A program made the translations under genes and the position numbers. Shown in pieces: positions 1-64,000 of a DNA stretch of 64,000 bases; the stretch's first letter is position 1; every line of letters starts with the position of its first letter. Source of the DNA: Pontibacillus sp. HMF3514 (GTDB lineage: Bacteria; Bacillota; Bacilli; Bacillales; BH030062); contig NZ_CP047393.1 in NCBI RefSeq assembly GCF_009858175.1, forward strand, positions 744,001 to 808,000, read 5' to 3'. The notes under the pieces were generated by a model. It saw nothing but the letters and a program-made list of their open reading frames with translations, searched no databases and was not told the origin of the DNA.

Positions 1-1
1 T

Positions 2-427
2 GAGGCAATAGATGAAAAAGATCTGATCGATAAAACAGGAACAACGAATGGGATGATGTATGGCACTGGCTATGAACCAGCACGTATTAATAAAAAGAAA
101 CCAGCCAAAAAGCCAGAAGCAAAAACCTTCGTTTCAGCAACAACTGAATTTAATACTTCGCATCCATTTTATCGTTCCTCATTTGTATTTACAGGTAAAA
201 TGGATGAAATGCAACGAGATGATGCTATACAGCAAATCGTAGATCTAGGGGGAGAGTGGCATTCTTCTGTAGAGCGATCTACAGACTTTGTTGTAGTAGG
301 GAATAAATCATATGAGAAGTATCGTAATGGAGAAAAAAGTAGTAAGTTGGAACGTGTGGAGACGCTATTAAGTCAAGGGTTTCCGATTGAGATTATATCT
401 GAAGCGGAATTTTTAAAGCGGTTATAA
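2..427 (+). CDS. C-terminal part of exonuclease-like protein with BRCT domain (5' end outside window)
   Basis: The reading frame is open from the first bases of the window, so this is the 3' part of a longer gene; 141 residues are visible. After a lysine/proline-rich linker, residues about 55-140 form a BRCT domain: FVFTGKMDEMQRDDAI, then GGEW, then STDFVVVG and a final helix ending in EAEFLKRL. BRCT domains at the end of DnaQ-like 3'-5' exonucleases are common in Firmicutes and bind DNA ends or nicks; a NAD+-dependent ligase ends in a similar domain. The catalytic part is not in the window, so assignment to the exonuclease group is inference; the BRCT call itself is firm. Confidence 0.75.
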   Translation, partial: EAIDEKDLIDKTGTTNGMMYGTGYEPARINKKKPAKKPEAKTFVSATTEFNTSHPFYRSSFVFTGKMDEMQRDDAIQQIVDLGGEWHSSVERSTDFVVVGNKSYEKYRNGEKSSKLERVETLLSQGFPIEIISEAEFLKRL

Positions 428-432
428 TAAGT

Positions 433-463
433 AAAGCTCACCTATACCGGTGAGCTTTTTTTA
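433..463 (+). terminator. Rho-independent terminator after BRCT gene
   Basis: Stem AAGCTCACC / GGTGAGCTT with loop TATA-CC region and a following T run. It sits 6 bases after the stop codon of the BRCT gene. Confidence 0.85.
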
Positions 464-479
464 TAAAGAGCATGATCAC

Positions 480-1037
480 TCATAGATTCTTTGCTTTACG
501 TTCCAAATGACGATCATCCTTCAAAAACTCAGGGTGGATCCCCTTTGCCTGTCCTCCAAAGTTCCCAAGGTTGATCCCTGCACCATAATAGTATGATTGC
601 CAAACGATTTTTGTGCAATATTGTTCATGGTGCTCCTCATCAAGTGGTGTGAAAATACGATATTGGGCTGTTGGATGTTTCTTTACTAGAGCCTCTAAAT
701 AATGGGCAGCATCTACCCCAGCAAATTTATCTATTGGTGAATACACTGATATCAATCGGAATTTTTGAAAGTACTCCTTTAAGGGATCTGTTACAAGTCC
801 GCTTGGAATGGAATGAACAACTTCTTGGTTGTGGTTCACCATTCCTACATGCCCCACAAATTTAGATTCGCTTTTCCCTATGGGAGTAAACAAAAGATCT
901 CCTGGCTGAGCCTCAAGATCTGTTCCTGGATATACGGTTATGGATCCAGATGGTAATGGAGGTCGTTTCTTATTGGGACGTGCTAGAAATGTAGTGATTG
1001 TTGTAACTAACCCAAGTAATAGGAGTTCTTTTCTCAT
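480..1037 (-). CDS. Permuted NlpC/P60 (YiiX/YebB-like) cysteine hydrolase, membrane anchored
   Basis: A 185-aa protein with an N-terminal hydrophobic segment (residues 3-18) that should anchor or export it. The motif QPGDLLF (44-50) is followed by GHVGMV with His63, and EQYCTKIVWQ puts a cysteine at 141. His before Cys is the order in the circularly permuted papain-like family of YiiX/YebB and poxvirus G6R proteins, which hydrolyse amide or thioester bonds; the substrate here is unknown. The start has a strong site (AAAGGAG 8 bases upstream). It stands alone, tail to tail with the preceding gene. The family call is fairly sure, the activity is not. Confidence 0.7.
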   Translation of the reverse strand: MRKELLLLGLVTTITTFLARPNKKRPPLPSGSITVYPGTDLEAQPGDLLFTPIGKSESKFVGHVGMVNHNQEVVHSIPSGLVTDPLKEYFQKFRLISVYSPIDKFAGVDAAHYLEALVKKHPTAQYRIFTPLDEEHHEQYCTKIVWQSYYYGAGINLGNFGGQAKGIHPEFLKDDRHLERKAKNL

Positions 1038-1159
1038 CGTTCATTCTCCTTTAATGAAACCTTGAATACATATCATCGTAAGTTAGTTAGAGAAAAAACG
1101 CAAAAACAAGGTAGTAGGAAAATAGGCCCTTTTTTATTGATGATGATCTTTTATCCATA

Positions 1160-1187
1160 AAAAAAGCTGATGATTCATACATCAGCT
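1160..1187 (-). terminator. Terminator of signal peptidase gene
   Basis: Perfect stem AGCTGATG / CATCAGCT (1165-1172 and 1180-1187). Read on the minus strand it is followed by T6. The stem overlaps the stop codon of the gene it terminates. Confidence 0.8.
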
Positions 1188-1803
1188 AAAAGAAACTAAT
1201 TTTATTAAATGGATAGTATCGAAGAAAGACTTTTCCTACAATGTGATCAATAGGTACAGGGCCAATTGCGCGACTGTCATGACTGATATTACGGTTATCT
1301 CCCATTACATATACATGGCCTTCTGGTACGGTTACTTTTTCGAATGGAACGGCCATTTTTTCTTTGATGTAATCTTCTTCAAGCTTTTCACCGTTTCGAT
1401 ACACCGATCCGTCCTTGTAGGAAAGTGTATCGCCTGGTTCACCTATCACTCTTTTAATCAAGAAATTATGATGTTTGTCGCTACCTACAATAGTGTTTAC
1501 GATAGCACTTTCGATAAAATCATCTTTAACTGTTCTTTCTCGGTTGATCCGTCTGTCAACAATAACGATATCAGCAAAACTAGGGTTATTCCCAAATATG
1601 TATGCACTTTTGAAAGCTAAAACATGATCGCCTTTCTCATCATTCTGTTGAAGATGAACTCCATCAAATGTTGGATCCATCGAACTTCCGCTTACTTTAT
1701 AAGGCTGAAAAATAAATGTAGTAAGAAAAATGGCGATGAAGAAAGTGACGATAAACGCTTTTCCCCAAGATAGTACTTCATTTAATACTTTAGATTGTGT
1801 CAT
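1186..1803 (-). CDS. lepB: Signal peptidase I (type I, Ser/Lys)
   Basis: 205-aa membrane protease that removes signal peptides from exported proteins on the outer face of the membrane. One N-terminal membrane anchor (residues 15-33) is followed by the catalytic serine motif SGSSMDPT (Ser41), the general-base lysine in LIKRVIGEPGD (Lys117), and the conserved GDNR-x-x-S-x-DSR box. Length and single anchor match the SipS/SipT group of bacilli. A longer frame begins at 1836, but a GAAAGGAAG ribosome site lies just before the ATG at 1803, so that start is chosen. It is monocistronic. Confidence 0.93.
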   Translation of the reverse strand: MTQSKVLNEVLSWGKAFIVTFFIAIFLTTFIFQPYKVSGSSMDPTFDGVHLQQNDEKGDHVLAFKSAYIFGNNPSFADIVIVDRRINRERTVKDDFIESAIVNTIVGSDKHHNFLIKRVIGEPGDTLSYKDGSVYRNGEKLEEDYIKEKMAVPFEKVTVPEGHVYVMGDNRNISHDSRAIGPVPIDHIVGKVFLRYYPFNKISFF

Positions 1804-1863
1804 GTTGCACTTCCTTTCTTTGGTATATTCTATCATTTAAGACAAGGTGAAAACATTATAAAG

Positions 1864-1891
1864 TTGGGATTTAGTTCATTTAGGGTACAAT
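1864..1891 (+). promoter_or_regulatory. Putative vegetative promoter of DUF1499 gene
   Basis: TTGGGA (-35) and TACAAT (-10) separated by 16 bases, about 20 bases before the ribosome site of the next gene. Judged only by similarity to the sigma-A consensus. Confidence 0.4.
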
Positions 1892-1918
1892 AAGAACAAA
1901 GAGAAAGGAGCGATGGAT

Positions 1919-2296
1919 TTGTCTAATCAGTCTTTAGGTGTACAAAACGGGAAACTAGCACCATGCCCGTCATCTCCAAACTGTGTATCTACACAGAGTG
2001 AAGACTCTTCAAAGAAAATGGACCCTCTTCCTTTTAAAGGGGACTTAACTGAAACAAAACAGAAGCTGAAAACCATACTAGTGTCATATCCTCGAACGAA
2101 GATTCAAAAAGAAGACAGAAATTATATTCATTCTACTTTTAAGACAAAGTTCTTGCGATTTACAGATGATGTTGAATTCTATTTTGATGAAGAAGAAAAG
2201 GTTATTCATTTTCGCTCAGCATCTCGTGTAGGGTACTCTGACTTAGGGAAGAACCGTTCTCGTATGGAGGAAGTTCAGAAGTTGTATTATAAATAA
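1919..2296 (+). CDS. DUF1499 family protein
   Basis: 125-aa soluble protein with the DUF1499 signature near the N-terminus (LAPCPSSPNCVST) and the C-terminal FRSASRVGYSDLGKNRSR block typical of the family. The function is unknown; it occurs across bacteria and plants as a small stand-alone domain. An upstream ATG at 1913 lies only 2 bases after AAAGGAG, whereas TTG at 1919 has an ideal 8-base spacing, so the TTG start is preferred. It is transcribed alone, between the divergent signal peptidase gene and a terminator. Confidence 0.75.
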   Translation: MSNQSLGVQNGKLAPCPSSPNCVSTQSEDSSKKMDPLPFKGDLTETKQKLKTILVSYPRTKIQKEDRNYIHSTFKTKFLRFTDDVEFYFDEEEKVIHFRSASRVGYSDLGKNRSRMEEVQKLYYK

Positions 2297-2322
2297 AAAA
2301 GCTACCATTTGGTGGCTTTTTT
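2296..2322 (+). terminator. Terminator after DUF1499 gene
   Basis: Stem AGCTACC / GGTGGCT with ATTT loop, preceded by an A run and followed by T6. Confidence 0.8.
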
Positions 2323-2535
2323 ATTTTGGGGTTAAAGAGTGATCAGTCCTAGAGCGTTTCTCCTAATTTAAGCCCTTTTTCCTCCTTTGTGGTTTCCTAG
2401 GATATGACATCATAGTATAATAGGGAGGATTTCTACATATTCTTTGAAATAAGGAACTTTTGTTTCATTGAATCGTAGCAAAATATAGATAAATAGAAAC
2501 AACTGATCGTTTATTAAAAGGGGAGAGAGAAAAAC

Positions 2536-4155
2536 ATGAGCCAAAATCAAACTGGCGCTAAGAAGAAAGGGATGAACAAGTGGCTGATCACAGCTATTGT
2601 CGTCGTCATCGTAGCTGGTTTTGGTGCAACAGCATATGGAGTTCTAAAAGAGAATAACCCTATGGCCATGTACCTACTAGCTGAAAAAAATACAATGGAG
2701 GACCAATGGGATCGTTTAGAGAAATATAACTTTGGTTCACTAGAATTACAGGATCGTATGCTAGAAGAAGCATATCAATCGAAACAAACATTGTCTATGA
2801 ATTTGAATGTTGAAGGGGAGCAGGTTAATCAACAATTCCCACAATTGATGTTTATTCAAGGATTACTTTCAACAGCTAAAATAGAGATGAATACGAAAAT
2901 CAACCCAAATACAGAAGAGACATACAACAGCGTAGACCTTTTGTTACAGGGTTCAAGTATGGCAAATGTGCAAATTTATCAAAATGTAAAAAACTTTTCT
3001 ATACAGGCTCCATTTGTCTATGACAAATATTTCACAATAGCAAATGACCAAGTAGGTGCATATTTAGAAAAAATGGGAGAGCCTTCTAATGGCATAACAG
3101 AGATTCCAAACATTGCAAAATATAACCAAGCTTCTTTTACTTCAGAAGAAATGAAAGAAATTACTTCAGATTATATGAGAACGCTTGGACAGCAACTAAA
3201 AGAAGAGCAGTTCTCCTTACAGAAAAATGTAGCCTATCAAGATAAGCAATATGATAAAGTAACCGTTCAAATTAGTGAACAAGAAGCTCGCGATATGATT
3301 CGTACGTTGCTTATTAAACTTCGAGAGGACAATCGCATCTGGAGCGTAGTGAATACACAAATGCAACTTCAAGGTGGTCAACAGTCCATGGATGAAGATA
3401 CCATGAAAGAAGATATTGATGAGGCAATTGAAGGACTAGATCAAATCAAACTTCCTGAGGGCATTCAAATTGAAGCTTACATAAAGGATGACCTTGTAGC
3501 TCATGAAAAATGGACATTACCAATCGAGGATACGAACGGTAAACAAGTAGATATTACAGTTTCTAGTGACTATTTAAAGCAAACACAAGAGAATTACTTA
3601 TCTAAAGTCACTGTGGATGTGAATCCAGTTGCAGAAGATCAATTATTCCAATTCTCATATAAAGAGAATGGTAAGTCCACGAAAGATGGCTTGCATGTCG
3701 ATTACATGATTGATATAAACTTTAAAGGAAAAACAGATGATTTTCATGGAAACCTAGCTCTAGGTACGGATTATAAGGAAAATTCGTCTAAGACGGAATT
3801 TGATTTAACAGTTGAAGGGTCTGATCCTTCTCTCCAGGAATTCCCGAAGGTTACCGGCTTCTTCAACACAGCTACAAAAGAAGAAAGCCAGAATCAGTTA
3901 AAGCGCAATATTGATTTAGGTTTAGATATCACGATGAACAATTCGATGGTGGGGAATACAAAAGGGCATGTAGAATTCCACATTAAACAAAATTATGCTT
4001 TTAATAATGAGATGAAATTCCCTGAAATGAATAACCAAAATTCAGTTAATATTATGGAATTATCAAAAGTTGAAATGGAACAAATTGGATTAGAAATCCA
4101 ACAAAACCTTCAAAAATATATCGGATCATTCACCGGTGGATTTGGAGGATTTTAG
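2536..4155 (+). CDS. Large membrane-anchored protein, DUF6583-like, first gene of ABC operon
   Basis: 539-aa protein with a short lysine-rich cytoplasmic tail and one membrane helix at residues 18-37, so most of it should lie outside the membrane. The rest is hydrophilic, rich in Gln, Asn and Glu, with beta-type segments and no catalytic motif that I recognise; it resembles the DUF6583 group found in bacilli next to ABC exporters. The start has GGGGAGAGAG 8 bases upstream. It lies 38 bases before two ABC-2 permease genes and an ATPase, so it may be a substrate, chaperone or extracellular partner of that exporter. The family name is moderately sure; the role is inference. Confidence 0.6.
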   Translation: MSQNQTGAKKKGMNKWLITAIVVVIVAGFGATAYGVLKENNPMAMYLLAEKNTMEDQWDRLEKYNFGSLELQDRMLEEAYQSKQTLSMNLNVEGEQVNQQFPQLMFIQGLLSTAKIEMNTKINPNTEETYNSVDLLLQGSSMANVQIYQNVKNFSIQAPFVYDKYFTIANDQVGAYLEKMGEPSNGITEIPNIAKYNQASFTSEEMKEITSDYMRTLGQQLKEEQFSLQKNVAYQDKQYDKVTVQISEQEARDMIRTLLIKLREDNRIWSVVNTQMQLQGGQQSMDEDTMKEDIDEAIEGLDQIKLPEGIQIEAYIKDDLVAHEKWTLPIEDTNGKQVDITVSSDYLKQTQENYLSKVTVDVNPVAEDQLFQFSYKENGKSTKDGLHVDYMIDINFKGKTDDFHGNLALGTDYKENSSKTEFDLTVEGSDPSLQEFPKVTGFFNTATKEESQNQLKRNIDLGLDITMNNSMVGNTKGHVEFHIKQNYAFNNEMKFPEMNNQNSVNIMELSKVEMEQIGLEIQQNLQKYIGSFTGGFGGF

Positions 4156-4193
4156 TTTAATTGACTCTTAATCGACAAAAGGAGGAGTAGGAT

Positions 4194-5411
4194 ATGAACG
4201 GGTTCTCATTATGGGGATATGAAATGAGAGCGGCCCTTCGTAGGCCTGCTCCTCTTTTTTTATCTTTTTTTATACCACTCTTATTGTTAGGGCTTGTTCT
4301 GTTAAGTGTTTATTCACTAATACCACAAAATGAAGAAAACATTCAGGCTGCGATTGTAGATTTTGATCAAACATTTGAAACAAAGGCGCTAGTGAATCAG
4401 CTTTCTGAAGATGACGAAATGAAAAAAGCACTGACCCTTTTACCGATGTCTTCTGGAAAAGCAGATGAGCAATTTAGCAATGGTCTTCTTGCTGGAATAA
4501 TTACTATACCAAAAGGGTTTTCAGAAAGTTTACGTATAGGTGAGAATGAGCCTATTCAGGTAGTGACGAATGAAGAGCAACCTCTATCAGCAAACATGCT
4601 TAAATTGTTGTTAGATAGTGGCGCAATGTATATTTCTGCATCACAAAGTGCTGTGAATACGGTTTATGATTTACATATAAAAGAGCTTTCAGATAGTGGT
4701 GAGCGCAGTCAAAAACTTCAGCAAGCGATCTTAACGCTTACGTTGTTTGCTTTATCTCGGAATGATGCATTCTCCCAAGAGGAATTGAGGTCAGGAAGTA
4801 GAATTGGCTGGAAGGCACATGGCCTCTTGGCAGTTCTTCTCACTGTCATTAGTAGCTTTGCGTTATTATTTCATTGGTTTGATAGCAAACATGCTCCAAG
4901 TAGTATGTTGCTACGACTTCGTTCTTATCACATTACACAGGTCCAATTGTTTCGTGTCCAATGGGGGAAATGGTTCTTCTTGATCTCGATTATAGGGTGT
5001 GTGTATTGGGGCTTAGCTACCTGGTGGAGTAACCTTCTTTCAGCTGAAAGTACACTTATTATCCTTCTAATGGCTGCATTTTTGGCATCTCTGATTGCGT
5101 GTTGCAGAAGCTTAATTACTCATATTGGCCTTCGTATGATCGCGTTGCTTCTCGTGACCTTCCTTGGGTTAGGGGCAGGCGGCGTGTGGGTTCCATCCTT
5201 GTATTTACCTGAGTATTTAAGTTCGGCTGCGTGGAATCCCTTTGGTATCCTGTATTCCCTATATTCGGAAAACATGATGGGAGAGGATTTCTCGAGAGTT
5301 CTTTTAGTAAAAATCATAGTTTGGACGCTCCTATTATTCGTAGCCGGATTGCTTTTTGCTTTAAGAAAGGAGAGACGCCATGCTTACGTATCTTACTTTA
5401 AACGTTCATAA
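4194..5411 (+). CDS. ABC-2 type transporter permease (first)
   Basis: 405-aa membrane protein with the ABC-2 layout: one helix near the N-terminus (residues 20-45), a large extracytoplasmic domain of about 150 residues (IQAAIVDFDQ onward), then five or six helices in the C-terminal half. Such permeases export lipids, peptides or drugs together with a cognate ATPase. The ribosome site AAAGGAGGAG is well placed. The 3' end overlaps the next permease gene by 32 bases, indicating translational coupling and a heterodimeric transporter. The exported substrate cannot be told from the sequence. Confidence 0.85.
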   Translation: MNGFSLWGYEMRAALRRPAPLFLSFFIPLLLLGLVLLSVYSLIPQNEENIQAAIVDFDQTFETKALVNQLSEDDEMKKALTLLPMSSGKADEQFSNGLLAGIITIPKGFSESLRIGENEPIQVVTNEEQPLSANMLKLLLDSGAMYISASQSAVNTVYDLHIKELSDSGERSQKLQQAILTLTLFALSRNDAFSQEELRSGSRIGWKAHGLLAVLLTVISSFALLFHWFDSKHAPSSMLLRLRSYHITQVQLFRVQWGKWFFLISIIGCVYWGLATWWSNLLSAESTLIILLMAAFLASLIACCRSLITHIGLRMIALLLVTFLGLGAGGVWVPSLYLPEYLSSAAWNPFGILYSLYSENMMGEDFSRVLLVKIIVWTLLLFVAGLLFALRKERRHAYVSYFKRS

Positions 5412-6438
5412 GTGGAAGCGTCGTCCATTCCTTTTTCTTTTGCTTCTGTTGTTACCACTTTTAGCTTTTTTAGCTTTATATCCTTTATTTAAGAGCTCGG
5501 TTAGCGATATTGCTATTCCCGTTGCTCTAGTGGATGAAGACGAATCACAATGGTCCGAGATCGTTCAAGAGAGAGTAGCCCAAGACAATAGGGTGCGCAT
5601 CATTGATATGGATCGTGAAAAGGCAAAGGTAGCGGTTCAAAAGGGGGATGTAGAAGCTGCATTTGTTTTGAATCAGGGATTTATGGAAGCTATTCGAAGC
5701 GGCAATATATCTGATTCTGTGCAGTGGCTTCGAACAGAACAGTCGGAGCTAGATGTTTTTGTGAAAGAGCAAATAGGTGCTGAAATAATGAGATTAGCGC
5801 TCAATGCCAAGGCCGCTAACACCTTGCAGAATTGGGGAGCGAATGTGGATTGGGAAGAAGCGTTTCAACATGCTGATGAGTACTGGGATCCCAATCCACT
5901 TTTTCAGATGGAGTACATCGTCAAGACTCCTAAACAAGGAGAGGCTCCAGATGTTGGATTAGCCCAATGGATGTTTGTCGTGATCGCACTCTTCTTTTTA
6001 TACGCCTGGCTTTGGTTTATTTCGTTATTAAAAGGTATTGTCCAAGATGAAAAGGCAGGGCGGACGGCTCGAGTGTTATTTTTACGCAGCTCATTGACTG
6101 GGTATTACTTCATGCATTTCATTACTTTCTTTGTGGTTATAAGCGGATCCTTTTTCTTGGCTTTAAATGGTTTGTTTTATGTGACGAATACAAGTCAGGA
6201 ACTAATGACAACTTGGAACGTGTGGAGTGCATGTGTATTATTTGGGACGATGCTTCTAACGTTAATCGTGTTTTTACTAGGCAAGAGAAGCTCTAAAATG
6301 CTGGTAGTGATTACGGTTTTTACCTTCATTTCGTTCACAGTCAATCTATTGCCTATGCAGCCACCAGGTGTAATGGGTGCGCTTTTTCCACATAATTGGC
6401 TTACTGATTTGAATCCATGGGAAGCAGGAGGAATGTAA
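5380..6438 (+). CDS. ABC-2 type transporter permease (second)
   Basis: 352-aa permease with the same plan as its neighbour: N-terminal helix at residues 17-36, an external domain beginning IAIPVALVDEDES, then a cluster of helices from about residue 190. It overlaps the preceding gene by 32 bases and ends immediately before the ATPase start codon, so the three genes form one coupled unit. Its own AAAGGAG site is inside the previous gene. The two permeases are similar in plan but clearly divergent, as in heterodimeric exporters. Confidence 0.85.
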   Translation: MLTYLTLNVHKWKRRPFLFLLLLLLPLLAFLALYPLFKSSVSDIAIPVALVDEDESQWSEIVQERVAQDNRVRIIDMDREKAKVAVQKGDVEAAFVLNQGFMEAIRSGNISDSVQWLRTEQSELDVFVKEQIGAEIMRLALNAKAANTLQNWGANVDWEEAFQHADEYWDPNPLFQMEYIVKTPKQGEAPDVGLAQWMFVVIALFFLYAWLWFISLLKGIVQDEKAGRTARVLFLRSSLTGYYFMHFITFFVVISGSFFLALNGLFYVTNTSQELMTTWNVWSACVLFGTMLLTLIVFLLGKRSSKMLVVITVFTFISFTVNLLPMQPPGVMGALFPHNWLTDLNPWEAGGM

Positions 6439-7167
6439 ATGATTCAACTAGAAAACGTATCAAAAACCTACAAATCGAAAACCGTGCTCCATCCTGTATC
6501 CATGAATATAGAAGAGGGGAAATCAATTGGCATCATAGGTCCGAACGGTGCAGGAAAGTCTACGTTTTTAAAGCTCGTTGCTTCCCTAGAAAAACCAACC
6601 GATGGTACTTTATCGTTTAATGGTGTACCTTATCGCAAAAACGTGAAGAATTTACGTAAACATATTGGATATATTCCACAGGATATCGCTCTTTATGAAG
6701 AGTTAACCGTCAAAGAGCAAATCTCATTTTGGAAGCGAGTATCTTTGGAAAAACCGGATCCTTCGTTTATAAAACAAATGATACGAACGCTAAGGTTAGA
6801 TGAAGTGTATAAGCAGAGAGTTGATCGTTTATCAGGAGGATGGCGTAGAAAAGTGAACTTGCTCGTTGGGTTCATGAATAACCCTTCGATTTGTTTGCTG
6901 GACGAGCCGACAGCTGGGATTGATTTAGCTGCAAAAGAAGATATTCTCACTTGGCTTCAATCGTTTCATAATCAAGGGAAAACGCTTTTGTATATTAGTC
7001 ATGACTGGTATGAGCTGAATCAATTAAGTGATGAATATTTGCTATTCGCAAAAGGCCGACCGATTGTAAGAGCGACTCGTGAGGAACTGTTACGTGAAAA
7101 GGATTTGATTATGGAACAATATCCAGAAGAACAGGAATTGCAAAATATATTAAAGTTCTTTAAATAA
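6439..7167 (+). CDS. ABC transporter ATP-binding protein
   Basis: 242-aa nucleotide-binding domain that powers the two preceding permeases. Walker A GPNGAGKST is at 34-42, the Q-loop follows YIPQD (79-83), the signature is LSGGW (131-135), Walker B with LLDEP at 153-157 and the H-loop in LYISHD. The usual Q after LSGG is replaced by W, a minor variant. The ATG directly abuts the TAA of the upstream permease. Its short C-terminal tail carries no extra domain. Confidence 0.93.
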   Translation: MIQLENVSKTYKSKTVLHPVSMNIEEGKSIGIIGPNGAGKSTFLKLVASLEKPTDGTLSFNGVPYRKNVKNLRKHIGYIPQDIALYEELTVKEQISFWKRVSLEKPDPSFIKQMIRTLRLDEVYKQRVDRLSGGWRRKVNLLVGFMNNPSICLLDEPTAGIDLAAKEDILTWLQSFHNQGKTLLYISHDWYELNQLSDEYLLFAKGRPIVRATREELLREKDLIMEQYPEEQELQNILKFFK

Positions 7168-7170
7168 GAA

Positions 7171-7198
7171 AGCCGCCTACTCATAAGAGTAAACGGCT
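7171..7198. other. Interrupted inverted repeat after ABC operon
   Basis: AGCCG-CC-TACTC-ATAA-GAGTA-AA-CGGCT: ten paired bases with symmetric internal bulge just after the ABC operon. There is no T run on the plus strand, so it is not a standard terminator in that direction. Confidence 0.5.
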
Positions 7199-7353
7199 GG
7201 TAAGTGTTAGGGATTCAGACATTGATACTTCGATTCTGTATAATAAGCAATAGCTTATCATCTGGAACCTTTGCAGTACAATGTTACAATTAGGGTGTTT
7301 AAATGTGTTGGCTTGTGATTGCCACATGCTACCCAGGGATTATGTGCTTCCCT

Positions 7354-7375
7354 AACTGGGCGCTTACGCTTTGAT
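7354..7375 (+). repeat. Fragment of dispersed intergenic repeat
   Basis: The piece GGGCGCTTACGCTTT is the same as the terminal part of the repeats at 19.5 and 51.8 kb. The remainder of the element is absent or too decayed to recognise. Confidence 0.4.
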
Positions 7376-7389
7376 TTTAAAAGGAAAGG

Positions 7390-7563
7390 CTAGCGGCGGT
7401 GCTCAATTAAGTCGATGGCACCCAAGACGATGTGTGCTAATCCGAAACCAACTAACGCATCAGCGTATCGTTCTTGGCGGCTACGTCTACTTTCTAAGCA
7501 ATACGCCGCAGCCGTAACAGCCGTACCGAGTACTACAGGTATTATACCTTCACGAATATTCAA
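7390..7563 (-). CDS. Small conserved-looking protein, 57 aa, TTG start
   Basis: A short gene read from TTG at 7563, preceded by the strong site AAAGGAGGGG at good spacing. The product begins MNIREGIIPVVLGTAVTAAA and ends DLIEHRR; it has two short hydrophobic, glycine/alanine-rich stretches around a charged centre, which suggests a small membrane-associated protein. I recall similar proteins of about this size in other bacilli, often without a dependable name. The remaining part of this 430-base gap holds an inverted repeat (AACCTCA / TGAGGTT, 7583-7601) upstream of this gene and a repeat fragment downstream. Confidence 0.6.
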   Translation of the reverse strand: MNIREGIIPVVLGTAVTAAAYCLESRRSRQERYADALVGFGLAHIVLGAIDLIEHRR

Positions 7564-7696
7564 ACCTAAGCCCCTCCTTTACAACCTCAGATTTTGAGGT
7601 TCATTGTTAATGTGTGAAAAGTGGCGGGATTTCATGTGTGATAATTTTTATGAAAAATGGTGGAGAATACCTGATATGGATGTAGGAGGAGTAACG

Positions 7697-9379
7697 ATGA
7701 CGAAGCAATGGTGGAAGGAAAGTGTCGTATATCAGATATACCCTAGAAGTTTCAACGATTCGAATGGGGATGGAATCGGAGATATTCAGGGGATTATTTC
7801 AAAATTGGATTACTTAAAAGAGCTTGGCATTGATGTCGTGTGGTTATCTCCTGTATATGAATCGCCCAATGATGATAACGGTTACGACATCAGTCATTAC
7901 CGAAAAATCATGAATGAGTTCGGGACGATGGCAGACTGGGAAGAGATGCTCGAGGAAATGCATAAGCGTGGCATTAAATTGATCATGGACCTCGTTGTGA
8001 ATCATACATCGGATGAACACCCATGGTTTATTGAATCCAAACAATCAAAAGACAATCCGTATCGTGATTATTACATATGGCGTTCACCTCAAAATGGTCA
8101 TGAGCCAAACAATTGGGAGTCTGTATTTTCAGGACCTGCATGGGAATATGATGAACAAACAGGCGAATATTATTTACATATCTTTTCGAAAAAACAGCCA
8201 GATTTAAACTGGGAGCATCAGCCATTAAGAGAAGATGTTTATGACATGATGAAATTTTGGTTAGATAAAGGGATCGATGGATTTCGTATGGATGTGATCA
8301 ACTTCATTTCCAAGCATCCGGAGTTGCCAGACGGTGAGCAGGGTCCACATGATGCGTATGGTGATGGCAGCCCTTATTTTATGAACGGACCACGCATCCA
8401 TAAGTTCTTACAGGAAATGAATCAGGAAGTGCTATCGAAGTATGATGTAATGACCGTAGGCGAGATGCCAGGTGTAACACCAGAGCAGGCCATTGATTAT
8501 ACAGCTGACCATCGTGGTGAGCTCAACATGGTCTTCACGTTTGAGCATATGGACTTAGATTCAGGATCAGGTGGCAAATGGGACTTGAAGCCGTTACAGC
8601 TTACAGACTTAAAAGATACACTAGCTCATTGGCAAAAAGCCTTAGAGAGCCAAGGGTGGAACAGTCTGTATTGGAATAACCATGACCAACCTCGCATTGT
8701 ATCTCGTTTTGGAGATGACGGGGCGTATCGTGTCGAGTCCGCCAAAATGCTTGGAACATGTCTGCATATGCTGAAGGGAACGCCTTATATTTATCAAGGT
8801 GAAGAGATCGGTATGACGAATGTTTCTTTTGCCTCCATTGAAGATTATGAGGACATTGAGACGCTTAATATGTACAAGGATAAGGTAGAGGAACAAGGAG
8901 TGGCCGTTGAAGAAGTGATGAAGAGCATCCATGTTAAAGGTCGGGATAACGCACGTACTCCGATGCAATGGAATGCTTCTGAACATGGAGGCTTTACTAC
9001 TGGGACACCATGGTTAGGTGTGAATCCGAACTATCCTGAAATCAATGCAGAAGCGGCGCTGAATGATCCACAGTCCATCTTTTACTACTATCAAGCGTTA
9101 ATTTCATTACGGAAACAGCACGATATCATTGTGTATGGAAGCTTTGATTTGCTTGATCGAGATCATGAGAGTTTGTTCAACTACGTGCGAGAGTATAAGG
9201 GAGAGAAGCTACTTGTGTTGAACAACTTTACTGGAGAAGAGCAGTCTTATCAGGTGCCAGAAGCATTTAGCAGTAAAGAAGCAAACTTACTGATTTCGAA
9301 TTATGAACATGAGGATGTTTTAGCGCTAGGAGGTATTGTTCTTCAACCTTATGAAGCCCGAGTTTATAAAATTGGATAA
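7697..9379 (+). CDS. malL: Oligo-1,6-glucosidase (GH13 family)
   Basis: 560-aa cytoplasmic glycoside hydrolase that cleaves terminal alpha-1,6 (and often alpha-1,4) glucosidic bonds of isomaltose-type and maltose-type oligosaccharides. The GH13 sites are intact: nucleophile Asp199 in GFRMDVIN, acid/base Glu256 in VGEMPG, and Asp330 in NNHDQPR. Val200 next to the nucleophile is the residue associated with alpha-1,6 specificity in this group. The frame is open from 7604, but GGAGGAGTAACG precedes the ATG at 7697 and this start gives the family's usual length. It is transcribed alone, with no sugar transporter beside it. Confidence 0.92.
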   Translation: MTKQWWKESVVYQIYPRSFNDSNGDGIGDIQGIISKLDYLKELGIDVVWLSPVYESPNDDNGYDISHYRKIMNEFGTMADWEEMLEEMHKRGIKLIMDLVVNHTSDEHPWFIESKQSKDNPYRDYYIWRSPQNGHEPNNWESVFSGPAWEYDEQTGEYYLHIFSKKQPDLNWEHQPLREDVYDMMKFWLDKGIDGFRMDVINFISKHPELPDGEQGPHDAYGDGSPYFMNGPRIHKFLQEMNQEVLSKYDVMTVGEMPGVTPEQAIDYTADHRGELNMVFTFEHMDLDSGSGGKWDLKPLQLTDLKDTLAHWQKALESQGWNSLYWNNHDQPRIVSRFGDDGAYRVESAKMLGTCLHMLKGTPYIYQGEEIGMTNVSFASIEDYEDIETLNMYKDKVEEQGVAVEEVMKSIHVKGRDNARTPMQWNASEHGGFTTGTPWLGVNPNYPEINAEAALNDPQSIFYYYQALISLRKQHDIIVYGSFDLLDRDHESLFNYVREYKGEKLLVLNNFTGEEQSYQVPEAFSSKEANLLISNYEHEDVLALGGIVLQPYEARVYKIG

Positions 9380-9387
9380 GAATATGG

Positions 9388-9413
9388 AAAACCGAGCTGA
9401 GGCTCGTTTTTTC
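9388..9413 (+). terminator. Terminator of malL
   Basis: CGAGC-TGAG-GCTCG stem flanked by A3CC and T6, a few bases after the malL stop. Confidence 0.75.
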
Positions 9414-9456
9414 TTCACCTGTGAAATTATGGGTTTTTCAGCGGATGTGCATTCTT

Positions 9457-9474
9457 TATCAGCGATCGCTGATA
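9457..9474. other. Perfect 18-bp palindrome in convergent gap
   Basis: TATCAGCGATCGCTGATA is fully self-complementary without a loop. It lies between two terminators in the gap between malL and the TetR gene. It could bind a dimeric protein; no function is shown. Confidence 0.5.
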
Positions 9475-9486
9475 CATTCACAACAT

Positions 9487-9518
9487 AAAAAAAGCAGACC
9501 AACGTCTGCTTTTTTTTT
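9487..9518. terminator. Bidirectional terminator between malL and TetR gene
   Basis: A7-GCAGAC-CAAC-GTCTGC-T9: a perfect stem with A and T runs on the two sides, able to stop transcription from either side; it mainly serves the TetR gene on the minus strand. Confidence 0.9.
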
Positions 9519-9523
9519 CAACA

Positions 9524-10120
9524 TCATGATTTCCCCATAACCCCGTAAAAGAACAAATGCAAAATTTCATCCGTAAACTTTTGCACAGACTCTTCGGTTT
9601 CGAATAGATCTTTTCGTTTTTGAATGCCCTCATAGAACATATTCATGTAAAACATTAAAATATCGACTGAGATGTTCTGCTGAACGTAGCCTTGTTGCTT
9701 GCCTTCCTCTAACAGCTTGATGAATAGAGGCATTGAATGGGTTTCCATGATTTCTTGGATAAAGGATTGTAGCTCAGGAATATCGGAGATGAACGTTTGT
9801 ATGAAGTCAGGATTAAAGCTAAGGATATTGTCGCTTTTAATTGTAATAATCGACTCAATTTTTTCTTTGAAATCTGATTCAGGATCTTCGACAAGCTTTT
9901 CGAACCGTTCAATTTGCTTCATATAATAATCTTTTATTGATTCAACGAGCATTTGCTCTTTGCTTCCAAAATAATTATAAATCGTAACCTGAGACACTTG
10001 AGCTTTTTTAGCAATTTCCTGGATGCTAACCTTCTGCACACCATGAGTTGTAAAAAGCTCGAATGCGGTATTTAAGATTTTGCGCTTTTTTTGTTGCGTT
10101 CGTTTTTCAAAACCGTTCAT
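9524..10120 (-). CDS. TetR/AcrR family transcriptional regulator
   Basis: 198-aa dimeric repressor. The N-terminal helix-turn-helix is clear: KILNTAFELFTTHGV, then VSIQEIAKKAQVSQVTIYNYF at about residues 30-50, followed by a divergent alpha-helical ligand domain. The ATG at 10120 follows AGGTGGAG; a GTG three codons upstream is less well placed. The gene is the last of a run of four genes on the minus strand and begins 65 bases after the GMC oxidoreductase, so it may control that operon, but the ligand and targets are unknown. Confidence 0.85.
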   Translation of the reverse strand: MNGFEKRTQQKKRKILNTAFELFTTHGVQKVSIQEIAKKAQVSQVTIYNYFGSKEQMLVESIKDYYMKQIERFEKLVEDPESDFKEKIESIITIKSDNILSFNPDFIQTFISDIPELQSFIQEIMETHSMPLFIKLLEEGKQQGYVQQNISVDILMFYMNMFYEGIQKRKDLFETEESVQKFTDEILHLFFYGVMGKS

Positions 10121-10185
10121 AGGCTCCACCTCTTCCTATCTATCATACCTTGGGTTTTGAAACAGTTCAATTCATCTATTTCAAA

Positions 10186-11697
10186 TTATGAGCGATTGCT
10201 CTTAAAGTAGGATTCGATATACTCTGCTGAACGTTGAGCAAGACTGTAGACCGTTAAAGTTGGATTAGCTGCTGGAGCTGTTACGAACGTTGGGGCACCT
10301 GCAACAAAAAGGTTCTCAATATCATGTGTCTGTCCATAGCTGTTTACTACGGAAGTTGCAGCATCGTCACCCATTCGGCAGCCTCCCATTAAATGAGCAT
10401 GAGCCTCTAGGTGATACATGGGTTCACCACCTGCAGATCGAACGACTTTTTCCATCATTTCTTTCGCTTGTTTTCGAATGGAGAGGTCTTCATCATGGTG
10501 TGAAAATGTAACCCTAGGGACAGGTTGCTCAAAACGATCTTTTTGCCCACTAAGCTCCACACGGTTTTCCTTTTGAGGCTGAACCTCACCTAACATCGCA
10601 AAGCTCGTAAAATGGTTATAGTCTAGCATCCGTCTGCGCAAATTCTCCCCTACGCAAGACGCGTCATTTTCGAAAAATAATGAGGCTAAGCGAACTGGCC
10701 GCATTCCGTATGAATTTAGAATAAAGCCTTTATGATAAAAGTCCATAGTCAGTGCTTGAACAGGGTTTCCGCGGTACATCCTGATTTCTTCTGGAAACTT
10801 GGCAATATGGTGATCATTCATATTTGTCATGAGGTAGCAGCCTACTAGACCAGACGAATTAGCCAAACCTTCTGGGAAATCATTGTTTTTCGATTGAAGC
10901 AACAAGCGAGGTGTTTCCACAGCATAGGCTGCTACCACCACAATAGAGGCCTCGATCACATGTAGTTGATCATCTAGTATGTAATGAACGGATTTCGCTT
11001 TACGATCATCTCCTGTTTCAATTTTAACAGCTGTTGCTTCGGGGATTAGTGTAGTCCCGGCCTGCAAAGCTTCTGGAATAAACGTATTCAATGGAGTGGT
11101 TTTGGAGTCGGGCATGCACCCTTCTTCACAAAAACCACGATTAATACAAGGATGGCGTTCATCATAGGGAGCAGACAAAATGGCTAAAGGGGAGACCGCG
11201 TGGTTAACCCTCATTTTTTCTAACCCTTCTCGGAATTTTAGTGTGTTATTTGAGAGATCATGGTGAGCAGGGAAAGGGAAACGATCCCCAAATTCCTTCC
11301 ATGGAAAAGATGATGGGCCAGCAAGATGTAATCGTTTTGTCATGTCTTCATAGAAAGGATTAACGTCTTTGTAAGAGATTGGCCAGTCTGCACTAGCAAA
11401 GTCATTAGGATGGAAGCGTAAAAGCTGTGCAGTATAATGCACAGCGCTGCCACCAACTCCTTTTCCACTCGTGCTTCGGTATAAATCAATCGGGTCATCC
11501 CCTTTACTAATCCGTGGCTCATCCCAGAATAGCTTTTCCATCTCAAGTTCGTCACTCGCAAAATCTTTTTGAGGATCCCTATGCGGACCAGCATCTAACA
11601 TAGCAACGTTCAAGCCTTTGTTGGAAAGGTGAGAGGCAATTACAGAACCTGCAGCACCTGCGCCTATAATACATACATCATGAGAGGTTTTCGTCAT
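10186..11697 (-). CDS. GMC family FAD-dependent oxidoreductase (gluconate 2-dehydrogenase-like large subunit)
   Basis: 503-aa flavoprotein that should oxidise a sugar, polyol or other alcohol. It starts with the dinucleotide motif IIGAGAAGSV (about residues 10-19) and has the GMC C-terminal block with HLMGGCRMG and ANPTLTVYSLAQR. It lacks an obvious signal peptide. ATG at 11697 has GGGAGG upstream and overlaps the end of the preceding gene by 20 bases; the longer frame to 11793 lies inside that gene. The partner genes encode a gluconate 2-dehydrogenase subunit-3-like protein and a small membrane protein, but no cytochrome c subunit is present, so the electron acceptor is unclear. Confidence 0.85.
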   Translation of the reverse strand: MTKTSHDVCIIGAGAAGSVIASHLSNKGLNVAMLDAGPHRDPQKDFASDELEMEKLFWDEPRISKGDDPIDLYRSTSGKGVGGSAVHYTAQLLRFHPNDFASADWPISYKDVNPFYEDMTKRLHLAGPSSFPWKEFGDRFPFPAHHDLSNNTLKFREGLEKMRVNHAVSPLAILSAPYDERHPCINRGFCEEGCMPDSKTTPLNTFIPEALQAGTTLIPEATAVKIETGDDRKAKSVHYILDDQLHVIEASIVVVAAYAVETPRLLLQSKNNDFPEGLANSSGLVGCYLMTNMNDHHIAKFPEEIRMYRGNPVQALTMDFYHKGFILNSYGMRPVRLASLFFENDASCVGENLRRRMLDYNHFTSFAMLGEVQPQKENRVELSGQKDRFEQPVPRVTFSHHDEDLSIRKQAKEMMEKVVRSAGGEPMYHLEAHAHLMGGCRMGDDAATSVVNSYGQTHDIENLFVAGAPTFVTAPAANPTLTVYSLAQRSAEYIESYFKSNRS

Positions 11698-12292
11698 GAG
11701 GTTTAGCCTCCCAGCTATCGAATTGCTTTGGACCATATGCGTAATACCCTCTAGGATAGGCTGGACCTCCATAACCAATATTCGACCAAACACTCGGATC
11801 GGAGTAAATAAGCTTTAATAATTCGCTTGTTAAGGTTGTGTAAAAGAGGTCGCAACTGACATTCTTCCATACCGATTCTTCACCGAGCTGGTGCTTCCAG
11901 CTAATAATTTTTTTAAGCCGTTCATCATCAGACATTTGGAAGAAAGGTTTTTGATCCGTTAAAACGCACTCTTCTTCAGCGTGTGCTAGACCATATAAAA
12001 TGATCTCTTCCTTCGAGAGAAGAGAGTTCTTCGGATAGGATTTTAATTTATTTTCCGTTAAACGATGATCCAAAATTAAAGAAATACTAAGGGTTTGTTC
12101 CCCGACATGGGAAGGAAATAGAGTTTTTGAATAAGCTTGTAACGTACGCTTCATTTCAGGTGTTAAGACATTTCCTTCAGTTGGGTGCGTACGATTCTGA
12201 ATCACCTGTTGTGTAATCGGATCCCATTCGCCTTTTTCACTCATCACGTCATAAGTTGGATAATATGTCTTTTTCGGGTGTTGATCTTTCAT
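11678..12292 (-). CDS. Gluconate 2-dehydrogenase subunit 3 family protein
   Basis: 204-aa soluble protein with the features of the small gamma-type subunit found beside GMC dehydrogenases: an N-terminal YYPTYDVMSEKGEWDPITQQVI segment (about 18-35), a middle DERLKKIISW block, and a C-terminal GYGGPAYPRGYY. Known members stabilise or export the flavoprotein. The ATG at 12292 has AAAGGAGCG upstream; that site lies within the longer frame, ruling out the earlier start. The 3' end overlaps the dehydrogenase start, so the two are translationally coupled. Confidence 0.75.
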   Translation of the reverse strand: MKDQHPKKTYYPTYDVMSEKGEWDPITQQVIQNRTHPTEGNVLTPEMKRTLQAYSKTLFPSHVGEQTLSISLILDHRLTENKLKSYPKNSLLSKEEIILYGLAHAEEECVLTDQKPFFQMSDDERLKKIISWKHQLGEESVWKNVSCDLFYTTLTSELLKLIYSDPSVWSNIGYGGPAYPRGYYAYGPKQFDSWEAKPHDENLS

Positions 12293-12306
12293 ATATAAAC
12301 GCTCCT

Positions 12307-12702
12307 TTAATACCACAGGTTAAATAGTTGAATGAAACAAAAAGCAGCAATTGTAAAAGGTAAAACAAATGGAGGCCCTGATTGGAAGTTTTCATATTTA
12401 AAGCCGCCTGTTCGTTTCGATATCCCGATGAGATGGAGTGCACCTCCGTAACATCCAGCAACAATTCCGATGATCATAAGAAACGTGTGGATCCACCCAG
12501 CCCATGTAAGGGAGTAAAAGGCGATGAACAAGCTAGACAGGGTGAAGAATGGAAGTGCTACTACAGGAATCCACATTTGCCATTTATGAAATTTTCCTCG
12601 GTGATGCCATACTGATACTTGTAACCAAATCATGATAAACCCGATTGCTAAAATAATGGACAGCACTCTCCCCAAACTCCAGCTACTCCAATCCTCAAAC
12701 AT
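12307..12702 (-). CDS. Small four-helix membrane protein of the GMC dehydrogenase operon
   Basis: 131-aa protein with four predicted membrane helices (about 10-28, 43-62, 66-85 and 110-130). Ribosome site GAGGAGG precedes the ATG. It is the first gene of the operon, 14 bases before the subunit-3-like gene, so it could anchor the dehydrogenase at the membrane or pass electrons to it. It has a few histidines (HHRGKFH, 28-34) but no CXXCH haem motif. I do not recognise a named family; the operon role is inference. Confidence 0.6.
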   Translation of the reverse strand: MFEDWSSWSLGRVLSIILAIGFIMIWLQVSVWHHRGKFHKWQMWIPVVALPFFTLSSLFIAFYSLTWAGWIHTFLMIIGIVAGCYGGALHLIGISKRTGGFKYENFQSGPPFVLPFTIAAFCFIQLFNLWY

Positions 12703-12881
12703 AAGGTGACCTCCTCAAAACGTCTCCTGCGCTTTTCTTTCTATTTTGTAACAATTCAGGGTAAACTATACTTCAATAGAAAGGACTAGACAGAGCGAAT
12801 CGTTTTTGCTTACGATAAAGATATAGAACATAATCTGATGAAAAACCTCGTTGTTTTTCACTGCTGAAAGGAAATGATTCC

Positions 12882-14444
12882 ATGTCCAAATTGGATCTTT
12901 CGCAATTTGAGAAAAAGGTAGAAGTTCGTAATCTAAAAAAAGAAGATATTGATAGCATTTTGAAGCTTCAAGACATCTGTTTTCCGAATATGGATCCATG
13001 GAAGCGGGAGCATCTAGAGAGTCATCTAGAGCATTTTCCAGAAGGACAAATCGTTGTTGAAGTAGAAGGCGAGATTATTGGAAGTTCTTCAAGTTTAATT
13101 GTGAATTTTGATGAGTATGATGATAAGCATACATGGGATGATATTACTGATGAGGGTTATATCACGAACCATGATCCAGAAGGGTATAATTTATATGGCA
13201 TTGAAGTTATGGTTCATCCTGAGTATCGAGGTATGAAAATCGGTAGACGATTATACGAAGCGAGAAAAGAATTGGTCCAGCAGTGGAACTTAAAGAGTAT
13301 GATTATTGGTGGCCGTATCCCGAACTATCATAAATATGAAGATAAGATGTCTCCACGTGAATACGTTCAAGAAGTCATGAACCATAATATTTATGACCCT
13401 GTTTTGACATTTCAAATCATGAACGGGTTTACGGTTATGCGCATTAATCCAAACTATTTACCAGATGATAAAGCTTCAAGAAAATATGCGACGTTAATGG
13501 AATGGAACAATGTTGACTACCGGCCTACAACGAAGCGATATTTTAAAACCTCTTACCCTGTACGCATCACAGCCATTCAGTACATGATGAAAGATATTGA
13601 TACCTTCGAGGAATTCTCGCGACAGGTTGAGTATTACGTTGATGTTGCAAGCGATTTCGGATCCGATTTTGCCGTTTTCCCTGAAATCTTTACAACTCAA
13701 CTCATGTCTGTGATCGATGAAAAAATTCCATCAAAATCTGTTAGAAAACTCTCCGAATACACAGAAGATTATATTGAATTGTTTACGGAGTTAGCAGTCA
13801 AGTATAATGTGAATATCATTGGTGGTTCCCATTTCGTAGAAGAAGAGGATCAAATGTACAACATTGCCTACTTGTTCCGAAGAGATGGTACCATTGAAAA
13901 GCAATATAAGATTCACGTTACACCAAACGAGCGAAAGTGGTGGGGGATTCAGCCTGGTGATACTGTAAAAGTGTTTGATACGGATTGCGGTAAAATTGCC
14001 ATTCAAATCTGCTATGACATTCAATTCCCAGAGCTAACTCGTTACGCAGTAGATCAGGGTGCAAATATCATCTTTTGCCCATTCTGTACGGATGAGCGAC
14101 AAGGATATCTGCGTGTTCGATACTGCGCTCAAGCCCGTGCAGTGGAAAACCAAGTGTACACCGTGGTTGCCGGAACAGTTGGTAACCTAACACAAGTTGA
14201 GAATATGGACATTCAATACGCACAATCCGGAATATTCACACCATCCGATTTTGAATTTGCACGCGATGGCATTGTAGGAGAGTGTCACCCGAACATCGAA
14301 ACCGTCGTTGTTGGTGATGTTGACTTAGAAGTATTGCGCCGACAGCGTAAGTCAGGTACGGTTCGCCAATTACGCGATCGCAGAAAAGACTTATTTGAAA
14401 TTAACTATAAAAACATATCAACTGAAGTTGTACCAAACGACTAG
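12882..14444 (+). CDS. yhcX: Fused GNAT acetyltransferase / carbon-nitrogen hydrolase (YhcX-like)
   Basis: 520-aa two-domain cytoplasmic enzyme. Residues 12-200 form a GNAT domain with the acetyl-CoA loop EYRGMKIGRRLYEA (114-127). Residues 227-510 form a nitrilase-superfamily amidase with the triad Glu268 (FPEIF), Lys343 (YKIH) and Cys377 (QICYDIQFPE). The same fusion is B. subtilis YhcX, whose exact substrate I do not know. GAAAGGAAATG precedes the start codon. It is followed 18 bases later by an SDR gene and further on by yhcY-yhcZ-yhdA-yhdB homologues, partly matching the B. subtilis order. Confidence 0.88.
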   Translation: MSKLDLSQFEKKVEVRNLKKEDIDSILKLQDICFPNMDPWKREHLESHLEHFPEGQIVVEVEGEIIGSSSSLIVNFDEYDDKHTWDDITDEGYITNHDPEGYNLYGIEVMVHPEYRGMKIGRRLYEARKELVQQWNLKSMIIGGRIPNYHKYEDKMSPREYVQEVMNHNIYDPVLTFQIMNGFTVMRINPNYLPDDKASRKYATLMEWNNVDYRPTTKRYFKTSYPVRITAIQYMMKDIDTFEEFSRQVEYYVDVASDFGSDFAVFPEIFTTQLMSVIDEKIPSKSVRKLSEYTEDYIELFTELAVKYNVNIIGGSHFVEEEDQMYNIAYLFRRDGTIEKQYKIHVTPNERKWWGIQPGDTVKVFDTDCGKIAIQICYDIQFPELTRYAVDQGANIIFCPFCTDERQGYLRVRYCAQARAVENQVYTVVAGTVGNLTQVENMDIQYAQSGIFTPSDFEFARDGIVGECHPNIETVVVGDVDLEVLRRQRKSGTVRQLRDRRKDLFEINYKNISTEVVPND

Positions 14445-14462
14445 AACAAAAGGATAGAGAGG

Positions 14463-15197
14463 ATGAAAGATTATATGATCAAGAATCAAACAGCGATCAT
14501 CACAGGAGCATCCCGGGGCATTGGAAAAGAAATGGCTCGCCAATTCGCCGAAAAAGGTGTGAACTTATCCATCTTAGGAAGCTCAGATGACATCCATCAA
14601 ACGAAAAAAGAACTTAAAAACGAAGGCTACTCTAATATTGAATCCTTTCAAGCAGATGTAACGAAAGAAGATGAGCTTGATCATGTAGTAGAAGCTACGA
14701 AAAACGCTTATGGAACGGTCGATATTCTAGTGAACAATGCTGGAATTGGCATGTTCAAACCAGTAGAAGAGGTAACGGTAGAAGAGTGGAGAAAAGTTTA
14801 TGAGGTGAACGTACAAGGCGTCTTCCTGTGCTCGAAAGCTGTGATTCCGACAATGAAAAAGAACAAGTTCGGTACCATCATTACTGTTTCTTCAGACGTT
14901 GGGCGCTACACCATTCCAAATGGGTCTCTATATGCCTCCACTAAATATGCGGTACAAGGGTTCATGGGATCTATTTCACAAGAACTTCGCGAACATGGCA
15001 TTCGCGTAGGTACAATCAACCCTGGCATGGTAGACACGTATTTTGGTGACTCTAAACAAGGACTTCCGGAAAAAGAAGACTGGCTAAAAGTCCAAGACAT
15101 CGCAGAAGCAGCTGTGTACATGGCAAGCGCTCCGAAACACATGATGATTGATGAACTACAGCTTCACCCATTAGTACAAGATTATCCAAGACCATAA
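14463..15197 (+). CDS. Short-chain dehydrogenase/reductase (3-oxoacyl-ACP reductase-like)
   Basis: 244-aa Rossmann-fold oxidoreductase. The cofactor loop TGASRGIG (14-21), the NNAG motif, the catalytic serine region VSSDVG and YASTK give a complete SDR active site, and the length is typical. It resembles FabG but lies outside a fatty-acid cluster, so a general ketone/aldehyde reductase role is as likely. ATG at 14463 and ATG at 14475 are both possible; the second lines up better with the family. It lies 18 bases after yhcX, probably in one transcript. Confidence 0.85.
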   Translation: MKDYMIKNQTAIITGASRGIGKEMARQFAEKGVNLSILGSSDDIHQTKKELKNEGYSNIESFQADVTKEDELDHVVEATKNAYGTVDILVNNAGIGMFKPVEEVTVEEWRKVYEVNVQGVFLCSKAVIPTMKKNKFGTIITVSSDVGRYTIPNGSLYASTKYAVQGFMGSISQELREHGIRVGTINPGMVDTYFGDSKQGLPEKEDWLKVQDIAEAAVYMASAPKHMMIDELQLHPLVQDYPRP

Positions 15198-15212
15198 GTG
15201 AGAGGTAGAGGG

Positions 15213-15246
15213 GAAACCTGGCTGGAGCCAGGTTTTTCTTTTTTGG
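15213..15246 (+). terminator. Terminator after SDR gene
   Basis: Perfect AACCTGGC-TGGA-GCCAGGTT stem followed by T5CT6. Confidence 0.9.
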
Positions 15247-15318
15247 TGGAATGTAATAGGCCAGCCTAGAGGGATCAAAGCCGAATAAAGCTGATTCGGA
15301 AAAGAAAGTGCCATCAGA

Positions 15319-15632
15319 GCGAATAAGTGAAGAAGCGCCCCAGAAAAGTGAGGAAGTTGAGCGAATAAGTGAAGAAGTGCCCCAGAAAAGTGAGGAAGTT
15401 GAGCAAATAAGTGAAGAAGCGCCCCAGAAAAGTGAGGAAGTTGAGCGAATAAGTGAGGAAGCGCCCCAGAAAAGTGAGGAAGTTGAGCGAATAAGTGAGG
15501 AAGCGCCCCAGAAAAGTGAGGAAGTTGAGCGAATAAGTGAGGAAGCGCCCCAGAAAAGTGAGGAAGTTGAGCGAATAAGTGAAGAAGCGCCCCAAAAAAG
15601 TGAAGAAGTTGTGCAAATAAGTGAGGAAGCCC
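15319..15632. repeat. 42-bp tandem repeat array, 7.5 copies (2 x 21 bp)
   Basis: Seven units of 42 bp start at 15319, 15361, 15403, 15445, 15487, 15529 and 15571, followed by a partial eighth. Each unit consists of two related halves of 21 bp (GCGAATAAGTGAAGAAGCGCC and a second half centred on AGAAAAGTGAGGAAG). Because 42 is divisible by three, several frames are open on both strands, but no frame has a ribosome site or a recognisable product. It lies between the SDR terminator and the yhcY gene. Confidence 0.9.
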
Positions 15633-15737
15633 CTGAATCTCTATTCTCAATCCCCCCACACAAAAGCGCTTTCTTACCCACACCTCCACATTTTTGATAT
15701 ACTATTCATAACGTTATTACAGAAAGTTTGGGATCCC

Positions 15738-17183
15738 ATGTTTGATGAACGGCAAAGGTTAGAGACGTTAAAGACGATCGCGGAAACGTTAAATCAGTGC
15801 CAGCATAAAGAGGATATGCTTCAGCAAGTGCTGAAGCAGCTCATTCAAATCACGCATTTTGAAAGCGGTTGGATTTTTCTTGAGGAAGAAGATATCCATC
15901 TTGTTGCTGATGCATCACTCCCACCAGCGTTATCTCATGATGACAAGGAGCCGATGTGCGGTGAAGACTGCTATTGTATCAATAGTTATAAACAAGGCTC
16001 CCTAACAGAAGCGACAAATATTATGAGCTGTAAGCGAATTAAGAAAGAAGTTGAACTGGGAAGAGAGGACACGAACGGTATTACGCACCATGCCACTGTC
16101 CCACTCAAAACTCCTACGGAAACGTTCGGGCTTTTGAATGTTGCAGCACCTAACCGTTCGACATACGGAAAAGAAGAACTCGATCTGATTGAGGCAGTAG
16201 CGCTCCAAATGGGTACTGCACTCAAACGAATTGAACAATACGAAAAAGAAGAAATGCGCGTACGTCTTTTGGAACAGTTACATACCCTTTCTAAACGTGT
16301 ACGAGATGCAAAAAATATAGAAGAGCTTAGTTATATCACCCTTGAAGAGTTACGCAAATTACTTCCAATTGATGCAATGTCCATACATATTCAAGGATTC
16401 CATTTAGGAGATGAAAAAGTAGAGGAACATGAGCAACTTTATCATCATTATGAATTATCCGATCAACAGGATATGCTTAACATTCGTTTTCGGAGAATAT
16501 TAAAACCAATAGAATCTGATACATTAGAGTTAGCCATTGAATACGTCGATTTATCTTTTCGAGATCTCCGACTTCAGGCTCGGGAAAAAGAAATGGCGCG
16601 TTTTAACGAGCGAGCACGCCTTGCGCAGGATCTTCACGACTCAGTGAACCAGCTTCTATTTTCTGTAGTTCTAACAGCTAAAGGTGCTAAAGCGATAACG
16701 AAAGAAGATGCTCTAACCCAACAGTTGGACTCGATTCAAACCATGAGTTCAGATGCTCTAAAAGAAATGCGTACGCTTATTCAACGACTAAAACCACATG
16801 GATTAGAAGAAGGCGTGCTATCTGGTCTCAAACAACACGCAGACAAAATAGGTCTGGAAAACAACGTCTCATCAACAGGGACACATAGCATGCCATATGC
16901 TATAGAGGAAGCCTTATGGCGTATCGGGCAGGAATCCCTTCATAATGCTAAAAAACACGCGCAATGTGACAGTGTTTCCATAACGCTTCATAAACAACAA
17001 GATCATGCCATATTAATCATTGAAGATAATGGGAAAGGGTTTGATCAAAAAGCGTATGAAAACTATCCATCCTATGGGCTAAAGGGTATGTGTGAACGAG
17101 CGGAAACGCTTGGTGGCGAATGCAAAATACAAAGTGAGATCGGCAAGGGAACCACAATAAGTGTCACTATCCCATTTTCGTAA
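15738..17183 (+). CDS. yhcY: GAF-domain sensor histidine kinase with Fe-S-type cysteine motif (YhcY/AirS-like)
   Basis: 481-aa soluble sensor kinase. Residues 5-165 form a GAF domain; a second less clear sensory region follows; residues 288-350 are a HisKA_3 dimerisation domain with phospho-acceptor His300 in AQDLHDSVNQ; residues 390-481 are the HATPase domain (EDNGKGFD, YGLKGM). The GAF domain has Cys74, Cys78, Cys80 and Cys98, the CX3CXCX17C spacing I recall for the [2Fe-2S] oxygen/redox kinase AirS (YhcS) of Staphylococcus aureus. The frame is open upstream to 15621, but homology begins at the ATG at 15738. The response regulator follows after 12 bases. Confidence 0.88.
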   Translation: MFDERQRLETLKTIAETLNQCQHKEDMLQQVLKQLIQITHFESGWIFLEEEDIHLVADASLPPALSHDDKEPMCGEDCYCINSYKQGSLTEATNIMSCKRIKKEVELGREDTNGITHHATVPLKTPTETFGLLNVAAPNRSTYGKEELDLIEAVALQMGTALKRIEQYEKEEMRVRLLEQLHTLSKRVRDAKNIEELSYITLEELRKLLPIDAMSIHIQGFHLGDEKVEEHEQLYHHYELSDQQDMLNIRFRRILKPIESDTLELAIEYVDLSFRDLRLQAREKEMARFNERARLAQDLHDSVNQLLFSVVLTAKGAKAITKEDALTQQLDSIQTMSSDALKEMRTLIQRLKPHGLEEGVLSGLKQHADKIGLENNVSSTGTHSMPYAIEEALWRIGQESLHNAKKHAQCDSVSITLHKQQDHAILIIEDNGKGFDQKAYENYPSYGLKGMCERAETLGGECKIQSEIGKGTTISVTIPFS

Positions 17184-17195
17184 GGGGGAAGAAAG

Positions 17196-17840
17196 ATGGC
17201 GATAAAAATCCTGATAGCTGACGATCATCAGGTTGTGCGCAAAGGTCTTGTGTTCTTTTTTCAAACACAGACTGATATTGAGGTTGTAGCAGAGGCCTCA
17301 AACGGAAAAGAAGCTTTAGACATGATCAAAGCTAAAGAGATTGATGTTGCACTTTTTGATGTACAGATGCCCGAAATGGACGGAGTGGAAGCTGCAAAAG
17401 CTATTCGAGCTGAAAATGATCAGGTTAAGATCATGATGCTAACGAGCTTTTCCGACTATGATTCCGTCATCCCAGCGATTCAGGCTGGAGCGAATGGCTA
17501 TCAGCTGAAAGACGTGGAACCTGATGAACTAGCTGAAGCGATTCGAAGAGTAGTAAAAGGGGAAAGTACGATTACAGCAAAGGCAGCCTCTCATTTAATG
17601 ACACACGTTACTGGAGATAATGAAAAAGAAGAGAGAGCGAAAATCGACTCATTAACCAAACGAGAAAGTGATGTCCTTGAGGAGATCATGAAGGGAAAAA
17701 GCAATAAAGAAATATCGAGTAGTTTATACATCACGGAAAAGACGGTCAAAACGCACGTATCCAACATCTTGTCTAAACTTGAGGTACATGATCGTACACA
17801 GGCAGCGTTGTTTGCGGTAAAGTATTTGAAAAAAGCGTAA
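17196..17840 (+). CDS. yhcZ: NarL/FixJ-type response regulator (YhcZ-like)
   Basis: 214-aa DNA-binding regulator, cognate of the preceding kinase. The receiver domain has the acidic pair D9-D10, phospho-acceptor Asp55 in ALFDVQMPE, and the switch Thr/Lys residues; the LuxR-type helix-turn-helix is at about 150-205 (LTKRESDVLEEIMKGKSNKE, then TEKTVKTHVSNILSKL). The same length as B. subtilis YhcZ. It starts 12 bases after the kinase with a GGGGGAAGA site. If the kinase is a redox sensor, this protein would carry the transcriptional response; targets are not identifiable here. Confidence 0.92.
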   Translation: MAIKILIADDHQVVRKGLVFFFQTQTDIEVVAEASNGKEALDMIKAKEIDVALFDVQMPEMDGVEAAKAIRAENDQVKIMMLTSFSDYDSVIPAIQAGANGYQLKDVEPDELAEAIRRVVKGESTITAKAASHLMTHVTGDNEKEERAKIDSLTKRESDVLEEIMKGKSNKEISSSLYITEKTVKTHVSNILSKLEVHDRTQAALFAVKYLKKA

Positions 17841-17861
17841 TGATTTCAGTCTAAAGTCTGA

Positions 17862-17891
17862 AAAAAGTCTGATGTATATCAGGCTTTTTTT
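17862..17891 (+). terminator. Terminator of the two-component operon
   Basis: AGTCTGAT-GTAT-ATCAGGCT stem with one G-T pair, A6 before and T7 after. Confidence 0.8.
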
Positions 17892-17974
17892 GTATCATAA
17901 ATTCCTTCCATTCATCGATGTAGCAAATCACATGGTAGGGTACACTGTTTGTAGAGATCAAAGGAGGACTTACG

Positions 17975-18493
17975 TTGAATATCGTAGTTATTAATGGAAC
18001 ACCAAGAAAATATGGTAGAACACGTATAGCAGCAAAATATGTTGCAGAAAAATTAAATGCAAAATTAGTGGATTTAAGTACATTAGAACTTCCTCTTTTT
18101 AATGGGGAAAAAGAACAAAGAGATAACGCTGAAGTTCAACTTCTCGATAAAACCGCTGATAAAGCGGATGCGTTCGTGTGGTTATCTCCTGAATATCATA
18201 GCGGAATGAGCGGAGCTTTAAAAAATTGCTTAGACTTCTTAGGTGGAGATCATTTTCGTCATAAGCCTACCCTGCTTTTTTCAGTAGCAGGTGGAGGAAA
18301 AGGCGGAATTAATTCCTTAAACCAAATGAGAACGATCGGTCGTGGCCTTTATGCCAATGTTATCCCGAATCAATTAGTTCTTGATCCGCATTGTTTCATT
18401 CGCGAAGAAGATAAACTAACTGATGAGGCGAGTGAGCAAGTTGATTTTGTACTTGGCGAATTCAAGTGGTATCTTGACCGATATACAAAATAA
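17975..18493 (+). CDS. yhdA: NADPH-dependent FMN reductase / azoreductase-like (YhdA)
   Basis: 172-aa flavodoxin-fold enzyme reducing FMN or quinone/azo compounds with NADPH. The FMN phosphate loop GTPRKYGRTR (9-18) and the conserved LSPEYHSGMSGALKN block (about 70-84) are typical of the family. Start codon is TTG with AAAGGAGG at ideal distance. Gene order after yhcY-yhcZ agrees with B. subtilis yhdA. It has its own upstream gap of 130 bases following a terminator, so it is likely transcribed separately. Confidence 0.88.
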   Translation: MNIVVINGTPRKYGRTRIAAKYVAEKLNAKLVDLSTLELPLFNGEKEQRDNAEVQLLDKTADKADAFVWLSPEYHSGMSGALKNCLDFLGGDHFRHKPTLLFSVAGGGKGGINSLNQMRTIGRGLYANVIPNQLVLDPHCFIREEDKLTDEASEQVDFVLGEFKWYLDRYTK

Positions 18494-18526
18494 AAAACAA
18501 CCTCTCCTTTCCATAGAGAGGCTGTT
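18490..18526. terminator. Convergent terminator between yhdA and yhdB
   Basis: AACAACCTCTC / GAGAGGCTGTT stem with one mismatch. On the minus strand it is followed by T6AT4, so it serves mainly yhdB; the plus side has a weak T tail. Confidence 0.7.
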
Positions 18527-18540
18527 GTAATATTGAAGCT

Positions 18541-18804
18541 CTATTGTAATGTAGGTTGCCCTTCATCCATCATAGTATAAGAAGGAGTATGGAGCATAGC
18601 GTGGTCAATGTAATGCATCAAATTATGATGCATAGTCATGACTTGCTGATCATCTGAGGAATAGTGATACGCATGCAAGAATGTCTCGATTTTTTTGGAT
18701 AAGAAGTCGTCCTGTGTTCGTACCATTAAGATCAGCAAATCATCCCATTGTCCCCAAAGTGTAAAATAGAGCGCTTTATCATAATCGGCAATATAGACTG
18801 ACAT
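18541..18804 (-). CDS. yhdB: YhdB-like small protein
   Basis: 87-aa soluble, mostly helical protein: ADYDKALYFTLWGQWDDLLI, then LSKKIETFLHAYHY and several histidines near the end (MHHNLMHYIDHAMLH). It matches my recollection of the YhdB family of bacilli, function unknown, and lies beside yhdA as in B. subtilis. ATG at 18804 follows AAAGGGG at 8 bases; a GTG six codons upstream lies on that ribosome site and is rejected. Confidence 0.7.
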   Translation of the reverse strand: MSVYIADYDKALYFTLWGQWDDLLILMVRTQDDFLSKKIETFLHAYHYSSDDQQVMTMHHNLMHYIDHAMLHTPSYTMMDEGQPTLQ

Positions 18805-18975
18805 GTGATTGACCCCTTTCACGAAGGGTTATTTCTATTGTTGCCGTAATACTGATTAAGCACCCTATGACGTTTATGGTGGTCTTGCTAAAACTTGCTC
18901 AGTTTGATTTGTGTATAGTTCTTCCCAGACGAGCGAAATCTAATGATGACAACCTTACAAAGGAGAGAGTCATCA

Positions 18976-19164
18976 ATGACAAGTCGAAATGGTGCAAAAG
19001 GAAGCCAAAACCAAAGTTCACCAAAACGCACAGGAAAGCTTAAGGGCGGTAAATTGAATGAAGAATTTGGAAAAGAAATCACTTCTGGCGATCAAAATAA
19101 AGGCAAAGAGTATCGTTCCAAAAAAGGTGCGAAATCTCAGCTGAAACATCCGAATAATCACTAA
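18976..19164 (+). CDS. Small basic hydrophilic protein (62 aa), unknown
   Basis: 62-aa protein rich in Lys, Gly, Ser, Asn and Gln without a hydrophobic stretch. The segment KLKGGKLNEEFGKEI is followed by a Gly/Lys-rich tail. Composition recalls minor small acid-soluble spore proteins, but I see no family signature. AAAGGAGAG is placed 7 bases before the ATG, the frame ends just before a good terminator, and both support a real gene. The longer frame from 18943 includes the ribosome site and is rejected. Confidence 0.6.
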   Translation: MTSRNGAKGSQNQSSPKRTGKLKGGKLNEEFGKEITSGDQNKGKEYRSKKGAKSQLKHPNNH

Positions 19165-19172
19165 GAACTAAC

Positions 19173-19204
19173 AAAAGCTGCGCATATATTGTGTAGCTTT
19201 TTTT
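19173..19204 (+). terminator. Terminator after small basic protein gene
   Basis: AAGCTGCGCA-TATAT-TGTGTAGCTT stem with G-T pairs and T7 tail. Confidence 0.8.
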
Positions 19205-19210
19205 CGTGTT

Positions 19211-19534
19211 TTAGGAAATTATAAAATTTGTGGTTTGTGTATGTAATGAGAGCGAGGCCAAGTCCAGCTCTAGCGACCAGCAACGAAGGGACTTCCCTCG
19301 CCTCCGTACGATAAGTCAACATCAATTCGTTCAACTTATCGTTTTTCCTTTACACGTTTGGGACATGAAATTTTAACAAGGAAGAAAGTCGACGTAGTTA
19401 AAATTTCTAGGTGAAAGTACCACGGCAACTAAGCTTCTGTCCGCGCCTGTCGGCTTGCAAATCAGCAAGTTTGGTTAATCGTACTACGAGCTCAGTCCAG
19501 TCCCTTCGTTGCTAAGCGGGCGCTTACGCTTTTG
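19211..19534 (+). repeat. Dispersed palindromic intergenic repeat, copy A (long form)
   Basis: Starts TTAGGAAATTATAAAAT and ends GGGCGCTTACGCTTTTG. It contains a perfect 15-bp inverted pair AGCAACGAAGGGACT (19279-19293) and AGTCCCTTCGTTGCT (19499-19513). Copy B at 49.4-49.6 kb is the same element in the other orientation with a shorter centre, and copy C at 51.7 kb is internally deleted. No open frame or transposase lies inside, so it is a non-autonomous repeat. The element fills most of the 670-base gap before the sporulation lipoprotein. Confidence 0.85.
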
Positions 19535-19585
19535 TAATGTTTTCATGAATCAAACTTCGGGAATATTTACTGTAAATGTAAATTT

Positions 19586-19750
19586 ATGAAAGGTTGGTCA
19601 TTTATCAAACGAAATGCGTTTACCATTATGTTAATCATTTTGGTCGTAGTTGGACTTATTGTTTTTTATAATGAGCTTAAAAATGATGAAGAACAGCCTG
19701 AAATATCTGGAGTTAGTCTATTTACTCCTATATCCGAAAAAAGGCAGTAG
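19586..19750 (+). CDS. Possible 54-aa single-pass membrane protein
   Basis: The frame encodes MKGWSFIKRNAFTIMLIILV and one membrane helix (residues 12-28) with basic residues on the N-side, then an acidic tail ending SEKRQ. Topology is that of a real small membrane protein, but no ribosome site precedes the ATG and I recognise no family. It lies in the gap just after the repeat element and may be a chance frame. Confidence 0.35.
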   Translation: MKGWSFIKRNAFTIMLIILVVVGLIVFYNELKNDEEQPEISGVSLFTPISEKRQ

Positions 19751-19757
19751 TCCAAAC

Positions 19758-19829
19758 TCCTCCTTGAAGAATAAAGAGATGATGTTCTTCTCATAATAAG
19801 AACACATCACAATATTTCTTCAAGGAGGA
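19758..19829 (+). promoter_or_regulatory. Long-range hairpin covering the ribosome site of the YhcN-type lipoprotein gene
   Basis: TCCTCCTTGAAGAA (19758-19771) is a perfect 14-bp complement of TTCTTCAAGGAGGA (19816-19829), which contains the Shine-Dalgarno sequence of the gene starting at 19838. A smaller hairpin (GATGTTCTT / AAGAACACATC) lies in the loop. In an mRNA carrying both arms the ribosome site would be paired. Confidence 0.65.
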
Positions 19830-19837
19830 AACACATC

Positions 19838-20413
19838 ATGAAGGTGAAAGTATTAGGAATGACGTTACTGTCTGCAACGGTGTTATTTGGTTGCCAGGCA
19901 GGAGACGATCAAGAAGCAAGAATGGGTAAGAAAGGGAATGACTACGAAGATAGTGCGTACAACACGCAATATTCCCCTAACGAAGACGGGTTCAATAACA
20001 TCGATTATGACAATGGTCCTTATAATGGAAACCGTGATGGTCAGGACTATGACAAGATGAACAATGATAACAATAATCGTTACGATGTTGCTCGTAAAGC
20101 TGCAAAGAACATCTCAAGTCAGGTAAGTGAAGTTGATCGTTCTTACGTTCTTACAACAGAAAACAATGCATATGTAGCCGTTGTAAAAGAAGATAACAAT
20201 ACACGTGAAATCAACGATAGCTTAAAAAGTAAAATTGCTGATATCGTAAAGAACACAGATCCTGATATCGATAACGTATATGTTTCAGCAAATCCAGATT
20301 TCTTTAAAATGACTGGTGACTATGCAGACGATGTAAGAAATGGTGACCCCGTTCGTGGGTTTTTTCAAGAGTTTGGTCAGATGATCGACCGTCTATTCCC
20401 AGAAGCTGAGTAA
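19838..20413 (+). CDS. YhcN/YlaJ-type sporulation lipoprotein
   Basis: 191-aa lipoprotein: signal peptide with lipobox LFGC (Cys19), an Asp/Asn/Tyr-rich spacer (30-85), and a C-terminal domain from about residue 87 (ARKAAKNISSQVSEVDRSYV then NAYVAVV and DPDIDNVYVSANPDFF) characteristic of the YhcN/YlaJ family. B. subtilis members are made in the forespore and found in the inner spore membrane, where they affect outgrowth. A strong AAGGAGGA site is present but lies in an inverted repeat. It is followed by its own terminator. Confidence 0.85.
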   Translation: MKVKVLGMTLLSATVLFGCQAGDDQEARMGKKGNDYEDSAYNTQYSPNEDGFNNIDYDNGPYNGNRDGQDYDKMNNDNNNRYDVARKAAKNISSQVSEVDRSYVLTTENNAYVAVVKEDNNTREINDSLKSKIADIVKNTDPDIDNVYVSANPDFFKMTGDYADDVRNGDPVRGFFQEFGQMIDRLFPEAE

Positions 20414-20417
20414 TATA

Positions 20418-20457
20418 GGTGAGCGCTCGTTACGACGAGTGCTCATTTTTATTTTTT
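20418..20457 (+). terminator. Terminator of the sporulation lipoprotein gene
   Basis: GAGCGCTCGT-TACG-ACGAGTGCTC stem (one G-T pair) followed by T5AT6. Confidence 0.8.
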
Positions 20458-20461
20458 AGAA

Positions 20462-20610
20462 GTAAAAGCTCATATCTGTGAATGGGCGATCAAAAATATA
20501 GACGAGCGCTCATATTTTTGGCAGATCAATCAAAAATCCTGGTCATTCGCTCACATCCAGTGTTCCCCGCCCCATAAAAATTTGTAATCGCTCATATTCA
20601 CAAAATATTA
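20462..20610. repeat. Degenerate 20-21 bp periodic intergenic repeat
   Basis: Read on the minus strand, blocks beginning GAGCG, GGGGCG, GAGCG, GATTGA, GAGCG and GATCG recur every 20 or 21 bases with T-rich ends. The blocks are too divergent for a classical tandem repeat but the period is regular. The array fills the gap between two convergent genes. Confidence 0.6.
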
Positions 20611-20635
20611 CTCATAAGAAAAAACGAGAGCCTCA

Positions 20636-21325
20636 TTACCCCTCGCTTTCTTCCGTATTTGTAGGATAAGACACAATCTCAAGTTCATTATCTCCATCCA
20701 AAATGTAAGCAAAAAAGATATTCGATGTATTGCTAAAACCTTGAGAAGCCAGCTGTTGGTTCAACCAATCCTCATTTCGATTAATCAGCTTTAAATTACG
20801 CTTCTGTATTTTACCTTCTACAATCATGGTTAAAGGAATCCCTTCATATTGCGGCTCCATGCCTATATGGCTAGGTGTAAGTGGAGCATATTCTCGTTTT
20901 GGGACAATACTGACATCACCGTTCGGTTCCAAAAAAGCATACTCGATATCTTTGACACGAGGGTACCCTGATGTCCGTAAGACGGATAACAATTCGGTTA
21001 GAGAAAAATGACTGCGTTTTAAGTTCGCAGGAAGGATCTCTCCGTGACGAACAAGCACAGTCGGTTGTCCAATGATCCAATGTTTGACTCCATCGACTAA
21101 ACTTAATCTAGACATCAAATAGTGGGTTAGTCCAATCGCAATGATCCCGATAAACGATTGGAAGTATGTATCAATTTGAATCGGCTGAAATGCTACATAT
21201 GCCAAAAAGAAAAGAGCTGCAAAATCATGGGGCGTAAGTTGTGCCAAAGCAGATTTCCCAAGCATCCGCACAACAAATATATAGATAACAAATATGATGA
21301 CTAAAGGAGGCAAAAAACTAAACAT
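20636..21325 (-). CDS. DUF421 family membrane protein (YetF-like), first copy
   Basis: 229-aa protein with three N-terminal membrane helices (about 4-22, 33-50, 56-75) and a cytoplasmic DUF421 domain with the family blocks GQPTVLVRHGEILPANLKR, DIEYAFLEPNGDVSI and REYAPLTP. Related B. subtilis proteins (YetF and relatives) include spore-membrane 5TM-2Duf/2Duf components that affect germination and spore resistance, but this copy cannot be assigned to that role. GGCGGGTG precedes the ATG. A second DUF421 protein occurs at 33.5 kb. Confidence 0.85.
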   Translation of the reverse strand: MFSFLPPLVIIFVIYIFVVRMLGKSALAQLTPHDFAALFFLAYVAFQPIQIDTYFQSFIGIIAIGLTHYLMSRLSLVDGVKHWIIGQPTVLVRHGEILPANLKRSHFSLTELLSVLRTSGYPRVKDIEYAFLEPNGDVSIVPKREYAPLTPSHIGMEPQYEGIPLTMIVEGKIQKRNLKLINRNEDWLNQQLASQGFSNTSNIFFAYILDGDNELEIVSYPTNTEESEG

Positions 21326-21478
21326 AGGACACCCGCCTTATTTATCGGATTTCCTCCTCTAGTGTTTGTGGATCATAGGGGATTATGTACAAAAGTCGAG
21401 AAAGTGACAATATGGTGAACTGAATACGTTGTCAGGAAGAAATTGCTATACTATAAGAAAGGAAGGGGATGGTGTTTT

Positions 21479-21679
21479 ATGAAGGTTCAATGCATGACAT
21501 GTAAAAAACATAGCGAAATCGATTCGAAGCATCCACAGTATCAAAAGTTAAAACGTGGAGAATCAAAGTTCTTTGTCTGTTCTTCCTGTAATCAAAATAT
21601 CCAAGGTCAAGCCAGCGCAGACACAAACATCAATGTGAATGACTTGGATCAACATGATGCCATTCTTCGTGGAAAATAG
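21479..21679 (+). CDS. Small zinc-ribbon protein (YlaI/DUF2197-like)
   Basis: 66-aa protein with two CXXC knuckles, CMTCKK (5-10) and CSSCNQ (about 36-41), which should bind one zinc ion. The arrangement recalls the DUF2197 family of bacilli, whose function is unknown; the C-terminal acidic tail is not conserved as far as I can tell. AAAGGAAGGGG precedes the ATG; the longer frame from 21443 is rejected since the ribosome site falls inside it. It is monocistronic with a good terminator. Confidence 0.65.
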   Translation: MKVQCMTCKKHSEIDSKHPQYQKLKRGESKFFVCSSCNQNIQGQASADTNINVNDLDQHDAILRGK

Positions 21680-21688
21680 AACGAATCC

Positions 21689-21720
21689 AAAACACGCTTA
21701 CATGAGCGTGTTTTTCTTTT
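21689..21720 (+). terminator. Terminator of zinc-ribbon gene
   Basis: AACACGCT-TACATG-AGCGTGTT stem flanked by A and T runs. Confidence 0.85.
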
Positions 21721-21772
21721 TGGATAAACACCTCATATTGTCAGAAACTATAACTAAAAAGGATGGTTCACA

Positions 21773-22105
21773 ATGAAAATATTCTTAAGTATCATCATCA
21801 CATTATCCATCATCTCTTTGCCGCAAGAAAATTTATTCTCTAAGGAACAACGTCAATATGAAGAGACACCATCTTACGCTAAGTGGGGGCGTCTTGCCAT
21901 GAGTAAAACCAAAGAAAAATATCCTGAGGCTGATATCATCGATTATCTTCATAGAGGAAGAGAGGTGAAAGAAACCTACTCAGTAGAGAAGTTCAAATTG
22001 TGGTTACGAAAAGAGGATCGTGAATTTGGCGTGTTTATTGATTTGAAGTTTGATACAGAGACAGAAAAGTTAATTGACATTACATTTACCGAAACATCAA
22101 AATAA
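21773..22105 (+). CDS. Secreted DUF3889 family protein (YqzG-like)
   Basis: 110-aa protein with an N-terminal signal peptide (residues 1-23) and the DUF3889 core: PSYAKWGRLAM (33-43), KEKYPEADIIDYLHRGRE, and KLWLRKEDREFGVFIDL. Members are exported single-domain proteins of bacilli with unknown function. AAAGGATGG is the likely ribosome site. It is transcribed alone and is followed by a sigma-E-like promoter for spoVR. Confidence 0.8.
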   Translation: MKIFLSIIITLSIISLPQENLFSKEQRQYEETPSYAKWGRLAMSKTKEKYPEADIIDYLHRGREVKETYSVEKFKLWLRKEDREFGVFIDLKFDTETEKLIDITFTETSK

Positions 22106-22135
22106 TTTTAGAATACAAATAGCACAAATCAAAAG

Positions 22136-22164
22136 TTCATTCCCACGCATCTCCCTCATACACT
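22136..22164 (+). promoter_or_regulatory. Sigma-E-type promoter of spoVR
   Basis: TTCATTC (-35 region), 14-base spacer, then CATACACT, which fits the mother-cell sigma-E -10 consensus. It is 30 bases before the spoVR start, and B. subtilis spoVR is a sigma-E gene. Confidence 0.65.
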
Positions 22165-22196
22165 ACTTATAAGACACGTATGAAGGGGAGATGAGC

Positions 22197-23618
22197 GTGA
22201 ACCAAACAGAACATAAAGCGTTGCAACGTTCGATTGAGGAAATTACCGAAATCGCCGAAGGGTTTGGCCTTGATTTTTATTCGATGCGTTACGAAATATG
22301 TCCCGCTGACATCATATACACGTTCGGAGCTTATGGGATGCCGACACGATTCTCACATTGGAGCTTTGGGAAGCAATATCACAAAATGAAGCTGCATTAT
22401 GACCTTGGGCTCAGTAAAATATACGAGCTCGTCGTAAACTCTGACCCATGTTATGCGTTCCTTTTGAACAACAATAGCCTGATCCAAAACAAATTAATCG
22501 TCGCACATGTACTCGCACACTGTGATTTCTTTAAGAATAACGTGCGCTTCCAAAATACCAACCGAGATATGGTTGAAAAAATGTCAGCAACGGCAGAGCG
22601 TATCGCCCACTATGAAAAAATTCATGGACGTAAAACGGTAGAAGAGTTCATTGATGCTGTGCTTGCCATTCAGGAACATATCGATCCTTCGTTACTACGA
22701 CCAAAACTAGCCTGGACTTGGGATGACGTTGAAGAAGAGGAAGAACTCGAAGGCCCACGTCCGACACCATATGATGATATTTGGAAAATTGATGAGGAGA
22801 AGAAACAACCTCAAAAGAAAAAGAAGAAAAAGAAATTCCCACCACGACCTGAAAAGGATCTACTCTTATTCATTGAAGAATATAGCCGTGAATTAGAGGA
22901 TTGGCAGCGCGACATCCTCACCATGATGCGAGAAGAAATGCTGTATTTCTGGCCGCAGCTGGAGACGAAGATCATGAACGAAGGCTGGGCTTCCTATTGG
23001 CATGCAAGGATCTTGCGTGAGATGAACTTAACAAGTGACGAGTCCATTGAATTTGCTAAGCTCAACGCTGGGGTTGTTCAACCTTCTAGAACGCAGATCA
23101 ATCCTTACTATTTAGGCCTGAAGATCTTTGAAGATATCGAGGAGCGATACAATAACCCAACAGAAGAAATGAAAAAGCTAGGGGTTAAGCCTGGATCGGG
23201 TCGTGAGAAGATGTTTGAAGTACGTGAAATTGAGTCAGACATTTCATTTATCCGAAATTATTTAACAAAAGAATTATGTCACAAGGAAGATCTATACCTA
23301 TTTCAAAAGCAAGGTCGTGACTACAAGATTACCGATAAAGATTATGAAGAAGTTCGGAATCAACTCGTTACCATGCGTGTGAATGGTGGTTTTCCATATC
23401 TAACTGTACAGGATGGGGACTACTTGAAAAATGGTGAGCTATACTTGAAACATCATTTCGAAGGTGTGGAGCTTGACTTAGGTTATCTTGAAAAAGTAAT
23501 GCCATACATTTATCAACTCTGGGGACGCCCCGTGCATATGGATACGATGGTGGAGGAGCGACATGTATTATTCACGTATGAAGGGAAGAAAGTGAACAGG
23601 AAGTTTATAAAGGAATAG
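22197..23618 (+). CDS. spoVR: SpoVR family protein, cortex formation
   Basis: 473-aa cytoplasmic protein required for normal spore cortex in B. subtilis. Family blocks are visible throughout: [17 protein letters not shown] near the start, a HCDFFKNN segment, a central lysine-rich linker (about 200-220), [18 protein letters not shown], and a C-terminal domain ending in GKKVNRKFI. An ATG at 22191 touches the AAGGGGAG ribosome site; GTG at 22197 has a 6-base spacing and is preferred. A sigma-E-like promoter lies directly upstream, consistent with mother-cell expression. Confidence 0.93.
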
Positions 23619-23651
23619 AAAAAAGCAGGCGACGTACCTGCTTTTTTCTTT
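23617..23651 (+). terminator. Terminator of spoVR
   Basis: A6-GCAGG-CGACGTA-CCTGC-T6 hairpin immediately after the stop codon. Confidence 0.9.
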
Positions 23652-23877
23652 TGGAGTTTATGGAGAGGGCTATTCTTCTAAATAACTTTGAAGAACATCT
23701 GCTAAAATCTTCGCTGCTCTCCTTTCCTCTTCAAGTGTATTATCAACCCCACCTATAAAATGGAGACTATGAATCTGACAAAATAGTGAACAAGAAGAAA
23801 TGTTGTTTCAACAATAGACTTAGTGGAATGAGTGAAAATGGGAAAATCTATTCTACTTAATCTAAGGAGGAAGAACA

Positions 23878-24540
23878 TTGGATCAAAATGAAAATCAAGA
23901 AACCAAAACAACCATGCCCCGTATTGGTGACCCAGCTCCGCAGTTTAGTGCAGCAACAAGCCAAGGGAATATCAATTTAGAGGATTACAAAGGTAAGTGG
24001 CTTGTTTTATTCTCTCATCCATCTGACTTTACTCCAGTTTGCACAACAGAATTTGTAGGTTTGCAAGAGATTTACCCTGAATTAAAGGAAGTAAACACCG
24101 AATTATTAGGACTTAGCGTGGATAGTGTCCCTTCTCACATTGCCTGGATTCGTAGTATTGAAGAGAATTTCAATACCAAAATTGAATTTCCAGTCATTGC
24201 GGATTTAGATAAACAAGTCGCTATGAAATATGGCATGATTATGCCAGGGGAGAGCCAAGTTGAAACAAGCCGTGCGGTATTCGTGATTGATGATAAACAA
24301 ATCATCCGTTCCATTATCTATTATCCACTAACTACGGGGCGAAACATGCAGGAAATCCTTCGTCTTGTCAAAGCTCTCCAGACTACCGATAAGCATGGAG
24401 TAGCTACGCCAGCTAACTGGACTGAAGGGGAAAAAGCCGTCGTTCCACCTCCGAAATCTCAAGAAGAAGCAGCAAAACGAGCACAAGAAGAAGGTATTGA
24501 GTATATCGACTGGTATATTTCTAAAAAAGATGTGAAATAG
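23878..24540 (+). CDS. 1-Cys peroxiredoxin (Prx6/AhpC-TSA family)
   Basis: 220-aa peroxidase reducing hydrogen peroxide and organic hydroperoxides. The active-site motif HPSDFTPVCTTEF places the peroxidatic Cys at 55; it is the only cysteine in the protein, so this is a 1-Cys enzyme that needs an external thiol such as bacillithiol. The long C-terminal extension (about 165-220, ending EYIDWYISKK) is typical of Prx6. Start codon is TTG, preceded by TAAGGAGG. The neighbouring downstream operon handles reactive sulfur. Confidence 0.92.
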   Translation: MDQNENQETKTTMPRIGDPAPQFSAATSQGNINLEDYKGKWLVLFSHPSDFTPVCTTEFVGLQEIYPELKEVNTELLGLSVDSVPSHIAWIRSIEENFNTKIEFPVIADLDKQVAMKYGMIMPGESQVETSRAVFVIDDKQIIRSIIYYPLTTGRNMQEILRLVKALQTTDKHGVATPANWTEGEKAVVPPPKSQEEAAKRAQEEGIEYIDWYISKKDVK

Positions 24541-24551
24541 TGATGTGAACA

Positions 24552-24590
24552 AAGAGGGTGTCCTGTTTAGGGCATCCTCTATTTTATTTT
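24552..24590 (+). terminator. Terminator of peroxiredoxin gene
   Basis: AGAGGGTGTCC-TGTTTA-GGGCATCCTCT with two G-T pairs and a TTTTATTTT tail. Confidence 0.75.
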
Positions 24591-24729
24591 GAGTCTGCTT
24601 ATCACTTTAAAATGATCGATGAATGGTACATAAAAGGGTATCCCCTTCCGTCGTTTTAAATAAAAGAATGACTCAAAATTAGTAAAGTTTATTAAACTGT
24701 GTACATTTTTTGAATGTTATATGGATGTA

Positions 24730-24758
24730 TTGACAATATACCTTTAGGGGTATATTAT
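24730..24758 (+). promoter_or_regulatory. Sigma-A promoter with CsoR/CstR-type operator
   Basis: TTGACA (24730-24735), a 17-base spacer and TATTAT (24753-24758). The spacer and -10 are covered by the palindrome AATATACC-N6-GGTATATT (24735-24756), the shape of operators bound by CsoR-family regulators such as the persulfide sensor CstR. A repressor there would block RNA polymerase. The downstream rhodanese and dioxygenase genes fit CstR control; no cstR gene is in the window. Confidence 0.75.
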
Positions 24759-24809
24759 TAATTGTGCAACGCAATATTTGAATACCTTTTAAAAGGAGGT
24801 TACGAATTC

Positions 24810-25178
24810 GTGCAGTTGGTACTTGTGTTATTAATAATGTACACCATATATGTTTTGACCCAACGATATTTACCTGTTTTTCAGGCTTCTTATATAGACG
24901 ATTTTAACCAAACCGATAGCGATCTTTCTGTCATTGATCTTAGAGATTATATTGATTCATCTCATTCACCTATACAGGGGGCTATAGACATACCTCTTGC
25001 TTATTTGAAAAGACATTCTACTCAAATACCTAACCAGAAAGTGATGGTTATCGCATCTGATTCAGTAGAAAAAAATATAGGGGTTAGGGTACTGAAACGA
25101 AAAGGTTTTGAGGTTGTAGGTTTTTACTATCCAAATGAAAATATAAATGAGGTACCCAGGGATATCATTAAAATATAG
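24810..25178 (+). CDS. Membrane-anchored rhodanese-like protein without catalytic cysteine
   Basis: 122-aa protein with an N-terminal membrane helix (residues 2-20) and a rhodanese-fold domain (SVIDLRDYIDSSHSPIQGAI then LKRKGFEVVGFYY). The active loop that is normally Cys-plus-five residues reads ASDSVEK, and the protein has no cysteine at all, so it cannot carry a persulfide. It may be a binding or regulatory homologue. GTG at 24810 follows AAAAGGAGG; the frame to 24762 has no such site. It is the first gene behind the CstR-like operator. Confidence 0.8.
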   Translation: MQLVLVLLIMYTIYVLTQRYLPVFQASYIDDFNQTDSDLSVIDLRDYIDSSHSPIQGAIDIPLAYLKRHSTQIPNQKVMVIASDSVEKNIGVRVLKRKGFEVVGFYYPNENINEVPRDIIKI

Positions 25179-25205
25179 ATTTTCTGCTAAAAGGTGGTTA
25201 TGGAA

Positions 25206-25502
25206 ATGAAGGAAATAACAGCAACAGAAGTTCTAGAGCGTTTAAACAACGGGGAAGATTTGAGTATTATTGATGTTCGTGAATTAGGTGAGGTTGCTTC
25301 AGGCAAAATTCCGAATGCCAAGAATATCCCGTTAGCAGAATTAGCAAAGCGCAAGAATGAAATTGATCAAAATCAAGAACACATTATTGTGTGTGCCTCT
25401 GGAAACCGAAGTAAAGCAGCTTCAGGTTTGTTAGAGAGCATAGGATTTGAAGTGAATAATATGCTGGGTGGTATGAAGCAGTGGAATGGGAAGACCAACT
25501 AA
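25206..25502 (+). CDS. Single-domain rhodanese (thiosulfate/persulfide sulfurtransferase)
   Basis: 98-aa cytoplasmic sulfurtransferase with an intact active loop: IIVCASGNRSK with catalytic Cys63, preceded by IIDVRE (21-26) and the IPNAKNIPL motif. It should take a sulfane sulfur from low-molecular-weight persulfides or polysulfides and hand it to a partner. ATG at 25206 is 8 bases after AGGTGG; two earlier in-frame starts are too close to that site. It lies 27 bases after the membrane rhodanese and 74 bases before the dioxygenase fusion. Confidence 0.9.
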   Translation: MKEITATEVLERLNNGEDLSIIDVRELGEVASGKIPNAKNIPLAELAKRKNEIDQNQEHIIVCASGNRSKAASGLLESIGFEVNNMLGGMKQWNGKTN

Positions 25503-25559
25503 AGGGTTTTCCACATGTTGCTGAGCAGCATATTAAAATAAATTTTTTTAATAAAAATA

Positions 25560-25576
25560 ATACCTTAGGGGGTAAA
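25560..25576 (+). promoter_or_regulatory. Second CstR-like half-palindrome over the ribosome site of the dioxygenase gene
   Basis: ATACC-TTAGGG-GGTAA has the same TACC-N6-GGTA geometry as the operator at 24.7 kb. Its right half is also the ribosome site of the next gene. It may be a weak operator or coincidence. Confidence 0.4.
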
Positions 25577-26713
25577 ATGATGGCTGTAAGAGAAATGTAT
25601 GCAAAAGAAATGACGACAAAGGTTTTGAACAAGGAGAATTTATTTATCTTTGATGTACGAAATGTGGCTGATTTTAATGATTGGAAGATCGAAGGGGAGA
25701 ACTTCCAATACTTAAATATCCCGTATTTTGAGCTAATCGATGGTGTTGAAGAGGTTATGGATCAAATTCCAAAAGACAAAGAAATTGTAGTTGTATGTGC
25801 AAAAGAGGGCTCTTCAAAAATGGTAGCGGATATGCTTTCAGAAGAGGGGCTAGATGTAGCTTACTTCAAAGGTGGAATGAAAGCTTGGAGTGAGCACTTG
25901 CATAAAACAAAGGTGTATGAAGATGAGGATATCTCAGTATATCAATTTGTACGAGTAGGTAAAGGGTGCTTATCCTATATGGTTGTATCTGAAGACGAAG
26001 CGCTAATCGTAGATCCTGCAAGATTCGTTGATGAATATATCGAAGCAGCAAAAGAAGAAGGCGCTACGATTACTCATATTGTAGATTCTCACTTACATGC
26101 GGATCACATTTCAGGTGGTAAGGAATTAGCTGATGCAACAGGTGGCGCCTATTACCTTATGAAGAGTGAAGGAGCAGTATTCGACTTTAAACCATTTGAA
26201 AAACATGAAAGAATTGAATTTAAAAATATTGAATTAGAAGTGTTAGCTGTTAAAACACCTGGTCATACCCCAGGTAGTGTTTCCTTCTTTGTGAATAAGA
26301 AGCTTCTATTCTCTGGAGATACGATCTTTGTAAGTGGCCTAGGACGTCCTGATCTAGGAAATAAAGTTCGCGAATGGGCGAATGACTTATATAACACCGT
26401 TTATAATAAAGTTTCTGAAATTGCGGATGATGTGATTGTGTTACCTGCTCACTACGCAGATTTTGATGGTGAAATGAACGAAGATGGTTTCATCGGAGAT
26501 ACCTTAGGAAACATACGTGAGAGAAATGAAAAAATGTTTACAGCATCTAGAGAAGATTTCTTAAATGATGTTGAAAAATCAGCTAGTTCAGTAAAACCAC
26601 CAAACTTTGAAGAGATTGTTATGATTAATCGTGGTATGGAAGAGGTTGATTATGAGCGAAAACAAGAACTAGAAATTGGTCCAAACCGTTGTGCGGTACA
26701 CCATACTGATTAA
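25577..26713 (+). CDS. Rhodanese - persulfide dioxygenase (MBL-fold) fusion
   Basis: 378-aa enzyme of sulfide/persulfide detoxification. Residues 8-108 form a rhodanese domain with Cys74 (VVVCAKEGSS). Residues 115-355 form an ETHE1-type metallo-beta-lactamase domain with HLHADH (172-177), His230 in PGHTPGS and Asp248 in SGDTIF, followed by GRPDLG and LPAHY, which bind one iron and oxidise a thiol persulfide to sulfite. The order rhodanese-then-MBL differs from S. aureus CstB, where MBL comes first. ATG at 25577 or 25580 after AGGGGG; the frame to 25481 overlaps the previous gene. Confidence 0.9.
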   Translation: MMAVREMYAKEMTTKVLNKENLFIFDVRNVADFNDWKIEGENFQYLNIPYFELIDGVEEVMDQIPKDKEIVVVCAKEGSSKMVADMLSEEGLDVAYFKGGMKAWSEHLHKTKVYEDEDISVYQFVRVGKGCLSYMVVSEDEALIVDPARFVDEYIEAAKEEGATITHIVDSHLHADHISGGKELADATGGAYYLMKSEGAVFDFKPFEKHERIEFKNIELEVLAVKTPGHTPGSVSFFVNKKLLFSGDTIFVSGLGRPDLGNKVREWANDLYNTVYNKVSEIADDVIVLPAHYADFDGEMNEDGFIGDTLGNIRERNEKMFTASREDFLNDVEKSASSVKPPNFEEIVMINRGMEEVDYERKQELEIGPNRCAVHHTD

Positions 26714-26724
26714 TTGATGGATAT

Positions 26725-26767
26725 AAAGTGAAGGAAACTCGAGCTCGAGTTTCCTTCACTTTTTTTT
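26725..26767 (+). terminator. 38-bp perfect palindrome terminator
   Basis: AAAGTGAAGGAAACTCGAG followed directly by its exact complement CTCGAGTTTCCTTCACTTT (26725-26762), then more T. It ends the persulfide operon and faces the convergent lipoprotein gene, whose stop codon is inside it. Confidence 0.85.
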
Positions 26768-27229
26768 AATAAATTCAAGTGATTCAGCTACTTGAACCAT
26801 TTGTTCCTTTGTAACGTCTTTATCGGATTTGAATGAGTAGTAGCTTAGTTTGTAATGAGTATTATTTTGCTTCCATGCAAGGATTTGTGGCCCTTGTTCT
26901 GTGTACCATCCTTTTTGATCAATTATACTTACCTCTGAAAAATTCTCTTTATTAAAATTGACTTCACTCGTTGTTACAAATAGTTCAATCATCTGACCTT
27001 GTTTTCCGATATACTCAATAAAATGACCTGGTTGTCCTTTAGGTGTGGGTTTTACTTGAATAAGGTCTAGTTTAAATGGTAATTGAGTAGGGAGAGCCGA
27101 GTTGAAATTTTCATCTTCTATTTTATTTAGTACCTTGGATACATTGTAATCCTGAACATCAGAGCTTTGATTGGAGCAACTGATGAGTAAAGGTACGATA
27201 AGTAAGGTCATCAAAGCCCTCTTCATCAT
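26756..27229 (-). CDS. Lipoprotein of unknown function (DUF4367-like)
   Basis: 157-aa lipoprotein with signal peptide and lipobox LLISC (Cys at 18). The mature part has ALPTQLPFKLDLIQVKP, a QMIELFVTT strand and a C-terminal VTKEQMVQVAESLEFI helix, the pattern seen in DUF4367 domains of bacillary lipoproteins and anti-sigma-factor tails. AAGGAG is 8 bases before the ATG. It is convergent with the persulfide operon and monocistronic. Function unknown. Confidence 0.65.
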   Translation of the reverse strand: MMKRALMTLLIVPLLISCSNQSSDVQDYNVSKVLNKIEDENFNSALPTQLPFKLDLIQVKPTPKGQPGHFIEYIGKQGQMIELFVTTSEVNFNKENFSEVSIIDQKGWYTEQGPQILAWKQNNTHYKLSYYSFKSDKDVTKEQMVQVAESLEFIKKK

Positions 27230-27363
27230 TCATTCAACTCCTTAAAGTTTATTGTGAATTATAGTAACAATAAAAGTTAAAAAGTTACATAGATATTTTT
27301 TACGAAAATCTCCTATTAGGTTTTTGGAGACGTTTATGAATTGTGTAAGCGCCACTTTTTTAT

Positions 27364-27861
27364 TTAAGGCTCAATATGCACAGGTGTACCAATAGGGATC
27401 GTTCTCGCAAGTTCCTCTACATCTCTGTTGTACATCCGTATGCATCCCTTTGAAACAGCTTTTCCGATTGATGAAGGGTTGTTGGTTCCGTGTATACCGT
27501 AATGTTCTTTTGATAGAGACATCCACATCGTACCGAATGGACCACCAGGGTTAGGAGCTTTGTTGATGATGATGTAATCCCCTGTAGGAGTACCACTAAG
27601 CATCCGTCCAATTGCTATAGGATAACGCTTCACTGTTGTGCTGTTCTTCCTTTGTAAGGTTAATGTACGGTTGTTAAGAGAAACGAGTATTTTATACGAC
27701 TGTGTTTCAACATCAGGAAATCCTGGAATCGTAATGACTTGACCAGGATAAATCAGGTTTGGATTTGGTATTTGATTGGCTCCTAACAAGCTTGATAGCG
27801 AAATGCGATAATCCTGTGCGATTTGTGACAAGGTTTCTCCTTTTTTTATGGTGTGTTTCAT
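27364..27861 (-). CDS. ykuD: L,D-transpeptidase with LysM domain (YkuD)
   Basis: 165-aa peptidoglycan-modifying enzyme, close in length and layout to B. subtilis YkuD. An N-terminal LysM domain (residues 2-46, [14 protein letters not shown]) binds peptidoglycan; the catalytic domain follows with YGIHGTN (His124) and SKGCIRM (Cys140). It forms L,D (3-3) cross-links or attaches proteins; YkuD is a spore-wall protein in B. subtilis. There is no signal peptide, as in YkuD. The ATG at 27861 is 6 bases after GGAGG; two upstream ATG codons overlap the ribosome site. Confidence 0.93.
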
Positions 27862-27933
27862 ATTCATCCTCCGCATATGGGTTTTATTCTAGCTTATTCA
27901 GTTTTATTGAGATGTGGAATTGAATATTGTTTG

Positions 27934-28080
27934 GATCGCTTGGTTCTAGCTAGAAATCGCCCGAAAAGTGGGAAGACGGCCCGCATCGTGCCAAAATCGC
28001 CTGAATCTATACAAAGAACGCCTGTACCGGCCGGAGATCGCCTGCATTTCTTAAAATATCGCCCGTACCATGGCAAGGTC
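27934..28080. repeat. Degenerate 20-21 bp periodic intergenic repeat (ATCGCCCG core)
   Basis: Six or seven consecutive blocks of 20-21 bases each begin with ATCGC(C/T)(C/T)G or a close variant (starts near 27934, 27956, 27976, 27996, 28017, 28037 and 28058) and then diverge. The core is conserved, the rest is not. The array lies between ykuD and the AraC-type gene. Confidence 0.65.
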
Positions 28081-28087
28081 CCAGCAA

Positions 28088-28828
28088 CTAGAAAGATATA
28101 TATTGTTCACGAAATTCTTTTGGTGTTAATTCTGTGAACTTTTTAAAGAGAGAAGTAAAGTAACTCTGATTACAAAAGTGAAATAAGATTGCTATATCTG
28201 ATATAGAAGTTGATGTATATAAAAGAAAATATTTTGATTCTTCAACTCTTTTTCTATTAATAAATTGAATAATGGATTCCCCTACCTCTTTTTTGAAAAG
28301 GTGCGACAAATAACTAGGGCTAATATAACTCTGGCTTGCAATTACTTCTAATGAAAGTTCCTCTAATATATGATCATGAATGTATTGAATAGATTGATTA
28401 ACAATTTGACCATAAGGAAGTGTCTTTTGTTCATTTAATAATTCGATAAAATGAGTAAGCATATCGTATTCTAATTGATATAAACTATGAAAATCTTCTT
28501 TACGCTCAATTTCAAGAATATAAGCATCACTTAGATTAAACGCTGTTTCAGGGTCGACACCTCCGTAAATGATCGCCCGCGTAAACAATGTAGCAGAGCA
28601 AATTAATGAGTTTTTTAATGAACGAAGAGAAGTTGGTGCTATCTTTGGTTTTTGGTTCTGATTGATACTTTTTAATATATTTGTTGCCTTAGTAAGATGA
28701 CCATTTTTCATTGCTTCCATCAGTTGTCTTTCAAGTATATAAGATGGATGAAGATACTGATTTCTGTAGTTTTCTAGGCGGATTTGGTTGAATTGATCCA
28801 CCATAGATTGATTAATAGATGAGCTCAT
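28088..28828 (-). CDS. AraC family transcriptional regulator
   Basis: 246-aa regulator. The C-terminal 100 residues are an AraC/XylS double helix-turn-helix: LSLEVIASQSYISPSYLSHL, then FKKEVGESIIQFINRKRVEE and ISDIAILFHFCNQSYFTSLF ending in TPKEFRE. The N-terminal part is helical and not a cupin, similar to regulators of bacillary sugar uptake. It is divergent from a sugar ABC transporter operon, with repeated TTTAGTAT sites between the two, so local activation of that operon is likely. No clear ribosome site other than GGGGGGTC before the ATG. Confidence 0.87.
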   Translation of the reverse strand: MSSSINQSMVDQFNQIRLENYRNQYLHPSYILERQLMEAMKNGHLTKATNILKSINQNQKPKIAPTSLRSLKNSLICSATLFTRAIIYGGVDPETAFNLSDAYILEIERKEDFHSLYQLEYDMLTHFIELLNEQKTLPYGQIVNQSIQYIHDHILEELSLEVIASQSYISPSYLSHLFKKEVGESIIQFINRKRVEESKYFLLYTSTSISDIAILFHFCNQSYFTSLFKKFTELTPKEFREQYISF

Positions 28829-28854
28829 AAGACCCCCCTACAATTGTTAAAATA

Positions 28855-28907
28855 TTTAGTATATTTTCAAAGATTTTAGTATAATTGTAAGCGATTCCAT
28901 ACTAAAA
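28855..28907 (+). promoter_or_regulatory. AraC-type operator repeats, -10 box and cre site of sugar transporter operon
   Basis: TTTAGTATA occurs at 28855-28863 and 28875-28883 (direct, 20 bp apart) and inverted as ATACTAAAA at 28899-28907. TATAAT (28880-28885) overlaps the second copy, with no good -35, as expected for an activator-dependent promoter. TGTAAGCGATTCCA (28886-28899) matches the CcpA cre consensus at every fixed position, so glucose repression is likely. Confidence 0.7.
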
Positions 28908-28953
28908 TCAAAGTCATACATTTATAAAGATTTTAATAAGGAGGTCAATGAAG

Positions 28954-30252
28954 ATGAAAAAGAAATTAATCATGTTCATCGCATTTGCTATGTTTGCGTT
29001 AGTCATGGCAGGTTGTAGTGGTGATAGTTCTGATAATGCTCAGAACTCAGAAGACACAAATACTGAAATTAACGAAAATAGTAATGATAACTCTAGTAAT
29101 AGCGGTTCAGGAGAAAAGACTGTCATCAAGTTTGCTGCGCAGAATGACAACACACCAGCAACGAAAAAAGCAATTGAGAAATTTAATAATAGCCAGGATA
29201 AGTATAAAGTTGAGTGGGTTCAGATGACTAATGATTCTCAGCAAATGCATGATCAGCTATTAACTTCTCTATCTAGTGGTTCAAGTGAATACGATGTCCT
29301 TTCTATGGATGTTGTATGGGCAGGGGAATTTGCAGGTGCAGGTTACCTTGAGCCAATTGACATGAACATGGATAAAGCAGGTATGAAAGCTAGTCAATTC
29401 AACTCTGGTTCTATGACCTCAGGTAACTATAAAGGAAAACAATATACCTTACCATATTTCCCAGACTTAGGTTTGTTGTACTTCCGTAAAGATATTGTAT
29501 CGAAGGAAGATGCGCAAAAGCTGATTTCTGGTGATTATACGTATGAAGAACTAGGTAAAATGGCAGAAAAATATACAGGTAAAAATAACACAAAAACAGG
29601 TTTTGTTTACCAGTCTAAACAATATGAAGGCTTAACCGTAAACGCTGCAGAGTTTACTAGTCAGTTTGAAAATACTAAAAAAGGCCTTCAAACCATGTAC
29701 AACTTCACAAAAGCTGATTGGACGCCAGATGATATATTAAGCTTTACAGAAGGTGAAACTCATACAGCTTTTGAAAATGGTAATGCTGTATTTGCGCGTA
29801 ACTGGCCTTACATGTACGGGCGCTTGAAAAACCCTGAAGATAGTGGTGCAAAAGTTGCTGTTGAAAATGTGAATGTAGCACCACTACCAAATGGAGGAGC
29901 TGTAGGCGGTTGGTTACTAGGTATTAATGCGAATTCAGAGAAGAAAGAGGGAGCTTGGGAATTTGTGAAATTCCTAGCAGGAGAAAAAGGGCAGAAGATC
30001 ATGTCTACTGAAGGTGGATATCTACCAGGATATAACCCACTTCTTGAAGACAAGGACGTTTTAAATTCAAATGAATTATTAACATTTAAAGGTTTCAAAA
30101 ATGCACTACAGTCTACTATTGCTCGTCCAGTTACACCAAACTACTCTAAAGTATCTGATACAATTCAAGTCTCTACTCATAAATACTTGAGTTCAGGTGA
30201 AGGATTAGATGCTGCTGTTAAAAAAATCCAAAGTTCACTAAGTAAAGAGTAA
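28954..30252 (+). CDS. Sugar ABC transporter solute-binding lipoprotein
   Basis: 432-aa extracellular binding protein of the maltose-type (family 1) group. A signal peptide ends in lipobox MAGC, followed by a Ser/Asn/Glu-rich linker (about 22-50) and a binding domain with VIKFAAQNDNTPATKKAIEKF, YDVLSMDVVWAGEF and a C-terminal GGYLPGYNPLL. The substrate is probably an oligosaccharide or disaccharide; it cannot be fixed from the sequence. ATG at 28954 has AAGGAGG at 9 bases. It precedes two permease genes, with a weak hairpin between them. Confidence 0.9.
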   Translation: MKKKLIMFIAFAMFALVMAGCSGDSSDNAQNSEDTNTEINENSNDNSSNSGSGEKTVIKFAAQNDNTPATKKAIEKFNNSQDKYKVEWVQMTNDSQQMHDQLLTSLSSGSSEYDVLSMDVVWAGEFAGAGYLEPIDMNMDKAGMKASQFNSGSMTSGNYKGKQYTLPYFPDLGLLYFRKDIVSKEDAQKLISGDYTYEELGKMAEKYTGKNNTKTGFVYQSKQYEGLTVNAAEFTSQFENTKKGLQTMYNFTKADWTPDDILSFTEGETHTAFENGNAVFARNWPYMYGRLKNPEDSGAKVAVENVNVAPLPNGGAVGGWLLGINANSEKKEGAWEFVKFLAGEKGQKIMSTEGGYLPGYNPLLEDKDVLNSNELLTFKGFKNALQSTIARPVTPNYSKVSDTIQVSTHKYLSSGEGLDAAVKKIQSSLSKE

Positions 30253-30273
30253 AAAGATCATAAACAGGTGAAG

Positions 30274-30300
30274 AAGGGCTCCGATAAAGAGTCCTTTTTC
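30274..30300 (+). terminator. Weak hairpin between binding-protein and permease genes
   Basis: AAGGGCTC-CGATAAA-GAGTCCTT stem with one G-T pair and T5. Its place suggests partial termination that keeps the binding protein in excess over the permeases. Confidence 0.55.
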
Positions 30301-30340
30301 TTCTACCACAATGAATGATTTGGGAAGGGGGACATGATTG

Positions 30341-31552
30341 ATGAAAAAGATGGGATTACGAGAGTTTCTTTTTATCCTCCCTATTCTCATTTTAATAGGA
30401 ATTTTTTCTCTTTGGCCTGTTGTTCAATCTTTTACATATAGCTTTTTTGACTATCAATTAAATGATCGAACGAAATCAGGTCTATATTTGAGTGAGCGTT
30501 TTAATCCTGATCTTTATCATGAAACAGCTTTTTATGTAGATCGCTTACTAACACAAGACATGGAGAAATTTTCAGAAGAGAATAAGCAGGAAGTAAAGGA
30601 AACACTCAAACAAATTAATGAGATTGATAAGCAATTTGAAGGTCAAAAGGAAGTAACAAAGATTGATGGGGATACAACCAAGAAAATAGAAACTGCTTAT
30701 GAGCAGACGAAAAAGCTGGTTAAAGACTTAAAAGATCAATATAAACTCACAGACCCGAAAAACTTACCTTTGCTTGTTGAAGACATTAACAATAGTCTTG
30801 TCCAGTCAAATTTCATTGGATTTAATGGTTACGTAAAAGCTTTAAAAGATGATCGTATTCATACAGCTACAATCAATACATTTATTTTTACGATTATATC
30901 TGTATTTTTTGAGCTCATCCTTGGACTCGGTATGGCACTCATCATGAATAAAGCTATGAAAGGCCAAGGATTTATTCGGACAGCTTCTTTAATTCCGTGG
31001 GCAATCCCAACAGCAGTGGGGGCTTTAATGTGGAGTTACCTTTATGATGGAGGATATGGAATCGTTGCACTCATCTTTTCGAAAATTGGCTTGATTGGTG
31101 CTCCTACCGACTTGCTTCAAACAGGAACTGGAGCAATGTCAGCTGCGATTCTTGCTGATGTCTGGAAAACGACTCCATATATGGCCATTTTATTATTGGC
31201 AGGGTTACAAACCATCCCCAAATCCTTATATGAAGCAGGTGCCATTGATGGAGCTACTAAAATACAGCAATTCTTCCGTGTAACGCTCCCATTATTAAAA
31301 TCATCCATCTTGGTTGCTTTACTTTTCCGTACGTTGGATGCTTTCCGGGTATTCGATTTGATTTATGTTTTAACAGGTGGAGGACCTGGGGGAGCTACTG
31401 AAACACTATCCATGTATTCCTATAAGGTCATGTTTGGTCAAACCGACTTTGGATACGGTTCAGTTATTGTGATCATTATGTTTGTTTTTGTAGCCATTAT
31501 TTCAATTATTTTCGTACGTGTATTGGGTACAGATCTAATGGAGAAAAATTAA
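30341..31552 (+). CDS. Sugar ABC transporter permease, MalF-type, with large extracellular insertion
   Basis: 403-aa permease. After helix 1 (residues 9-30) comes a charged, coiled-coil-like segment of about 130 residues (roughly 40-165, rich in Lys, Glu and Gln) before the remaining helices; usual MalF-like permeases of bacilli are about 290-300 residues. The cytoplasmic EAA loop is intact (EAGAIDGATKIQQFFRVTLP). ATG at 30341 after GAAGGGGG, with TTG one codon earlier. It pairs with the next permease. The insertion, like the P2 loop of E. coli MalF, may contact the binding protein; that is inference. Confidence 0.9.
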   Translation: MKKMGLREFLFILPILILIGIFSLWPVVQSFTYSFFDYQLNDRTKSGLYLSERFNPDLYHETAFYVDRLLTQDMEKFSEENKQEVKETLKQINEIDKQFEGQKEVTKIDGDTTKKIETAYEQTKKLVKDLKDQYKLTDPKNLPLLVEDINNSLVQSNFIGFNGYVKALKDDRIHTATINTFIFTIISVFFELILGLGMALIMNKAMKGQGFIRTASLIPWAIPTAVGALMWSYLYDGGYGIVALIFSKIGLIGAPTDLLQTGTGAMSAAILADVWKTTPYMAILLLAGLQTIPKSLYEAGAIDGATKIQQFFRVTLPLLKSSILVALLFRTLDAFRVFDLIYVLTGGGPGGATETLSMYSYKVMFGQTDFGYGSVIVIIMFVFVAIISIIFVRVLGTDLMEKN

Positions 31553-31565
31553 AGGAGGGATCACG

Positions 31566-32414
31566 TTGGCAAAATTCAATACGCACCCCAATCGTTCAAA
31601 TCGTAGCTGGCCATTTTGGATTATGTTAACCATTTATTTAATCGTTGTTGTCTTCCCTTTTTTCTGGATCCTCGTGACCTCCTTTAAGAGTACAGGAGAA
31701 ATTTTTGGAGATAATGCATTTGGCATTATTCCAGATGATCCAACATTAGAACATTACAAACAAGTGATTTTCGAAAAAGGGATCTTTCGAGCGATAGTGA
31801 ATAGTTTAATCGTTTCATTTACTACAACTATTTACATTATAGGTGTCGCCACTTTTGCAGCCTATGCTATTTCACGTTTTCAATTTAAAGGTAAAAGTAT
31901 TCTTCTAGGAATTGTATTAGCCGTATCTATGTTTCCTCAGATGATCATAATAGGGCCAGTATACAACCTATTTATAGATTTGGGATGGACGAATAGTTAT
32001 TTCATCGTTTTACCTTATTCAACCATAACATTGCCAATGGCTGTTTGGATTTTAGTGACGCATTTTAATCAAATTCCATTAGCGCTTGAGGAGTCAGCAA
32101 GAATAGATGGGGCAACACCTTTTCAAACGTTATATAAAATTGTTTTCCCATTAGCTGCACCTGGAGTGTTTACGACAGCTATTATTGTGTTTATTATTGC
32201 GTGGAATGAGTTTGTGTTGGCTATTACAATAAATGCCCAACCTGAATATCAAACAGTTCCGGTAGCTATATCCTTTTTACAAACTCAATTTGAAATTTTA
32301 TGGGGTCAAGTGGCAGCTGCAACCACCATCGTAACGATTCCTACTCTATTAATTGTATTGTTCTTCCAAAAGCAGATTGTCTCTGGATTAACAAGCGGTG
32401 GTGTAAAGGAATAG
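31566..32414 (+). CDS. Sugar ABC transporter permease, MalG-type
   Basis: 282-aa permease with six predicted helices and the EAA loop EESARIDGATPFQTLYKIVF (about 178-197). Start codon TTG after AAAGGAGGG. It is 13 bases after the MalF-type gene, in one transcript. No ATPase gene follows, so the transporter presumably uses a shared MsmX-type ATPase encoded elsewhere, as many bacillary sugar importers do. The operon ends here; the next element is an independent riboswitch-controlled gene. Confidence 0.92.
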   Translation: MAKFNTHPNRSNRSWPFWIMLTIYLIVVVFPFFWILVTSFKSTGEIFGDNAFGIIPDDPTLEHYKQVIFEKGIFRAIVNSLIVSFTTTIYIIGVATFAAYAISRFQFKGKSILLGIVLAVSMFPQMIIIGPVYNLFIDLGWTNSYFIVLPYSTITLPMAVWILVTHFNQIPLALEESARIDGATPFQTLYKIVFPLAAPGVFTTAIIVFIIAWNEFVLAITINAQPEYQTVPVAISFLQTQFEILWGQVAAATTIVTIPTLLIVLFFQKQIVSGLTSGGVKE

Positions 32415-32431
32415 TCTTGTAGAAAATATAA

Positions 32432-32460
32432 TTGACAAAAAAAACCGATTCAATTATGAT
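32432..32460 (+). promoter_or_regulatory. Sigma-A promoter of the riboswitch-terC transcript
   Basis: TTGACA (32432-32437), exactly 17 bases, TATGAT (32455-32460): close to the vegetative consensus. Confidence 0.8.
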
Positions 32461-32483
32461 AAAAGTAACAAATGAATCGTTTT

Positions 32484-32571
32484 CTCCTAAAGGGGAGTAG
32501 CTTTTACAGCAAAGTCGTCATTTCGGAGTTTCCATACTCTCGGCTTTGTTGGCAACGTACCGTTGTTAGCA
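32484..32571 (+). ncRNA. yybP-ykoY (Mn2+) riboswitch aptamer
   Basis: The leader has the two conserved loops of the family: CTCCTAAAGGGGAGTAGC at the 5' side and CGGCTTTGTTGGCAACGTACC at the 3' side, with a variable arm (TTTCGGAGTTTCCATACTCTCGG) between them. In this family the loops dock around Mn2+ and prevent termination, so expression rises with manganese. A TerC-family exporter gene follows, the usual partner. Two terminators lie between aptamer and gene. Confidence 0.92.
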
Positions 32572-32604
32572 AGACCTTTACCTGTGTGGGTAAAGGTCTT
32601 TTTA
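32572..32604 (+). terminator. Riboswitch terminator 1
   Basis: AGACCTTTACC-TGTGTG-GGTAAAGGTCT followed by T4. Starts directly after the aptamer. Confidence 0.85.
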
Positions 32605-32610
32605 TGTCGA

Positions 32611-32645
32611 AAAACCTTTACCAAATGTGGTAAAGGTTTTTTATT
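32611..32645 (+). terminator. Riboswitch terminator 2 (near-duplicate)
   Basis: AAAACCTTTACC-AAATGT-GGTAAAGGTTTT followed by TTATT. The stem is nearly the same as terminator 1, so arms of the two hairpins can also pair with each other. Confidence 0.85.
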
Positions 32646-32695
32646 GCCCACATAACTAGAAAACGACCTTTACAATTGAAGGAGGAGTTTGAGTT

Positions 32696-33478
32696 ATGGA
32701 ATTCGCAGTTTTGATGGAGTACGGATGGGTATTATTACTTTTAATAGCATTGGAAGGTTTATTAGCTGCAGATAATGCGCTTGTTCTGGCCATTATGGTT
32801 AAGCACTTGCCAGAGGAGCAGCGTAAGAAAGCTTTATTTTATGGGTTAGCCGGAGCGTTTGTGTTCCGATTTGGTTCATTGTTTGTGATCTCATTCTTAG
32901 TAGATGTATGGCAGGTTCAAGCAATCGGAGCGGCGTACTTGTTGTTCATTGCGATCAACCATATCATTCGGAAAAAGCTTGGGAAAGAGAAGGATCCAGA
33001 ACAAAAAGAAGAAAAGCCTAAAGGATTCTGGGCTACAGTTTTTAAAGTAGAATTAGCAGACATTGCATTTGCGGTGGATTCGATTTTGGCGGCAGTTGCA
33101 TTAGCGGTAACACTTCCAAATACAAATCTTCCACAAATCGGCGGACTAGATGGTGGTAAGTTTCTGGTGATCTTTGCTGGAGGATTGATTGGACTTATAA
33201 TTATGCGATTCGCAGCAAATATGTTCGTGAAGTTACTGCAATCTAGACCAGGACTGGAAGTTGCAGCTTTCCTTATTGTAGGTTGGGTAGGTGTTAAACT
33301 TGCTGTTTATACACTATCACACCCAGAATTAGCTGTTTTATCAGAAGGCTTTGCAAAATCTCCAGCTTGGAAAATTACCTTCTATGCTGTACTGATTTTA
33401 ATTGCTTTAGGTGGTTGGTTCTTTTCAAAAGATAAAAGTGAAGCAGTTGAAGGCGAAGTATGTAGGGAGAATGGATAA
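32696..33478 (+). CDS. TerC-family manganese exporter (YkoY/YceF-like)
   Basis: 260-aa membrane protein with about seven helices and the two acidic TerC signatures: EGLLAADNALVLAI (about 20-33) and VELADIAFAVDSI (about 117-129), whose aspartates lie in the membrane. B. subtilis relatives (MeeY/YkoY, MeeF/YceF) export manganese to metallate secreted enzymes. AAGGAGGAG precedes the ATG. Regulation by the Mn2+ riboswitch just upstream supports the role. Monocistronic, with a strong terminator. Confidence 0.92.
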   Translation: MEFAVLMEYGWVLLLLIALEGLLAADNALVLAIMVKHLPEEQRKKALFYGLAGAFVFRFGSLFVISFLVDVWQVQAIGAAYLLFIAINHIIRKKLGKEKDPEQKEEKPKGFWATVFKVELADIAFAVDSILAAVALAVTLPNTNLPQIGGLDGGKFLVIFAGGLIGLIIMRFAANMFVKLLQSRPGLEVAAFLIVGWVGVKLAVYTLSHPELAVLSEGFAKSPAWKITFYAVLILIALGGWFFSKDKSEAVEGEVCRENG

Positions 33479-33481
33479 TAG

Positions 33482-33520
33482 AAAAGATCGACAGTCATCG
33501 TTGAGCTGTCGATCTTTTTT
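33482..33520 (+). terminator. Terminator of the TerC gene
   Basis: AAAGATCGACAG / CTGTCGATCTTT perfect 12-bp stem followed by T tail. Confidence 0.9.
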
Positions 33521-33531
33521 ATATTGCTCGT

Positions 33532-34242
33532 CTAATGATATGTACTAACACTGATCTGCCCTTTATGATTCAGGGTTGCAAGTAATATATCTTTGGGAGC
33601 TATACTTTTCATCTCAGGTTGATTGAATAACCATTCTTCATTTTTACCGAGAAGTTCAAGCTCATTATAATTGATTTTTCCTTCTTTAATAATAATCCTA
33701 GGAAGATCAAAAGGTTGAGTAAACATCCCCATGTCAGAAGGTGTGAGAGGTTGATATTTTGGTTCAACAAATATGGAAATGGTACCACCTGGCTCCCATA
33801 AAGCCAGAGCCACTCTCTGAATATCCTCGACTTTCTCCTTTCTTAACTCTGTTAACAAACTCTCAACCGTAATTCGAGCTTTTTTTAAATTTCTGTAGTA
33901 AATGGTTCCCTTCTCAATTAAGGTTATAGGTGGTGGATCAAAAAGCTTTTTAAAAGGCGACCATCGTAAGCTTAAAAATACACCAAACAGGTAAAGTACG
34001 GTTAAGACACTCATGGTTACCATGGACCCCGTTAACCCTAGTCCTTCATCTGATAAGGGGTGGGCCATAATGTTTCCGAGTAATAATGCCATAACAAAGT
34101 CTAAAAAACGAAGCTGGGATATTGAACGTTGCCCCATAATTTTGGCGATAAACACTAAAAAGAAAAAGCCAACAACAGCTCGTAACGCCCATTGCAAAAG
34201 GGTAAGTGATTCTTGGCTTCTGAAAAACTCAAACAAATTCAT
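33532..34242 (-). CDS. DUF421 family membrane protein (YetF-like), second copy
   Basis: 236-aa protein with three N-terminal helices (about 18-36, 46-60, 70-90) and a DUF421 cytoplasmic domain: PPITLIEKGTIYYRNLKKAR, ALWEPGGTISIFV and PKYQPLTPSDMG. It shares the layout of the protein at 20.6 kb, but the two are clearly diverged rather than a recent duplication. AGGAAG precedes the ATG at 34242. It lies immediately downstream of the germination operon on the same strand, 50 bases after gerKB, which together with spore-membrane roles of some DUF421 proteins hints at a spore function. Confidence 0.85.
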   Translation of the reverse strand: MNLFEFFRSQESLTLLQWALRAVVGFFFLVFIAKIMGQRSISQLRFLDFVMALLLGNIMAHPLSDEGLGLTGSMVTMSVLTVLYLFGVFLSLRWSPFKKLFDPPPITLIEKGTIYYRNLKKARITVESLLTELRKEKVEDIQRVALALWEPGGTISIFVEPKYQPLTPSDMGMFTQPFDLPRIIIKEGKINYNELELLGKNEEWLFNQPEMKSIAPKDILLATLNHKGQISVSTYH

Positions 34243-34292
34243 CACTTCCTAATCGTATGGCTATCAATGAAACGTCATTTTTGTCTTCTACA

Positions 34293-35387
34293 TCATGAAT
34301 CTAAACCTCCTGAGTTTTTCCCTCTAATAAACCCAACGACCATACTAAAGATAGCCATCAAATAAATGGAGAAGGAGTAAAGGGTCCAACTCTTACCGAC
34401 AAAATCTGTGTTTTCAATAATGTTCTCATGTGTTAAGTTACAAACCGTCCAAATGATAATGGCCATTGGAACAATATAGGCGTTATAGCCTAATGTTCTT
34501 CCAAGGTGTTGAATTCCCAACATAACAATAATAAATAGGACGGCAATCTTCGCAAATAATACAAATATCCATACTATTCCAATGAGAATCTCAATACGCT
34601 GAAACACAGCCGTAAAATGAATGTCTCGCATTAAGGCGTAGGTTGGGTATGTCTCCCTTTGAATCATATAGGATCCTTCAGCTCCAATAGCGAATGCTAC
34701 AAAGGCAATAAGGACTCCGCCACCTACAAGGAGCCCGCTTATATACGCGGTTTTTATTTTTCTCTTATCTTGTACAAAAGTAAACAAAGTGCTAAGTAAA
34801 ATTAACTCAAGAAACGGAACTCCTAAAGTATTGTATCCACCTTGAATCACAGGAACCCAACCTCTATAAAGGAAGGGTTTAAAGTAATTCATATCAACAT
34901 TAGGTAGTAAAAGGATGAAAGATACAGCAAATGCAAAGTACAACAAAATACTCATCGTTTCATTGGTTTTTCCAAGAGACTTTAAACCACTTACCGCAGA
35001 ATACATAGCAAGTGCTATCATTAGGGTCTGATAAAATTGTGGTGATGTATCAGGTTTAATCACGACCATAAAATCATCTGTATTCCCTACCACAAGTGCA
35101 CAAAGGTGAATTGTAAACAGAATAATAATGAAATTTATAATCGTTCCTGCCCATTTTCCGAAGGCATGATCCACGATTTCAAATAGAGAACAATAGTTAT
35201 TTTTTTTAATTAGATAGAGAATGAGAAGATTAAACAGAAGACCTGCTATTACAGCTAATATCATGGATAACCAAGCATCCTCATAGGCAACGGATCCCGT
35301 TGTAATAGGTGCTAAAAGAAGTGAGCTACCAATGATAAAGTTCGTTGTTATAAAAAATAGTTGGATATGTGTGATGGTATGTTTCAT
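34293..35387 (-). CDS. gerKB: Spore germination receptor B subunit (GerAB/GerKB family permease-like)
   Basis: 364-aa membrane protein of the APC superfamily with ten predicted helices, the B subunit that binds the germinant. Typical family features are the N-terminal HITHIQLFFITTNFIIGSSL segment and the GLKSLGKTNE loop (about 130-140). It lies in the inner spore membrane with the A and C subunits. It overlaps the preceding small gene by 4 bases (ATGA type), so translation is coupled. The germinant cannot be deduced. The K-type name is by analogy of operon layout only. Confidence 0.88.
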   Translation of the reverse strand: MKHTITHIQLFFITTNFIIGSSLLLAPITTGSVAYEDAWLSMILAVIAGLLFNLLILYLIKKNNYCSLFEIVDHAFGKWAGTIINFIIILFTIHLCALVVGNTDDFMVVIKPDTSPQFYQTLMIALAMYSAVSGLKSLGKTNETMSILLYFAFAVSFILLLPNVDMNYFKPFLYRGWVPVIQGGYNTLGVPFLELILLSTLFTFVQDKRKIKTAYISGLLVGGGVLIAFVAFAIGAEGSYMIQRETYPTYALMRDIHFTAVFQRIEILIGIVWIFVLFAKIAVLFIIVMLGIQHLGRTLGYNAYIVPMAIIIWTVCNLTHENIIENTDFVGKSWTLYSFSIYLMAIFSMVVGFIRGKNSGGLDS

Positions 35388-35551
35388 GTGGCTTCACCAA
35401 ATATGCTAATGTGAATAGGTTCAAAAATGGAACGAATCAATTGGGTGATAGGGAATAAGTTGTAGCCATTGAGGTATCCAATAGCCAAAGTGATTGCATA
35501 AATCCATACAATACCAAGTACCCATTTATTTGTTTTGTTGATCTGGTTCAT
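35384..35551 (-). CDS. Small D-type subunit of the germinant receptor operon
   Basis: 55-aa protein with two hydrophobic stretches (about 10-25 and 32-50). ATG at 35551 is preceded by AAGGAGGAG inside the end of the gerKC gene, and the stop overlaps the start of gerKB. Small two-helix D proteins accompany several ger operons of bacilli and modulate receptor function; this size and position fit. The longer frame to 35608 lies entirely within gerKC and is rejected. Confidence 0.7.
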   Translation of the reverse strand: MNQINKTNKWVLGIVWIYAITLAIGYLNGYNLFPITQLIRSIFEPIHISIFGEAT

Positions 35552-36755
35552 GCACACTCCTCCTTCTCGTACCAACTCCAGACAATTCAATATTGCTTGT
35601 AGCATCAACTTTTAAGCTAGATGTGTATATGGTGTACCAATCCTCTTGAATTCTCTTCCAGTCCTTTGGTTTATGTCGGTATAAGTACTGACCAAACCCA
35701 AAAGAATCTACTTCATTCTCTTTAGATTTTTCAATTGCCATATGGATATAGCTGACCATTTGGCTATTAATTGTATCTCGTAATTTTGTTAAATACTTAG
35801 GATCGTTAATTTTCCCTTTACAGTTCACTTCTCTTAAAATTCCTCTGCCATCTAGGGCTACTGTAATCGTGACTTGAGAACCGTTAACTTTAGCATCTTT
35901 TTTGGTTTTTATATCCTTTAGGAGTAACCCAAACTTTTTTTCTTCTTCGTTAGGGCAATTAGCTGTTATAATTAGTGTTTCTTTTACTCTGTCTTGTAAG
36001 AGTGCCCAGCCTTTTGACTCTTTAATTGTGTACCAATCCACTAGTTTATCTTTTTTATATAAAGGAATTCCTGTTAAATCATAAGCATTTTGATTGGCAT
36101 GGATATTTTTTAGAGCTTCATCATTCGAAGCTTGAGCATCAGGGTTAGACCGACTAATTCCCATGGTTACAGGGTCATGGTGATGTCCATATGCCCATTG
36201 TATAATGTCCTCAAGATAAATCCCATCCTTTAGGCCCATAGGACTGTAAGTGTTTTGAACTCGATTAATAGTACCTTCACTGGGGTTAGCTGTTAAAGAA
36301 GTGTACACAGACATAATGTTTTTAGCTGTATCATTCTTAGCTGTAAAAACCATAATCTCATCACGAACTTCGTTATCTCGTTCCATGTAATCAACCATAT
36401 AAGAAAAACCTACATCTCTTGCAAACTCTTCTCCGAAAACGATCATTTGTATGTGAGGGAAAAACAATTTCCTTGGTAATAAGTTTCTTGCCTTATCCAC
36501 TGTTTCAATCATTGATTCTGCCGTAATTGTGTACGTATAAACAGCGTTTCCGGACCCCCCCTGTGGTGCACTTCCTTGTCGCTGGGTAGATCCACCTGGA
36601 TATACGACTTGAAAATGTACAGAAACCTTATCATCCTCTGCCTTGTCAAAGCCTATAGCAGTTACAATGGCTTGAATATTCAGCTCTTCACTGCCTGTAT
36701 TTGTACAGCCCAAAAGAATAAGTAGAAGAAGGGTGATAGCACTGTAACGAATCAT
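35526..36755 (-). CDS. gerKC: Spore germination receptor C subunit lipoprotein (GerAC/GerKC)
   Basis: 409-aa lipoprotein: signal peptide with lipobox LLGC (Cys16), then the Ger(x)C fold with IQAIVTAIGFDKAEDDKVSV, PRKLFFPHIQMIVFGEEFAR and a C-terminal domain containing AALDGRGI-like VALDGRGILREVNC. The C subunit sits on the outer face of the inner spore membrane. The ATG overlaps the gerKA stop by 4 bases; the 3' end overlaps the D-type gene. Part of the four-gene operon. Confidence 0.9.
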   Translation of the reverse strand: MIRYSAITLLLLILLGCTNTGSEELNIQAIVTAIGFDKAEDDKVSVHFQVVYPGGSTQRQGSAPQGGSGNAVYTYTITAESMIETVDKARNLLPRKLFFPHIQMIVFGEEFARDVGFSYMVDYMERDNEVRDEIMVFTAKNDTAKNIMSVYTSLTANPSEGTINRVQNTYSPMGLKDGIYLEDIIQWAYGHHHDPVTMGISRSNPDAQASNDEALKNIHANQNAYDLTGIPLYKKDKLVDWYTIKESKGWALLQDRVKETLIITANCPNEEEKKFGLLLKDIKTKKDAKVNGSQVTITVALDGRGILREVNCKGKINDPKYLTKLRDTINSQMVSYIHMAIEKSKENEVDSFGFGQYLYRHKPKDWKRIQEDWYTIYTSSLKVDATSNIELSGVGTRRRSVHEPDQQNK

Positions 36756-38299
36756 TGCTCAAATCTCCTTGCTCGTTTTTTTACTTTCTGAAGGAACTTA
36801 TACAAGGGTGTTTTATCCCACCACTGAGGAAATCGAATTAATACATCCTTCATGCGTGGCAACGAAAAAGGAGCCACAGGAGCTAAATAGGATTTCCCGA
36901 AGCTTGTTACATTGGAAAGGTGTATGATCATAGCGACGGTTAAAACAGACATTCCAAAAAATCCTCCAAACGTTGCAAAAAGGATAAACAAAAACCTTAA
37001 CAAACGGACAGTACCACTGAAAGAGTAATAAGGAGCTATAAAACTCGAAATAGCAGTTAATGAGACGACAATGACCATGGCTGGAGATATTAAGCCAGCT
37101 TGTACAGCAGCTTCCCCAATTACGAGCGCACCAACAATGGAAATGGCGGAACCGATTGGCCTCGGCATTCGTATCCCTGCTTCACGAAGTAACTCAAAAA
37201 TCATCTCCATCATAAAAACTTCCAAAAACGCTGGGAATGGAACCCCTTCTCGTTGAGCTGCTAAGTTTATGAGTATGTTGGTAGGTAGCAACTCCGCATG
37301 AAACGTAGTGACAGCAATATAGGTCGATGGGAGGGCTATGGAAACCCAAAAGGCTAGTAGTCGAATAAGTCGAAGGAATGTAGCCAAATCAAACTTTTCG
37401 TAGTAATCCTCTGCACTATGGAAAAAGGATACAAAAGTTGCGGGTGTTATTAAGACAAAAGGACTGCCATCTACAACAATAATAATTCGGCCATCTAAAA
37501 TCTCACCAGCTACGGAATCCGGGCGTTCGGTTGCTTTAATTGTCGGAAAAGGTGTGTACCCTGGGTCCTCTATGAGCTCCTCGAGCATTCCACTATCTAA
37601 GATTTTATTCTTATCTACTTTTCGTAGACGTTCCATTACGGTAGATAATACGTCTTGGTCTTCTTTTCCTTCTAAATAAGAAACGACAATTTTAGTGGAT
37701 GTTTCCTTCCCAACCTTCATAGGGATAAAGCGTAATTTTGGAGACCTAATCCGCCTTCGAATCAAAGAAATATTAGAATCTAAATCCTCGATAAACCCTT
37801 CTCTAGGTCCTCTTACAACGGTTTGGATTTTGGGCTCTTCTATTTTCCTGAATCCTGGGTTTTCTTCCACAGGAATTTCTAGCGAGAGAGAAGAATCTTG
37901 AATAAATAAGACGACTGCTCCATCTAAAATGCTGTCCACGACCTCTTGGAATCGAGAATTTGTTTTAAAGGCGCATGTCACAGCAATATGCTTTTTTATC
38001 AAATGGATAGAAGATAAGTTATGGTTGTATTGTTCGGTTGGTTTGTCCCAGTTAATTAGGGGTTGAACAACAAATTCATTAACACTATTCTCATCCGCTA
38101 ACGACTTTAAATAAGCATAAGCATAGGGGACAGGGGAATCTTGTTCAATTCTCGCTACAAGGTCTGGACTGTCACCTAACAAATACTTCAATTGTTCGAT
38201 ATTTGCATGGATATCATGATTAATTTGGATTTGAGTATAATCATGAACATCCGTAATTATATGATTTTGTTTTTTTGATTTTCCTTTTCTGGAACGCAT
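36752..38299 (-). CDS. gerKA: Spore germination receptor A subunit (GerAA/GerKA)
   Basis: 515-aa protein with a large hydrophilic N-terminal domain (about 1-245, including VVRGPREGFIEDLDSNISLIRRR split across 160-182), followed by the membrane part with PSTYIAVTTFHAELLPT and GAALVIGEAAVQAGLISPAM-type helices, and a basic C-terminal tail. A subunits are suggested to form an ion channel opened on germinant binding. First gene of the operon A-C-D-B; all junctions overlap. ATG at 38299 is preceded by GGGTG; a GTG three codons upstream is possible. Expression is expected in the forespore under sigma-G, but I could not fix a promoter. Confidence 0.9.
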   Translation of the reverse strand: MRSRKGKSKKQNHIITDVHDYTQIQINHDIHANIEQLKYLLGDSPDLVARIEQDSPVPYAYAYLKSLADENSVNEFVVQPLINWDKPTEQYNHNLSSIHLIKKHIAVTCAFKTNSRFQEVVDSILDGAVVLFIQDSSLSLEIPVEENPGFRKIEEPKIQTVVRGPREGFIEDLDSNISLIRRRIRSPKLRFIPMKVGKETSTKIVVSYLEGKEDQDVLSTVMERLRKVDKNKILDSGMLEELIEDPGYTPFPTIKATERPDSVAGEILDGRIIIVVDGSPFVLITPATFVSFFHSAEDYYEKFDLATFLRLIRLLAFWVSIALPSTYIAVTTFHAELLPTNILINLAAQREGVPFPAFLEVFMMEMIFELLREAGIRMPRPIGSAISIVGALVIGEAAVQAGLISPAMVIVVSLTAISSFIAPYYSFSGTVRLLRFLFILFATFGGFFGMSVLTVAMIIHLSNVTSFGKSYLAPVAPFSLPRMKDVLIRFPQWWDKTPLYKFLQKVKKRARRFEQ

Positions 38300-38419
38300 A
38301 GGAATCACCCGGGTATAGTTTCTGTGAATATCAGGAAATTATGCTGAAATGAATAGTTTTTTTTCTGTATGACTTTGTAATGGAATAAGGAGTTTAAGAG
38401 GAAACAAACTAAATTAAAT

Positions 38420-38460
38420 AACCCCTGAGTGGCATCTAACTGCACTCAGGGGTTATTATT
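38420..38460. terminator. Terminator of small membrane protein gene
   Basis: AACCCCTGAGTG / CACTCAGGGGTT perfect 12-bp stem. On the minus strand it is followed by TTATTTAATTT; on the plus strand by a weaker AT-rich tail. Confidence 0.75.
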
Positions 38461-38917
38461 AAATGAATTTTGACGAGGTGCTACTGTCATTTTTACTTGT
38501 CTCTTCAACCTTGGGAATACGTATGCTATCTAATAAAACATAGCCCAATACAATGCCTGCCACGATATGAAGCATAGGAAACCCAAAGCTCGTAGCATAG
38601 GATAATAAAGGTAGAATAGGAATTATGGATGTATAAACTAAGATTAGACCTAGGGTGAAATAGAGGCAAGGTACTCCAACTACTATTAATTTCGCCCAAT
38701 CCACTCCCCATTTTGTTCGTTTTCTTTGATCCCATATACCTGGGATCTTTAACAATATCCCAATACATACAGGGAATAACGTTCCAAATATGACTTGAGG
38801 AATTGGATTATAAGTCATCTCGGTTTGTTGTTTAAAATGAAATTGTAATTTTGTGCCGAAATATAAAGTTATACTTATTACAACCATCCATAAGGCAAAG
38901 TAGATAAAACGTCTCAT
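38459..38917 (-). CDS. Membrane protein, four helices, unknown
   Basis: 152-aa protein with four hydrophobic segments (about 5-20, 40-58, 72-95 and 105-130) and a Ser/Lys-rich C-terminal tail. I recognise no family. ATG at 38917 lies 6 bases after GAAAGGAG; the ATG two codons earlier touches that site. The gene is separate from the germination operon, with a terminator between them. Confidence 0.6.
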   Translation of the reverse strand: MRRFIYFALWMVVISITLYFGTKLQFHFKQQTEMTYNPIPQVIFGTLFPVCIGILLKIPGIWDQRKRTKWGVDWAKLIVVGVPCLYFTLGLILVYTSIIPILPLLSYATSFGFPMLHIVAGIVLGYVLLDSIRIPKVEETSKNDSSTSSKFI

Positions 38918-39067
38918 ATCCATCTCCTTTCTTAATCTCTTATGTATATTTACGATTTGATTCAGAATAAGTTTCTTAATATTGTAAATAAATTCATTTC
39001 CTTATCAAGGATCATATTTTATACTGTGTGAAGAGAATTGAACTTGGGGAAACGAGGTCTTAAATAT

Positions 39068-40003
39068 ATGAGTCAGCAAGAATATAAACTGGGCGTTCTT
39101 TATACAGCAGGAGCTTATGTGTTGTGGGGGATATTGCCTCTTTATTGGAAAATGGTTCAGGTTGTTCCGGCAGCTGAAATTTTGGCCCATCGTATTGTAT
39201 GGTCATTCTTGTTTATGCTGGGCATCGTCTTTTTCACAAAGAACTGGTCGAAATTCAAGGCAGAGTGTAAGGATATTGTAAAACATAAAAAGAAATTAAT
39301 TGGCATTACACTTGCATCAATTATGATCAGTATCAACTGGGTTACTTATATATGGGGAGTGAACTCTGATCACGTCGTTCAAGCGAGTTTGGGGTATTAT
39401 ATAAATCCGCTCGTAAGTATCGTGCTTGGAATGATTGTGTTGAAAGAAAAATTGACGAAGGTTCAGTATGTTTCCTTTTTCCTAGCGGCATTAGGAGTTG
39501 GCAATCTTATCTATCATTTTCATCAGGTACCATGGGTAGCAATTTTCTTAGCTTTGAGCTTTGGGATGTACGGATTGTTGAAGAAGACGGTTAAGCTGAG
39601 TGCGATGTTTGGCCTAACGATTGAGACGATGATCGTTACACCCGTTGCCTTGTTATTCCTAGCGAATACACACTGGGGTGGGGGAGGATCACTTACCATT
39701 TCCCCACTCGTCACTTGGCTATTAATTGGAGCAGGGGTTATGACGGCTATACCACTATTATTATTTGCAAGCGGAGCACAACGCGTTCCGTTATCGATGG
39801 TAGGTTTCTTGCAGTACATTGCTCCAACGATTATGCTGCTGTTTGGGGTTTTCTTGTACGGTGAGCCATTTACAAATGTTCATTTGGTTTCTTTTACATT
39901 GATATGGACAGCGCTTTTGCTTTATACAATCAGTAAGACACGGTTGATGTCACCTCGGGTCGCTACAAGTACGAAGGTTAGAGGTTTTAATATTTTACGG
40001 TAA
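39068..40003 (+). CDS. rarD: EamA/RarD family transporter
   Basis: 311-aa membrane protein with ten predicted helices in two EamA repeats, of the RarD subgroup: start YKLGVLYTAGAYVLWGILPL, PAAEILAHRIVWSFLFM and SINWVTYIWGVNSDHVVQAS are characteristic. Substrate is unknown; E. coli RarD was linked to chloramphenicol sensitivity. ATG at 39068 has a GAGGT site at 9 bases; the frame continues upstream to a TTG without good spacing. Monocistronic with a terminator. Confidence 0.87.
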   Translation: MSQQEYKLGVLYTAGAYVLWGILPLYWKMVQVVPAAEILAHRIVWSFLFMLGIVFFTKNWSKFKAECKDIVKHKKKLIGITLASIMISINWVTYIWGVNSDHVVQASLGYYINPLVSIVLGMIVLKEKLTKVQYVSFFLAALGVGNLIYHFHQVPWVAIFLALSFGMYGLLKKTVKLSAMFGLTIETMIVTPVALLFLANTHWGGGGSLTISPLVTWLLIGAGVMTAIPLLLFASGAQRVPLSMVGFLQYIAPTIMLLFGVFLYGEPFTNVHLVSFTLIWTALLLYTISKTRLMSPRVATSTKVRGFNILR

Positions 40004-40036
40004 AGGTCCAATCTTTTTTAGTTTGGACCTCTTTTA
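40002..40036 (+). terminator. Terminator of rarD
   Basis: AGGTCCAA / TTGGACCT stem followed by CTTTTATG; overlaps the last coding bases. Confidence 0.7.
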
Positions 40037-40043
40037 TGGTCAG

Positions 40044-40706
40044 TTAGGCCACAAAAAACAAATAAACAAATATAATCCCTAAGTCAGCTAAAACATGACT
40101 GATAATCCCGCCAACAATCGTATTCCATTTTTGCCTCATATAACTCCAGAATACTCCGGCTAGAAAAACAGGAATTACAGAAAATACATTCCATGGCCAC
40201 TCGAACATTGGGATAACCGATAAAAAATGATAAAGGCTATAAAAAGTGGCAGTAAATAAGGTGACGATGTATGTATGAAAGTGTGATGATAACTTTTGAT
40301 GCATAAAGCCTCGCCAATAAAGTTCCTCTAGAATTGGATTGATTACAACAAGAATCAGAATGAGCCATAGGACAATGTTACCGGAAAATCCCCATTCCTT
40401 TAGTAGTATCAACAACTCTTCAACATTTATAACGTATTTTTGTAGCCACGCCAGCCCTCCAAAAATGGAGATGAAGGCCAGGACGCCACTTCCTATACCT
40501 AATTTCATAGATTGAGAGTTTTGCTTAAATCCCATATATGAAGTTGCCAATTGAAATGATTCATTCTTTATCCACATTCGTTCTATAAAAGGAAGAAACA
40601 ATAGCCATCCATAAAATAGGATGAACGTAAGAGGAACACTACTCATGACCTGGAGTCCTAGGAAGATCATGAGAGTTGGTCCAAAAAGCAATAATAGTAT
40701 ATACAT
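40044..40706 (-). CDS. CPBP (CAAX/Abi) family intramembrane metalloprotease
   Basis: 220-aa membrane protein with about seven helices. The three family motifs are present: EELYWRGF (about 127-134), FYSLYHF (about 155-161) and the third His in IISHVLADLG (about 200-209), which together form the metal site of the Rce1-like family. Members cleave prenylated or other membrane peptides, or protect against bacteriocins. GGAGG precedes the ATG. Monocistronic; no bacteriocin gene is adjacent. Confidence 0.88.
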   Translation of the reverse strand: MYILLLLFGPTLMIFLGLQVMSSVPLTFILFYGWLLFLPFIERMWIKNESFQLATSYMGFKQNSQSMKLGIGSGVLAFISIFGGLAWLQKYVINVEELLILLKEWGFSGNIVLWLILILVVINPILEELYWRGFMHQKLSSHFHTYIVTLFTATFYSLYHFLSVIPMFEWPWNVFSVIPVFLAGVFWSYMRQKWNTIVGGIISHVLADLGIIFVYLFFVA

Positions 40707-40748
40707 GTCTTATCCTCCGAGTGAGAAGTGGTTTACCGTATTCTACAA

Positions 40749-41315
40749 CTATTTATATCGGAAAAGCATAGGTGCTTTGATGAGTCTTTTGTATTCTTTT
40801 TTCTTTTTGCGTTCGTCATTGCTTTGAATAAACAAGTAGGAAAAAGCTTCCCACATGAATATCCAGCCGCCAACGGTAAGGCTCTCTAAGATAAAATGTT
40901 GGAATAATTTCGGATCGATATCATTCTTCAATAAGAAGGATGTAATTGTAAATAATGAAGAAACACAAATAAACATGATAGCTTTCTTATTACGTTCTCG
41001 AAGTCGGCGCTTCGTTATGTACCAATAGTACTCAAAGAAGTTACGGATCCCATTAGAGATCGTCTTTTCTAACTCTGGATCCTTTGTTTCTTTTCTGATA
41101 TTAAAACGTAAGGATATCTTTTTATTAATATCAATATCTCGGGAGCACTCCTCAATAAAAGCCTTTAAACTACTGTCAAGGTCACGAATGTTATAAACTG
41201 ATGAGTCCCAGTTGTTAAAAATGTCATCGTACTCTTGAATCGCTATTTCTATAATGTAATCCCCAGACTCTTCATCAACGGTATAAAATTGATCTAAATA
41301 ATTTTTTCGCTTCAT
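40749..41315 (-). CDS. Membrane protein of unknown function, 188 aa
   Basis: The N-terminal 100 residues are charged and soluble (KISLRFNIRKETKDPELEKT), then two membrane helices at about 112-128 and 142-163, ending with a very basic tail (DERKKKKEYKRLIKAP). I do not recognise a family. The AAAGGAGG site 7 bases before the ATG makes it a confident gene. It is read towards the CPBP protease gene with 40 bases between, so they may share a transcript. Confidence 0.6.
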   Translation of the reverse strand: MKRKNYLDQFYTVDEESGDYIIEIAIQEYDDIFNNWDSSVYNIRDLDSSLKAFIEECSRDIDINKKISLRFNIRKETKDPELEKTISNGIRNFFEYYWYITKRRLRERNKKAIMFICVSSLFTITSFLLKNDIDPKLFQHFILESLTVGGWIFMWEAFSYLFIQSNDERKKKKEYKRLIKAPMLFRYK

Positions 41316-41414
41316 GATTAGCCTCCTTTCATTTTGTTATTATTTGTACCCAATTTTCATAATGCTAAATACCTCGGGAAAACTATATGCAACATCTAAA
41401 TGGAGGTGAAGGGC

Positions 41415-42179
41415 ATGAAGTCAGTCATTATAAGTTACATAATATGCACAATCCTTTTTACTCAGGTACAAGCAGAAAACATACGCTCTTCACGTGATCA
41501 CGCTATCCACAAAATATCACTAACACAAAAAACCTACAAGTTTACGGCAAGTCGATTCACCCAACCTTTATCTACCTCAATCAAACTTGATGTGCCGATC
41601 ATCCGACAAATGCCGGAACTTCCAAGAGGATGTGAGGTCACGAGTCTCGCTATGATTCTACAGCATAACGGGATTAATGTAGGAAAAAATGAACTTGCCA
41701 AAAAAGTAAAACGAGATCCCACACCCTATCAAGTCAAAAATGGCCAAGTGAAGTTCGGGAACCCTAATCGTGGCTTTGTAGGTGATATGTACAGTTTTCA
41801 AAAGCCAGGACTAGGTGTTTATCATAAGCCTATTCACCAGCTTGCACAGGTGTATGCCAAAGACCGAGCTGTAGACTTAACCGGGAAAAGTTTCAACGTG
41901 ATTTTGGAGCATGTATCCCAAGGGGTTCCTGTATGGGTGATCCAAAATTCAAGCTTTGATCGTTTATCTAAAAAGCATTGGATGAAGTGGCAAACCCAGG
42001 ATGGTCCAGTTGATATCACCTATCATGAACATTCGGTGGTCATTACAGGCTTTGATGAACACAACGTTTACATTAACGATCCGCTCACGGGGACAAAGCA
42101 CCGAAAGTTAAATAAAAAGGCATTTATCCGTGGTTGGGATCAGATGGGGCGTCAGGCGATTGTGATTCAGAAGGGATAA
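41415..42179 (+). CDS. Secreted C39-like cysteine peptidase (Peptidase_C39_2)
   Basis: 254-aa exported protein with a signal peptide (1-18) and a papain-like C39_2 domain: LDVPIIRQMPELPRGCEVTS with the active Cys near 78, then VPVWVIQNSS, and HEHSVVITGFDEHNVYINDP carrying the active His and the following Asn/Asp. Bacillary relatives (YvpB) are cell-surface proteins of unknown target. The frame extends to 41400 but the ATG at 41415 is 5 bases after GGAGGTGAAG, so it is preferred. Confidence 0.85.
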   Translation: MKSVIISYIICTILFTQVQAENIRSSRDHAIHKISLTQKTYKFTASRFTQPLSTSIKLDVPIIRQMPELPRGCEVTSLAMILQHNGINVGKNELAKKVKRDPTPYQVKNGQVKFGNPNRGFVGDMYSFQKPGLGVYHKPIHQLAQVYAKDRAVDLTGKSFNVILEHVSQGVPVWVIQNSSFDRLSKKHWMKWQTQDGPVDITYHEHSVVITGFDEHNVYINDPLTGTKHRKLNKKAFIRGWDQMGRQAIVIQKG

Positions 42180-42280
42180 TGATGAAGGAAAGCAAGAGGA
42201 ATAGTTCTATAGAAGGAATGAACTGGTAAAGCATTGTGTTATACTAGTTGGCAAATAGTGTTCGCGATATTAGGGCGGTC

Positions 42281-42312
42281 GGCTATATCCCCAAAAGAAA
42301 GGGGGTGTGGCC
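42281..42312 (+). promoter_or_regulatory. 12-bp hairpin enclosing ribosome site and start codon of toxin
   Basis: GGCTATATCCCC (42281-42292), loop AAAAGAAA, GGGGGTGTGGCC (42301-42312). All 12 positions pair when G-U pairs are allowed. The right arm contains the Shine-Dalgarno G run and the GTG start at 42305. A TATACT box (42240-42245) upstream is a candidate -10. Confidence 0.75.
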
Positions 42313-42427
42313 TATAGAACTTTACCATATCCTAATGATATTGTTTTCAGCAGGTATGTTTCTTGTTGGGTTGTTAGGTTTTGTGGTGAAGCTTATTGTT
42401 GAGTTAACAAAAGACCAAAATAAATAG
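42305..42427 (+). CDS. Holin-like type I toxin (TxpA/BsrG class)
   Basis: 40-aa peptide: MWPIELYHILMILFSAGMFL then one long membrane helix continuing to about residue 29 and a charged tail (VKLIVELTKDQNK). Length, helix position and basic/polar tail are those of the putative holin-like toxins of Firmicutes. The downstream hairpins, including the GGTCTATTTATT arm and the TTTTGGGCGATCG stem, also resemble those of this class. The GTG start is inside a stable hairpin, a common way of holding back toxin translation. A start at the internal ATG (42335) is an alternative. Confidence 0.72.
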   Translation: MWPIELYHILMILFSAGMFLVGLLGFVVKLIVELTKDQNK

Positions 42428-42466
42428 ACCCCCTAATATTGGCGTATCGGGCGAGGTCTATTTATT
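42419..42466. terminator. Hairpin at toxin 3' end, likely terminator of antisense RNA
   Basis: AATAAATAGACC (42419-42430) and GGTCTATTTATT (42455-42466) pair perfectly. On the minus strand the stem is followed by TTGGTCTTTTG; on the plus strand there is no T run, so it more likely ends a minus-strand RNA. Confidence 0.55.
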
Positions 42467-42503
42467 CCAATAGGCTGATCCCCTTGAGGGAACACTATTT
42501 TGG

Positions 42504-42537
42504 GCGATCGTAGTTGCTGCTACGGTCGCTTTTTTAT
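42504..42537 (+). terminator. Terminator of the toxin mRNA
   Basis: GCGATCGTAG-TTGCTG-CTACGGTCGC stem with G-T pairs, followed by T7. Confidence 0.8.
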
Positions 42538-42598
42538 TGTATGATTCTTCTACTTTTATATTACCACCCTTGAACGAAATCGTCGAGTGGTCCCACTT

Positions 42599-43399
42599 CT
42601 ACTGCAAAATCTTATTTGTAATGCTTTTCAAATAGGCTTCGCAGACCTGCTTTGTCCGATCATTTCGTTGAATCGTTTCATCCATTAGTTCTTCTTTTAA
42701 CTCCTCATAAAGCTCAACTATAGTGAGTAGTGCTACTGCGCAATCCTTTTCATCATGAGCTGGAGCACAAGCTACGAGGCGATCGTAATATTCGCCAGCT
42801 TGTTTTTCTAAGTGACGAGTTCCATTTGGTTTATATCCGTTTTTGATTTTAACCATAGGTCCGATAATATGGTTCATGAAAAAGTGAATTGTTCCCAAGA
42901 GATCGAAAATTTCTCCACGACCTAATTTTACAGAGCAATAATGAATCCATGGCCAAAAACGGTCTTCGATGTATTGAAAATCTGGGTAAGGGAATGAAGT
43001 TTTTGTTTGCACGATTACTTGTGAAAGAGCAGAGTCTCGCTCCCACAAAATAGCAGGATCCTCAACGCGAACCGAGAGCTCATCTAGTGTAATAAATTTA
43101 TAATCAACATGTAGCAAAGGATCGTTATATAAGCATACAATTAAACGAGGCTCATCTACATGCTCACCTGTAAAAGAGGATAATAAATCGCCGAACTGAC
43201 CTGCAAAAGCGTCACGGTTATGCATGATCTCTTCTTTGTATTTAGGATCATACACAATCACAAAATCCAAGTCCGAAAATTCATCCATATCCCCGAAGAG
43301 CCAAGAGCCTCCCATAGCTACGCCAACGAGACGCTGATCCTGTTTGGTTTTTTCAATTACTTTGTCGACAAATGATTGATGTATTGGTAAAGCGTTCAT
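42599..43399 (-). CDS. Nucleotidyltransferase-fold protein (aminoglycoside adenylyltransferase-like)
   Basis: 266-aa protein. The N-terminal domain has the polymerase-beta motif GGSWLFGDMDEFSDLD (about 27-42), with the metal-binding Asp pair, and YKFITLD further on; the C-terminal half is helical (RFWPWIHYCSVKLGRGE). Related proteins are often annotated vaguely; some modify antibiotics but most have no known substrate. ATG at 43399 follows GGGGGG; the longer frame to 43477 is not supported. It is convergent to the toxin locus without a terminator in between. Confidence 0.75.
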   Translation of the reverse strand: MNALPIHQSFVDKVIEKTKQDQRLVGVAMGGSWLFGDMDEFSDLDFVIVYDPKYKEEIMHNRDAFAGQFGDLLSSFTGEHVDEPRLIVCLYNDPLLHVDYKFITLDELSVRVEDPAILWERDSALSQVIVQTKTSFPYPDFQYIEDRFWPWIHYCSVKLGRGEIFDLLGTIHFFMNHIIGPMVKIKNGYKPNGTRHLEKQAGEYYDRLVACAPAHDEKDCAVALLTIVELYEELKEELMDETIQRNDRTKQVCEAYLKSITNKILQ

Positions 43400-43552
43400 T
43401 CCACTATCCCCCCTATTCGAAAAGTTTATCTTTAACTTTATCATATAAACTGAAAAGCTACTAGAAGAGATTTCCATATTTAATGAAGAAGAAGTTTAAA
43501 ATGTGAAAATGCGGGATAATGAACAACTTAAGCTTATATTGAGGTGAATGTT

Positions 43553-43963
43553 ATGAAGGATGTCATTTTGTTTTTAGCCAAAATCGTAGATACATTTCAT
43601 GATCTGTTTTTATATTTATCTGAGACCTTTGGATTAGGGTTAACCGATAAAGAACTTCATTTTTGGATTGTTGGGTTCTTTGGATTTTTAAGCTTCCTCT
43701 TGGTACATATTGCTTTTCGTGTTCTCTCGAAATGGAGTATTACAGCGATCTCGTTTATATATACATTTACGATGGTTCTTGTATTTGTGTTTGCTCTAGA
43801 AATTCAACAAGGAATTACAGGAAGCGGGAATATGGAGTTTGATGATGCAGCCATTGGTGTTGTTGGATTCTTTGTTTTTTTTGGTGTGTATGTATTGATT
43901 CGAGGGATAGCGTTTGGTATTAAAAAACTCCATTATAGAAGGAAGCATTCCGTTGATACGTAA
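43553..43963 (+). CDS. Membrane protein of unknown function, 136 aa
   Basis: Three or four hydrophobic segments (about 38-58, 65-85, 100-120) with LTDKELHFWIVGFFGFLSF and a basic end (KKLHYRRKHS). I recognise no named family. ATG at 43553 lies 8 bases after GAGG, and the in-frame GTG at 43544 overlaps that site. It has its own terminator, so the gene is probably real and monocistronic. Confidence 0.6.
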   Translation: MKDVILFLAKIVDTFHDLFLYLSETFGLGLTDKELHFWIVGFFGFLSFLLVHIAFRVLSKWSITAISFIYTFTMVLVFVFALEIQQGITGSGNMEFDDAAIGVVGFFVFFGVYVLIRGIAFGIKKLHYRRKHSVDT

Positions 43964-43966
43964 ATA

Positions 43967-44006
43967 AAAAACGTTGGGCTTGTAAGTGAGGTCCAGCGTT
44001 TTTTTG
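43967..44006 (+). terminator. Terminator after membrane protein gene
   Basis: AACGTTGG / CCAGCGTT stem with one G-T pair, A5 before and T7 after. Confidence 0.7.
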
Positions 44007-44190
44007 TTTAAATACCAATTCATGTGTGATCACGTTACTATAAGGGTATTTCAATTGTATTACAACATATGACTTTTTGATGATACACATAAGGGAGAAG
44101 GTTTGATAAACTATTGTGAACTATATTTGTGTACATTAAAACAATAGTTGGAATAGGATAAAATATACTCCCTTTCAGACAGGAGGATGC

Positions 44191-45117
44191 ATGATGACAA
44201 TGAAACCATACGTTTTAACACAAACGGAATATGTGAACAACGAAGAGCTTAACTATCCATTTGAAGAGCGAGGCTTACAATTCGGGGATGGTGTGTACGA
44301 GGTTGTCCGAATATATGATGGTGAATATTACTTGATGGATGAACACGTAGAGCGACTGTATCGCTCAGCTGAAGCTATAAAGATAGAGGTTCCATTTGAA
44401 AAGGCAGAGCTGTATCAAAAGCTGAATCAATTGTTAGAGATGAACCATGTAACGGGAGATGCGAAAATGTATCTTCAAATCACACGTGGCTCAGCTCCTA
44501 GAGATCACGTCTTTCCTGAAGGGGTTGTAGCGAATCTCTACGCTTATGTGAAAGACGTACCACGTAAGCTAGAACCAATGCGTGAAGGCGTCTCTGTCAT
44601 TACGCACCCTGATATTCGTTGGGAACTATGCTATATCAAGAGCTTGAATCTGTTACCAAATGTCATGGCGAAGCAAGAGGCAAAAGAGCAAGGAAGCTTC
44701 GAAGCGATCCTACACAAAGAAGGGAAAGTAACGGAGTGTAGTTCTGCAAATGCTTATTTAGTCAAGGACGGTACAATTTATACACACCCTGCTACAAAGA
44801 ACATTTTGCATGGTTGTGTGCGTATGCGTATTGAGGAATTTTGTGAAAAGCTTGATATTCCGTTTAAGGAAATTCCTTTCACCCTTGAGCACATTCAAGA
44901 AGCGGATGAATTGTTCTTATCAAGTAGTACAGCAGAGGTTATGCCAATTACACAAGTAGATGATAAGTTCATCGCTGATGGGAAACCAGGTGTAATAACC
45001 CGTCAACTACAACAAGCATATGAACAAGATGCTGGGATCCCAGAATATCGATCCATTTTTGAAACGGTTTTGCGACCAGGTTTCGAAGAGCCCGAGCCAC
45101 AAGCTGATGCGAATTAA
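44191..45117 (+). CDS. dat: D-amino acid aminotransferase (class IV PLP enzyme)
   Basis: 308-aa cytoplasmic enzyme interconverting D-alanine and D-glutamate through their keto acids, supplying D-glutamate for peptidoglycan. Class IV features are clear: EERGLQFGDGVYEVV near residue 27, RGSAPRDHVFPE, the PLP lysine in CYIKSLNLLPNVMAKQEA (about 150), and the SSSTAEVMPI loop. It is about 25 residues longer at the C-terminus than the classical Bacillus enzyme (SIFETVLRPGFEEPEPQ). AGGAGG is 4 bases before the first ATG and 7 before the second. Monocistronic. Confidence 0.92.
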   Translation: MMTMKPYVLTQTEYVNNEELNYPFEERGLQFGDGVYEVVRIYDGEYYLMDEHVERLYRSAEAIKIEVPFEKAELYQKLNQLLEMNHVTGDAKMYLQITRGSAPRDHVFPEGVVANLYAYVKDVPRKLEPMREGVSVITHPDIRWELCYIKSLNLLPNVMAKQEAKEQGSFEAILHKEGKVTECSSANAYLVKDGTIYTHPATKNILHGCVRMRIEEFCEKLDIPFKEIPFTLEHIQEADELFLSSSTAEVMPITQVDDKFIADGKPGVITRQLQQAYEQDAGIPEYRSIFETVLRPGFEEPEPQADAN

Positions 45118-45118
45118 T

Positions 45119-45161
45119 ATACACCCCACTAGGCTATTTTGATAGCTTGGTGGGGTTTTTC
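45119..45161 (+). terminator. Terminator of dat
   Basis: CCCCACTAGGCTA-TTTTGA-TAGCTTGGTGGGG with G-T pairs and T5. Confidence 0.85.
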
Positions 45162-45239
45162 AATCGATAGCCCCTTGCCTATTTCCTGAAAATACCTCAA
45201 AATCTAATATTATGAATGTGAATAGGAAAGGGAGAGAGT

Positions 45240-45743
45240 ATGAAACGGGCTTTATTTTTATCTGTGTTTTTGGTTTTGTTTTTAGTTGGGTGTAACCAGA
45301 AGGGTAGTTCAACTCCAGTCCTAGTGGATCTTCAGGAAATCGATGAGGCGATCGGGGATTATGTTAAAGATACATATGAAGATGACGATTTTGTTTCCAC
45401 TGTTATTGAAGAAGAGAAAGAAGAACCAAGATATTTTTGCTCGTATATGACTTCAGGGTACGAGACTCTCTCTAGTATGAAAGTTGAGGTGTATGGAGGT
45501 GTACTCTGCCATCATACTACCGAGGACTCAAAATATGGAAAGCAAGCTTTTGTAAGTCCAATAATGTTTACGTTAGATCTTCGGGCTACTTTAGGCTACG
45601 ACGTAATCAGCCATAAGATCCCAACAAAGGTGGAGCCTTGGGGAGAATTTGCTCCAGAAAAGTACTTGTATGATAGTGGAAGTTTAGCTAGTAGATTAGA
45701 GGGCCGTGTCTATGAAAAGGCAAATGAATTCTATCACAGATAA
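45240..45743 (+). CDS. Lipoprotein of unknown function, 167 aa
   Basis: Signal peptide with lipobox LVGC (Cys18), then an acidic segment (EIDEAIGDYVKDTYEDDDF) and a domain with two cysteines (YFCSYMTSG, VLCHHTTED). I do not recognise a family. GGGAGAGAG precedes the ATG. It is 35 bases before the nucleotidyltransferase gene and may be co-transcribed with it, with no obvious functional link. Confidence 0.6.
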   Translation: MKRALFLSVFLVLFLVGCNQKGSSTPVLVDLQEIDEAIGDYVKDTYEDDDFVSTVIEEEKEEPRYFCSYMTSGYETLSSMKVEVYGGVLCHHTTEDSKYGKQAFVSPIMFTLDLRATLGYDVISHKIPTKVEPWGEFAPEKYLYDSGSLASRLEGRVYEKANEFYHR

Positions 45744-45778
45744 ACAGAAACAATAAAAGAAAAAAGAAGGTGAGACAG

Positions 45779-46552
45779 GTGAAAGATCATATCCTTCACC
45801 ATATCGAGCAAATTGAAAAACAGCATAACGTCAAAGTTTTATACGCTTGTGATGCGGGTAGTCGAGCTTACGGACTACATGCCCCTCGAAGTGATTATGA
45901 TATTCGATTTATTTATATACATAAACCAGTGTGGTATTTATCTATTGATCAGCAGCGAGATGTGATTGAATTGCCTGTAGATGATTTACTCGATATGAAT
46001 GGATGGGATCTGCAAAAAACACTGAAACTGTTCCGGAAATCAAATCCACCGTTGTTTGAGTGGTTGCAATCAGAACTTGTCTACATCTCTGACTCTTTTT
46101 TCTTAAATTCGATTAAACAATTGGAGGTTGAGGTATTCTCACCAGTTCCAGTGCTATTTCATTATTTTCACATGGCAAAAGGGAATGTGAAAGATTATCT
46201 AATGCAAGATGAGGTAAAAGTGAAAAAGTATCTTCACGTATTGCGTCCGATCTTGATGTGTAAATGGATTGAGACCTATAAAAAGGCACCTCCCATTCAT
46301 TTTGATAAGCTGTTAAATGATTTGTTACTACATCCTGGTGTAAAACAGGCCCTTCATTATTTGAAAGAAGTGAAAAAGAGTCAAGATGGGCAAATATATG
46401 TAGATCGTAGTCCTATTTTACATGCTTTTATAGAAAGAGAAGTTGAGCATCTCGAAACATACATTCAAGCACAAGATACAACGAAAAAGGAGATCACACC
46501 TCAGCTTAATCAGCTCTTTCTAGAAACCCTTCAACATACATGGGGAAAATAA
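45779..46552 (+). CDS. RlaP/YcgL-type nucleotidyltransferase
   Basis: 257-aa protein of the PF10127 family (B. subtilis YcgL, phage RlaP): VLYACDAGSRAYGLHAPRSD with the metal-binding DYDIRFIY next, GWDLQKTLKLFRKSNPPLFEW, and HYFHMAKGNVKDYL are typical. Proposed to nucleotidylate RNA or other substrates, possibly in repair; no activity is shown. GTG at 45779 is 8 bases after GAAGG and preferred over GTG at 45770. Last residues overlap a small frame at 46540. Confidence 0.85.
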   Translation: MKDHILHHIEQIEKQHNVKVLYACDAGSRAYGLHAPRSDYDIRFIYIHKPVWYLSIDQQRDVIELPVDDLLDMNGWDLQKTLKLFRKSNPPLFEWLQSELVYISDSFFLNSIKQLEVEVFSPVPVLFHYFHMAKGNVKDYLMQDEVKVKKYLHVLRPILMCKWIETYKKAPPIHFDKLLNDLLLHPGVKQALHYLKEVKKSQDGQIYVDRSPILHAFIEREVEHLETYIQAQDTTKKEITPQLNQLFLETLQHTWGK

Positions 46553-46683
46553 ATGATGAGTACTATGGACTGCGGTCACAACTAAGTGGCTGGTTTGAGC
46601 GGCATGGTTATCGAGTGGAAGTGAAGCGGCTGAGTGATATATTGCATGTGGTATATGCTGTGAAGGAGCAACTGTCTGAGTGA
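46540..46683 (+). CDS. Possible 47-aa overlapping small gene or remnant
   Basis: ATG at 46540 overlaps the last four codons of the preceding gene in another frame. The product MGKINDEYYGLRSQLSGWFE continues with HGYRVEVKRLSDILHVVYAV and looks like real protein sequence with amphipathic helices, but has no independent ribosome site. It may be a coupled small protein or the end of a decayed gene. Confidence 0.35.
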   Translation: MGKINDEYYGLRSQLSGWFERHGYRVEVKRLSDILHVVYAVKEQLSE

Positions 46684-46740
46684 CGCCCAAGCCATTAAAG
46701 GTGCGCCTAAATTTCCCATACCATCATTAATCTCAGCAAG

Positions 46741-46784
46741 AAGGTGAAAGCTCCCTCTCTCAAGAGAGAACTTTCACCTTTTAA
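46741..46784. terminator. Inverted repeat / terminator at end of the SDR-QueA-VOC operon
   Basis: AAGGTGAAAG (46741-46750) pairs with CTTTCACCTT (46771-46780), with an inner TCTCT/AGAGA pair. The T run is stronger on the plus strand; it also ends the minus-strand operon. Confidence 0.6.
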
Positions 46785-47130
46785 CTTCCAAGACTTCTAT
46801 CATCTCATGATCAGGGCCTTCGTAGAATACAGTTCTCCAACCATTCCCTACTGCAATAGGACCTTCTCTAGGGAAGAGACCTTTCTGCTTCAGCTCAACC
46901 CTCAACTCATCTACACTTTCCACCTGACAACACAAATGGTTCTCAGTCTGCACAGGTTGTGATTCACTTGCAAACAGTTCAAGCTTCACTTCTCCCTTTT
47001 CCAAAAAGAGAATGGATTCCTCTCCCAAAGAAAATCGTTCGCCAGCCTGAAAACCAAAATACTCGTTATAAAACCGATAGGATCGCTCTAAATCACTCAC
47101 GTGAATCCCTACATGATGCACCTTCATCAT
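46774..47130 (-). CDS. VOC (glyoxalase-fold) family protein
   Basis: 118-aa protein of two beta-alpha-beta-beta-beta modules: HHVGIHVSDLERSYRFYNEY (5-24) and CCQVESVDELRVELKQKG, ending with VFYEGPDHEMIEVLEV. The likely metal ligands are His6 and Glu near residue 113. Substrate unknown. The start overlaps the last codon of the QueA-like gene, so it is the third gene of a tightly coupled operon. Confidence 0.85.
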   Translation of the reverse strand: MMKVHHVGIHVSDLERSYRFYNEYFGFQAGERFSLGEESILFLEKGEVKLELFASESQPVQTENHLCCQVESVDELRVELKQKGLFPREGPIAVGNGWRTVFYEGPDHEMIEVLEVKR

Positions 47131-48155
47131 GAGTGATCACCAAGTAAAATGAGGTTCATGTCTCCAAACTCATGCCAAAGGTAACCTTTCCTTAAAGCAT
47201 TTTGATATGCATTCATCAGTATATCCTTCTTAACAAAGGAAGTGAGCATATCGAGGTGACTAGCTTCGGGTTCGTGGAAACCTGTCAGCAAGCCATCTAC
47301 AGAGCGAACTTGATACCCATGACCAACATATAGCCGTGTTATTCCATGGTGAGCACTCAGTCTCCCATCATCATTGATGCAGGATTCCAGTGCTCGAACC
47401 ACTGTAGTGCCTGCTGCGATAACGCGTCCGCCACTTTTTCTAGTCTCATTCACTAGGTGTGCAGTTTCCTGTGAAACGTGAAATGCTTCAGGATGTGCTT
47501 TGGGGTTTGGCCAGCGATTTTGTTCGTAATAGCTTAATCCGGTATGCAGTTGAACATAGCCAATTTGGACACCCATTTCCTTAAGTTTTTTCAACAACCT
47601 CCATGAAAAAGCTCGACCTGCAGAGGGCATTTCAACGGAACCTGGGACAGATGAATAAACGGTTTGGTACATCTCAAGTGGCCAAGGAGTATCAATATAC
47701 TCGTACCGAATTGGTGTACCGAAACGATAAATAAAATCGAATAATTCAGTTCCTTCTAATGAAAATGAGAGGACAACAAGGGGAGGTTCACTCCCCAGTC
47801 CTGACACGGTAGCTTCAACGCCACTTTTTTGAAAACGAATGGGCGTGTTCGTTTGAATGAGATCTCCAATGAGTAAGGCTTCCCACTCATGAGAAGAGAC
47901 TTTACGTGAAAGTCGTACCTCAATGTCATGATGTCCTTGTTTTGCTTTTAAAACAGGTGGGATCGTGCGGCTATTGTTGAGGATCAGCGTATCACCCTCA
48001 CGAAAGTATTGTTCCAAATTGAAGAAATGATCATGAGTGATTCCTTGACCATCAAGTACCATAAGTTTTACGTGATCTCGTGCACCAGTTCGGAGCTCGG
48101 CAGGAATAGATGCATTTAAAGACTCTGGTATGTCAAAAGAATAAGGAACACCCAT
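47127..48155 (-). CDS. Divergent QueA-like protein (SAM:tRNA ribosyltransferase-isomerase family)
   Basis: 342-aa protein of the QueA fold. Family blocks are visible: SFDIPESL at the N-terminus, GDTLILNNSRTIPPVLKAK (53-71), YQTVYSSVPGSVEMPSAGRAF and a C-terminal GLLTGFHEPEASHLDMLTSF. Several QueA residues differ: PTAGLHFT reads PSAGRAFS, the HVGxGTF block reads HTGLSYY, and the PPYI motif is absent. That suggests a paralogue with another substrate rather than the queuosine enzyme. No queuosine gene is adjacent. It is coupled by one base to the upstream SDR gene and overlaps the VOC gene. Confidence 0.82.
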   Translation of the reverse strand: MGVPYSFDIPESLNASIPAELRTGARDHVKLMVLDGQGITHDHFFNLEQYFREGDTLILNNSRTIPPVLKAKQGHHDIEVRLSRKVSSHEWEALLIGDLIQTNTPIRFQKSGVEATVSGLGSEPPLVVLSFSLEGTELFDFIYRFGTPIRYEYIDTPWPLEMYQTVYSSVPGSVEMPSAGRAFSWRLLKKLKEMGVQIGYVQLHTGLSYYEQNRWPNPKAHPEAFHVSQETAHLVNETRKSGGRVIAAGTTVVRALESCINDDGRLSAHHGITRLYVGHGYQVRSVDGLLTGFHEPEASHLDMLTSFVKKDILMNAYQNALRKGYLWHEFGDMNLILLGDHS

Positions 48156-48880
48156 TATGCATCACTCTTTTCTAGAGAGAATGATGGAGCTTGAAGGCGT
48201 TCTCCATTTACATGGGAAGAATCATCAGAGCTTAAATATACAAATACATCTACACGCTCAGTTGGGTCTGCTAATTCATAGTTACAGTCTGGAACAGCAA
48301 TATCATGCATGTCAGTGTTCATTTCGCCTGGATCGACCATATTCATTCGAACACCACTTCCATCAAGTTCATCTGCCCAAATTTGTGTAAGACCTTCAAC
48401 ACCAAATTTTGAAATCCCATAAGCTCCCCATTCACGAAAGCCTGTATTCCCTGCTTCTGATGTAACATTTATAATTGAGCCAGAATTACGAGCTAACATT
48501 CCAGGTAGAACTCGTTTGGTAACGAGGAAAGGATTTGATATATTCACACGTATTACATCTTCAAACTGCTGAAGTGGATAATCGGCAAGAAGACACGGTC
48601 CATGCCCAAATTTAGATGCGCTATTAATTAAGGTGTCAATGCGACCAAAGCGATCCTCCACTACGGATATAAAACGCTCAACATCATTTGGATTCGAAGC
48701 ATCAGCAGATACTGCTATCACTTCAGCTCCTAGTGCCTCAGCTTCATTTTTGGTTTCCAGTAAAGCTTCTTCACCTCTTGCACAAATTCCAAGCTTAGCT
48801 CCTCGATTAGCAAATTCAAGTGTTAAAGCTTTCCCTAACCCTTTTGAAGCTCCTGTAATAACCACAACTTTATGATTCAT
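48155..48880 (-). CDS. Short-chain dehydrogenase/reductase of the QueA-like operon
   Basis: 241-aa SDR with the cofactor loop TGASKGLG (9-16), the INSAS variant of the NNAG motif, VTSEAG with the catalytic Ser and YGISKFG (Tyr/Lys). First gene of an operon with the QueA-like and VOC proteins; its stop overlaps the next start by one base. AAAGGAGC lies 9 bases before the ATG at 48880, and the longer frame to 48910 contains that site. Substrate unknown. Confidence 0.87.
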   Translation of the reverse strand: MNHKVVVITGASKGLGKALTLEFANRGAKLGICARGEEALLETKNEAEALGAEVIAVSADASNPNDVERFISVVEDRFGRIDTLINSASKFGHGPCLLADYPLQQFEDVIRVNISNPFLVTKRVLPGMLARNSGSIINVTSEAGNTGFREWGAYGISKFGVEGLTQIWADELDGSGVRMNMVDPGEMNTDMHDIAVPDCNYELADPTERVDVFVYLSSDDSSHVNGERLQAPSFSLEKSDA

Positions 48881-49146
48881 ACGACATGCTCCTTTGTATT
48901 GTTTTTTCAATCTGTAACTCTATTGTAGAAATGTTATGAGTAAAACAAATCAGAGCATGGATTGAACTTTGAATCGTAGAAAGGGAGGAAGAGAATATAC
49001 AACTTTTGATGGAGATGAAAAAAACTAAATATTTTGAAAATTTTAATAGGATGTGGTTCTTATTCGCTTCCTTTCGCGATAAAATAATATTAATATCCTT
49101 TGAAGTACGTATAAGGATGCTTATATTTTATGAAGGAGGGAAGAGA

Positions 49147-49377
49147 ATGACTGAGAAGGTTGATATCACAAGTAAAGTCATTGGCAAAGTGAAAGGTGAT
49201 GGATTCGAGTTGTTCTTGAATGGTTCGAAAATTGGGGAAGTCACATTCCGCAATAACCAAAAAGAGTATATCCTTCTTCAAGGTTTCCTTTCAGAAGATC
49301 AGCGTATTTTTCAACTTAAGCCAAAACAAGAACCTGTCACTCAGTATGTTGAGGGCTGTGAGATGGGTTGGTGCTAA
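49147..49377 (+). CDS. YusG/DUF2553-like small protein
   Basis: 76-aa protein: MTEKVDITSKVIGKVKGDGF then ELFLNGSKIGEV, and a C-terminal TQYVEGCEMGWC with two cysteines. The beginning, the beta-strand pattern and the VEGC...GWC ending recall the DUF2553 family (YusG) of bacilli; function unknown. GAAGGAGGG is well placed before the ATG; the upstream part of the frame (from 49006) is low-complexity and lacks support. Own terminator follows. Confidence 0.65.
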   Translation: MTEKVDITSKVIGKVKGDGFELFLNGSKIGEVTFRNNQKEYILLQGFLSEDQRIFQLKPKQEPVTQYVEGCEMGWC

Positions 49378-49391
49378 TTAATAAATCACTC

Positions 49392-49432
49392 AATAGATTG
49401 TTGGCCTTTCTCGGCTGACAATCTATTTTTCA
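49392..49432 (+). terminator. Terminator of the YusG-like gene
   Basis: AATAGATTGTTGGCC / GGCTGACAATCTATT 15-bp stem with G-T pairs, then T5. Confidence 0.85.
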
Positions 49433-49443
49433 TCTGATAAGAA

Positions 49444-49646
49444 CAAAAGCGCAAGTGCCCGTTTAGCAACGAAGGGACTGGACTGAGCCCGTAGTAAGAT
49501 AAAGGAAACACAAATTGTAAAACAATTTGATGTTGACTTATCGAACGGAGGCGAGGGAAGTCCCTTCGTTGCTGGGATCTGGAGCTGGATGTGGCCCAGC
49601 TCTCATTAAAAAGTTATACACAAGCCACGCATTTTATAATTTCCTA
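49444..49646 (-). repeat. Dispersed palindromic intergenic repeat, copy B (inverted)
   Basis: Reverse complement of the element at 19.2 kb. Ends match (CAAAAGCGC... and ...ATTTTATAATTTCCTA), and the same 15-bp inverted pair is present (49465-49479 and 49559-49573). The middle is about 115 bases shorter than in copy A. Confidence 0.85.
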
Positions 49647-49679
49647 GACTATAAAAAAGTGAACGCCAAAAGATGACGC

Positions 49680-50333
49680 TCACTCACTAAGCTTTTCAAC
49701 AAATTCTGTGATGTTATAAAAGTATTGGATAATTGGGCCAAGGAAAATTGCTGTAATAACAGTCCCTATTCCAACTACATCCCAACCACCAAGGAAAAGA
49801 CCTAAGAGAGCCAATGCAGCTTCGAACAATATGCGTACAAATCGTTTCGACTGATTAGTTCTTTCGTTTACAATCATCATAAAATGGTCGACTGGAATGT
49901 GAGGAAAAGGTGCTCGTAAATACATGCCAATTCCTAAACCAAGCAGGATCACACCGATTGTAAATACACTCCACTGAGCCCATAAGACATCCATTCGAAT
50001 ATTTCCAAGTACTTGGTAGAGCCATAAGTTTAATGTTCCACCACGCAATAGGATAGGAAATAAGGACTCGAACCGAGGTCTCTTCTTCTCGATCCAAGAA
50101 TTCACAAGAACTAAAATAATAAAACCGACAATTAAAAAGTAACCTACTTTTATATCGAATCGTTCGGATAACCCTACTGCAACACTATCCCCAGGAGCGA
50201 CTCCCGCTGCGGATATGATTAATAAAGCTAATCCTAAACTAGAGATTATGATCCCGAATAAATAGAGTAGAAATTGTAATTTCTTTCTCTTATTTCCGAA
50301 GTAATGATGCCACATTTGAGAGATTCTTTCCAT
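49680..50333 (-). CDS. YczE/YitT-like membrane protein
   Basis: 217-aa protein with five or six helices. It resembles YczE: LYLFGIIISSLGLALLIISA, GVAPGDSVAVGLSERF (about 44-59) and APFPHIPVDHFMMIV. B. subtilis YczE affects bacillomycin production, otherwise the family is uncharacterised. AAAGGAG is 7 bases before the ATG. Monocistronic, beside the repeat element. Confidence 0.8.
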   Translation of the reverse strand: MERISQMWHHYFGNKRKKLQFLLYLFGIIISSLGLALLIISAAGVAPGDSVAVGLSERFDIKVGYFLIVGFIILVLVNSWIEKKRPRFESLFPILLRGGTLNLWLYQVLGNIRMDVLWAQWSVFTIGVILLGLGIGMYLRAPFPHIPVDHFMMIVNERTNQSKRFVRILFEAALALLGLFLGGWDVVGIGTVITAIFLGPIIQYFYNITEFVEKLSE

Positions 50334-50663
50334 GTTGAACTCCTTTTTTACAAATTCCCCTTTTAGAATCAGATTTAAATGGGTATAGAAATAAGTAGTA
50401 CCAATTTGAGCTAAGTCTCTATATTAGAATAAGGCAAATAGAATTGAAATAAAATCTTTTTGCCATCATGAAACATATTATATCCAATAAGACCTACTTT
50501 TAGAAAGGAGGAAGGAAAATTTAAATTATTGTGGAATTGCTTAGAAGGCGGTTAAATGATTGCAGTACATATACTAGAATACGTTGTTCTGTGATCTATG
50601 AATCATACAACAAGACTGATTTTCTTTATAGATAAAATCTTTTAAGATGAGGGGTTATACGAT
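50334..50663. other. 330-base intergenic gap
   Basis: AT-rich divergent region between the YczE-like and nucleotidyltransferase genes. A good ribosome-site sequence (AGAAAGGAGGAAGG near 50503-50516) is not followed by a start codon at usable distance or an open frame. No RNA gene, terminator or repeat recognised. Confidence 0.5.
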
Positions 50664-51656
50664 ATGCGTCCTCGAAATTTAGAGTTAATAGAAATTGCGA
50701 AGAAGTATGTACAAGAAGAGATGTCGTATTGTACGTATGCTTGTTTAATAGGTTCAGTAGCTAGAGGAGAAGCTGATGATTTTAGTGACATTGATTTGAT
50801 TTGCTTTACTGGCCGTGAGACGTATCTTGGGAAGCATGATGTGTCTTATAAAGGTGAAGTTATTCAGATTGATGTGAAGTCTATTCTAGAATTTCCTAGT
50901 AAAGAGCTCTTTTCCTATAACCCTTGGCACTACCGCTACTTAGTTGAGTCTGTCATTATCAAAGACACGAATGGAGAGCTAAGCAAGCTGCAAGGGTGGT
51001 CGAAGTCATACTTCGGTTCCATTCAGGGGCAAAAAGACGTGATCCGAGATGTAACGACCATTGTGGAAGGTCGTAAGGATTACGCAATCAAACAAATGAA
51101 CATTGGAAAAGATTTTGCTGCAACACACGCAGCGATTGGTGCATGGACCGAAGCCGCGCTTCTTTATCAATTTTTATATGAGAATCGTGTATCTATCGGG
51201 TCACTGATGCCAACGCTAAGAAAGCTTAACTTCTTCCCTAAGATTGTCGATTTACTCCCAATTGGACCTGTAGAAGAAGTAGATATAAAAGAAGCGTCGA
51301 ACACGATGACAACGTTAAGGTTGTATCTTAAGAATGCTGGATTTGAACATTTACCTTCCATTTCAGATTTACAAGATAAAATTTGGCACAATAAAGCTGA
51401 CCGCTTAATGCTTGAAGGTGATTTGTATAATTATCTCTGGTTGTCATACAGTGAAGCTTTTCTTCTCTTGCTTGAGACTTCACAGGATGAAGATTTTGAA
51501 TCGTACTTTAAACAGTTACCAACAGCTTTACAGAGGCAATTAGAGGATCTTGGATTAGTATCACTCCAACCAGAGGATATCCATCAAATCTTGGATATCG
51601 GTGATAAAATGATGGAGTACGCTAAAGACCAACTTAAAAGTGAGCAAGGGTCATAA
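50664..51656 (+). CDS. Nucleotidyltransferase-domain protein, 330 aa
   Basis: N-terminal polymerase-beta-type domain with LIGSVARGEADDFSDIDLI (about 28-46): the GS motif and metal-binding Asp-x-Asp are intact. The C-terminal two thirds are helical with an SLMPTLRKLNFFPKIVDLL segment, resembling the helper domain of kanamycin-nucleotidyltransferase-like proteins. Substrate unknown. GAGGGG precedes the ATG. Third unrelated nucleotidyltransferase-fold gene within 9 kb. Monocistronic. Confidence 0.78.
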   Translation: MRPRNLELIEIAKKYVQEEMSYCTYACLIGSVARGEADDFSDIDLICFTGRETYLGKHDVSYKGEVIQIDVKSILEFPSKELFSYNPWHYRYLVESVIIKDTNGELSKLQGWSKSYFGSIQGQKDVIRDVTTIVEGRKDYAIKQMNIGKDFAATHAAIGAWTEAALLYQFLYENRVSIGSLMPTLRKLNFFPKIVDLLPIGPVEEVDIKEASNTMTTLRLYLKNAGFEHLPSISDLQDKIWHNKADRLMLEGDLYNYLWLSYSEAFLLLLETSQDEDFESYFKQLPTALQRQLEDLGLVSLQPEDIHQILDIGDKMMEYAKDQLKSEQGS

Positions 51657-51659
51657 TGG

Positions 51660-51693
51660 GGAGCTGCATATCTATAAGCAGCTTCTTTTTTTT
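51660..51693 (+). terminator. Terminator of the nucleotidyltransferase gene
   Basis: AGCTGC / GCAGCT stem with 10-base loop, followed by TCT8. Confidence 0.7.
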
Positions 51694-51700
51694 GTCTATG

Positions 51701-51791
51701 AATTTATAAAATTTATGGTTTGTGTATAACTTTTTAATGAGAGCGGGCCACGTCCAGCTCCTTCGTTGCTAAATGGGCGCTTACGCTTTTG
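51701..51791 (+). repeat. Dispersed palindromic intergenic repeat, copy C (internally deleted)
   Basis: Same ends as copies A and B (AATTTATAAAATTTATGG at one side, GGGCGCTTACGCTTTTG at the other), but the left inverted arm and the whole centre are missing: GTCCAGCTC joins directly to CTTCGTTGCTAA. It lies between the terminator and the cls ribosome site. Confidence 0.8.
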
Positions 51792-51872
51792 TTCGTCCTA
51801 AGAGTTTGTTTCACACCCCATACATCAGGGAAAGGTTCAACTATGAAGACTGCACGCTAAAGGAGATCAGTC

Positions 51873-53378
51873 ATGAAACCCAATATTCAATTACTGTTAT
51901 TGACTATTCTAGGAATAGCTCTTTTTTTCATTTTACTTATACCGTTAAGTTTCGTGTTTCAGGTGATCTTTGGACTTATTTATATAGGTGCAGTGTTCAC
52001 CATTTCATTTTATATTATGCTTGAGCGACGTTCTTCAACGAACACGATCTTATGGATCTTTTTTATCTTTTTCGTTCCGATTATCGGGTATTTCTTTTAC
52101 ATTTATTCCGGGCAACTGTCCCGTCAAGGCATCCTGTTTCAAGATAAACGTAGAAAAGCTCAGGAAGTCTTTCATGCTGAGGAGCCTGTTCCAAGAGTAC
52201 GAGCTACTGAACGGTTGAATGAACAGCAACAAGCTGTGAGCAAAGTGGTTCAATCTCTCGCTGATACACCCGTTCGTACCCAGAGCCATGTTAACATTTT
52301 GACGAATGGGCAAGAAGCTTTTCCAGAAATCATGAAACATCTTAAGGAAGCGAAATCATTTATTCATATGGAGTACTACTTGTTTAACTCTGATGAAACG
52401 GGTTACGACATTATGAATATTTTAATACAGAAGGCAAAAGAGGGCGTAAAAGTACGTCTATTATATGATTCAGCAGGTAGTTTGAAACTAAAGCAAAAAG
52501 ACGTGAAAAAAATGAAGGAAGCAGGCGTTGAGGTTCATGTGTTTTTGCCGATCAAAACAGCATTGGTTACGCAAACCTTTAACTTCCGAAATCATCGAAA
52601 AATCATTGTGATTGATAATGATATTGCTTTTGTTGGCGGTATGAATATTGGTGATGAGTACCGAGGGATTTCTGAGAAGTTTCCGGATTGGCGTGATACA
52701 CATACTATTGTTCAAGGGATGCCAATCAAAGAGCTCCATTTAATCTTTCTAATTGATTGGTGGTATATTACGAAAGAAAATATCATTGAAGAGTTCAGCC
52801 GAGTCGTAATCCCTGAACTAGAGGAATATAATACGGATGCTCAAATTGTACCAAGTGGACCACATAATCAGCATCAGATTATGCGAGATGTATATAATGC
52901 GCTAATTAATAGTGCGAAAGAGCGTGTCATGATTGCGACACCATACTTTGTCCCCTCTCGTGAAATTCATTCTGCATTACGCATAGCAGCACAAAAAGGC
53001 TTAGAAGTGAAACTCCTTATTCCAAAGCCTTCAGACAACTGGCTAACGTACTATGCAGGGCATTCTTATTTTCCGGAATTGCTTGAAGATGGAATTCAAA
53101 TCTATCTTTATGAGAAAGACTTCATGCACCACAAAATTATGGTTGTGGATGATCATACCGTTTCAGTTGGAACTGCAAACATGGACTTACGCAGTTTCTA
53201 CTTGAATTTCGAAGTCAATGTCATTATGTATGGCGGGCAACCTGTCGAGCAAATTATTCAAAATTACCATTCAGATCTAAAAGATTCCATGAAAGTGGAT
53301 CACGATCAATTTATGAAGAGACCTTTATCAGAAAAAACAAAAGAGGCCATTGCGAGGATATTTGCTCCGTTATTGTAG
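51873..53378 (+). CDS. cls: Cardiolipin synthase
   Basis: 501-aa membrane phospholipase-D-family enzyme condensing two phosphatidylglycerols to cardiolipin. Two N-terminal helices (8-26, 33-50) plus a third near 60-78, then two HKD motifs: His241-Lys243-Asp248 and His419-Lys421-Asp426, each followed by a GGxNxG/GTANMDLR block. Length is standard. AAAGGAG is 7 bases before the ATG. It lies directly after the deleted repeat copy, so the promoter may be in or beside the repeat. Confidence 0.95.
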   Translation: MKPNIQLLLLTILGIALFFILLIPLSFVFQVIFGLIYIGAVFTISFYIMLERRSSTNTILWIFFIFFVPIIGYFFYIYSGQLSRQGILFQDKRRKAQEVFHAEEPVPRVRATERLNEQQQAVSKVVQSLADTPVRTQSHVNILTNGQEAFPEIMKHLKEAKSFIHMEYYLFNSDETGYDIMNILIQKAKEGVKVRLLYDSAGSLKLKQKDVKKMKEAGVEVHVFLPIKTALVTQTFNFRNHRKIIVIDNDIAFVGGMNIGDEYRGISEKFPDWRDTHTIVQGMPIKELHLIFLIDWWYITKENIIEEFSRVVIPELEEYNTDAQIVPSGPHNQHQIMRDVYNALINSAKERVMIATPYFVPSREIHSALRIAAQKGLEVKLLIPKPSDNWLTYYAGHSYFPELLEDGIQIYLYEKDFMHHKIMVVDDHTVSVGTANMDLRSFYLNFEVNVIMYGGQPVEQIIQNYHSDLKDSMKVDHDQFMKRPLSEKTKEAIARIFAPLL

Positions 53379-53393
53379 TGGGTCAGAGAGTAA

Positions 53394-53427
53394 AAAAAGG
53401 ACTGATGCCCCGACATCAGTCCTTTTT
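53394..53427. terminator. Bidirectional terminator between cls and the oxidase-like gene
   Basis: AAAAAGGACTGATG / CATCAGTCCTTTTT perfect 14-bp stem. Confidence 0.9.
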
Positions 53428-53436
53428 ATCTGTTTT

Positions 53437-53835
53437 CTATCTTTTTCTAGGAGACACCAGAAACGTCAAAATTAAGAATAAAGCAAAGCTTAGTAGTAAT
53501 AGAGAGCCTCCACCGATGTAAAAGATAAAGGTGAAGCTTTCGGATACTTCAAAAGGACGGACCATGTATAACCACATTCCTGCAGTTAATCCGGTTGACC
53601 CGATGATACCTGTCCAAGCATGTGTATAAGCAAGTTTTTTAAAGTGTGTTTCAAACAATAGGTAGAAAGCTGACCACGCAAATAACGTTAGCCATCCTAC
53701 CACGAGAATATGAGCGTGGATGGGTCTTAATGCGTACGCTTCTCCTTGTGATCCTGCCATGTGGGCACCTAGAAAAGCACCGATCATTGCAAACAAGCCA
53801 GCAAAGCGTAGTAGTAATAGGCTTAATGATTTCAT
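53437..53835 (-). CDS. Small four-helix protein resembling part of haem-copper oxidase subunit I
   Basis: 132-aa protein with four helices. GEAYALRPIHAHILVVGWLT and FAWSAFYLLFETHF resemble the helix with the haem-ligand histidine in cbb3/NOR-type subunit I, and many bacilli have such short proteins annotated as cytochrome-c oxidase. It is far too short for an oxidase (usually over 450 residues) and lacks the copper-site histidines, so it may be a haem-binding accessory or sensor. GGGGG precedes the ATG. Monocistronic. Confidence 0.65.
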   Translation of the reverse strand: MKSLSLLLLRFAGLFAMIGAFLGAHMAGSQGEAYALRPIHAHILVVGWLTLFAWSAFYLLFETHFKKLAYTHAWTGIIGSTGLTAGMWLYMVRPFEVSESFTFIFYIGGGSLLLLSFALFLILTFLVSPRKR

Positions 53836-53990
53836 TGAGCATTCCCCCGTATTTTAGTAGATCAGTATCTCTAACTTTATCATATTTTTGCGAAGGCAAG
53901 ATAGAACAGAGGTGTGAACATTACGTGACGGATTTACTCAATAAGAGAGAGTGAAAGCTATGCTTACATTCAAAAAGTGAAGACTTAAGT

Positions 53991-54188
53991 TTATTCGATA
54001 TCATAGATTTTTTCCTCCCATTCCTTTTCAAGTTGTTTCTCCTCGACAATAAACCATAGTTTCGTGAGTAATATACATATGTAAAATAGACACCCAAAGA
54101 TCGCTCCCATTAAAATTCCAAGAGGTCCACCAAGAAAGAAACCAATTATCCCTGATAAGAGTGGAAGGAGTACAATGAATACTTCCAT
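53991..54188 (-). CDS. Small two-helix membrane protein, 65 aa
   Basis: Two hydrophobic segments (about 3-20 and 24-42) with a Gly-rich turn (GFFLGGPLGILMG), then an acidic-basic amphipathic tail (EEKQLEKEWEEKIYDIE). ATG at 54188 is 8 bases after AGGAG; the longer frame to 54224 overlaps that site. I recognise no family. Confidence 0.5.
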   Translation of the reverse strand: MEVFIVLLPLLSGIIGFFLGGPLGILMGAIFGCLFYICILLTKLWFIVEEKQLEKEWEEKIYDIE

Positions 54189-54324
54189 TTTTTCATCTCC
54201 TAGTACATGTGATAGTACTAGCATATAAGAAAAAGAATATTTTTACAAAAATCGTAAAAACACGTAATTTTAAAAACAATTTAGGGAATAGGGTATATAG
54301 TTTCACGTAAAAGGAGAGTTTGCA

Positions 54325-54856
54325 TTGGTTCAATTAAGATACTTTAATAAAGATGATTTTAATCTATTATATTCATGGATACCTGATTTCACATTTTTAC
54401 ACCAATGGGCTGGTCATTCATTTACATATCCGCTAACAGATGAACAACTTTATAAGTACTTAGAAGACGCTAATCAGGATGGTGCATCAAAACTTATATA
54501 TAAAGCAATAGACGAAGTGTCTAATAAGGTTATTGGTCATATTTCGATAGGAAGAATAGACCGAACGAATCAATGCTCGTATAGGACGCGTATTAATAGG
54601 AGATTCAAATTACTTAGGAAAGGGAATCGGTACAGAGATGGTTCGACAATGTGCGCGGATAATTTTTGAGGATTTAGAATTAAATCGCGCATGTCTTGGA
54701 GTATTTGATTTCAATAAAGTGGCTATTCGTTCTTATGAAGAGGCTGGGTTTGTACAAGAAGGCAAGCTGAGACAAGCTCGGAAATTTGGTGAAGAATATT
54801 GGTCCTTAATTGAAATGAGTATGTTGAAAGAAGAATGGAACGAGTACAAAGATTAG
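54325..54856 (+). pseudogene. GNAT acetyltransferase broken by a frameshift
   Basis: Two overlapping frames together make one RimJ/RimL-type GNAT. The first (TTG at 54325, AAAAGGAG upstream) gives DFTFLHQWAGHSFTYPLTDE through VIGHISIGRIDRTNQ. The second continues as ARIGRVLIGDSNYLGKGIGT with the acetyl-CoA loop, EMVRQCARIIFEDL, and AIRSYEEAGFVQEG to the stop at 54856. The frame changes near 54571-54576 by one base. Either a true inactivating mutation or a base-calling error. Confidence 0.8.
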
Positions 54857-54871
54857 AAAGGGGCATGCAAG

Positions 54872-55396
54872 ATGATTATTTCATACTTACCTTTAGATAT
54901 TGATTCTCCACATATGAATGAGGTAGTAGACATCTATCATAATGTTTACGAGGGAAGCGACCCTGTAGAAATTAGAGGACGTTTTCTGCAGCATTCTACT
55001 TATCCAGGTTACACAGGTTGGGTTGCGGTTTGTGATGACCGAATCGTGGGCTTTGCTTATGGGTTTAGTTCCACATCAGGACAATATTACCGAAGCAAAT
55101 TAGAATCTGTTCTCGAAGATAAAGAAATTCATTCTTGGTTAAATGATTGTTTTGAATTTGTTGAGATGGCAGTATTACCAGAGTTCCGTCGTCAGGGAAT
55201 TGCTTCTACCCTTGAAAAACGTCTTTTAGATAAAGCACCTCATCAAACGTCAGTACTTACTACCGGATCTGCGAATGAAGATGCTAGATTTTTGTATGAA
55301 AAGCTAGGTTGGGAAAGTGTAAAAGAAGCTCAAGTGATCCCAACAGACGACCCAATGCTCATTATGGGAAAAAAGCTCAACGTAAGAGTTGATTAA
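54872..55396 (+). CDS. GNAT family acetyltransferase
   Basis: 174-aa GNAT enzyme. Core: GWVAVCDDRIVGFAYGF (about 50-66), FVEMAVLPEFRRQGIASTLE with the acetyl-CoA pyrophosphate loop RRQGIA, and ARFLYEKLGW at the C-terminus. Substrate unknown. It begins 15 bases after the broken GNAT gene with GAAAGGGG, and was probably co-transcribed with it. Confidence 0.85.
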   Translation: MIISYLPLDIDSPHMNEVVDIYHNVYEGSDPVEIRGRFLQHSTYPGYTGWVAVCDDRIVGFAYGFSSTSGQYYRSKLESVLEDKEIHSWLNDCFEFVEMAVLPEFRRQGIASTLEKRLLDKAPHQTSVLTTGSANEDARFLYEKLGWESVKEAQVIPTDDPMLIMGKKLNVRVD

Positions 55397-55484
55397 GAAT
55401 TTGTAAAGGAAATATATTTGTATTGTCTATTTGTTAAAACTCTTTTAAACTTAAGGGGATTTTGCAATTAGGAGGAACGTGGCC

Positions 55485-56654
55485 TTGAAAACCTATTTAG
55501 AAATATTTCTTATATCTTTACGTCTAGGTTTGACATCATTTGGTGGACCTGTCGCTCATTTGGGTTATTTCCAAGATGAGTACGTAAAAAGGAGGAAGTG
55601 GCTCGATGATAAAAGCTTCGCTGATCTCATCGCACTATGCCAATTCCTACCTGGGCCTGCTAGTAGTCAGGTCGGAATTTCAATCGGGATGGTCCGTGGA
55701 GGTATCATTGGCGGGATCTGTTCATGGATCGGCTTCACGCTTCCATCTGTCATTGCTCTTGTCATTTTCGCACTTGCGATCAATGGGACGAGTATTGAGG
55801 GGGCAAGTTGGGTAAGCGGATTAAAGCTTGTTGCAGTAGCGGTTGTAGCTCATGCGATTATGAACATGGGGAAGAAGCTTACTCCTGATCTCCCACGGAT
55901 AACAATTGCGATGATTACAGCATTTATTTTGTTATTTTATCAAACAGCAGTATCTCAAATCGCTCTTATTATTGTAGCTGGAATCGTTGGCATTATGTTA
56001 TTTCAAAATAAGGAGCTTCCACAGGGAAATGATGTTGGCCTTACTTATAAAAAAAGGACAGGAATTATTTCGCTCAGTTTGTTCTTTATTCTCTTAATTG
56101 GGATTCCTTTTGTTGCATCATGGTCTTCATCAATTTATGTAACCATTTTTGATACGTTTTATCGTGTAGGTTCGATTGTTTTTGGTGGAGGACATGTTGT
56201 ACTTCCGTTACTAGAGGCAGAAGTCGTACCAAATGGATTTATCTCAAAGGAAATGTTCTTAGCTGGCTATGGTGCTACACAAGCTGTTCCAGGTCCGATG
56301 TTTACATTTGCTAGCTTTATCGGAACGGTTATGTCTGGCGTATCAGGAGCGGTCGTTGCTACGATTGCAATGTTCTTGCCGTCATTCTTCTTGCTTATTG
56401 GTGTACTTCCGTTTTGGGATGATTTACGAAAAGTGAAGCGTGTACGTGCAGCGTTACTTGGAGTAAATGCTGCAGTGGTAGGACTGTTGATCGCAGCTTT
56501 ATATGATCCAATCTGGACAAGCGCGATTACTTCAAGTAAAGATGTTGCCGTAGGCTTAGCGGCGTTCACACTGTTGTATTTCTGGAAAGTTCCAGCATGG
56601 TTGGTCGTAATCCTAACTGTGTTAGGGAATGTGGTTATTTCATTATTGATATAA
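55485..56654 (+). CDS. chrA: Chromate transporter, two-domain (ChrA/CHR family)
   Basis: 389-aa membrane protein with two homologous CHR domains of about 185 residues. Repeat 1 has FGGPVAHLGYF and LCQFLPGPASSQVGISIG; repeat 2 has FGGGHVVLPLLEAEVV and TQAVPGPMFTFASFIG. Long CHR proteins export chromate, probably by exchange, and may carry other oxyanions. AGGAGG is 9 bases before the TTG at 55485 and only 3 before the GTG at 55479, so TTG is preferred. A SulP-type anion permease follows convergently, so oxyanion transport is a local theme. Confidence 0.92.
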   Translation: MKTYLEIFLISLRLGLTSFGGPVAHLGYFQDEYVKRRKWLDDKSFADLIALCQFLPGPASSQVGISIGMVRGGIIGGICSWIGFTLPSVIALVIFALAINGTSIEGASWVSGLKLVAVAVVAHAIMNMGKKLTPDLPRITIAMITAFILLFYQTAVSQIALIIVAGIVGIMLFQNKELPQGNDVGLTYKKRTGIISLSLFFILLIGIPFVASWSSSIYVTIFDTFYRVGSIVFGGGHVVLPLLEAEVVPNGFISKEMFLAGYGATQAVPGPMFTFASFIGTVMSGVSGAVVATIAMFLPSFFLLIGVLPFWDDLRKVKRVRAALLGVNAAVVGLLIAALYDPIWTSAITSSKDVAVGLAAFTLLYFWKVPAWLVVILTVLGNVVISLLI

Positions 56655-56662
56655 GTGATGTT

Positions 56663-56697
56663 AGGACTGAATCGAATGGGATTTAGTTCTTTTTTTG
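56663..56697 (+). terminator. Terminator of chrA
   Basis: AGGACTGAATC-GAATG-GGATTTAGTTCT with G-T pairs, followed by T7. Confidence 0.6.
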
Positions 56698-56809
56698 GTT
56701 TAACTAATGAAACATTATTATTGTTCTTTAGTTATTTATGAGGATTTTATCCCGTTATATGGCAGTAATCTTGTATAAGCTGGTGCTGGGTGGTTCCGTT
56801 ACTTTTGTG

Positions 56810-56925
56810 GAGATCGGCGGGCTGTGTTCTCTTGGCAAGGGACAGTATTCGCTCGGGTAGGTGATGGAATCGCTCGGGTAGGTGACGGAATCGCTCGGGT
56901 AGGCGATGAAAAGCCCGTATTATCT
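56810..56925. repeat. 21-bp tandem repeat (ATCGCTCGGG core) with degenerate flanks
   Basis: Three near-perfect 21-bp units (56847-56867, 56868-56888, 56889-56909) of the form AATCGCTCGGGTAGGTGATGG, flanked by less conserved blocks such as GATCGGCGGGC. It lies in the 400-base gap between convergent chrA and sulP genes; the rest of that gap holds only the two terminators. Confidence 0.8.
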
Positions 56926-56996
56926 CGATTCCAAGTCTTCCTCATAAGGGGGCTTTAATGGAATAAGAGTTTAAAGGCAAAGTAGATCAAACATAA

Positions 56997-57030
56997 AAAA
57001 CACCAGCCCCAAACCGGGCTGGTGTTTTAC
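56997..57030 (-). terminator. Terminator of the SulP gene
   Basis: AAAACACCAGCCC-CAAACC-GGGCTGGTGTTTT perfect stem; on the minus strand followed by a T-rich stretch. Confidence 0.9.
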
Positions 57031-57055
57031 ATCATCTTATTCATGATCGTTCATG

Positions 57056-58513
57056 TTAGCCATTTGCTTTATCGTGGACGGCTAATTTGCTAACAAGTTG
57101 AGAGCTTGCGTCATTGAGGCCGATTACTTCAACCTCTTTGCCTTGCTCTCTGAACTTCATAACAACTTTATCAATCGCACCCACAGCAGAATCATCCCAT
57201 ACGTGGGATTTGCTGAAGTCGATTACGACAGAGTCTGTATCTTCTTTGAAATCGAAGAAGTCAGCCATGTCAGACACGGAAGCGAAGAATAATTCGCCGC
57301 GAACGTTATATAAACGTACGTTTCGTTGTACATCCATTGCTTTTTCTACATGAATGTTTGAGATCTTCGCTACGAAGAAGATTGCGCTTAGTAGTACACC
57401 AGCGAATACACCTTTTGAAAGGTCGTGTGTCACGACAACAGTTACAACCGTTACGATCATAACAGAAGCATCTGTTTTTGGCATAATGTGTAGCTTCGTA
57501 AGAGAAGACCAGTCAAATGTTCCAACAGAAACCATAATCATAACGCCGACTAAAGCAGCCATTGGGATCTGAACTAAAATATCCTGGAATGAAATGATAA
57601 GAACCATTAAGAATACACCAGCAACTAACGTAGAAAGGCGGCCACGTGCACCAGATTTTACGTTAATAACGGATTGACCAATCATCGCACAGCCAGCCAT
57701 TCCGCCAAAAAATCCAGCAACCACGTTTGCAATACCTTGACCACGTGCTTCTTTGTTCTTATCACTTGGTGTATCTGTCATATCATCCACAATTTGAGCC
57801 GTTAATAGAGATTCAAGTAAACCGACCATTGCTAGAGCCATGGAATATGGGAAGATGATTTTTAATGTTTCAAAGTTTAATGGGATATCAGGTATTAAGA
57901 ACATCGGAAGTTCTGATGTTAAGTTCCCCATATCACCAACTGTTTTCACACCAGCACCTGTTGTAACCGCAATAATTGTCATTACAATGATTGCAACAAG
58001 AGGAGATGGAACTGCTTTTGTAACGCGTGGAAGAATATAAATGATTGCAAGAGAACCTGCTACCATTGCGTACATAGCAAGGCCTTCACCTTCGAAGTGA
58101 GGGAGCTGAGCCATGAAAATTAAAATACCCAGAGCGTTTACGAATCCGACCATCACAGAGCGTGGAATAAATTTCATAAATTTACCGACCTTTAAGACGC
58201 CGAGTAAAATCTGTATGATTCCTGTCAATATTGTGGCTGCGAGCAAGTACTCTAACCCATAGTCCTTCACTAGTGTTACCATCAGTAAGGCCATTGCGCC
58301 TGTTGCGGCGGAAATCATCGAAGGACGTCCACCAACAAAGGAAATCACAACTGCGATACAGAAGGAAGCATACAATCCGACCATTGGATCAACGCCCGCA
58401 ATAATGGAGAACGCGATTGCCTCAGGAATTAGTGCCAAAGCTACTACGATTCCGGCAAGTACATCTGCTCTCACATTACCAAACCATTGTTGTTTAATTG
58501 TTTCTAGGTTCAA
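57056..58513 (-). CDS. SulP family anion permease with STAS domain
   Basis: 485-aa transporter with 12-14 membrane segments followed by a cytoplasmic STAS domain (about 385-480, [35 protein letters not shown]). The SulP signature [19 protein letters not shown] is at about 23-41. Substrate may be sulfate, bicarbonate or another anion. The frame is open to 58600, but AAAGAGGTG precedes TTG at 58513, which begins the conserved sequence. Divergent from a universal stress protein gene, a pairing also seen in other bacilli as I recall. Confidence 0.92.
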
Positions 58514-58785
58514 AAGAACACCTCTTTCTATAATTTGTAAACTGACCCCTGACCGCATCAAAGGTCTTAACCGAACACAACGAGAGAGAGTATAACACAT
58601 ATTTTAAAAATCAAATAATCGCATGTAAGCGCATAAATTGGACATATTCTTTGAATATCTCATATATGCTCGTACATAGATGCTGATTCCATAAAAGTGA
58701 CATTTATTTGTCTGAATATTTCAGGTGAGTAATTTCACACGCGTACGTGGTAAAATGTAGGTATGTACATAAAGGAGGAATTATC

Positions 58786-59208
58786 GTGTTTCAGAAGATA
58801 TTATTAGCTGCCGATGGATCTGAACATGCTTATCGCGCAGCACAAAAAGCAGCTCACTTAGCAACAATTGAAGGGGGAGCTCGAATTACTCTTTTATATG
58901 TAATAGATCCATCTTCCTCTAAGCACGATATTATCGCAGAAGGAAGTAGTCGAGGTAGGCTCAATGATATACGACATCAACGAGTAAAACAAATAGAAGA
59001 CTTATTTGATCGAAAAGAAGTAAGCTATCAATATCAAACATTAAAAGGCGAGCCCGGTCCAAGCATTGTTGAGTATGCTAACAATGAAGACTACGATGTG
59101 ATTATTATTGGAAGTCGTGGTCTGAATGGATTGCAGGAGTTTGTATTAGGTAGTGTTTCTCACAAAGTTATGAAACGTGCTCATTGTCCTGTGATGGTTG
59201 TGAAGTAA
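58786..59208 (+). CDS. Universal stress protein (UspA family)
   Basis: 140-aa nucleotide-binding protein: KILLAADGSEHAYRAAQKAA at the start and the ATP-binding G-x2-G-x9-G-S motif in GSRGLNGLQEFVLGSVS (about 112-128). Functions as a dimer in stress or energy signalling. GTG start after AAAGGAGG with 7-base spacing; the frame to 58747 is not supported. Divergent from the SulP permease; shared regulation is possible. Confidence 0.92.
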   Translation: MFQKILLAADGSEHAYRAAQKAAHLATIEGGARITLLYVIDPSSSKHDIIAEGSSRGRLNDIRHQRVKQIEDLFDRKEVSYQYQTLKGEPGPSIVEYANNEDYDVIIIGSRGLNGLQEFVLGSVSHKVMKRAHCPVMVVK

Positions 59209-59263
59209 TATCGGGGCTGTCTAGCAAAATAGAATTAAACGCAAAAAAAAAAGAAACTCCAAG

Positions 59264-59310
59264 TCAAAAAAATGCTTTCGACCTGATCGTTTCCTAAGTC
59301 GAAAGCATTT
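59264..59310 (-). terminator. Terminator of GNAT gene
   Basis: AAATGCTTTCGAC / GTCGAAAGCATTT perfect 13-bp stem; on the minus strand followed by T7. Confidence 0.85.
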
Positions 59311-59318
59311 CAGCACTC

Positions 59319-59834
59319 TTACAGTACTTCATCCAAAAACAACACCATCAAATCTTCATCAAGATAATGTTCTTTTCCTAACTTAATTGCTTTCTTCTCC
59401 ACTCCGTATGGTTCAAATCCCATCGCTTCATATAGAAGTTTAGCAGGTTTATTGGTGGAAACAACACTTAGTTGAATCTGTTCAATGGAAGAGGATTTTG
59501 CTTGATCGATACAAGCTTTGATCAACGCTTTTCCTACGCCTTTTCCACGTGCAGCAGGAGAAACATACATTGCTAAAATCTCGCCTTTATGCTCAAACTT
59601 TTTGTGTTTACCTGGAATAAATGTCACTACGCCTAACAATTGCTGCTTGTCATAAGCCCCATATGTAAAAGCACTGTCATCACTAAGGCGTTCAGCTACA
59701 GTTTCAATAGGCTTTAGTCGTTGCATCGCTTCATCGTACGTTGTAATAAACGACTCAGGATTTTTTTGTAGGGCTTCTAACCGTAAATTCCAGTAATGTT
59801 CTGCATCATTTGCTCCTAGACGTTTGACCTCCAT
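59319..59834 (-). CDS. GNAT family acetyltransferase
   Basis: 171-aa GNAT. ESFITTYDEAMQR is a pattern of a bacillary subgroup; the acetyl-CoA loop is AARGKGVGKALI (about 93-104), and PAKLLYEAMGFEPYGVE follows. Substrate unknown. GAGGAGG precedes the ATG. Single gene with terminator. Confidence 0.87.
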   Translation of the reverse strand: MEVKRLGANDAEHYWNLRLEALQKNPESFITTYDEAMQRLKPIETVAERLSDDSAFTYGAYDKQQLLGVVTFIPGKHKKFEHKGEILAMYVSPAARGKGVGKALIKACIDQAKSSSIEQIQLSVVSTNKPAKLLYEAMGFEPYGVEKKAIKLGKEHYLDEDLMVLFLDEVL

Positions 59835-59907
59835 CTCATGTCCTCCTCTTAACCTATATTAGTGGTACTTTATCTAAAAGTATTTTCTTTGTCTATACTT
59901 ACATCTT

Positions 59908-60210
59908 TTAACTTAAGTAATGGTATCGTTTCTGGGTTGTTTTCATAGCGATGAATGATAGATTCCAAACAACTAAAATTAAAAAGCCAAAGGAGATTGC
60001 CTGAATAAGCAATGTGAGTAACGGAGCGAATCGGGATTTAAACACCTGTTGCTCATCACTCCAGTTAAGCCTTGGGTTATTAAGGTCCACTGGAGTGCTC
60101 GAGTTTAATGGTGATATGAGTGACATGAAGGAACAATTCCAACTACCCTTGAACAAATCTTCTTGGAGCTTACCAACCATGAGTAATACCCTTACCTTAT
60201 TTAAAATCAT
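59908..60210 (-). pseudogene. C-terminal fragment of an ABC exporter permease
   Basis: The frame ends with DLNNPRLNWSDEQQVFKS, the pattern preceding the last helices in large bacillary ABC exporter permeases, then one or two helices and a KRYHYLS tail. No N-terminal membrane part and no ribosome site are present. It looks like the remaining 3' end of a permease gene. The family call rests on the DLxxPxLNW motif only. Confidence 0.45.
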
Positions 60211-60357
60211 GATGAAACAGTACTTCTCATGGGCGGAAGGATAACAAACAAAAGACAGGAATCGTGTTCTTTATTATCGCCATGATTCCCGTAACCTTAT
60301 TCTGGTTCTGGTTTGTAAATGGGATCGTAAAGCAGACTCGAAAAAAGGTGTGTACAA

Positions 60358-60546
60358 ATGATAGAAATTCAAAACGTTACAAAAAGCTATTCTGGCAGTA
60401 GAAAGGCTGTCAATCAATTAGATTTAACCATCCCTGATGGCAAAATCTTTGGATTTCTGGGTCCAAATGGTGCCGGTAAATCCACAACAATCAAAATGAT
60501 CACAGGTATTCTGCCTATTGATGAAGGCACGATAACGATAATATGA
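60358..60546 (+). pseudogene. Truncated ABC ATPase (first 62 residues only)
   Basis: Begins as a normal ABC nucleotide-binding protein (IEIQNVTKSYSGSRKAVNQL, Walker A GPNGAGKST at 36-44, TIKMITGILPIDEGTITI) and stops where the Q-loop should follow. Signature, Walker B and H-loop are absent. Just upstream (about 60252-60357) a frame encodes a single membrane helix without a start codon (GIVFFIIAMIPVTLFWFWF), as found before such ATPases. The gene was cut; the next gene, on the other strand, follows within 15 bases. Confidence 0.75.
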
Positions 60547-60561
60547 AAGGACTGGATTAGC

Positions 60562-60996
60562 CTAAATCGCTTTAGCCATAATAATATGGGGACCAATTGG
60601 ATGAATGTCAAAAACATTTCCAACTTCATGGAAACCTAATTTTTTATAGTAATCACTCACTGTAGTTCGAGCATTGCACCATAATGTATCTGCCTGTCTT
60701 TCTCGTAAAATACTTTCTGCTTTATGAATGAGGTGGGTTCCTGCTTTTTGTAGGCGATATTCTGGGTGTGTAGCCATACCCCGAAGACGATAGTGGTGTT
60801 CCCCTTTAATATCTGGGTGTTTTTCTTTGTATAAGGAAGCAATACTAATCAAATCTCCAACACTATAAACACCTATGTGAAAAGCATATTGATCGTGGTC
60901 AGCAGGATATTTACACGCTTCGATCGTTTGGTTGGGTCGTAAAATTTGGTGCCTTAATTGGTATGTATCTTCTGGTGGAATATGTTTGATTTCCAA
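60562..60996 (-). CDS. GNAT family acetyltransferase (ElaA-like)
   Basis: 144-aa GNAT: YQLRHQILRPNQTIEACKYP at the start, LRGMATHPEYRLQKAGTHLI with the cofactor loop, and WCNARTTVSDYYKKLGFHEV, which are the blocks of the ElaA/YitI-like subgroup. Start codon TTG at 60996 after GAGGGATC. Its 3' end abuts the truncated ABC ATPase. Substrate unknown. Confidence 0.85.
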   Translation of the reverse strand: MEIKHIPPEDTYQLRHQILRPNQTIEACKYPADHDQYAFHIGVYSVGDLISIASLYKEKHPDIKGEHHYRLRGMATHPEYRLQKAGTHLIHKAESILRERQADTLWCNARTTVSDYYKKLGFHEVGNVFDIHPIGPHIIMAKAI

Positions 60997-61077
60997 TAGG
61001 ATCCCTCTATTCTGACGTGTGATATGATACCATCATAGCAGATAAACCATTTTGTTACAGTACATAAAGGAGAGAAC

Positions 61078-62064
61078 ATGCCATTGCATATCGAGGATAA
61101 GATTTATGGTTCTTTTGATATAAATGAAGAAGTTTTACAGGAGCTTCTCACTTCAAATCCTGTTCAGAGGTTAAAAGGCATTCACCAAGGAGGTGCTTCT
61201 TATTTAGTGAATCCTGAGTGGAATGTCACACGGTACGATCATTCTGTTGGTGTGATGCTTTTGATTCGATTGCTAGGGGGATCGGTTGACGAACAAGCTG
61301 CAGGGCTGTTGCATGACGTTTCACACACAGCTTTTTCACATGTCATTGATTTTGTATTGGATTATGAAAATCAGGATTATCATGAAGAGATTTTTGAAGA
61401 GGTGATTTCTCAATCAGATATTCCTGAGATTCTGAAGAGGCACGGTTTAGATATAGCAAAGGTAATGGATGAGGAGAACTGGAAGATTCTTGAGCAACCA
61501 TTGCCAGATTTGTGTGCAGATCGAATTGATTACACGTTACGAGATATGAATCAACAAGGGATGATGCATCAAAAAGATATTGATTCTTTACTAAAGTCTT
61601 TACGGTTTAATGGAGAAAAGGTTTATGTAGATGACGATGGGGCAGCTGAGTGGTTTGTCCGATTCTATTATAAGGAAGTTATTGATTATTTCCTTCATCC
61701 TTTAAATGTGTATGGATATCAAGTTTTATCCCAATCGCTGAAGGAGGCATTACAAAGAGGAGTAATTACAAGGGAAGATTTCTTGTTAACCGATGAGGAA
61801 CTTCTACACAAGGTGAAAAGCTCTGATGATTCAACTGTTCAGCAATTATTAGGGAAACTCCATCCTAATGTGGAGGTCGAGTATAACGAACATGATTATG
61901 ATTACAGTCAGCATAGTAAGCTTCGTTACATCGACCCACTTGTTCAAATCAAGGACGGTAATCTCGTGCCTGTTTCTCAGATCAATCAATCAGTAAAAGA
62001 AGCAACAGCACGTGCAAAGACACAATCAGAGAAAGGCACTTATGTAAAAGTACTTTCAACGTAA
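61078..62064 (+). CDS. HD-domain phosphohydrolase (dNTPase-like)
   Basis: 328-aa soluble metal-dependent hydrolase. HD residues are His55 (RYDHSVGV), His79-Asp80 (LLHDVSHTAFSH) and a later Asp in DLCADRIDYTLRDM (about 145-158). The pattern is that of dGTPase/SamHD1-like bacterial proteins such as YwfO, but substrate cannot be fixed. AAAGGAG precedes the ATG. Monocistronic. Confidence 0.87.
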   Translation: MPLHIEDKIYGSFDINEEVLQELLTSNPVQRLKGIHQGGASYLVNPEWNVTRYDHSVGVMLLIRLLGGSVDEQAAGLLHDVSHTAFSHVIDFVLDYENQDYHEEIFEEVISQSDIPEILKRHGLDIAKVMDEENWKILEQPLPDLCADRIDYTLRDMNQQGMMHQKDIDSLLKSLRFNGEKVYVDDDGAAEWFVRFYYKEVIDYFLHPLNVYGYQVLSQSLKEALQRGVITREDFLLTDEELLHKVKSSDDSTVQQLLGKLHPNVEVEYNEHDYDYSQHSKLRYIDPLVQIKDGNLVPVSQINQSVKEATARAKTQSEKGTYVKVLST

Positions 62065-62068
62065 CATA

Positions 62069-62114
62069 AACCATCATGATCAGGGTCTTTGTAAGCAACC
62101 TGATCATGATGGTT
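62069..62114. terminator. Convergent terminator-like hairpin between HD hydrolase and pepE
   Basis: AACCATCATGATCAGG (62069-62084) pairs perfectly with CCTGATCATGATGGTT (62099-62114). T runs are short on both sides. Confidence 0.7.
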
Positions 62115-62817
62115 ATTCTATCGTAATATATTCCATTTCAAGCGGTGTTTCCTTAACATCTTGGCCATTTTCATCTTTTGCAACATGATAGACTTTGGCC
62201 TCAGGTCTAGAGGAGATTGCTTTATGAATATCTGTTCCTACAAAGTGAATAGCCGCACCATCATCCATTGCATAGCCAGCACTTAATTCCTCGTTAGCTA
62301 TGTAATGTCTGTACATTTCTCCGCTTTCTTCCGGATCATCATAGTGAGGGCATGTGCTCCCATGTAACAATCCTAATCCTTTTACTTTGGTAACCTGACC
62401 TGGCACAGAATCAGTAGGTCCTTCATCAAACCAACAAATGGAACCAGCACTGATCCCGGCAAGAATGGTTCCGTTTTTCCAAGCTTTTTCTAAGATTCGA
62501 TCTAACTCCCATTCTTTCCACAGGGCCATGAGGTTACGCGTATTTCCACCACCTACATAGATAATATCCTGCGATAAAAGAAACGATTCTTTGTCAGCTA
62601 CTTCAGGTTTTAGTAAGGATAGATGAGTTGGCTCACAGTCTTCTTCCTTGAAAAACGTATAAAACCTTTGGATATATTGCTCTGAATCTCCACTAGCTGT
62701 TGGTAAAAAACAAATTTTTGGTCGTAATTGTTCTGACTGATTAATGATATATCGATCTAAGCGTGGGTTATTAGGCTCCATGGAAAAACCACCACCACCC
62801 ATGGCAATAATATTCAT
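62113..62817 (-). CDS. pepE: Peptidase E-like (S51 family)
   Basis: 234-aa cytoplasmic serine peptidase of the S51 family (dipeptidase for N-terminal Asp, or cyanophycinase-like relatives). MNIIAMGGGGFSMEPNNPRL begins the protein; the nucleophile is Ser123 in GISAGSICW, and CPHYD (about 157) carries the histidine. GGGAGG precedes the ATG. Single gene. Confidence 0.88.
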   Translation of the reverse strand: MNIIAMGGGGFSMEPNNPRLDRYIINQSEQLRPKICFLPTASGDSEQYIQRFYTFFKEEDCEPTHLSLLKPEVADKESFLLSQDIIYVGGGNTRNLMALWKEWELDRILEKAWKNGTILAGISAGSICWFDEGPTDSVPGQVTKVKGLGLLHGSTCPHYDDPEESGEMYRHYIANEELSAGYAMDDGAAIHFVGTDIHKAISSRPEAKVYHVAKDENGQDVKETPLEMEYITIE

Positions 62818-62896
62818 TTTTTTGTAGCCTCCCTTTGAAGTGAATTCGTAATCAGTGAAATGTTATAATATTATGAAAATGATAAAGGATGTTCTA

Positions 62897-63293
62897 ATGG
62901 AAATTCAAGGATTTAATCATATTACGATCAATGTTAGAGATTTAGAAAGGTCCCTGAACTTTTATGTGAACGTTTTAAACATGACTTTAGTGCATCGAGG
63001 CGGATCGGATGCATATTTAGAGTGGGGGGGGGGACGCATGGGTTTGTTTAATTGAAAAGCCTTTAGATTCCGAGTTATCACAGGAAAAGCTAGGTGTGGA
63101 CCATGTGGCCTTTTCTATTTTAGATAAAGATTTTCAGGATGCTGTTGAGTATTTGCAACAAGAGGGTGTACTCATTGTTCGTGGCCCCGTGCAACGTGGA
63201 CAGGGATGGTCAATTAATTTTTTAGACCCTGACGGAACTCAGCTTGAGTTACATACATCCAATCTTAAGGAACGAATGAAAGTGTGGAAATAG
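62897..63293 (+). pseudogene. Fos-like VOC protein gene frameshifted at a G10 tract
   Basis: First frame: MEIQGFNHITINVRDLERSL to AYLEWG, then off-frame to a stop at 63054. Second frame: from DAWVCLIEKPLDSEL through VDHVAFSI to FLDPDGTQLELHTSNLKERM and the stop at 63293. Joined, they give a full-length VOC protein of about 130 residues, with His8, His at VDHV and Glu in LELH as metal ligands, similar to fosfomycin-thiol transferases. A run of ten G (63023-63032) sits at the join; nine would restore the frame. Confidence 0.8.
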
Positions 63294-63306
63294 GAGGGGA
63301 CCTGGT

Positions 63307-63507
63307 ATGACGAAAGCGCTAGTAGTCATTGATATGCAAAAATTTATGTTCCGAGGAGATGCGCCTGTTTTTCAGTCTAAGGCGCACAGTACTTTTGATA
63401 CAGAGGATTTACGAGAAGACCACCTTATTGCGCATCACAATAAAGTGTTAAGATGGTTTGCTCATACGAAAGAAACAGAAGATATTTCTTTTGAGGTGAT
63501 TCGATGA
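63307..63507 (+). pseudogene. Isochorismatase-family hydrolase with large internal deletion
   Basis: 66-aa frame with AGGAGGGG before the ATG. The start MTKALVVIDMQKFMFRGDAP is the family N-terminus with the catalytic Asp, and the end (HSTFDTEDL, LIAHHNKVLRWFAHTKETEDI) is the family C-terminus. The centre of about 110-120 residues, with the catalytic Lys and Cys, is missing without loss of frame. It overlaps the next gene by 4 bases. Confidence 0.7.
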
Positions 63508-64000
63508 GACTTGTATCGATCTGTCCAAGTAATACGGAGCTAGTTGCCTATCTTGGGTTAACGGATCAACTCGTTGGTGTTGATCATTTTTCGGATTGGC
63601 CTGAAGCGGTTCAAGACTTGCCTAAGCTAGGCCCGGATTTGTCGATTCGGATGGATAAAGTAGAGGATTTGGAGCCTGATCTCGTACTTGCTTCTTTAAG
63701 TGTTCCTGGGATGGAGAAAAACATTGAAGAATTAGAAAAAAGGGGCTTACCTTATATTGTGCTAAATCCTAACTCGTTAGAGGAAATTGCTCAGGATTTA
63801 CGAAAGGTAGGTGAGCATACGGGGACGAAGGAGAGAGCCGAGCGCGTTGTAAAGAAGTATGAGAGTATGATTCAACAGTACAAGGATTTGGCGGAAAAGG
63901 TTGATCATAAGCCATCCCTTTATTGGGAGTGGTGGCCAGAACCTGTGTTCACACCTGGAGGTACAAACTGGCTCACTGAGATCAGTCAATTAGCAGGAGC
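63504..64000 (+). CDS. Cobalamin-type periplasmic-binding-fold protein without signal peptide (3' end outside window)
   Basis: 165 residues are visible. MRLVSICPSNTELVAYLGLT, LVGVDHFSDWPEAVQ, LPKLGPDLSIRMDKVEDLEP and EWWPEPVFTPGGTNWLTEI follow the BtuF/TroA-like family for cobalamin or Fe-siderophore binding. There is no signal peptide or lipobox, matching a subgroup annotated as cobalamin-binding proteins that are probably cytoplasmic. ATG overlaps the stop of the previous frame (ATGA). Confidence 0.8.
   Translation, partial: MRLVSICPSNTELVAYLGLTDQLVGVDHFSDWPEAVQDLPKLGPDLSIRMDKVEDLEPDLVLASLSVPGMEKNIEELEKRGLPYIVLNPNSLEEIAQDLRKVGEHTGTKERAERVVKKYESMIQQYKDLAEKVDHKPSLYWEWWPEPVFTPGGTNWLTEISQLAG

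What the first reader, a model, noticed from the sequence alone, without database searches (positions are those of the whole stretch)
15319..15632. 42-bp tandem array built from two 21-bp halves, between SDR and yhcY genes
Seven and a half units; each 42-bp unit is itself two related 21-bp segments. Three other intergenic arrays in this window (20.5, 28.0 and 56.9 kb) have the same 20-21 bp period with different conservation. That the period is kept while the sequence drifts suggests one repeat class spread across the genome and constrained in length (two helical turns), possibly as protein-binding or nucleoid-structuring sites. I know of no description of this class.
Basis: partly seen in the sequence, partly recalled or inferred. 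Interest (0 to 1): 0.75.

Follow-up and report, generated by a model that had tools for sequence, protein, structure and literature searches.

The report
Intergenic arrays with rigid 21-bp step
The flagged repeat is real and is one of dozens of non-coding arrays in this Bacillales genome that step by exactly 21 base pairs (two turns of the helix) although their sequences differ from array to array, which suggests rows of binding sites for an unidentified DNA-organising protein.

Summary
The array is confirmed: 15317-15630, 42-bp period, 7.5 copies, with 15 AGTGARGAAG cores exactly 21 bp apart. It belongs to a genome-wide phenomenon. In an unbiased 30% sample plus the window, a scan for six-unit arrays found 19 at period 21 and none at 20 or 22; 17 of the 19 are intergenic. 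Several unrelated sequence families share the step. Each has a short core (B AGTGARGAAG, C CGCCTGAA, E CTATCCRNAA, S TCGCTCGGGTA) and a linker that differs between loci. In five orthologous class-C arrays of a sister species (35 units), core columns differ 10% and the rest 34% (p=2e-14), with the spacing kept; the rest diverges like synonymous sites of a neighbouring gene. No reading frame shows protein constraint. A similar motif (CGCTTAAATC) forms strict 21-bp arrays in another family. At the flagged locus the sister species has a diverged array of the same type; two more distant relatives keep the gene pair without it. Best reading: rows of helically phased DNA sites for an unidentified nucleoid or topology protein, at roughly even odds. 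For the flagged array itself, selection is inferred from its class. A neutral satellite with inherited period is the main rival. I found no published description.

The parts
15317..15630 (+). the flagged array: 7.5 x 42 bp, i.e. 15 cores AGTGARGAAG at exact 21-bp steps (class B)
   Evidence: TRF; core positions
15213..15243 (+). intrinsic terminator of the SDR gene (AAACCTGGC-TGGA-GCCAGGTTT then T-rich tail), directly upstream of the array
   Evidence: own hairpin scan and direct reading; the tool's consensus scan did not list it
15657..15715 (+). block conserved with sister species G003, with a TATACT/TATAAT-like element shared with G006 and G007: likely yhcY promoter region
   Evidence: ortholog comparison; the consensus promoter scan lists none, so this is an inference from conservation
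14463..15197 (+). short-chain dehydrogenase (SDR), left neighbour
   Evidence: Pfam adh_short 2e-60
15738..17183 (+). GAF/HisKA_3 sensor histidine kinase (YhcY-like), right neighbour
   Evidence: Pfam
17196..17840 (+). NarL-type response regulator, partner of the kinase
   Evidence: Pfam
27937..28066 (+). degenerate class-C array (CGCCYG anchors about 21 bp apart)
20441..20594 (+). weak class-D array (GCTCA every 40-41 bp)
56849..56908 (+). class-S array TCGCTCGGGTAGGTGATGGAA, 2.9 copies, inside the dispersed element listed under Noticed in passing
   Evidence: TRF, flank alignment

Best explanation
These are non-coding rows of short DNA sites, one 6-11 bp core every 21 bp, so that all cores face the same side of the helix. 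SHOWN: exact 21-bp step; intergenic location, with convergent gene pairs over-represented; in class C the core is conserved while the linker evolves like silent sites; cores shared between loci while linkers differ; no coding constraint. INFERRED: a sequence-specific or bend-sensing DNA-binding protein occupies successive cores on one face of the helix and forms an ordered patch, acting at DNA level (nucleoid shape or supercoil handling between genes) rather than through RNA. At the flagged locus the array fills the gap between the SDR terminator and the likely yhcY promoter, where little transcription is expected. Homogenised arrays such as the flagged one change copy number as satellites do, while core and step are retained.
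For: Period 21 only (G003 census). Class C, 35 orthologous units: CGCCTGAA columns differ 27/280, other columns 153/455, no indels in the aligned units; SDR synonymous difference 0.36. Between-locus core identity mostly 0.84-1.00 in class B against 0.21-0.37 in most linker columns, and a conserved A at +12 in class E outside the search motif. 17/19 and 19/22 arrays intergenic, convergent enrichment 3.1-fold p=0.003. Similar core with 86 of 87 steps of 21 bp in another family, 21/21 arrays intergenic. No RNA fold for the flagged array, no Rfam hit. Both orientations relative to neighbouring genes occur, which argues against an RNA-level role.
Against: No binding protein identified. Several unrelated cores would need several proteins or shape recognition. 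Selection was measured directly only on class C; the flagged class-B array is homogenised and its ortholog is largely an assembly gap. Core conservation is partly ascertained, because arrays were found by their cores. The 10.5-bp G+C harmonic expected for wrapping is not significant over independent sequence clusters (t=1.6, 20 clusters).
Confidence: 0.5

Rival explanations
1. Neutral satellite DNA: 21-bp repeats arose once or a few times, spread and diversified; unequal exchange keeps the register, and the period is inherited rather than selected.
For: The flagged array is homogenised (95% matches); array lengths differ between sister species and one indel is exactly 21 bp; S arrays ride on a dispersed element; two relatives lack the array at this locus.
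Against: In class C the linkers have diverged to near chance within arrays while the core and exact step remain and are conserved between species; a decaying satellite would lose core and linker alike.
Confidence: 0.27
2. Shape rather than sequence: phased bendability at 10.5/21 bp makes the arrays preferred wrapping sites for gyrase or another DNA-wrapping protein at gene ends, as with enteric BIMEs.
For: Explains unrelated sequences with one period; convergent enrichment; E. coli gyrase has an extended motif with phased 10-bp G/C variation, is enriched downstream of highly transcribed operons and cleaves BIME-2 (PMC6379681); G+C second harmonic positive over 88 arrays.
Against: After merging related arrays the harmonic is not significant (threshold 0.5); specific core letters are conserved, more than bendability needs.
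Confidence: 0.12
3. RNA-level element: the arrays are transcribed and their repeated motif binds an RNA-binding protein or affects mRNA ends.
For: Many arrays lie just 3' of genes; one class-B array lies between a T-box-like leader terminator and an open reading frame.
Against: Arrays occur in both orientations relative to neighbouring genes; no structure signal for the flagged array; at the flagged locus the array lies after a terminator.
Confidence: 0.07
4. Coding heptad repeats (21 bp = 7 codons) of a repetitive protein.
For: Frames of the flagged array are open on both strands; class E has one stop-free frame in six arrays.
Against: pN/pS 0.60-1.37 in all frames for classes C and E against 0.055 for the SDR gene; stops in every frame of class C and of class B overall; only sub-threshold coiled-coil hits for the + ORF and none for the - ORFs; the frame at 15.3 kb begins after a stop with no evident ribosome-binding site.
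Confidence: 0.04

Closest known systems
REP/BIME elements of enterics and pseudomonads
   Same: Many copies, intergenic, mainly between co-directional and convergent genes (PMC3733652); some bind gyrase (PMC6379681)
   Different: REPs are 20-40 bp palindromes, and neighbouring units in BIMEs alternate in orientation; here cores are short, direct, non-palindromic, and stepped at exactly 21 bp
TAACTGA heptamer direct repeats of Beggiatoaceae and cyanobacteria
   Same: Short direct repeats in many intergenic sets, patchy distribution (PMC4679880)
   Different: Seven-base contiguous units of one sequence, with a role in translational regulation suggested; here 21-bp step, variable linkers, several cores
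Iterons and ParR-type centromere arrays (general knowledge, not fetched)
   Same: Direct repeats of about 20-22 bp bound by a protein in helical phase
   Different: Those sit at one replicon control region; here dozens of chromosomal arrays between ordinary genes, and no adjacent initiator or partition gene at the flagged locus
Bacterial minisatellites / VNTRs
   Same: Tandem, homogenised, array length differs between sister species
   Different: No shared period across unrelated loci is expected, nor conservation of a core with free linkers

Membership tests
REP/BIME | palindromic unit able to form a stem-loop | tested here: not met
   flagged array does not fold better than shuffles, z=+0.76; cores AGTGARGAAG, CGCCTGAA and CTATCCRNAA are not palindromes
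REP/BIME | intergenic, mostly co-directional or convergent gene pairs | tested here: met
   31 of 36 arrays placed in intergenic regions lie between co-directional or convergent genes
REP/BIME | REP-associated transposase (RAYT) in the genome | not tested
   no search made
protein-coding repeat | conserved open frame with pN/pS well below 1 | tested here: not met
   (classes C and E; class B by stop codons only)
described structured RNA family (Rfam) | covariance-model match at the array | tested here: not met
   no match at arrays at gathering thresholds
iteron / ParR-type binding array | direct repeats with conserved core at a two-turn step | tested here: met
iteron / ParR-type binding array | location beside a replication-initiator or partition gene | tested here: not met
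   flagged array lies between an SDR gene and a sensor kinase
iteron / ParR-type binding array | binding by a cognate protein | not testable with these tools
   needs binding experiments

The most novel reading that the evidence does not exclude
A previously undescribed chromosomal system of Bacillales in which a DNA-binding protein, or a family of them with different specificities, assembles on two-helical-turn arrays scattered between genes and shapes nucleoid or supercoil domains; array cores diversify with the protein, so each lineage has its own flavour while the geometry of the protein filament fixes the 21-bp step.
Probability: 0.25. Interest if true: 0.85.

Novelty: new variant of a known kind. 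Interest (0 to 1): 0.62.

Why it matters
I know of no counterpart in Bacillales of the REP/BIME repeats that mark gene ends in enterics. A large class of non-coding arrays held to exactly two helical turns, with conserved cores and free linkers, points to an unrecognised DNA-level organiser and gives concrete bait sequences for finding it. If it is instead a neutral satellite, a shared period across unrelated sequences would itself need a mutational explanation.

Tried and rejected
Coding heptads: translations looked persuasive (SIQNHxL, IQAIxxx), but pN/pS and stop counts reject coding. RNA structure: no signal for the flagged array, no Rfam match at arrays. CRISPR-like arrays: rejected on unit size and because units are orthologous one to one between species. 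Replication polarity as a general rule: class C follows replichore direction at 18 of 19 placed loci in the own genome, including 9 of 9 whose neighbouring genes do not both agree with it, but in G079 orientation flips within 4-9 kb on one contig. Phased bending: raw harmonic positive, lost after merging related arrays. Literature searches for the sequences and for 21-bp intergenic repeats gave no description (subscription papers are not covered). The one genome-contig scan returned mostly unrelated hits; a viral-contig scan for the class-B core pair gave 13 single-pair hits, not followed up.

Full report
1. The observation. Tandem Repeats Finder places the array at 15317-15630, period 42, 7.5 copies, 95% matches, score 558. 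Reading the sequence gives 15 cores AGTGA[AG]GAAG at exactly 21-bp steps. Units carry two alternating linkers, and AGTGAAGAAG and AGTGAGGAAG alternate in part of the array, which makes the 42-bp period. The array starts after the SDR gene's terminator and ends about 108 bp before the ATG of a YhcY-like kinase.

2. Is the period special? The window lies at 744001-808000 of a 3.98-Mb single-contig genome. Taking 20 kb every 66 kb, a scan for six-unit ungapped arrays with at least 5/6 agreement found 19 at period 21, 14 at 42, none at 20 or 22, and at most four at any other period from 12 to 45. The other non-zero periods are all multiples of three, as coding repeats would give. Plain autocorrelation is blurred by codon periodicity. 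Exact 8-mer matches in intergenic DNA give 116 at lag 21 against a median of 7; lag 51 (110) comes from a separate element noted below. Patterns against reversed-pattern controls gave 151 vs 1, 81 vs 2, 52 vs 0 and 22 vs 0.

3. Several families, one step. The arrays fall into unrelated sequence families: B AGTGARGAAG (the flagged array), C CGCCTGAA, D CGCTCATA (20+21), E CTATCCRNAA, S TCGCTCGGGTARGYGACGGAA, and variants F and G. Between loci the class-B core columns are mostly 0.84-1.00 identical (one A/G column 0.46) while most linker columns sit at 0.21-0.37. Class E has a conserved A at +12 (0.96) that was not part of the search motif.

4. Sister-species test. Genome G003 has an SDR protein 98% identical. 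Its census gives 22 arrays at period 21, two at 20, none at 22, in 0.54 Mb, and many of its arrays sit where the own genome also has one. Five orthologous class-C arrays (35 units) align unit by unit without indels in those units. Columns of CGCCTGAA differ 27/280; the other columns differ 153/455 (p=2e-14). The SDR gene's synonymous difference is 0.36, so the linkers evolve about like silent sites. Linkers within an array are barely more alike than chance (0.29-0.36 against 0.27). Of six G003 class-C arrays mapped to fetched own sequence, five have an orthologous array and one has none, so survivorship alone is unlikely to produce the contrast, although arrays whose cores had decayed would be missed.

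5. The flagged locus in relatives. G003 has the same kind of array there, with different linkers and a 570-base assembly gap. G006 and G007 (YhcY 64% identical) keep the SDR-yhcY pair without an array. Selection on the flagged class-B array itself is therefore inferred from class C and from the between-locus comparison of class B.

6. Not coding, not a structured RNA. pN/pS is 0.60-1.37 in all six frames of classes C and E, against 0.055 for the SDR gene. Stop codons occur in all frames of class C and of class B overall. One class-E frame is stop-free in six arrays but shows no constraint (pN/pS 1.17). The flagged array does not fold better than shuffles (z=+0.76), and no array matches Rfam at gathering thresholds.

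7. Where they lie. In the samples 17/19 (own) and 19/22 (G003) arrays are intergenic (p<1e-13), and convergent gene pairs are enriched 3.1-fold (p=0.003); depletion from divergent pairs is not significant. Gene calls here are home-made (hexamer-scored ORFs), a limitation. In the own genome class C follows replichore direction at 18 of 19 placed loci, including all nine whose two neighbouring genes do not both agree with it.

8. Other lineages. Among 397 genomes of the order, class-C-like pairs are abundant in G000 and G003 and in four genomes of one other family (G079, G110, G213, G256); most other hits are single. G079 arrays have core CGCTTAAATC, 86 of 87 steps of 21 bp, 21 of 21 intergenic, 9 of 21 between convergent genes. 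There the orientation flips within a few kilobases on one contig, so replication polarity is not general. Other genomes show 21-bp repeats with other sequences; G184 had none in 200 kb.

9. Mechanism. The best-supported reading is rows of protein-binding sites with one core per two helical turns, acting on DNA between transcription units. Shown: step, core conservation in class C, linker freedom, non-coding nature, location. Inferred: the protein and its role. A shape-based variant (topoisomerase wrapping, BIME-like) would explain why unrelated sequences share the period: E. coli gyrase has a motif with phased 10-bp G/C variation, is enriched downstream of highly transcribed operons and binds some BIME-2 (PMC6379681). 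The corresponding G+C harmonic is positive over 88 arrays but not over 20 merged clusters (t=1.6). The neutral-satellite rival fits the homogenised arrays, including the flagged one, but not class C.

10. Known kinds. REP/BIME elements share the location but are palindromic (PMC3733652). TAACTGA repeats are contiguous heptamers (PMC4679880). Iteron and ParR-type arrays share unit size and phasing (general knowledge) but are confined to replicon control regions. Literature searches found no description of this class, with the caveat that subscription papers are not held.

Noticed in passing
window 56746-56966; also around 681, 870, 887, 2197, 2578 and 2709 kb, and in part at 3573 and 3647 kb, of the genome: A dispersed MITE-like element with conserved flanks (TTATTCCRTTA-like ends in inverted orientation, GGCGGGCTGTG...AAGCCCGTATTATCTCGA) whose interior is a 21-bp array; at 3573 kb the downstream flank is next to a different 21-bp array.
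   Followed up: partly
own genome, e.g. 77645, 993715, 1521780, 1587518: Another dispersed repeat with two TTACGGACAT copies 51 bp apart; it produces the lag-51 peak in intergenic DNA.
   Followed up: no
window 42254-42528 (+): Match to Rfam RF01412 BsrG, 65.8 bits: a type I toxin-antitoxin locus related to BsrG of B. subtilis.
   Followed up: no
genomes G006, G012, G125, G220: The reversed control pattern matched many times, up to 320 in G220, so these genomes probably carry further periodic arrays with other sequences.
   Followed up: no
own genome, class C loci: Class-C cores lie on the leading strand at 18 of 19 placed loci, even where neighbouring genes disagree; not seen in G079, unexplained.
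   Followed up: partly
L285 and L286 (G079 C8 and C16), downstream of the CGCTTAAATC arrays: A second repeat, ATATCGGTCGTC/ATATCGGTCGTT with steps of about 20-21 bp, directly follows the first array.
   Followed up: no
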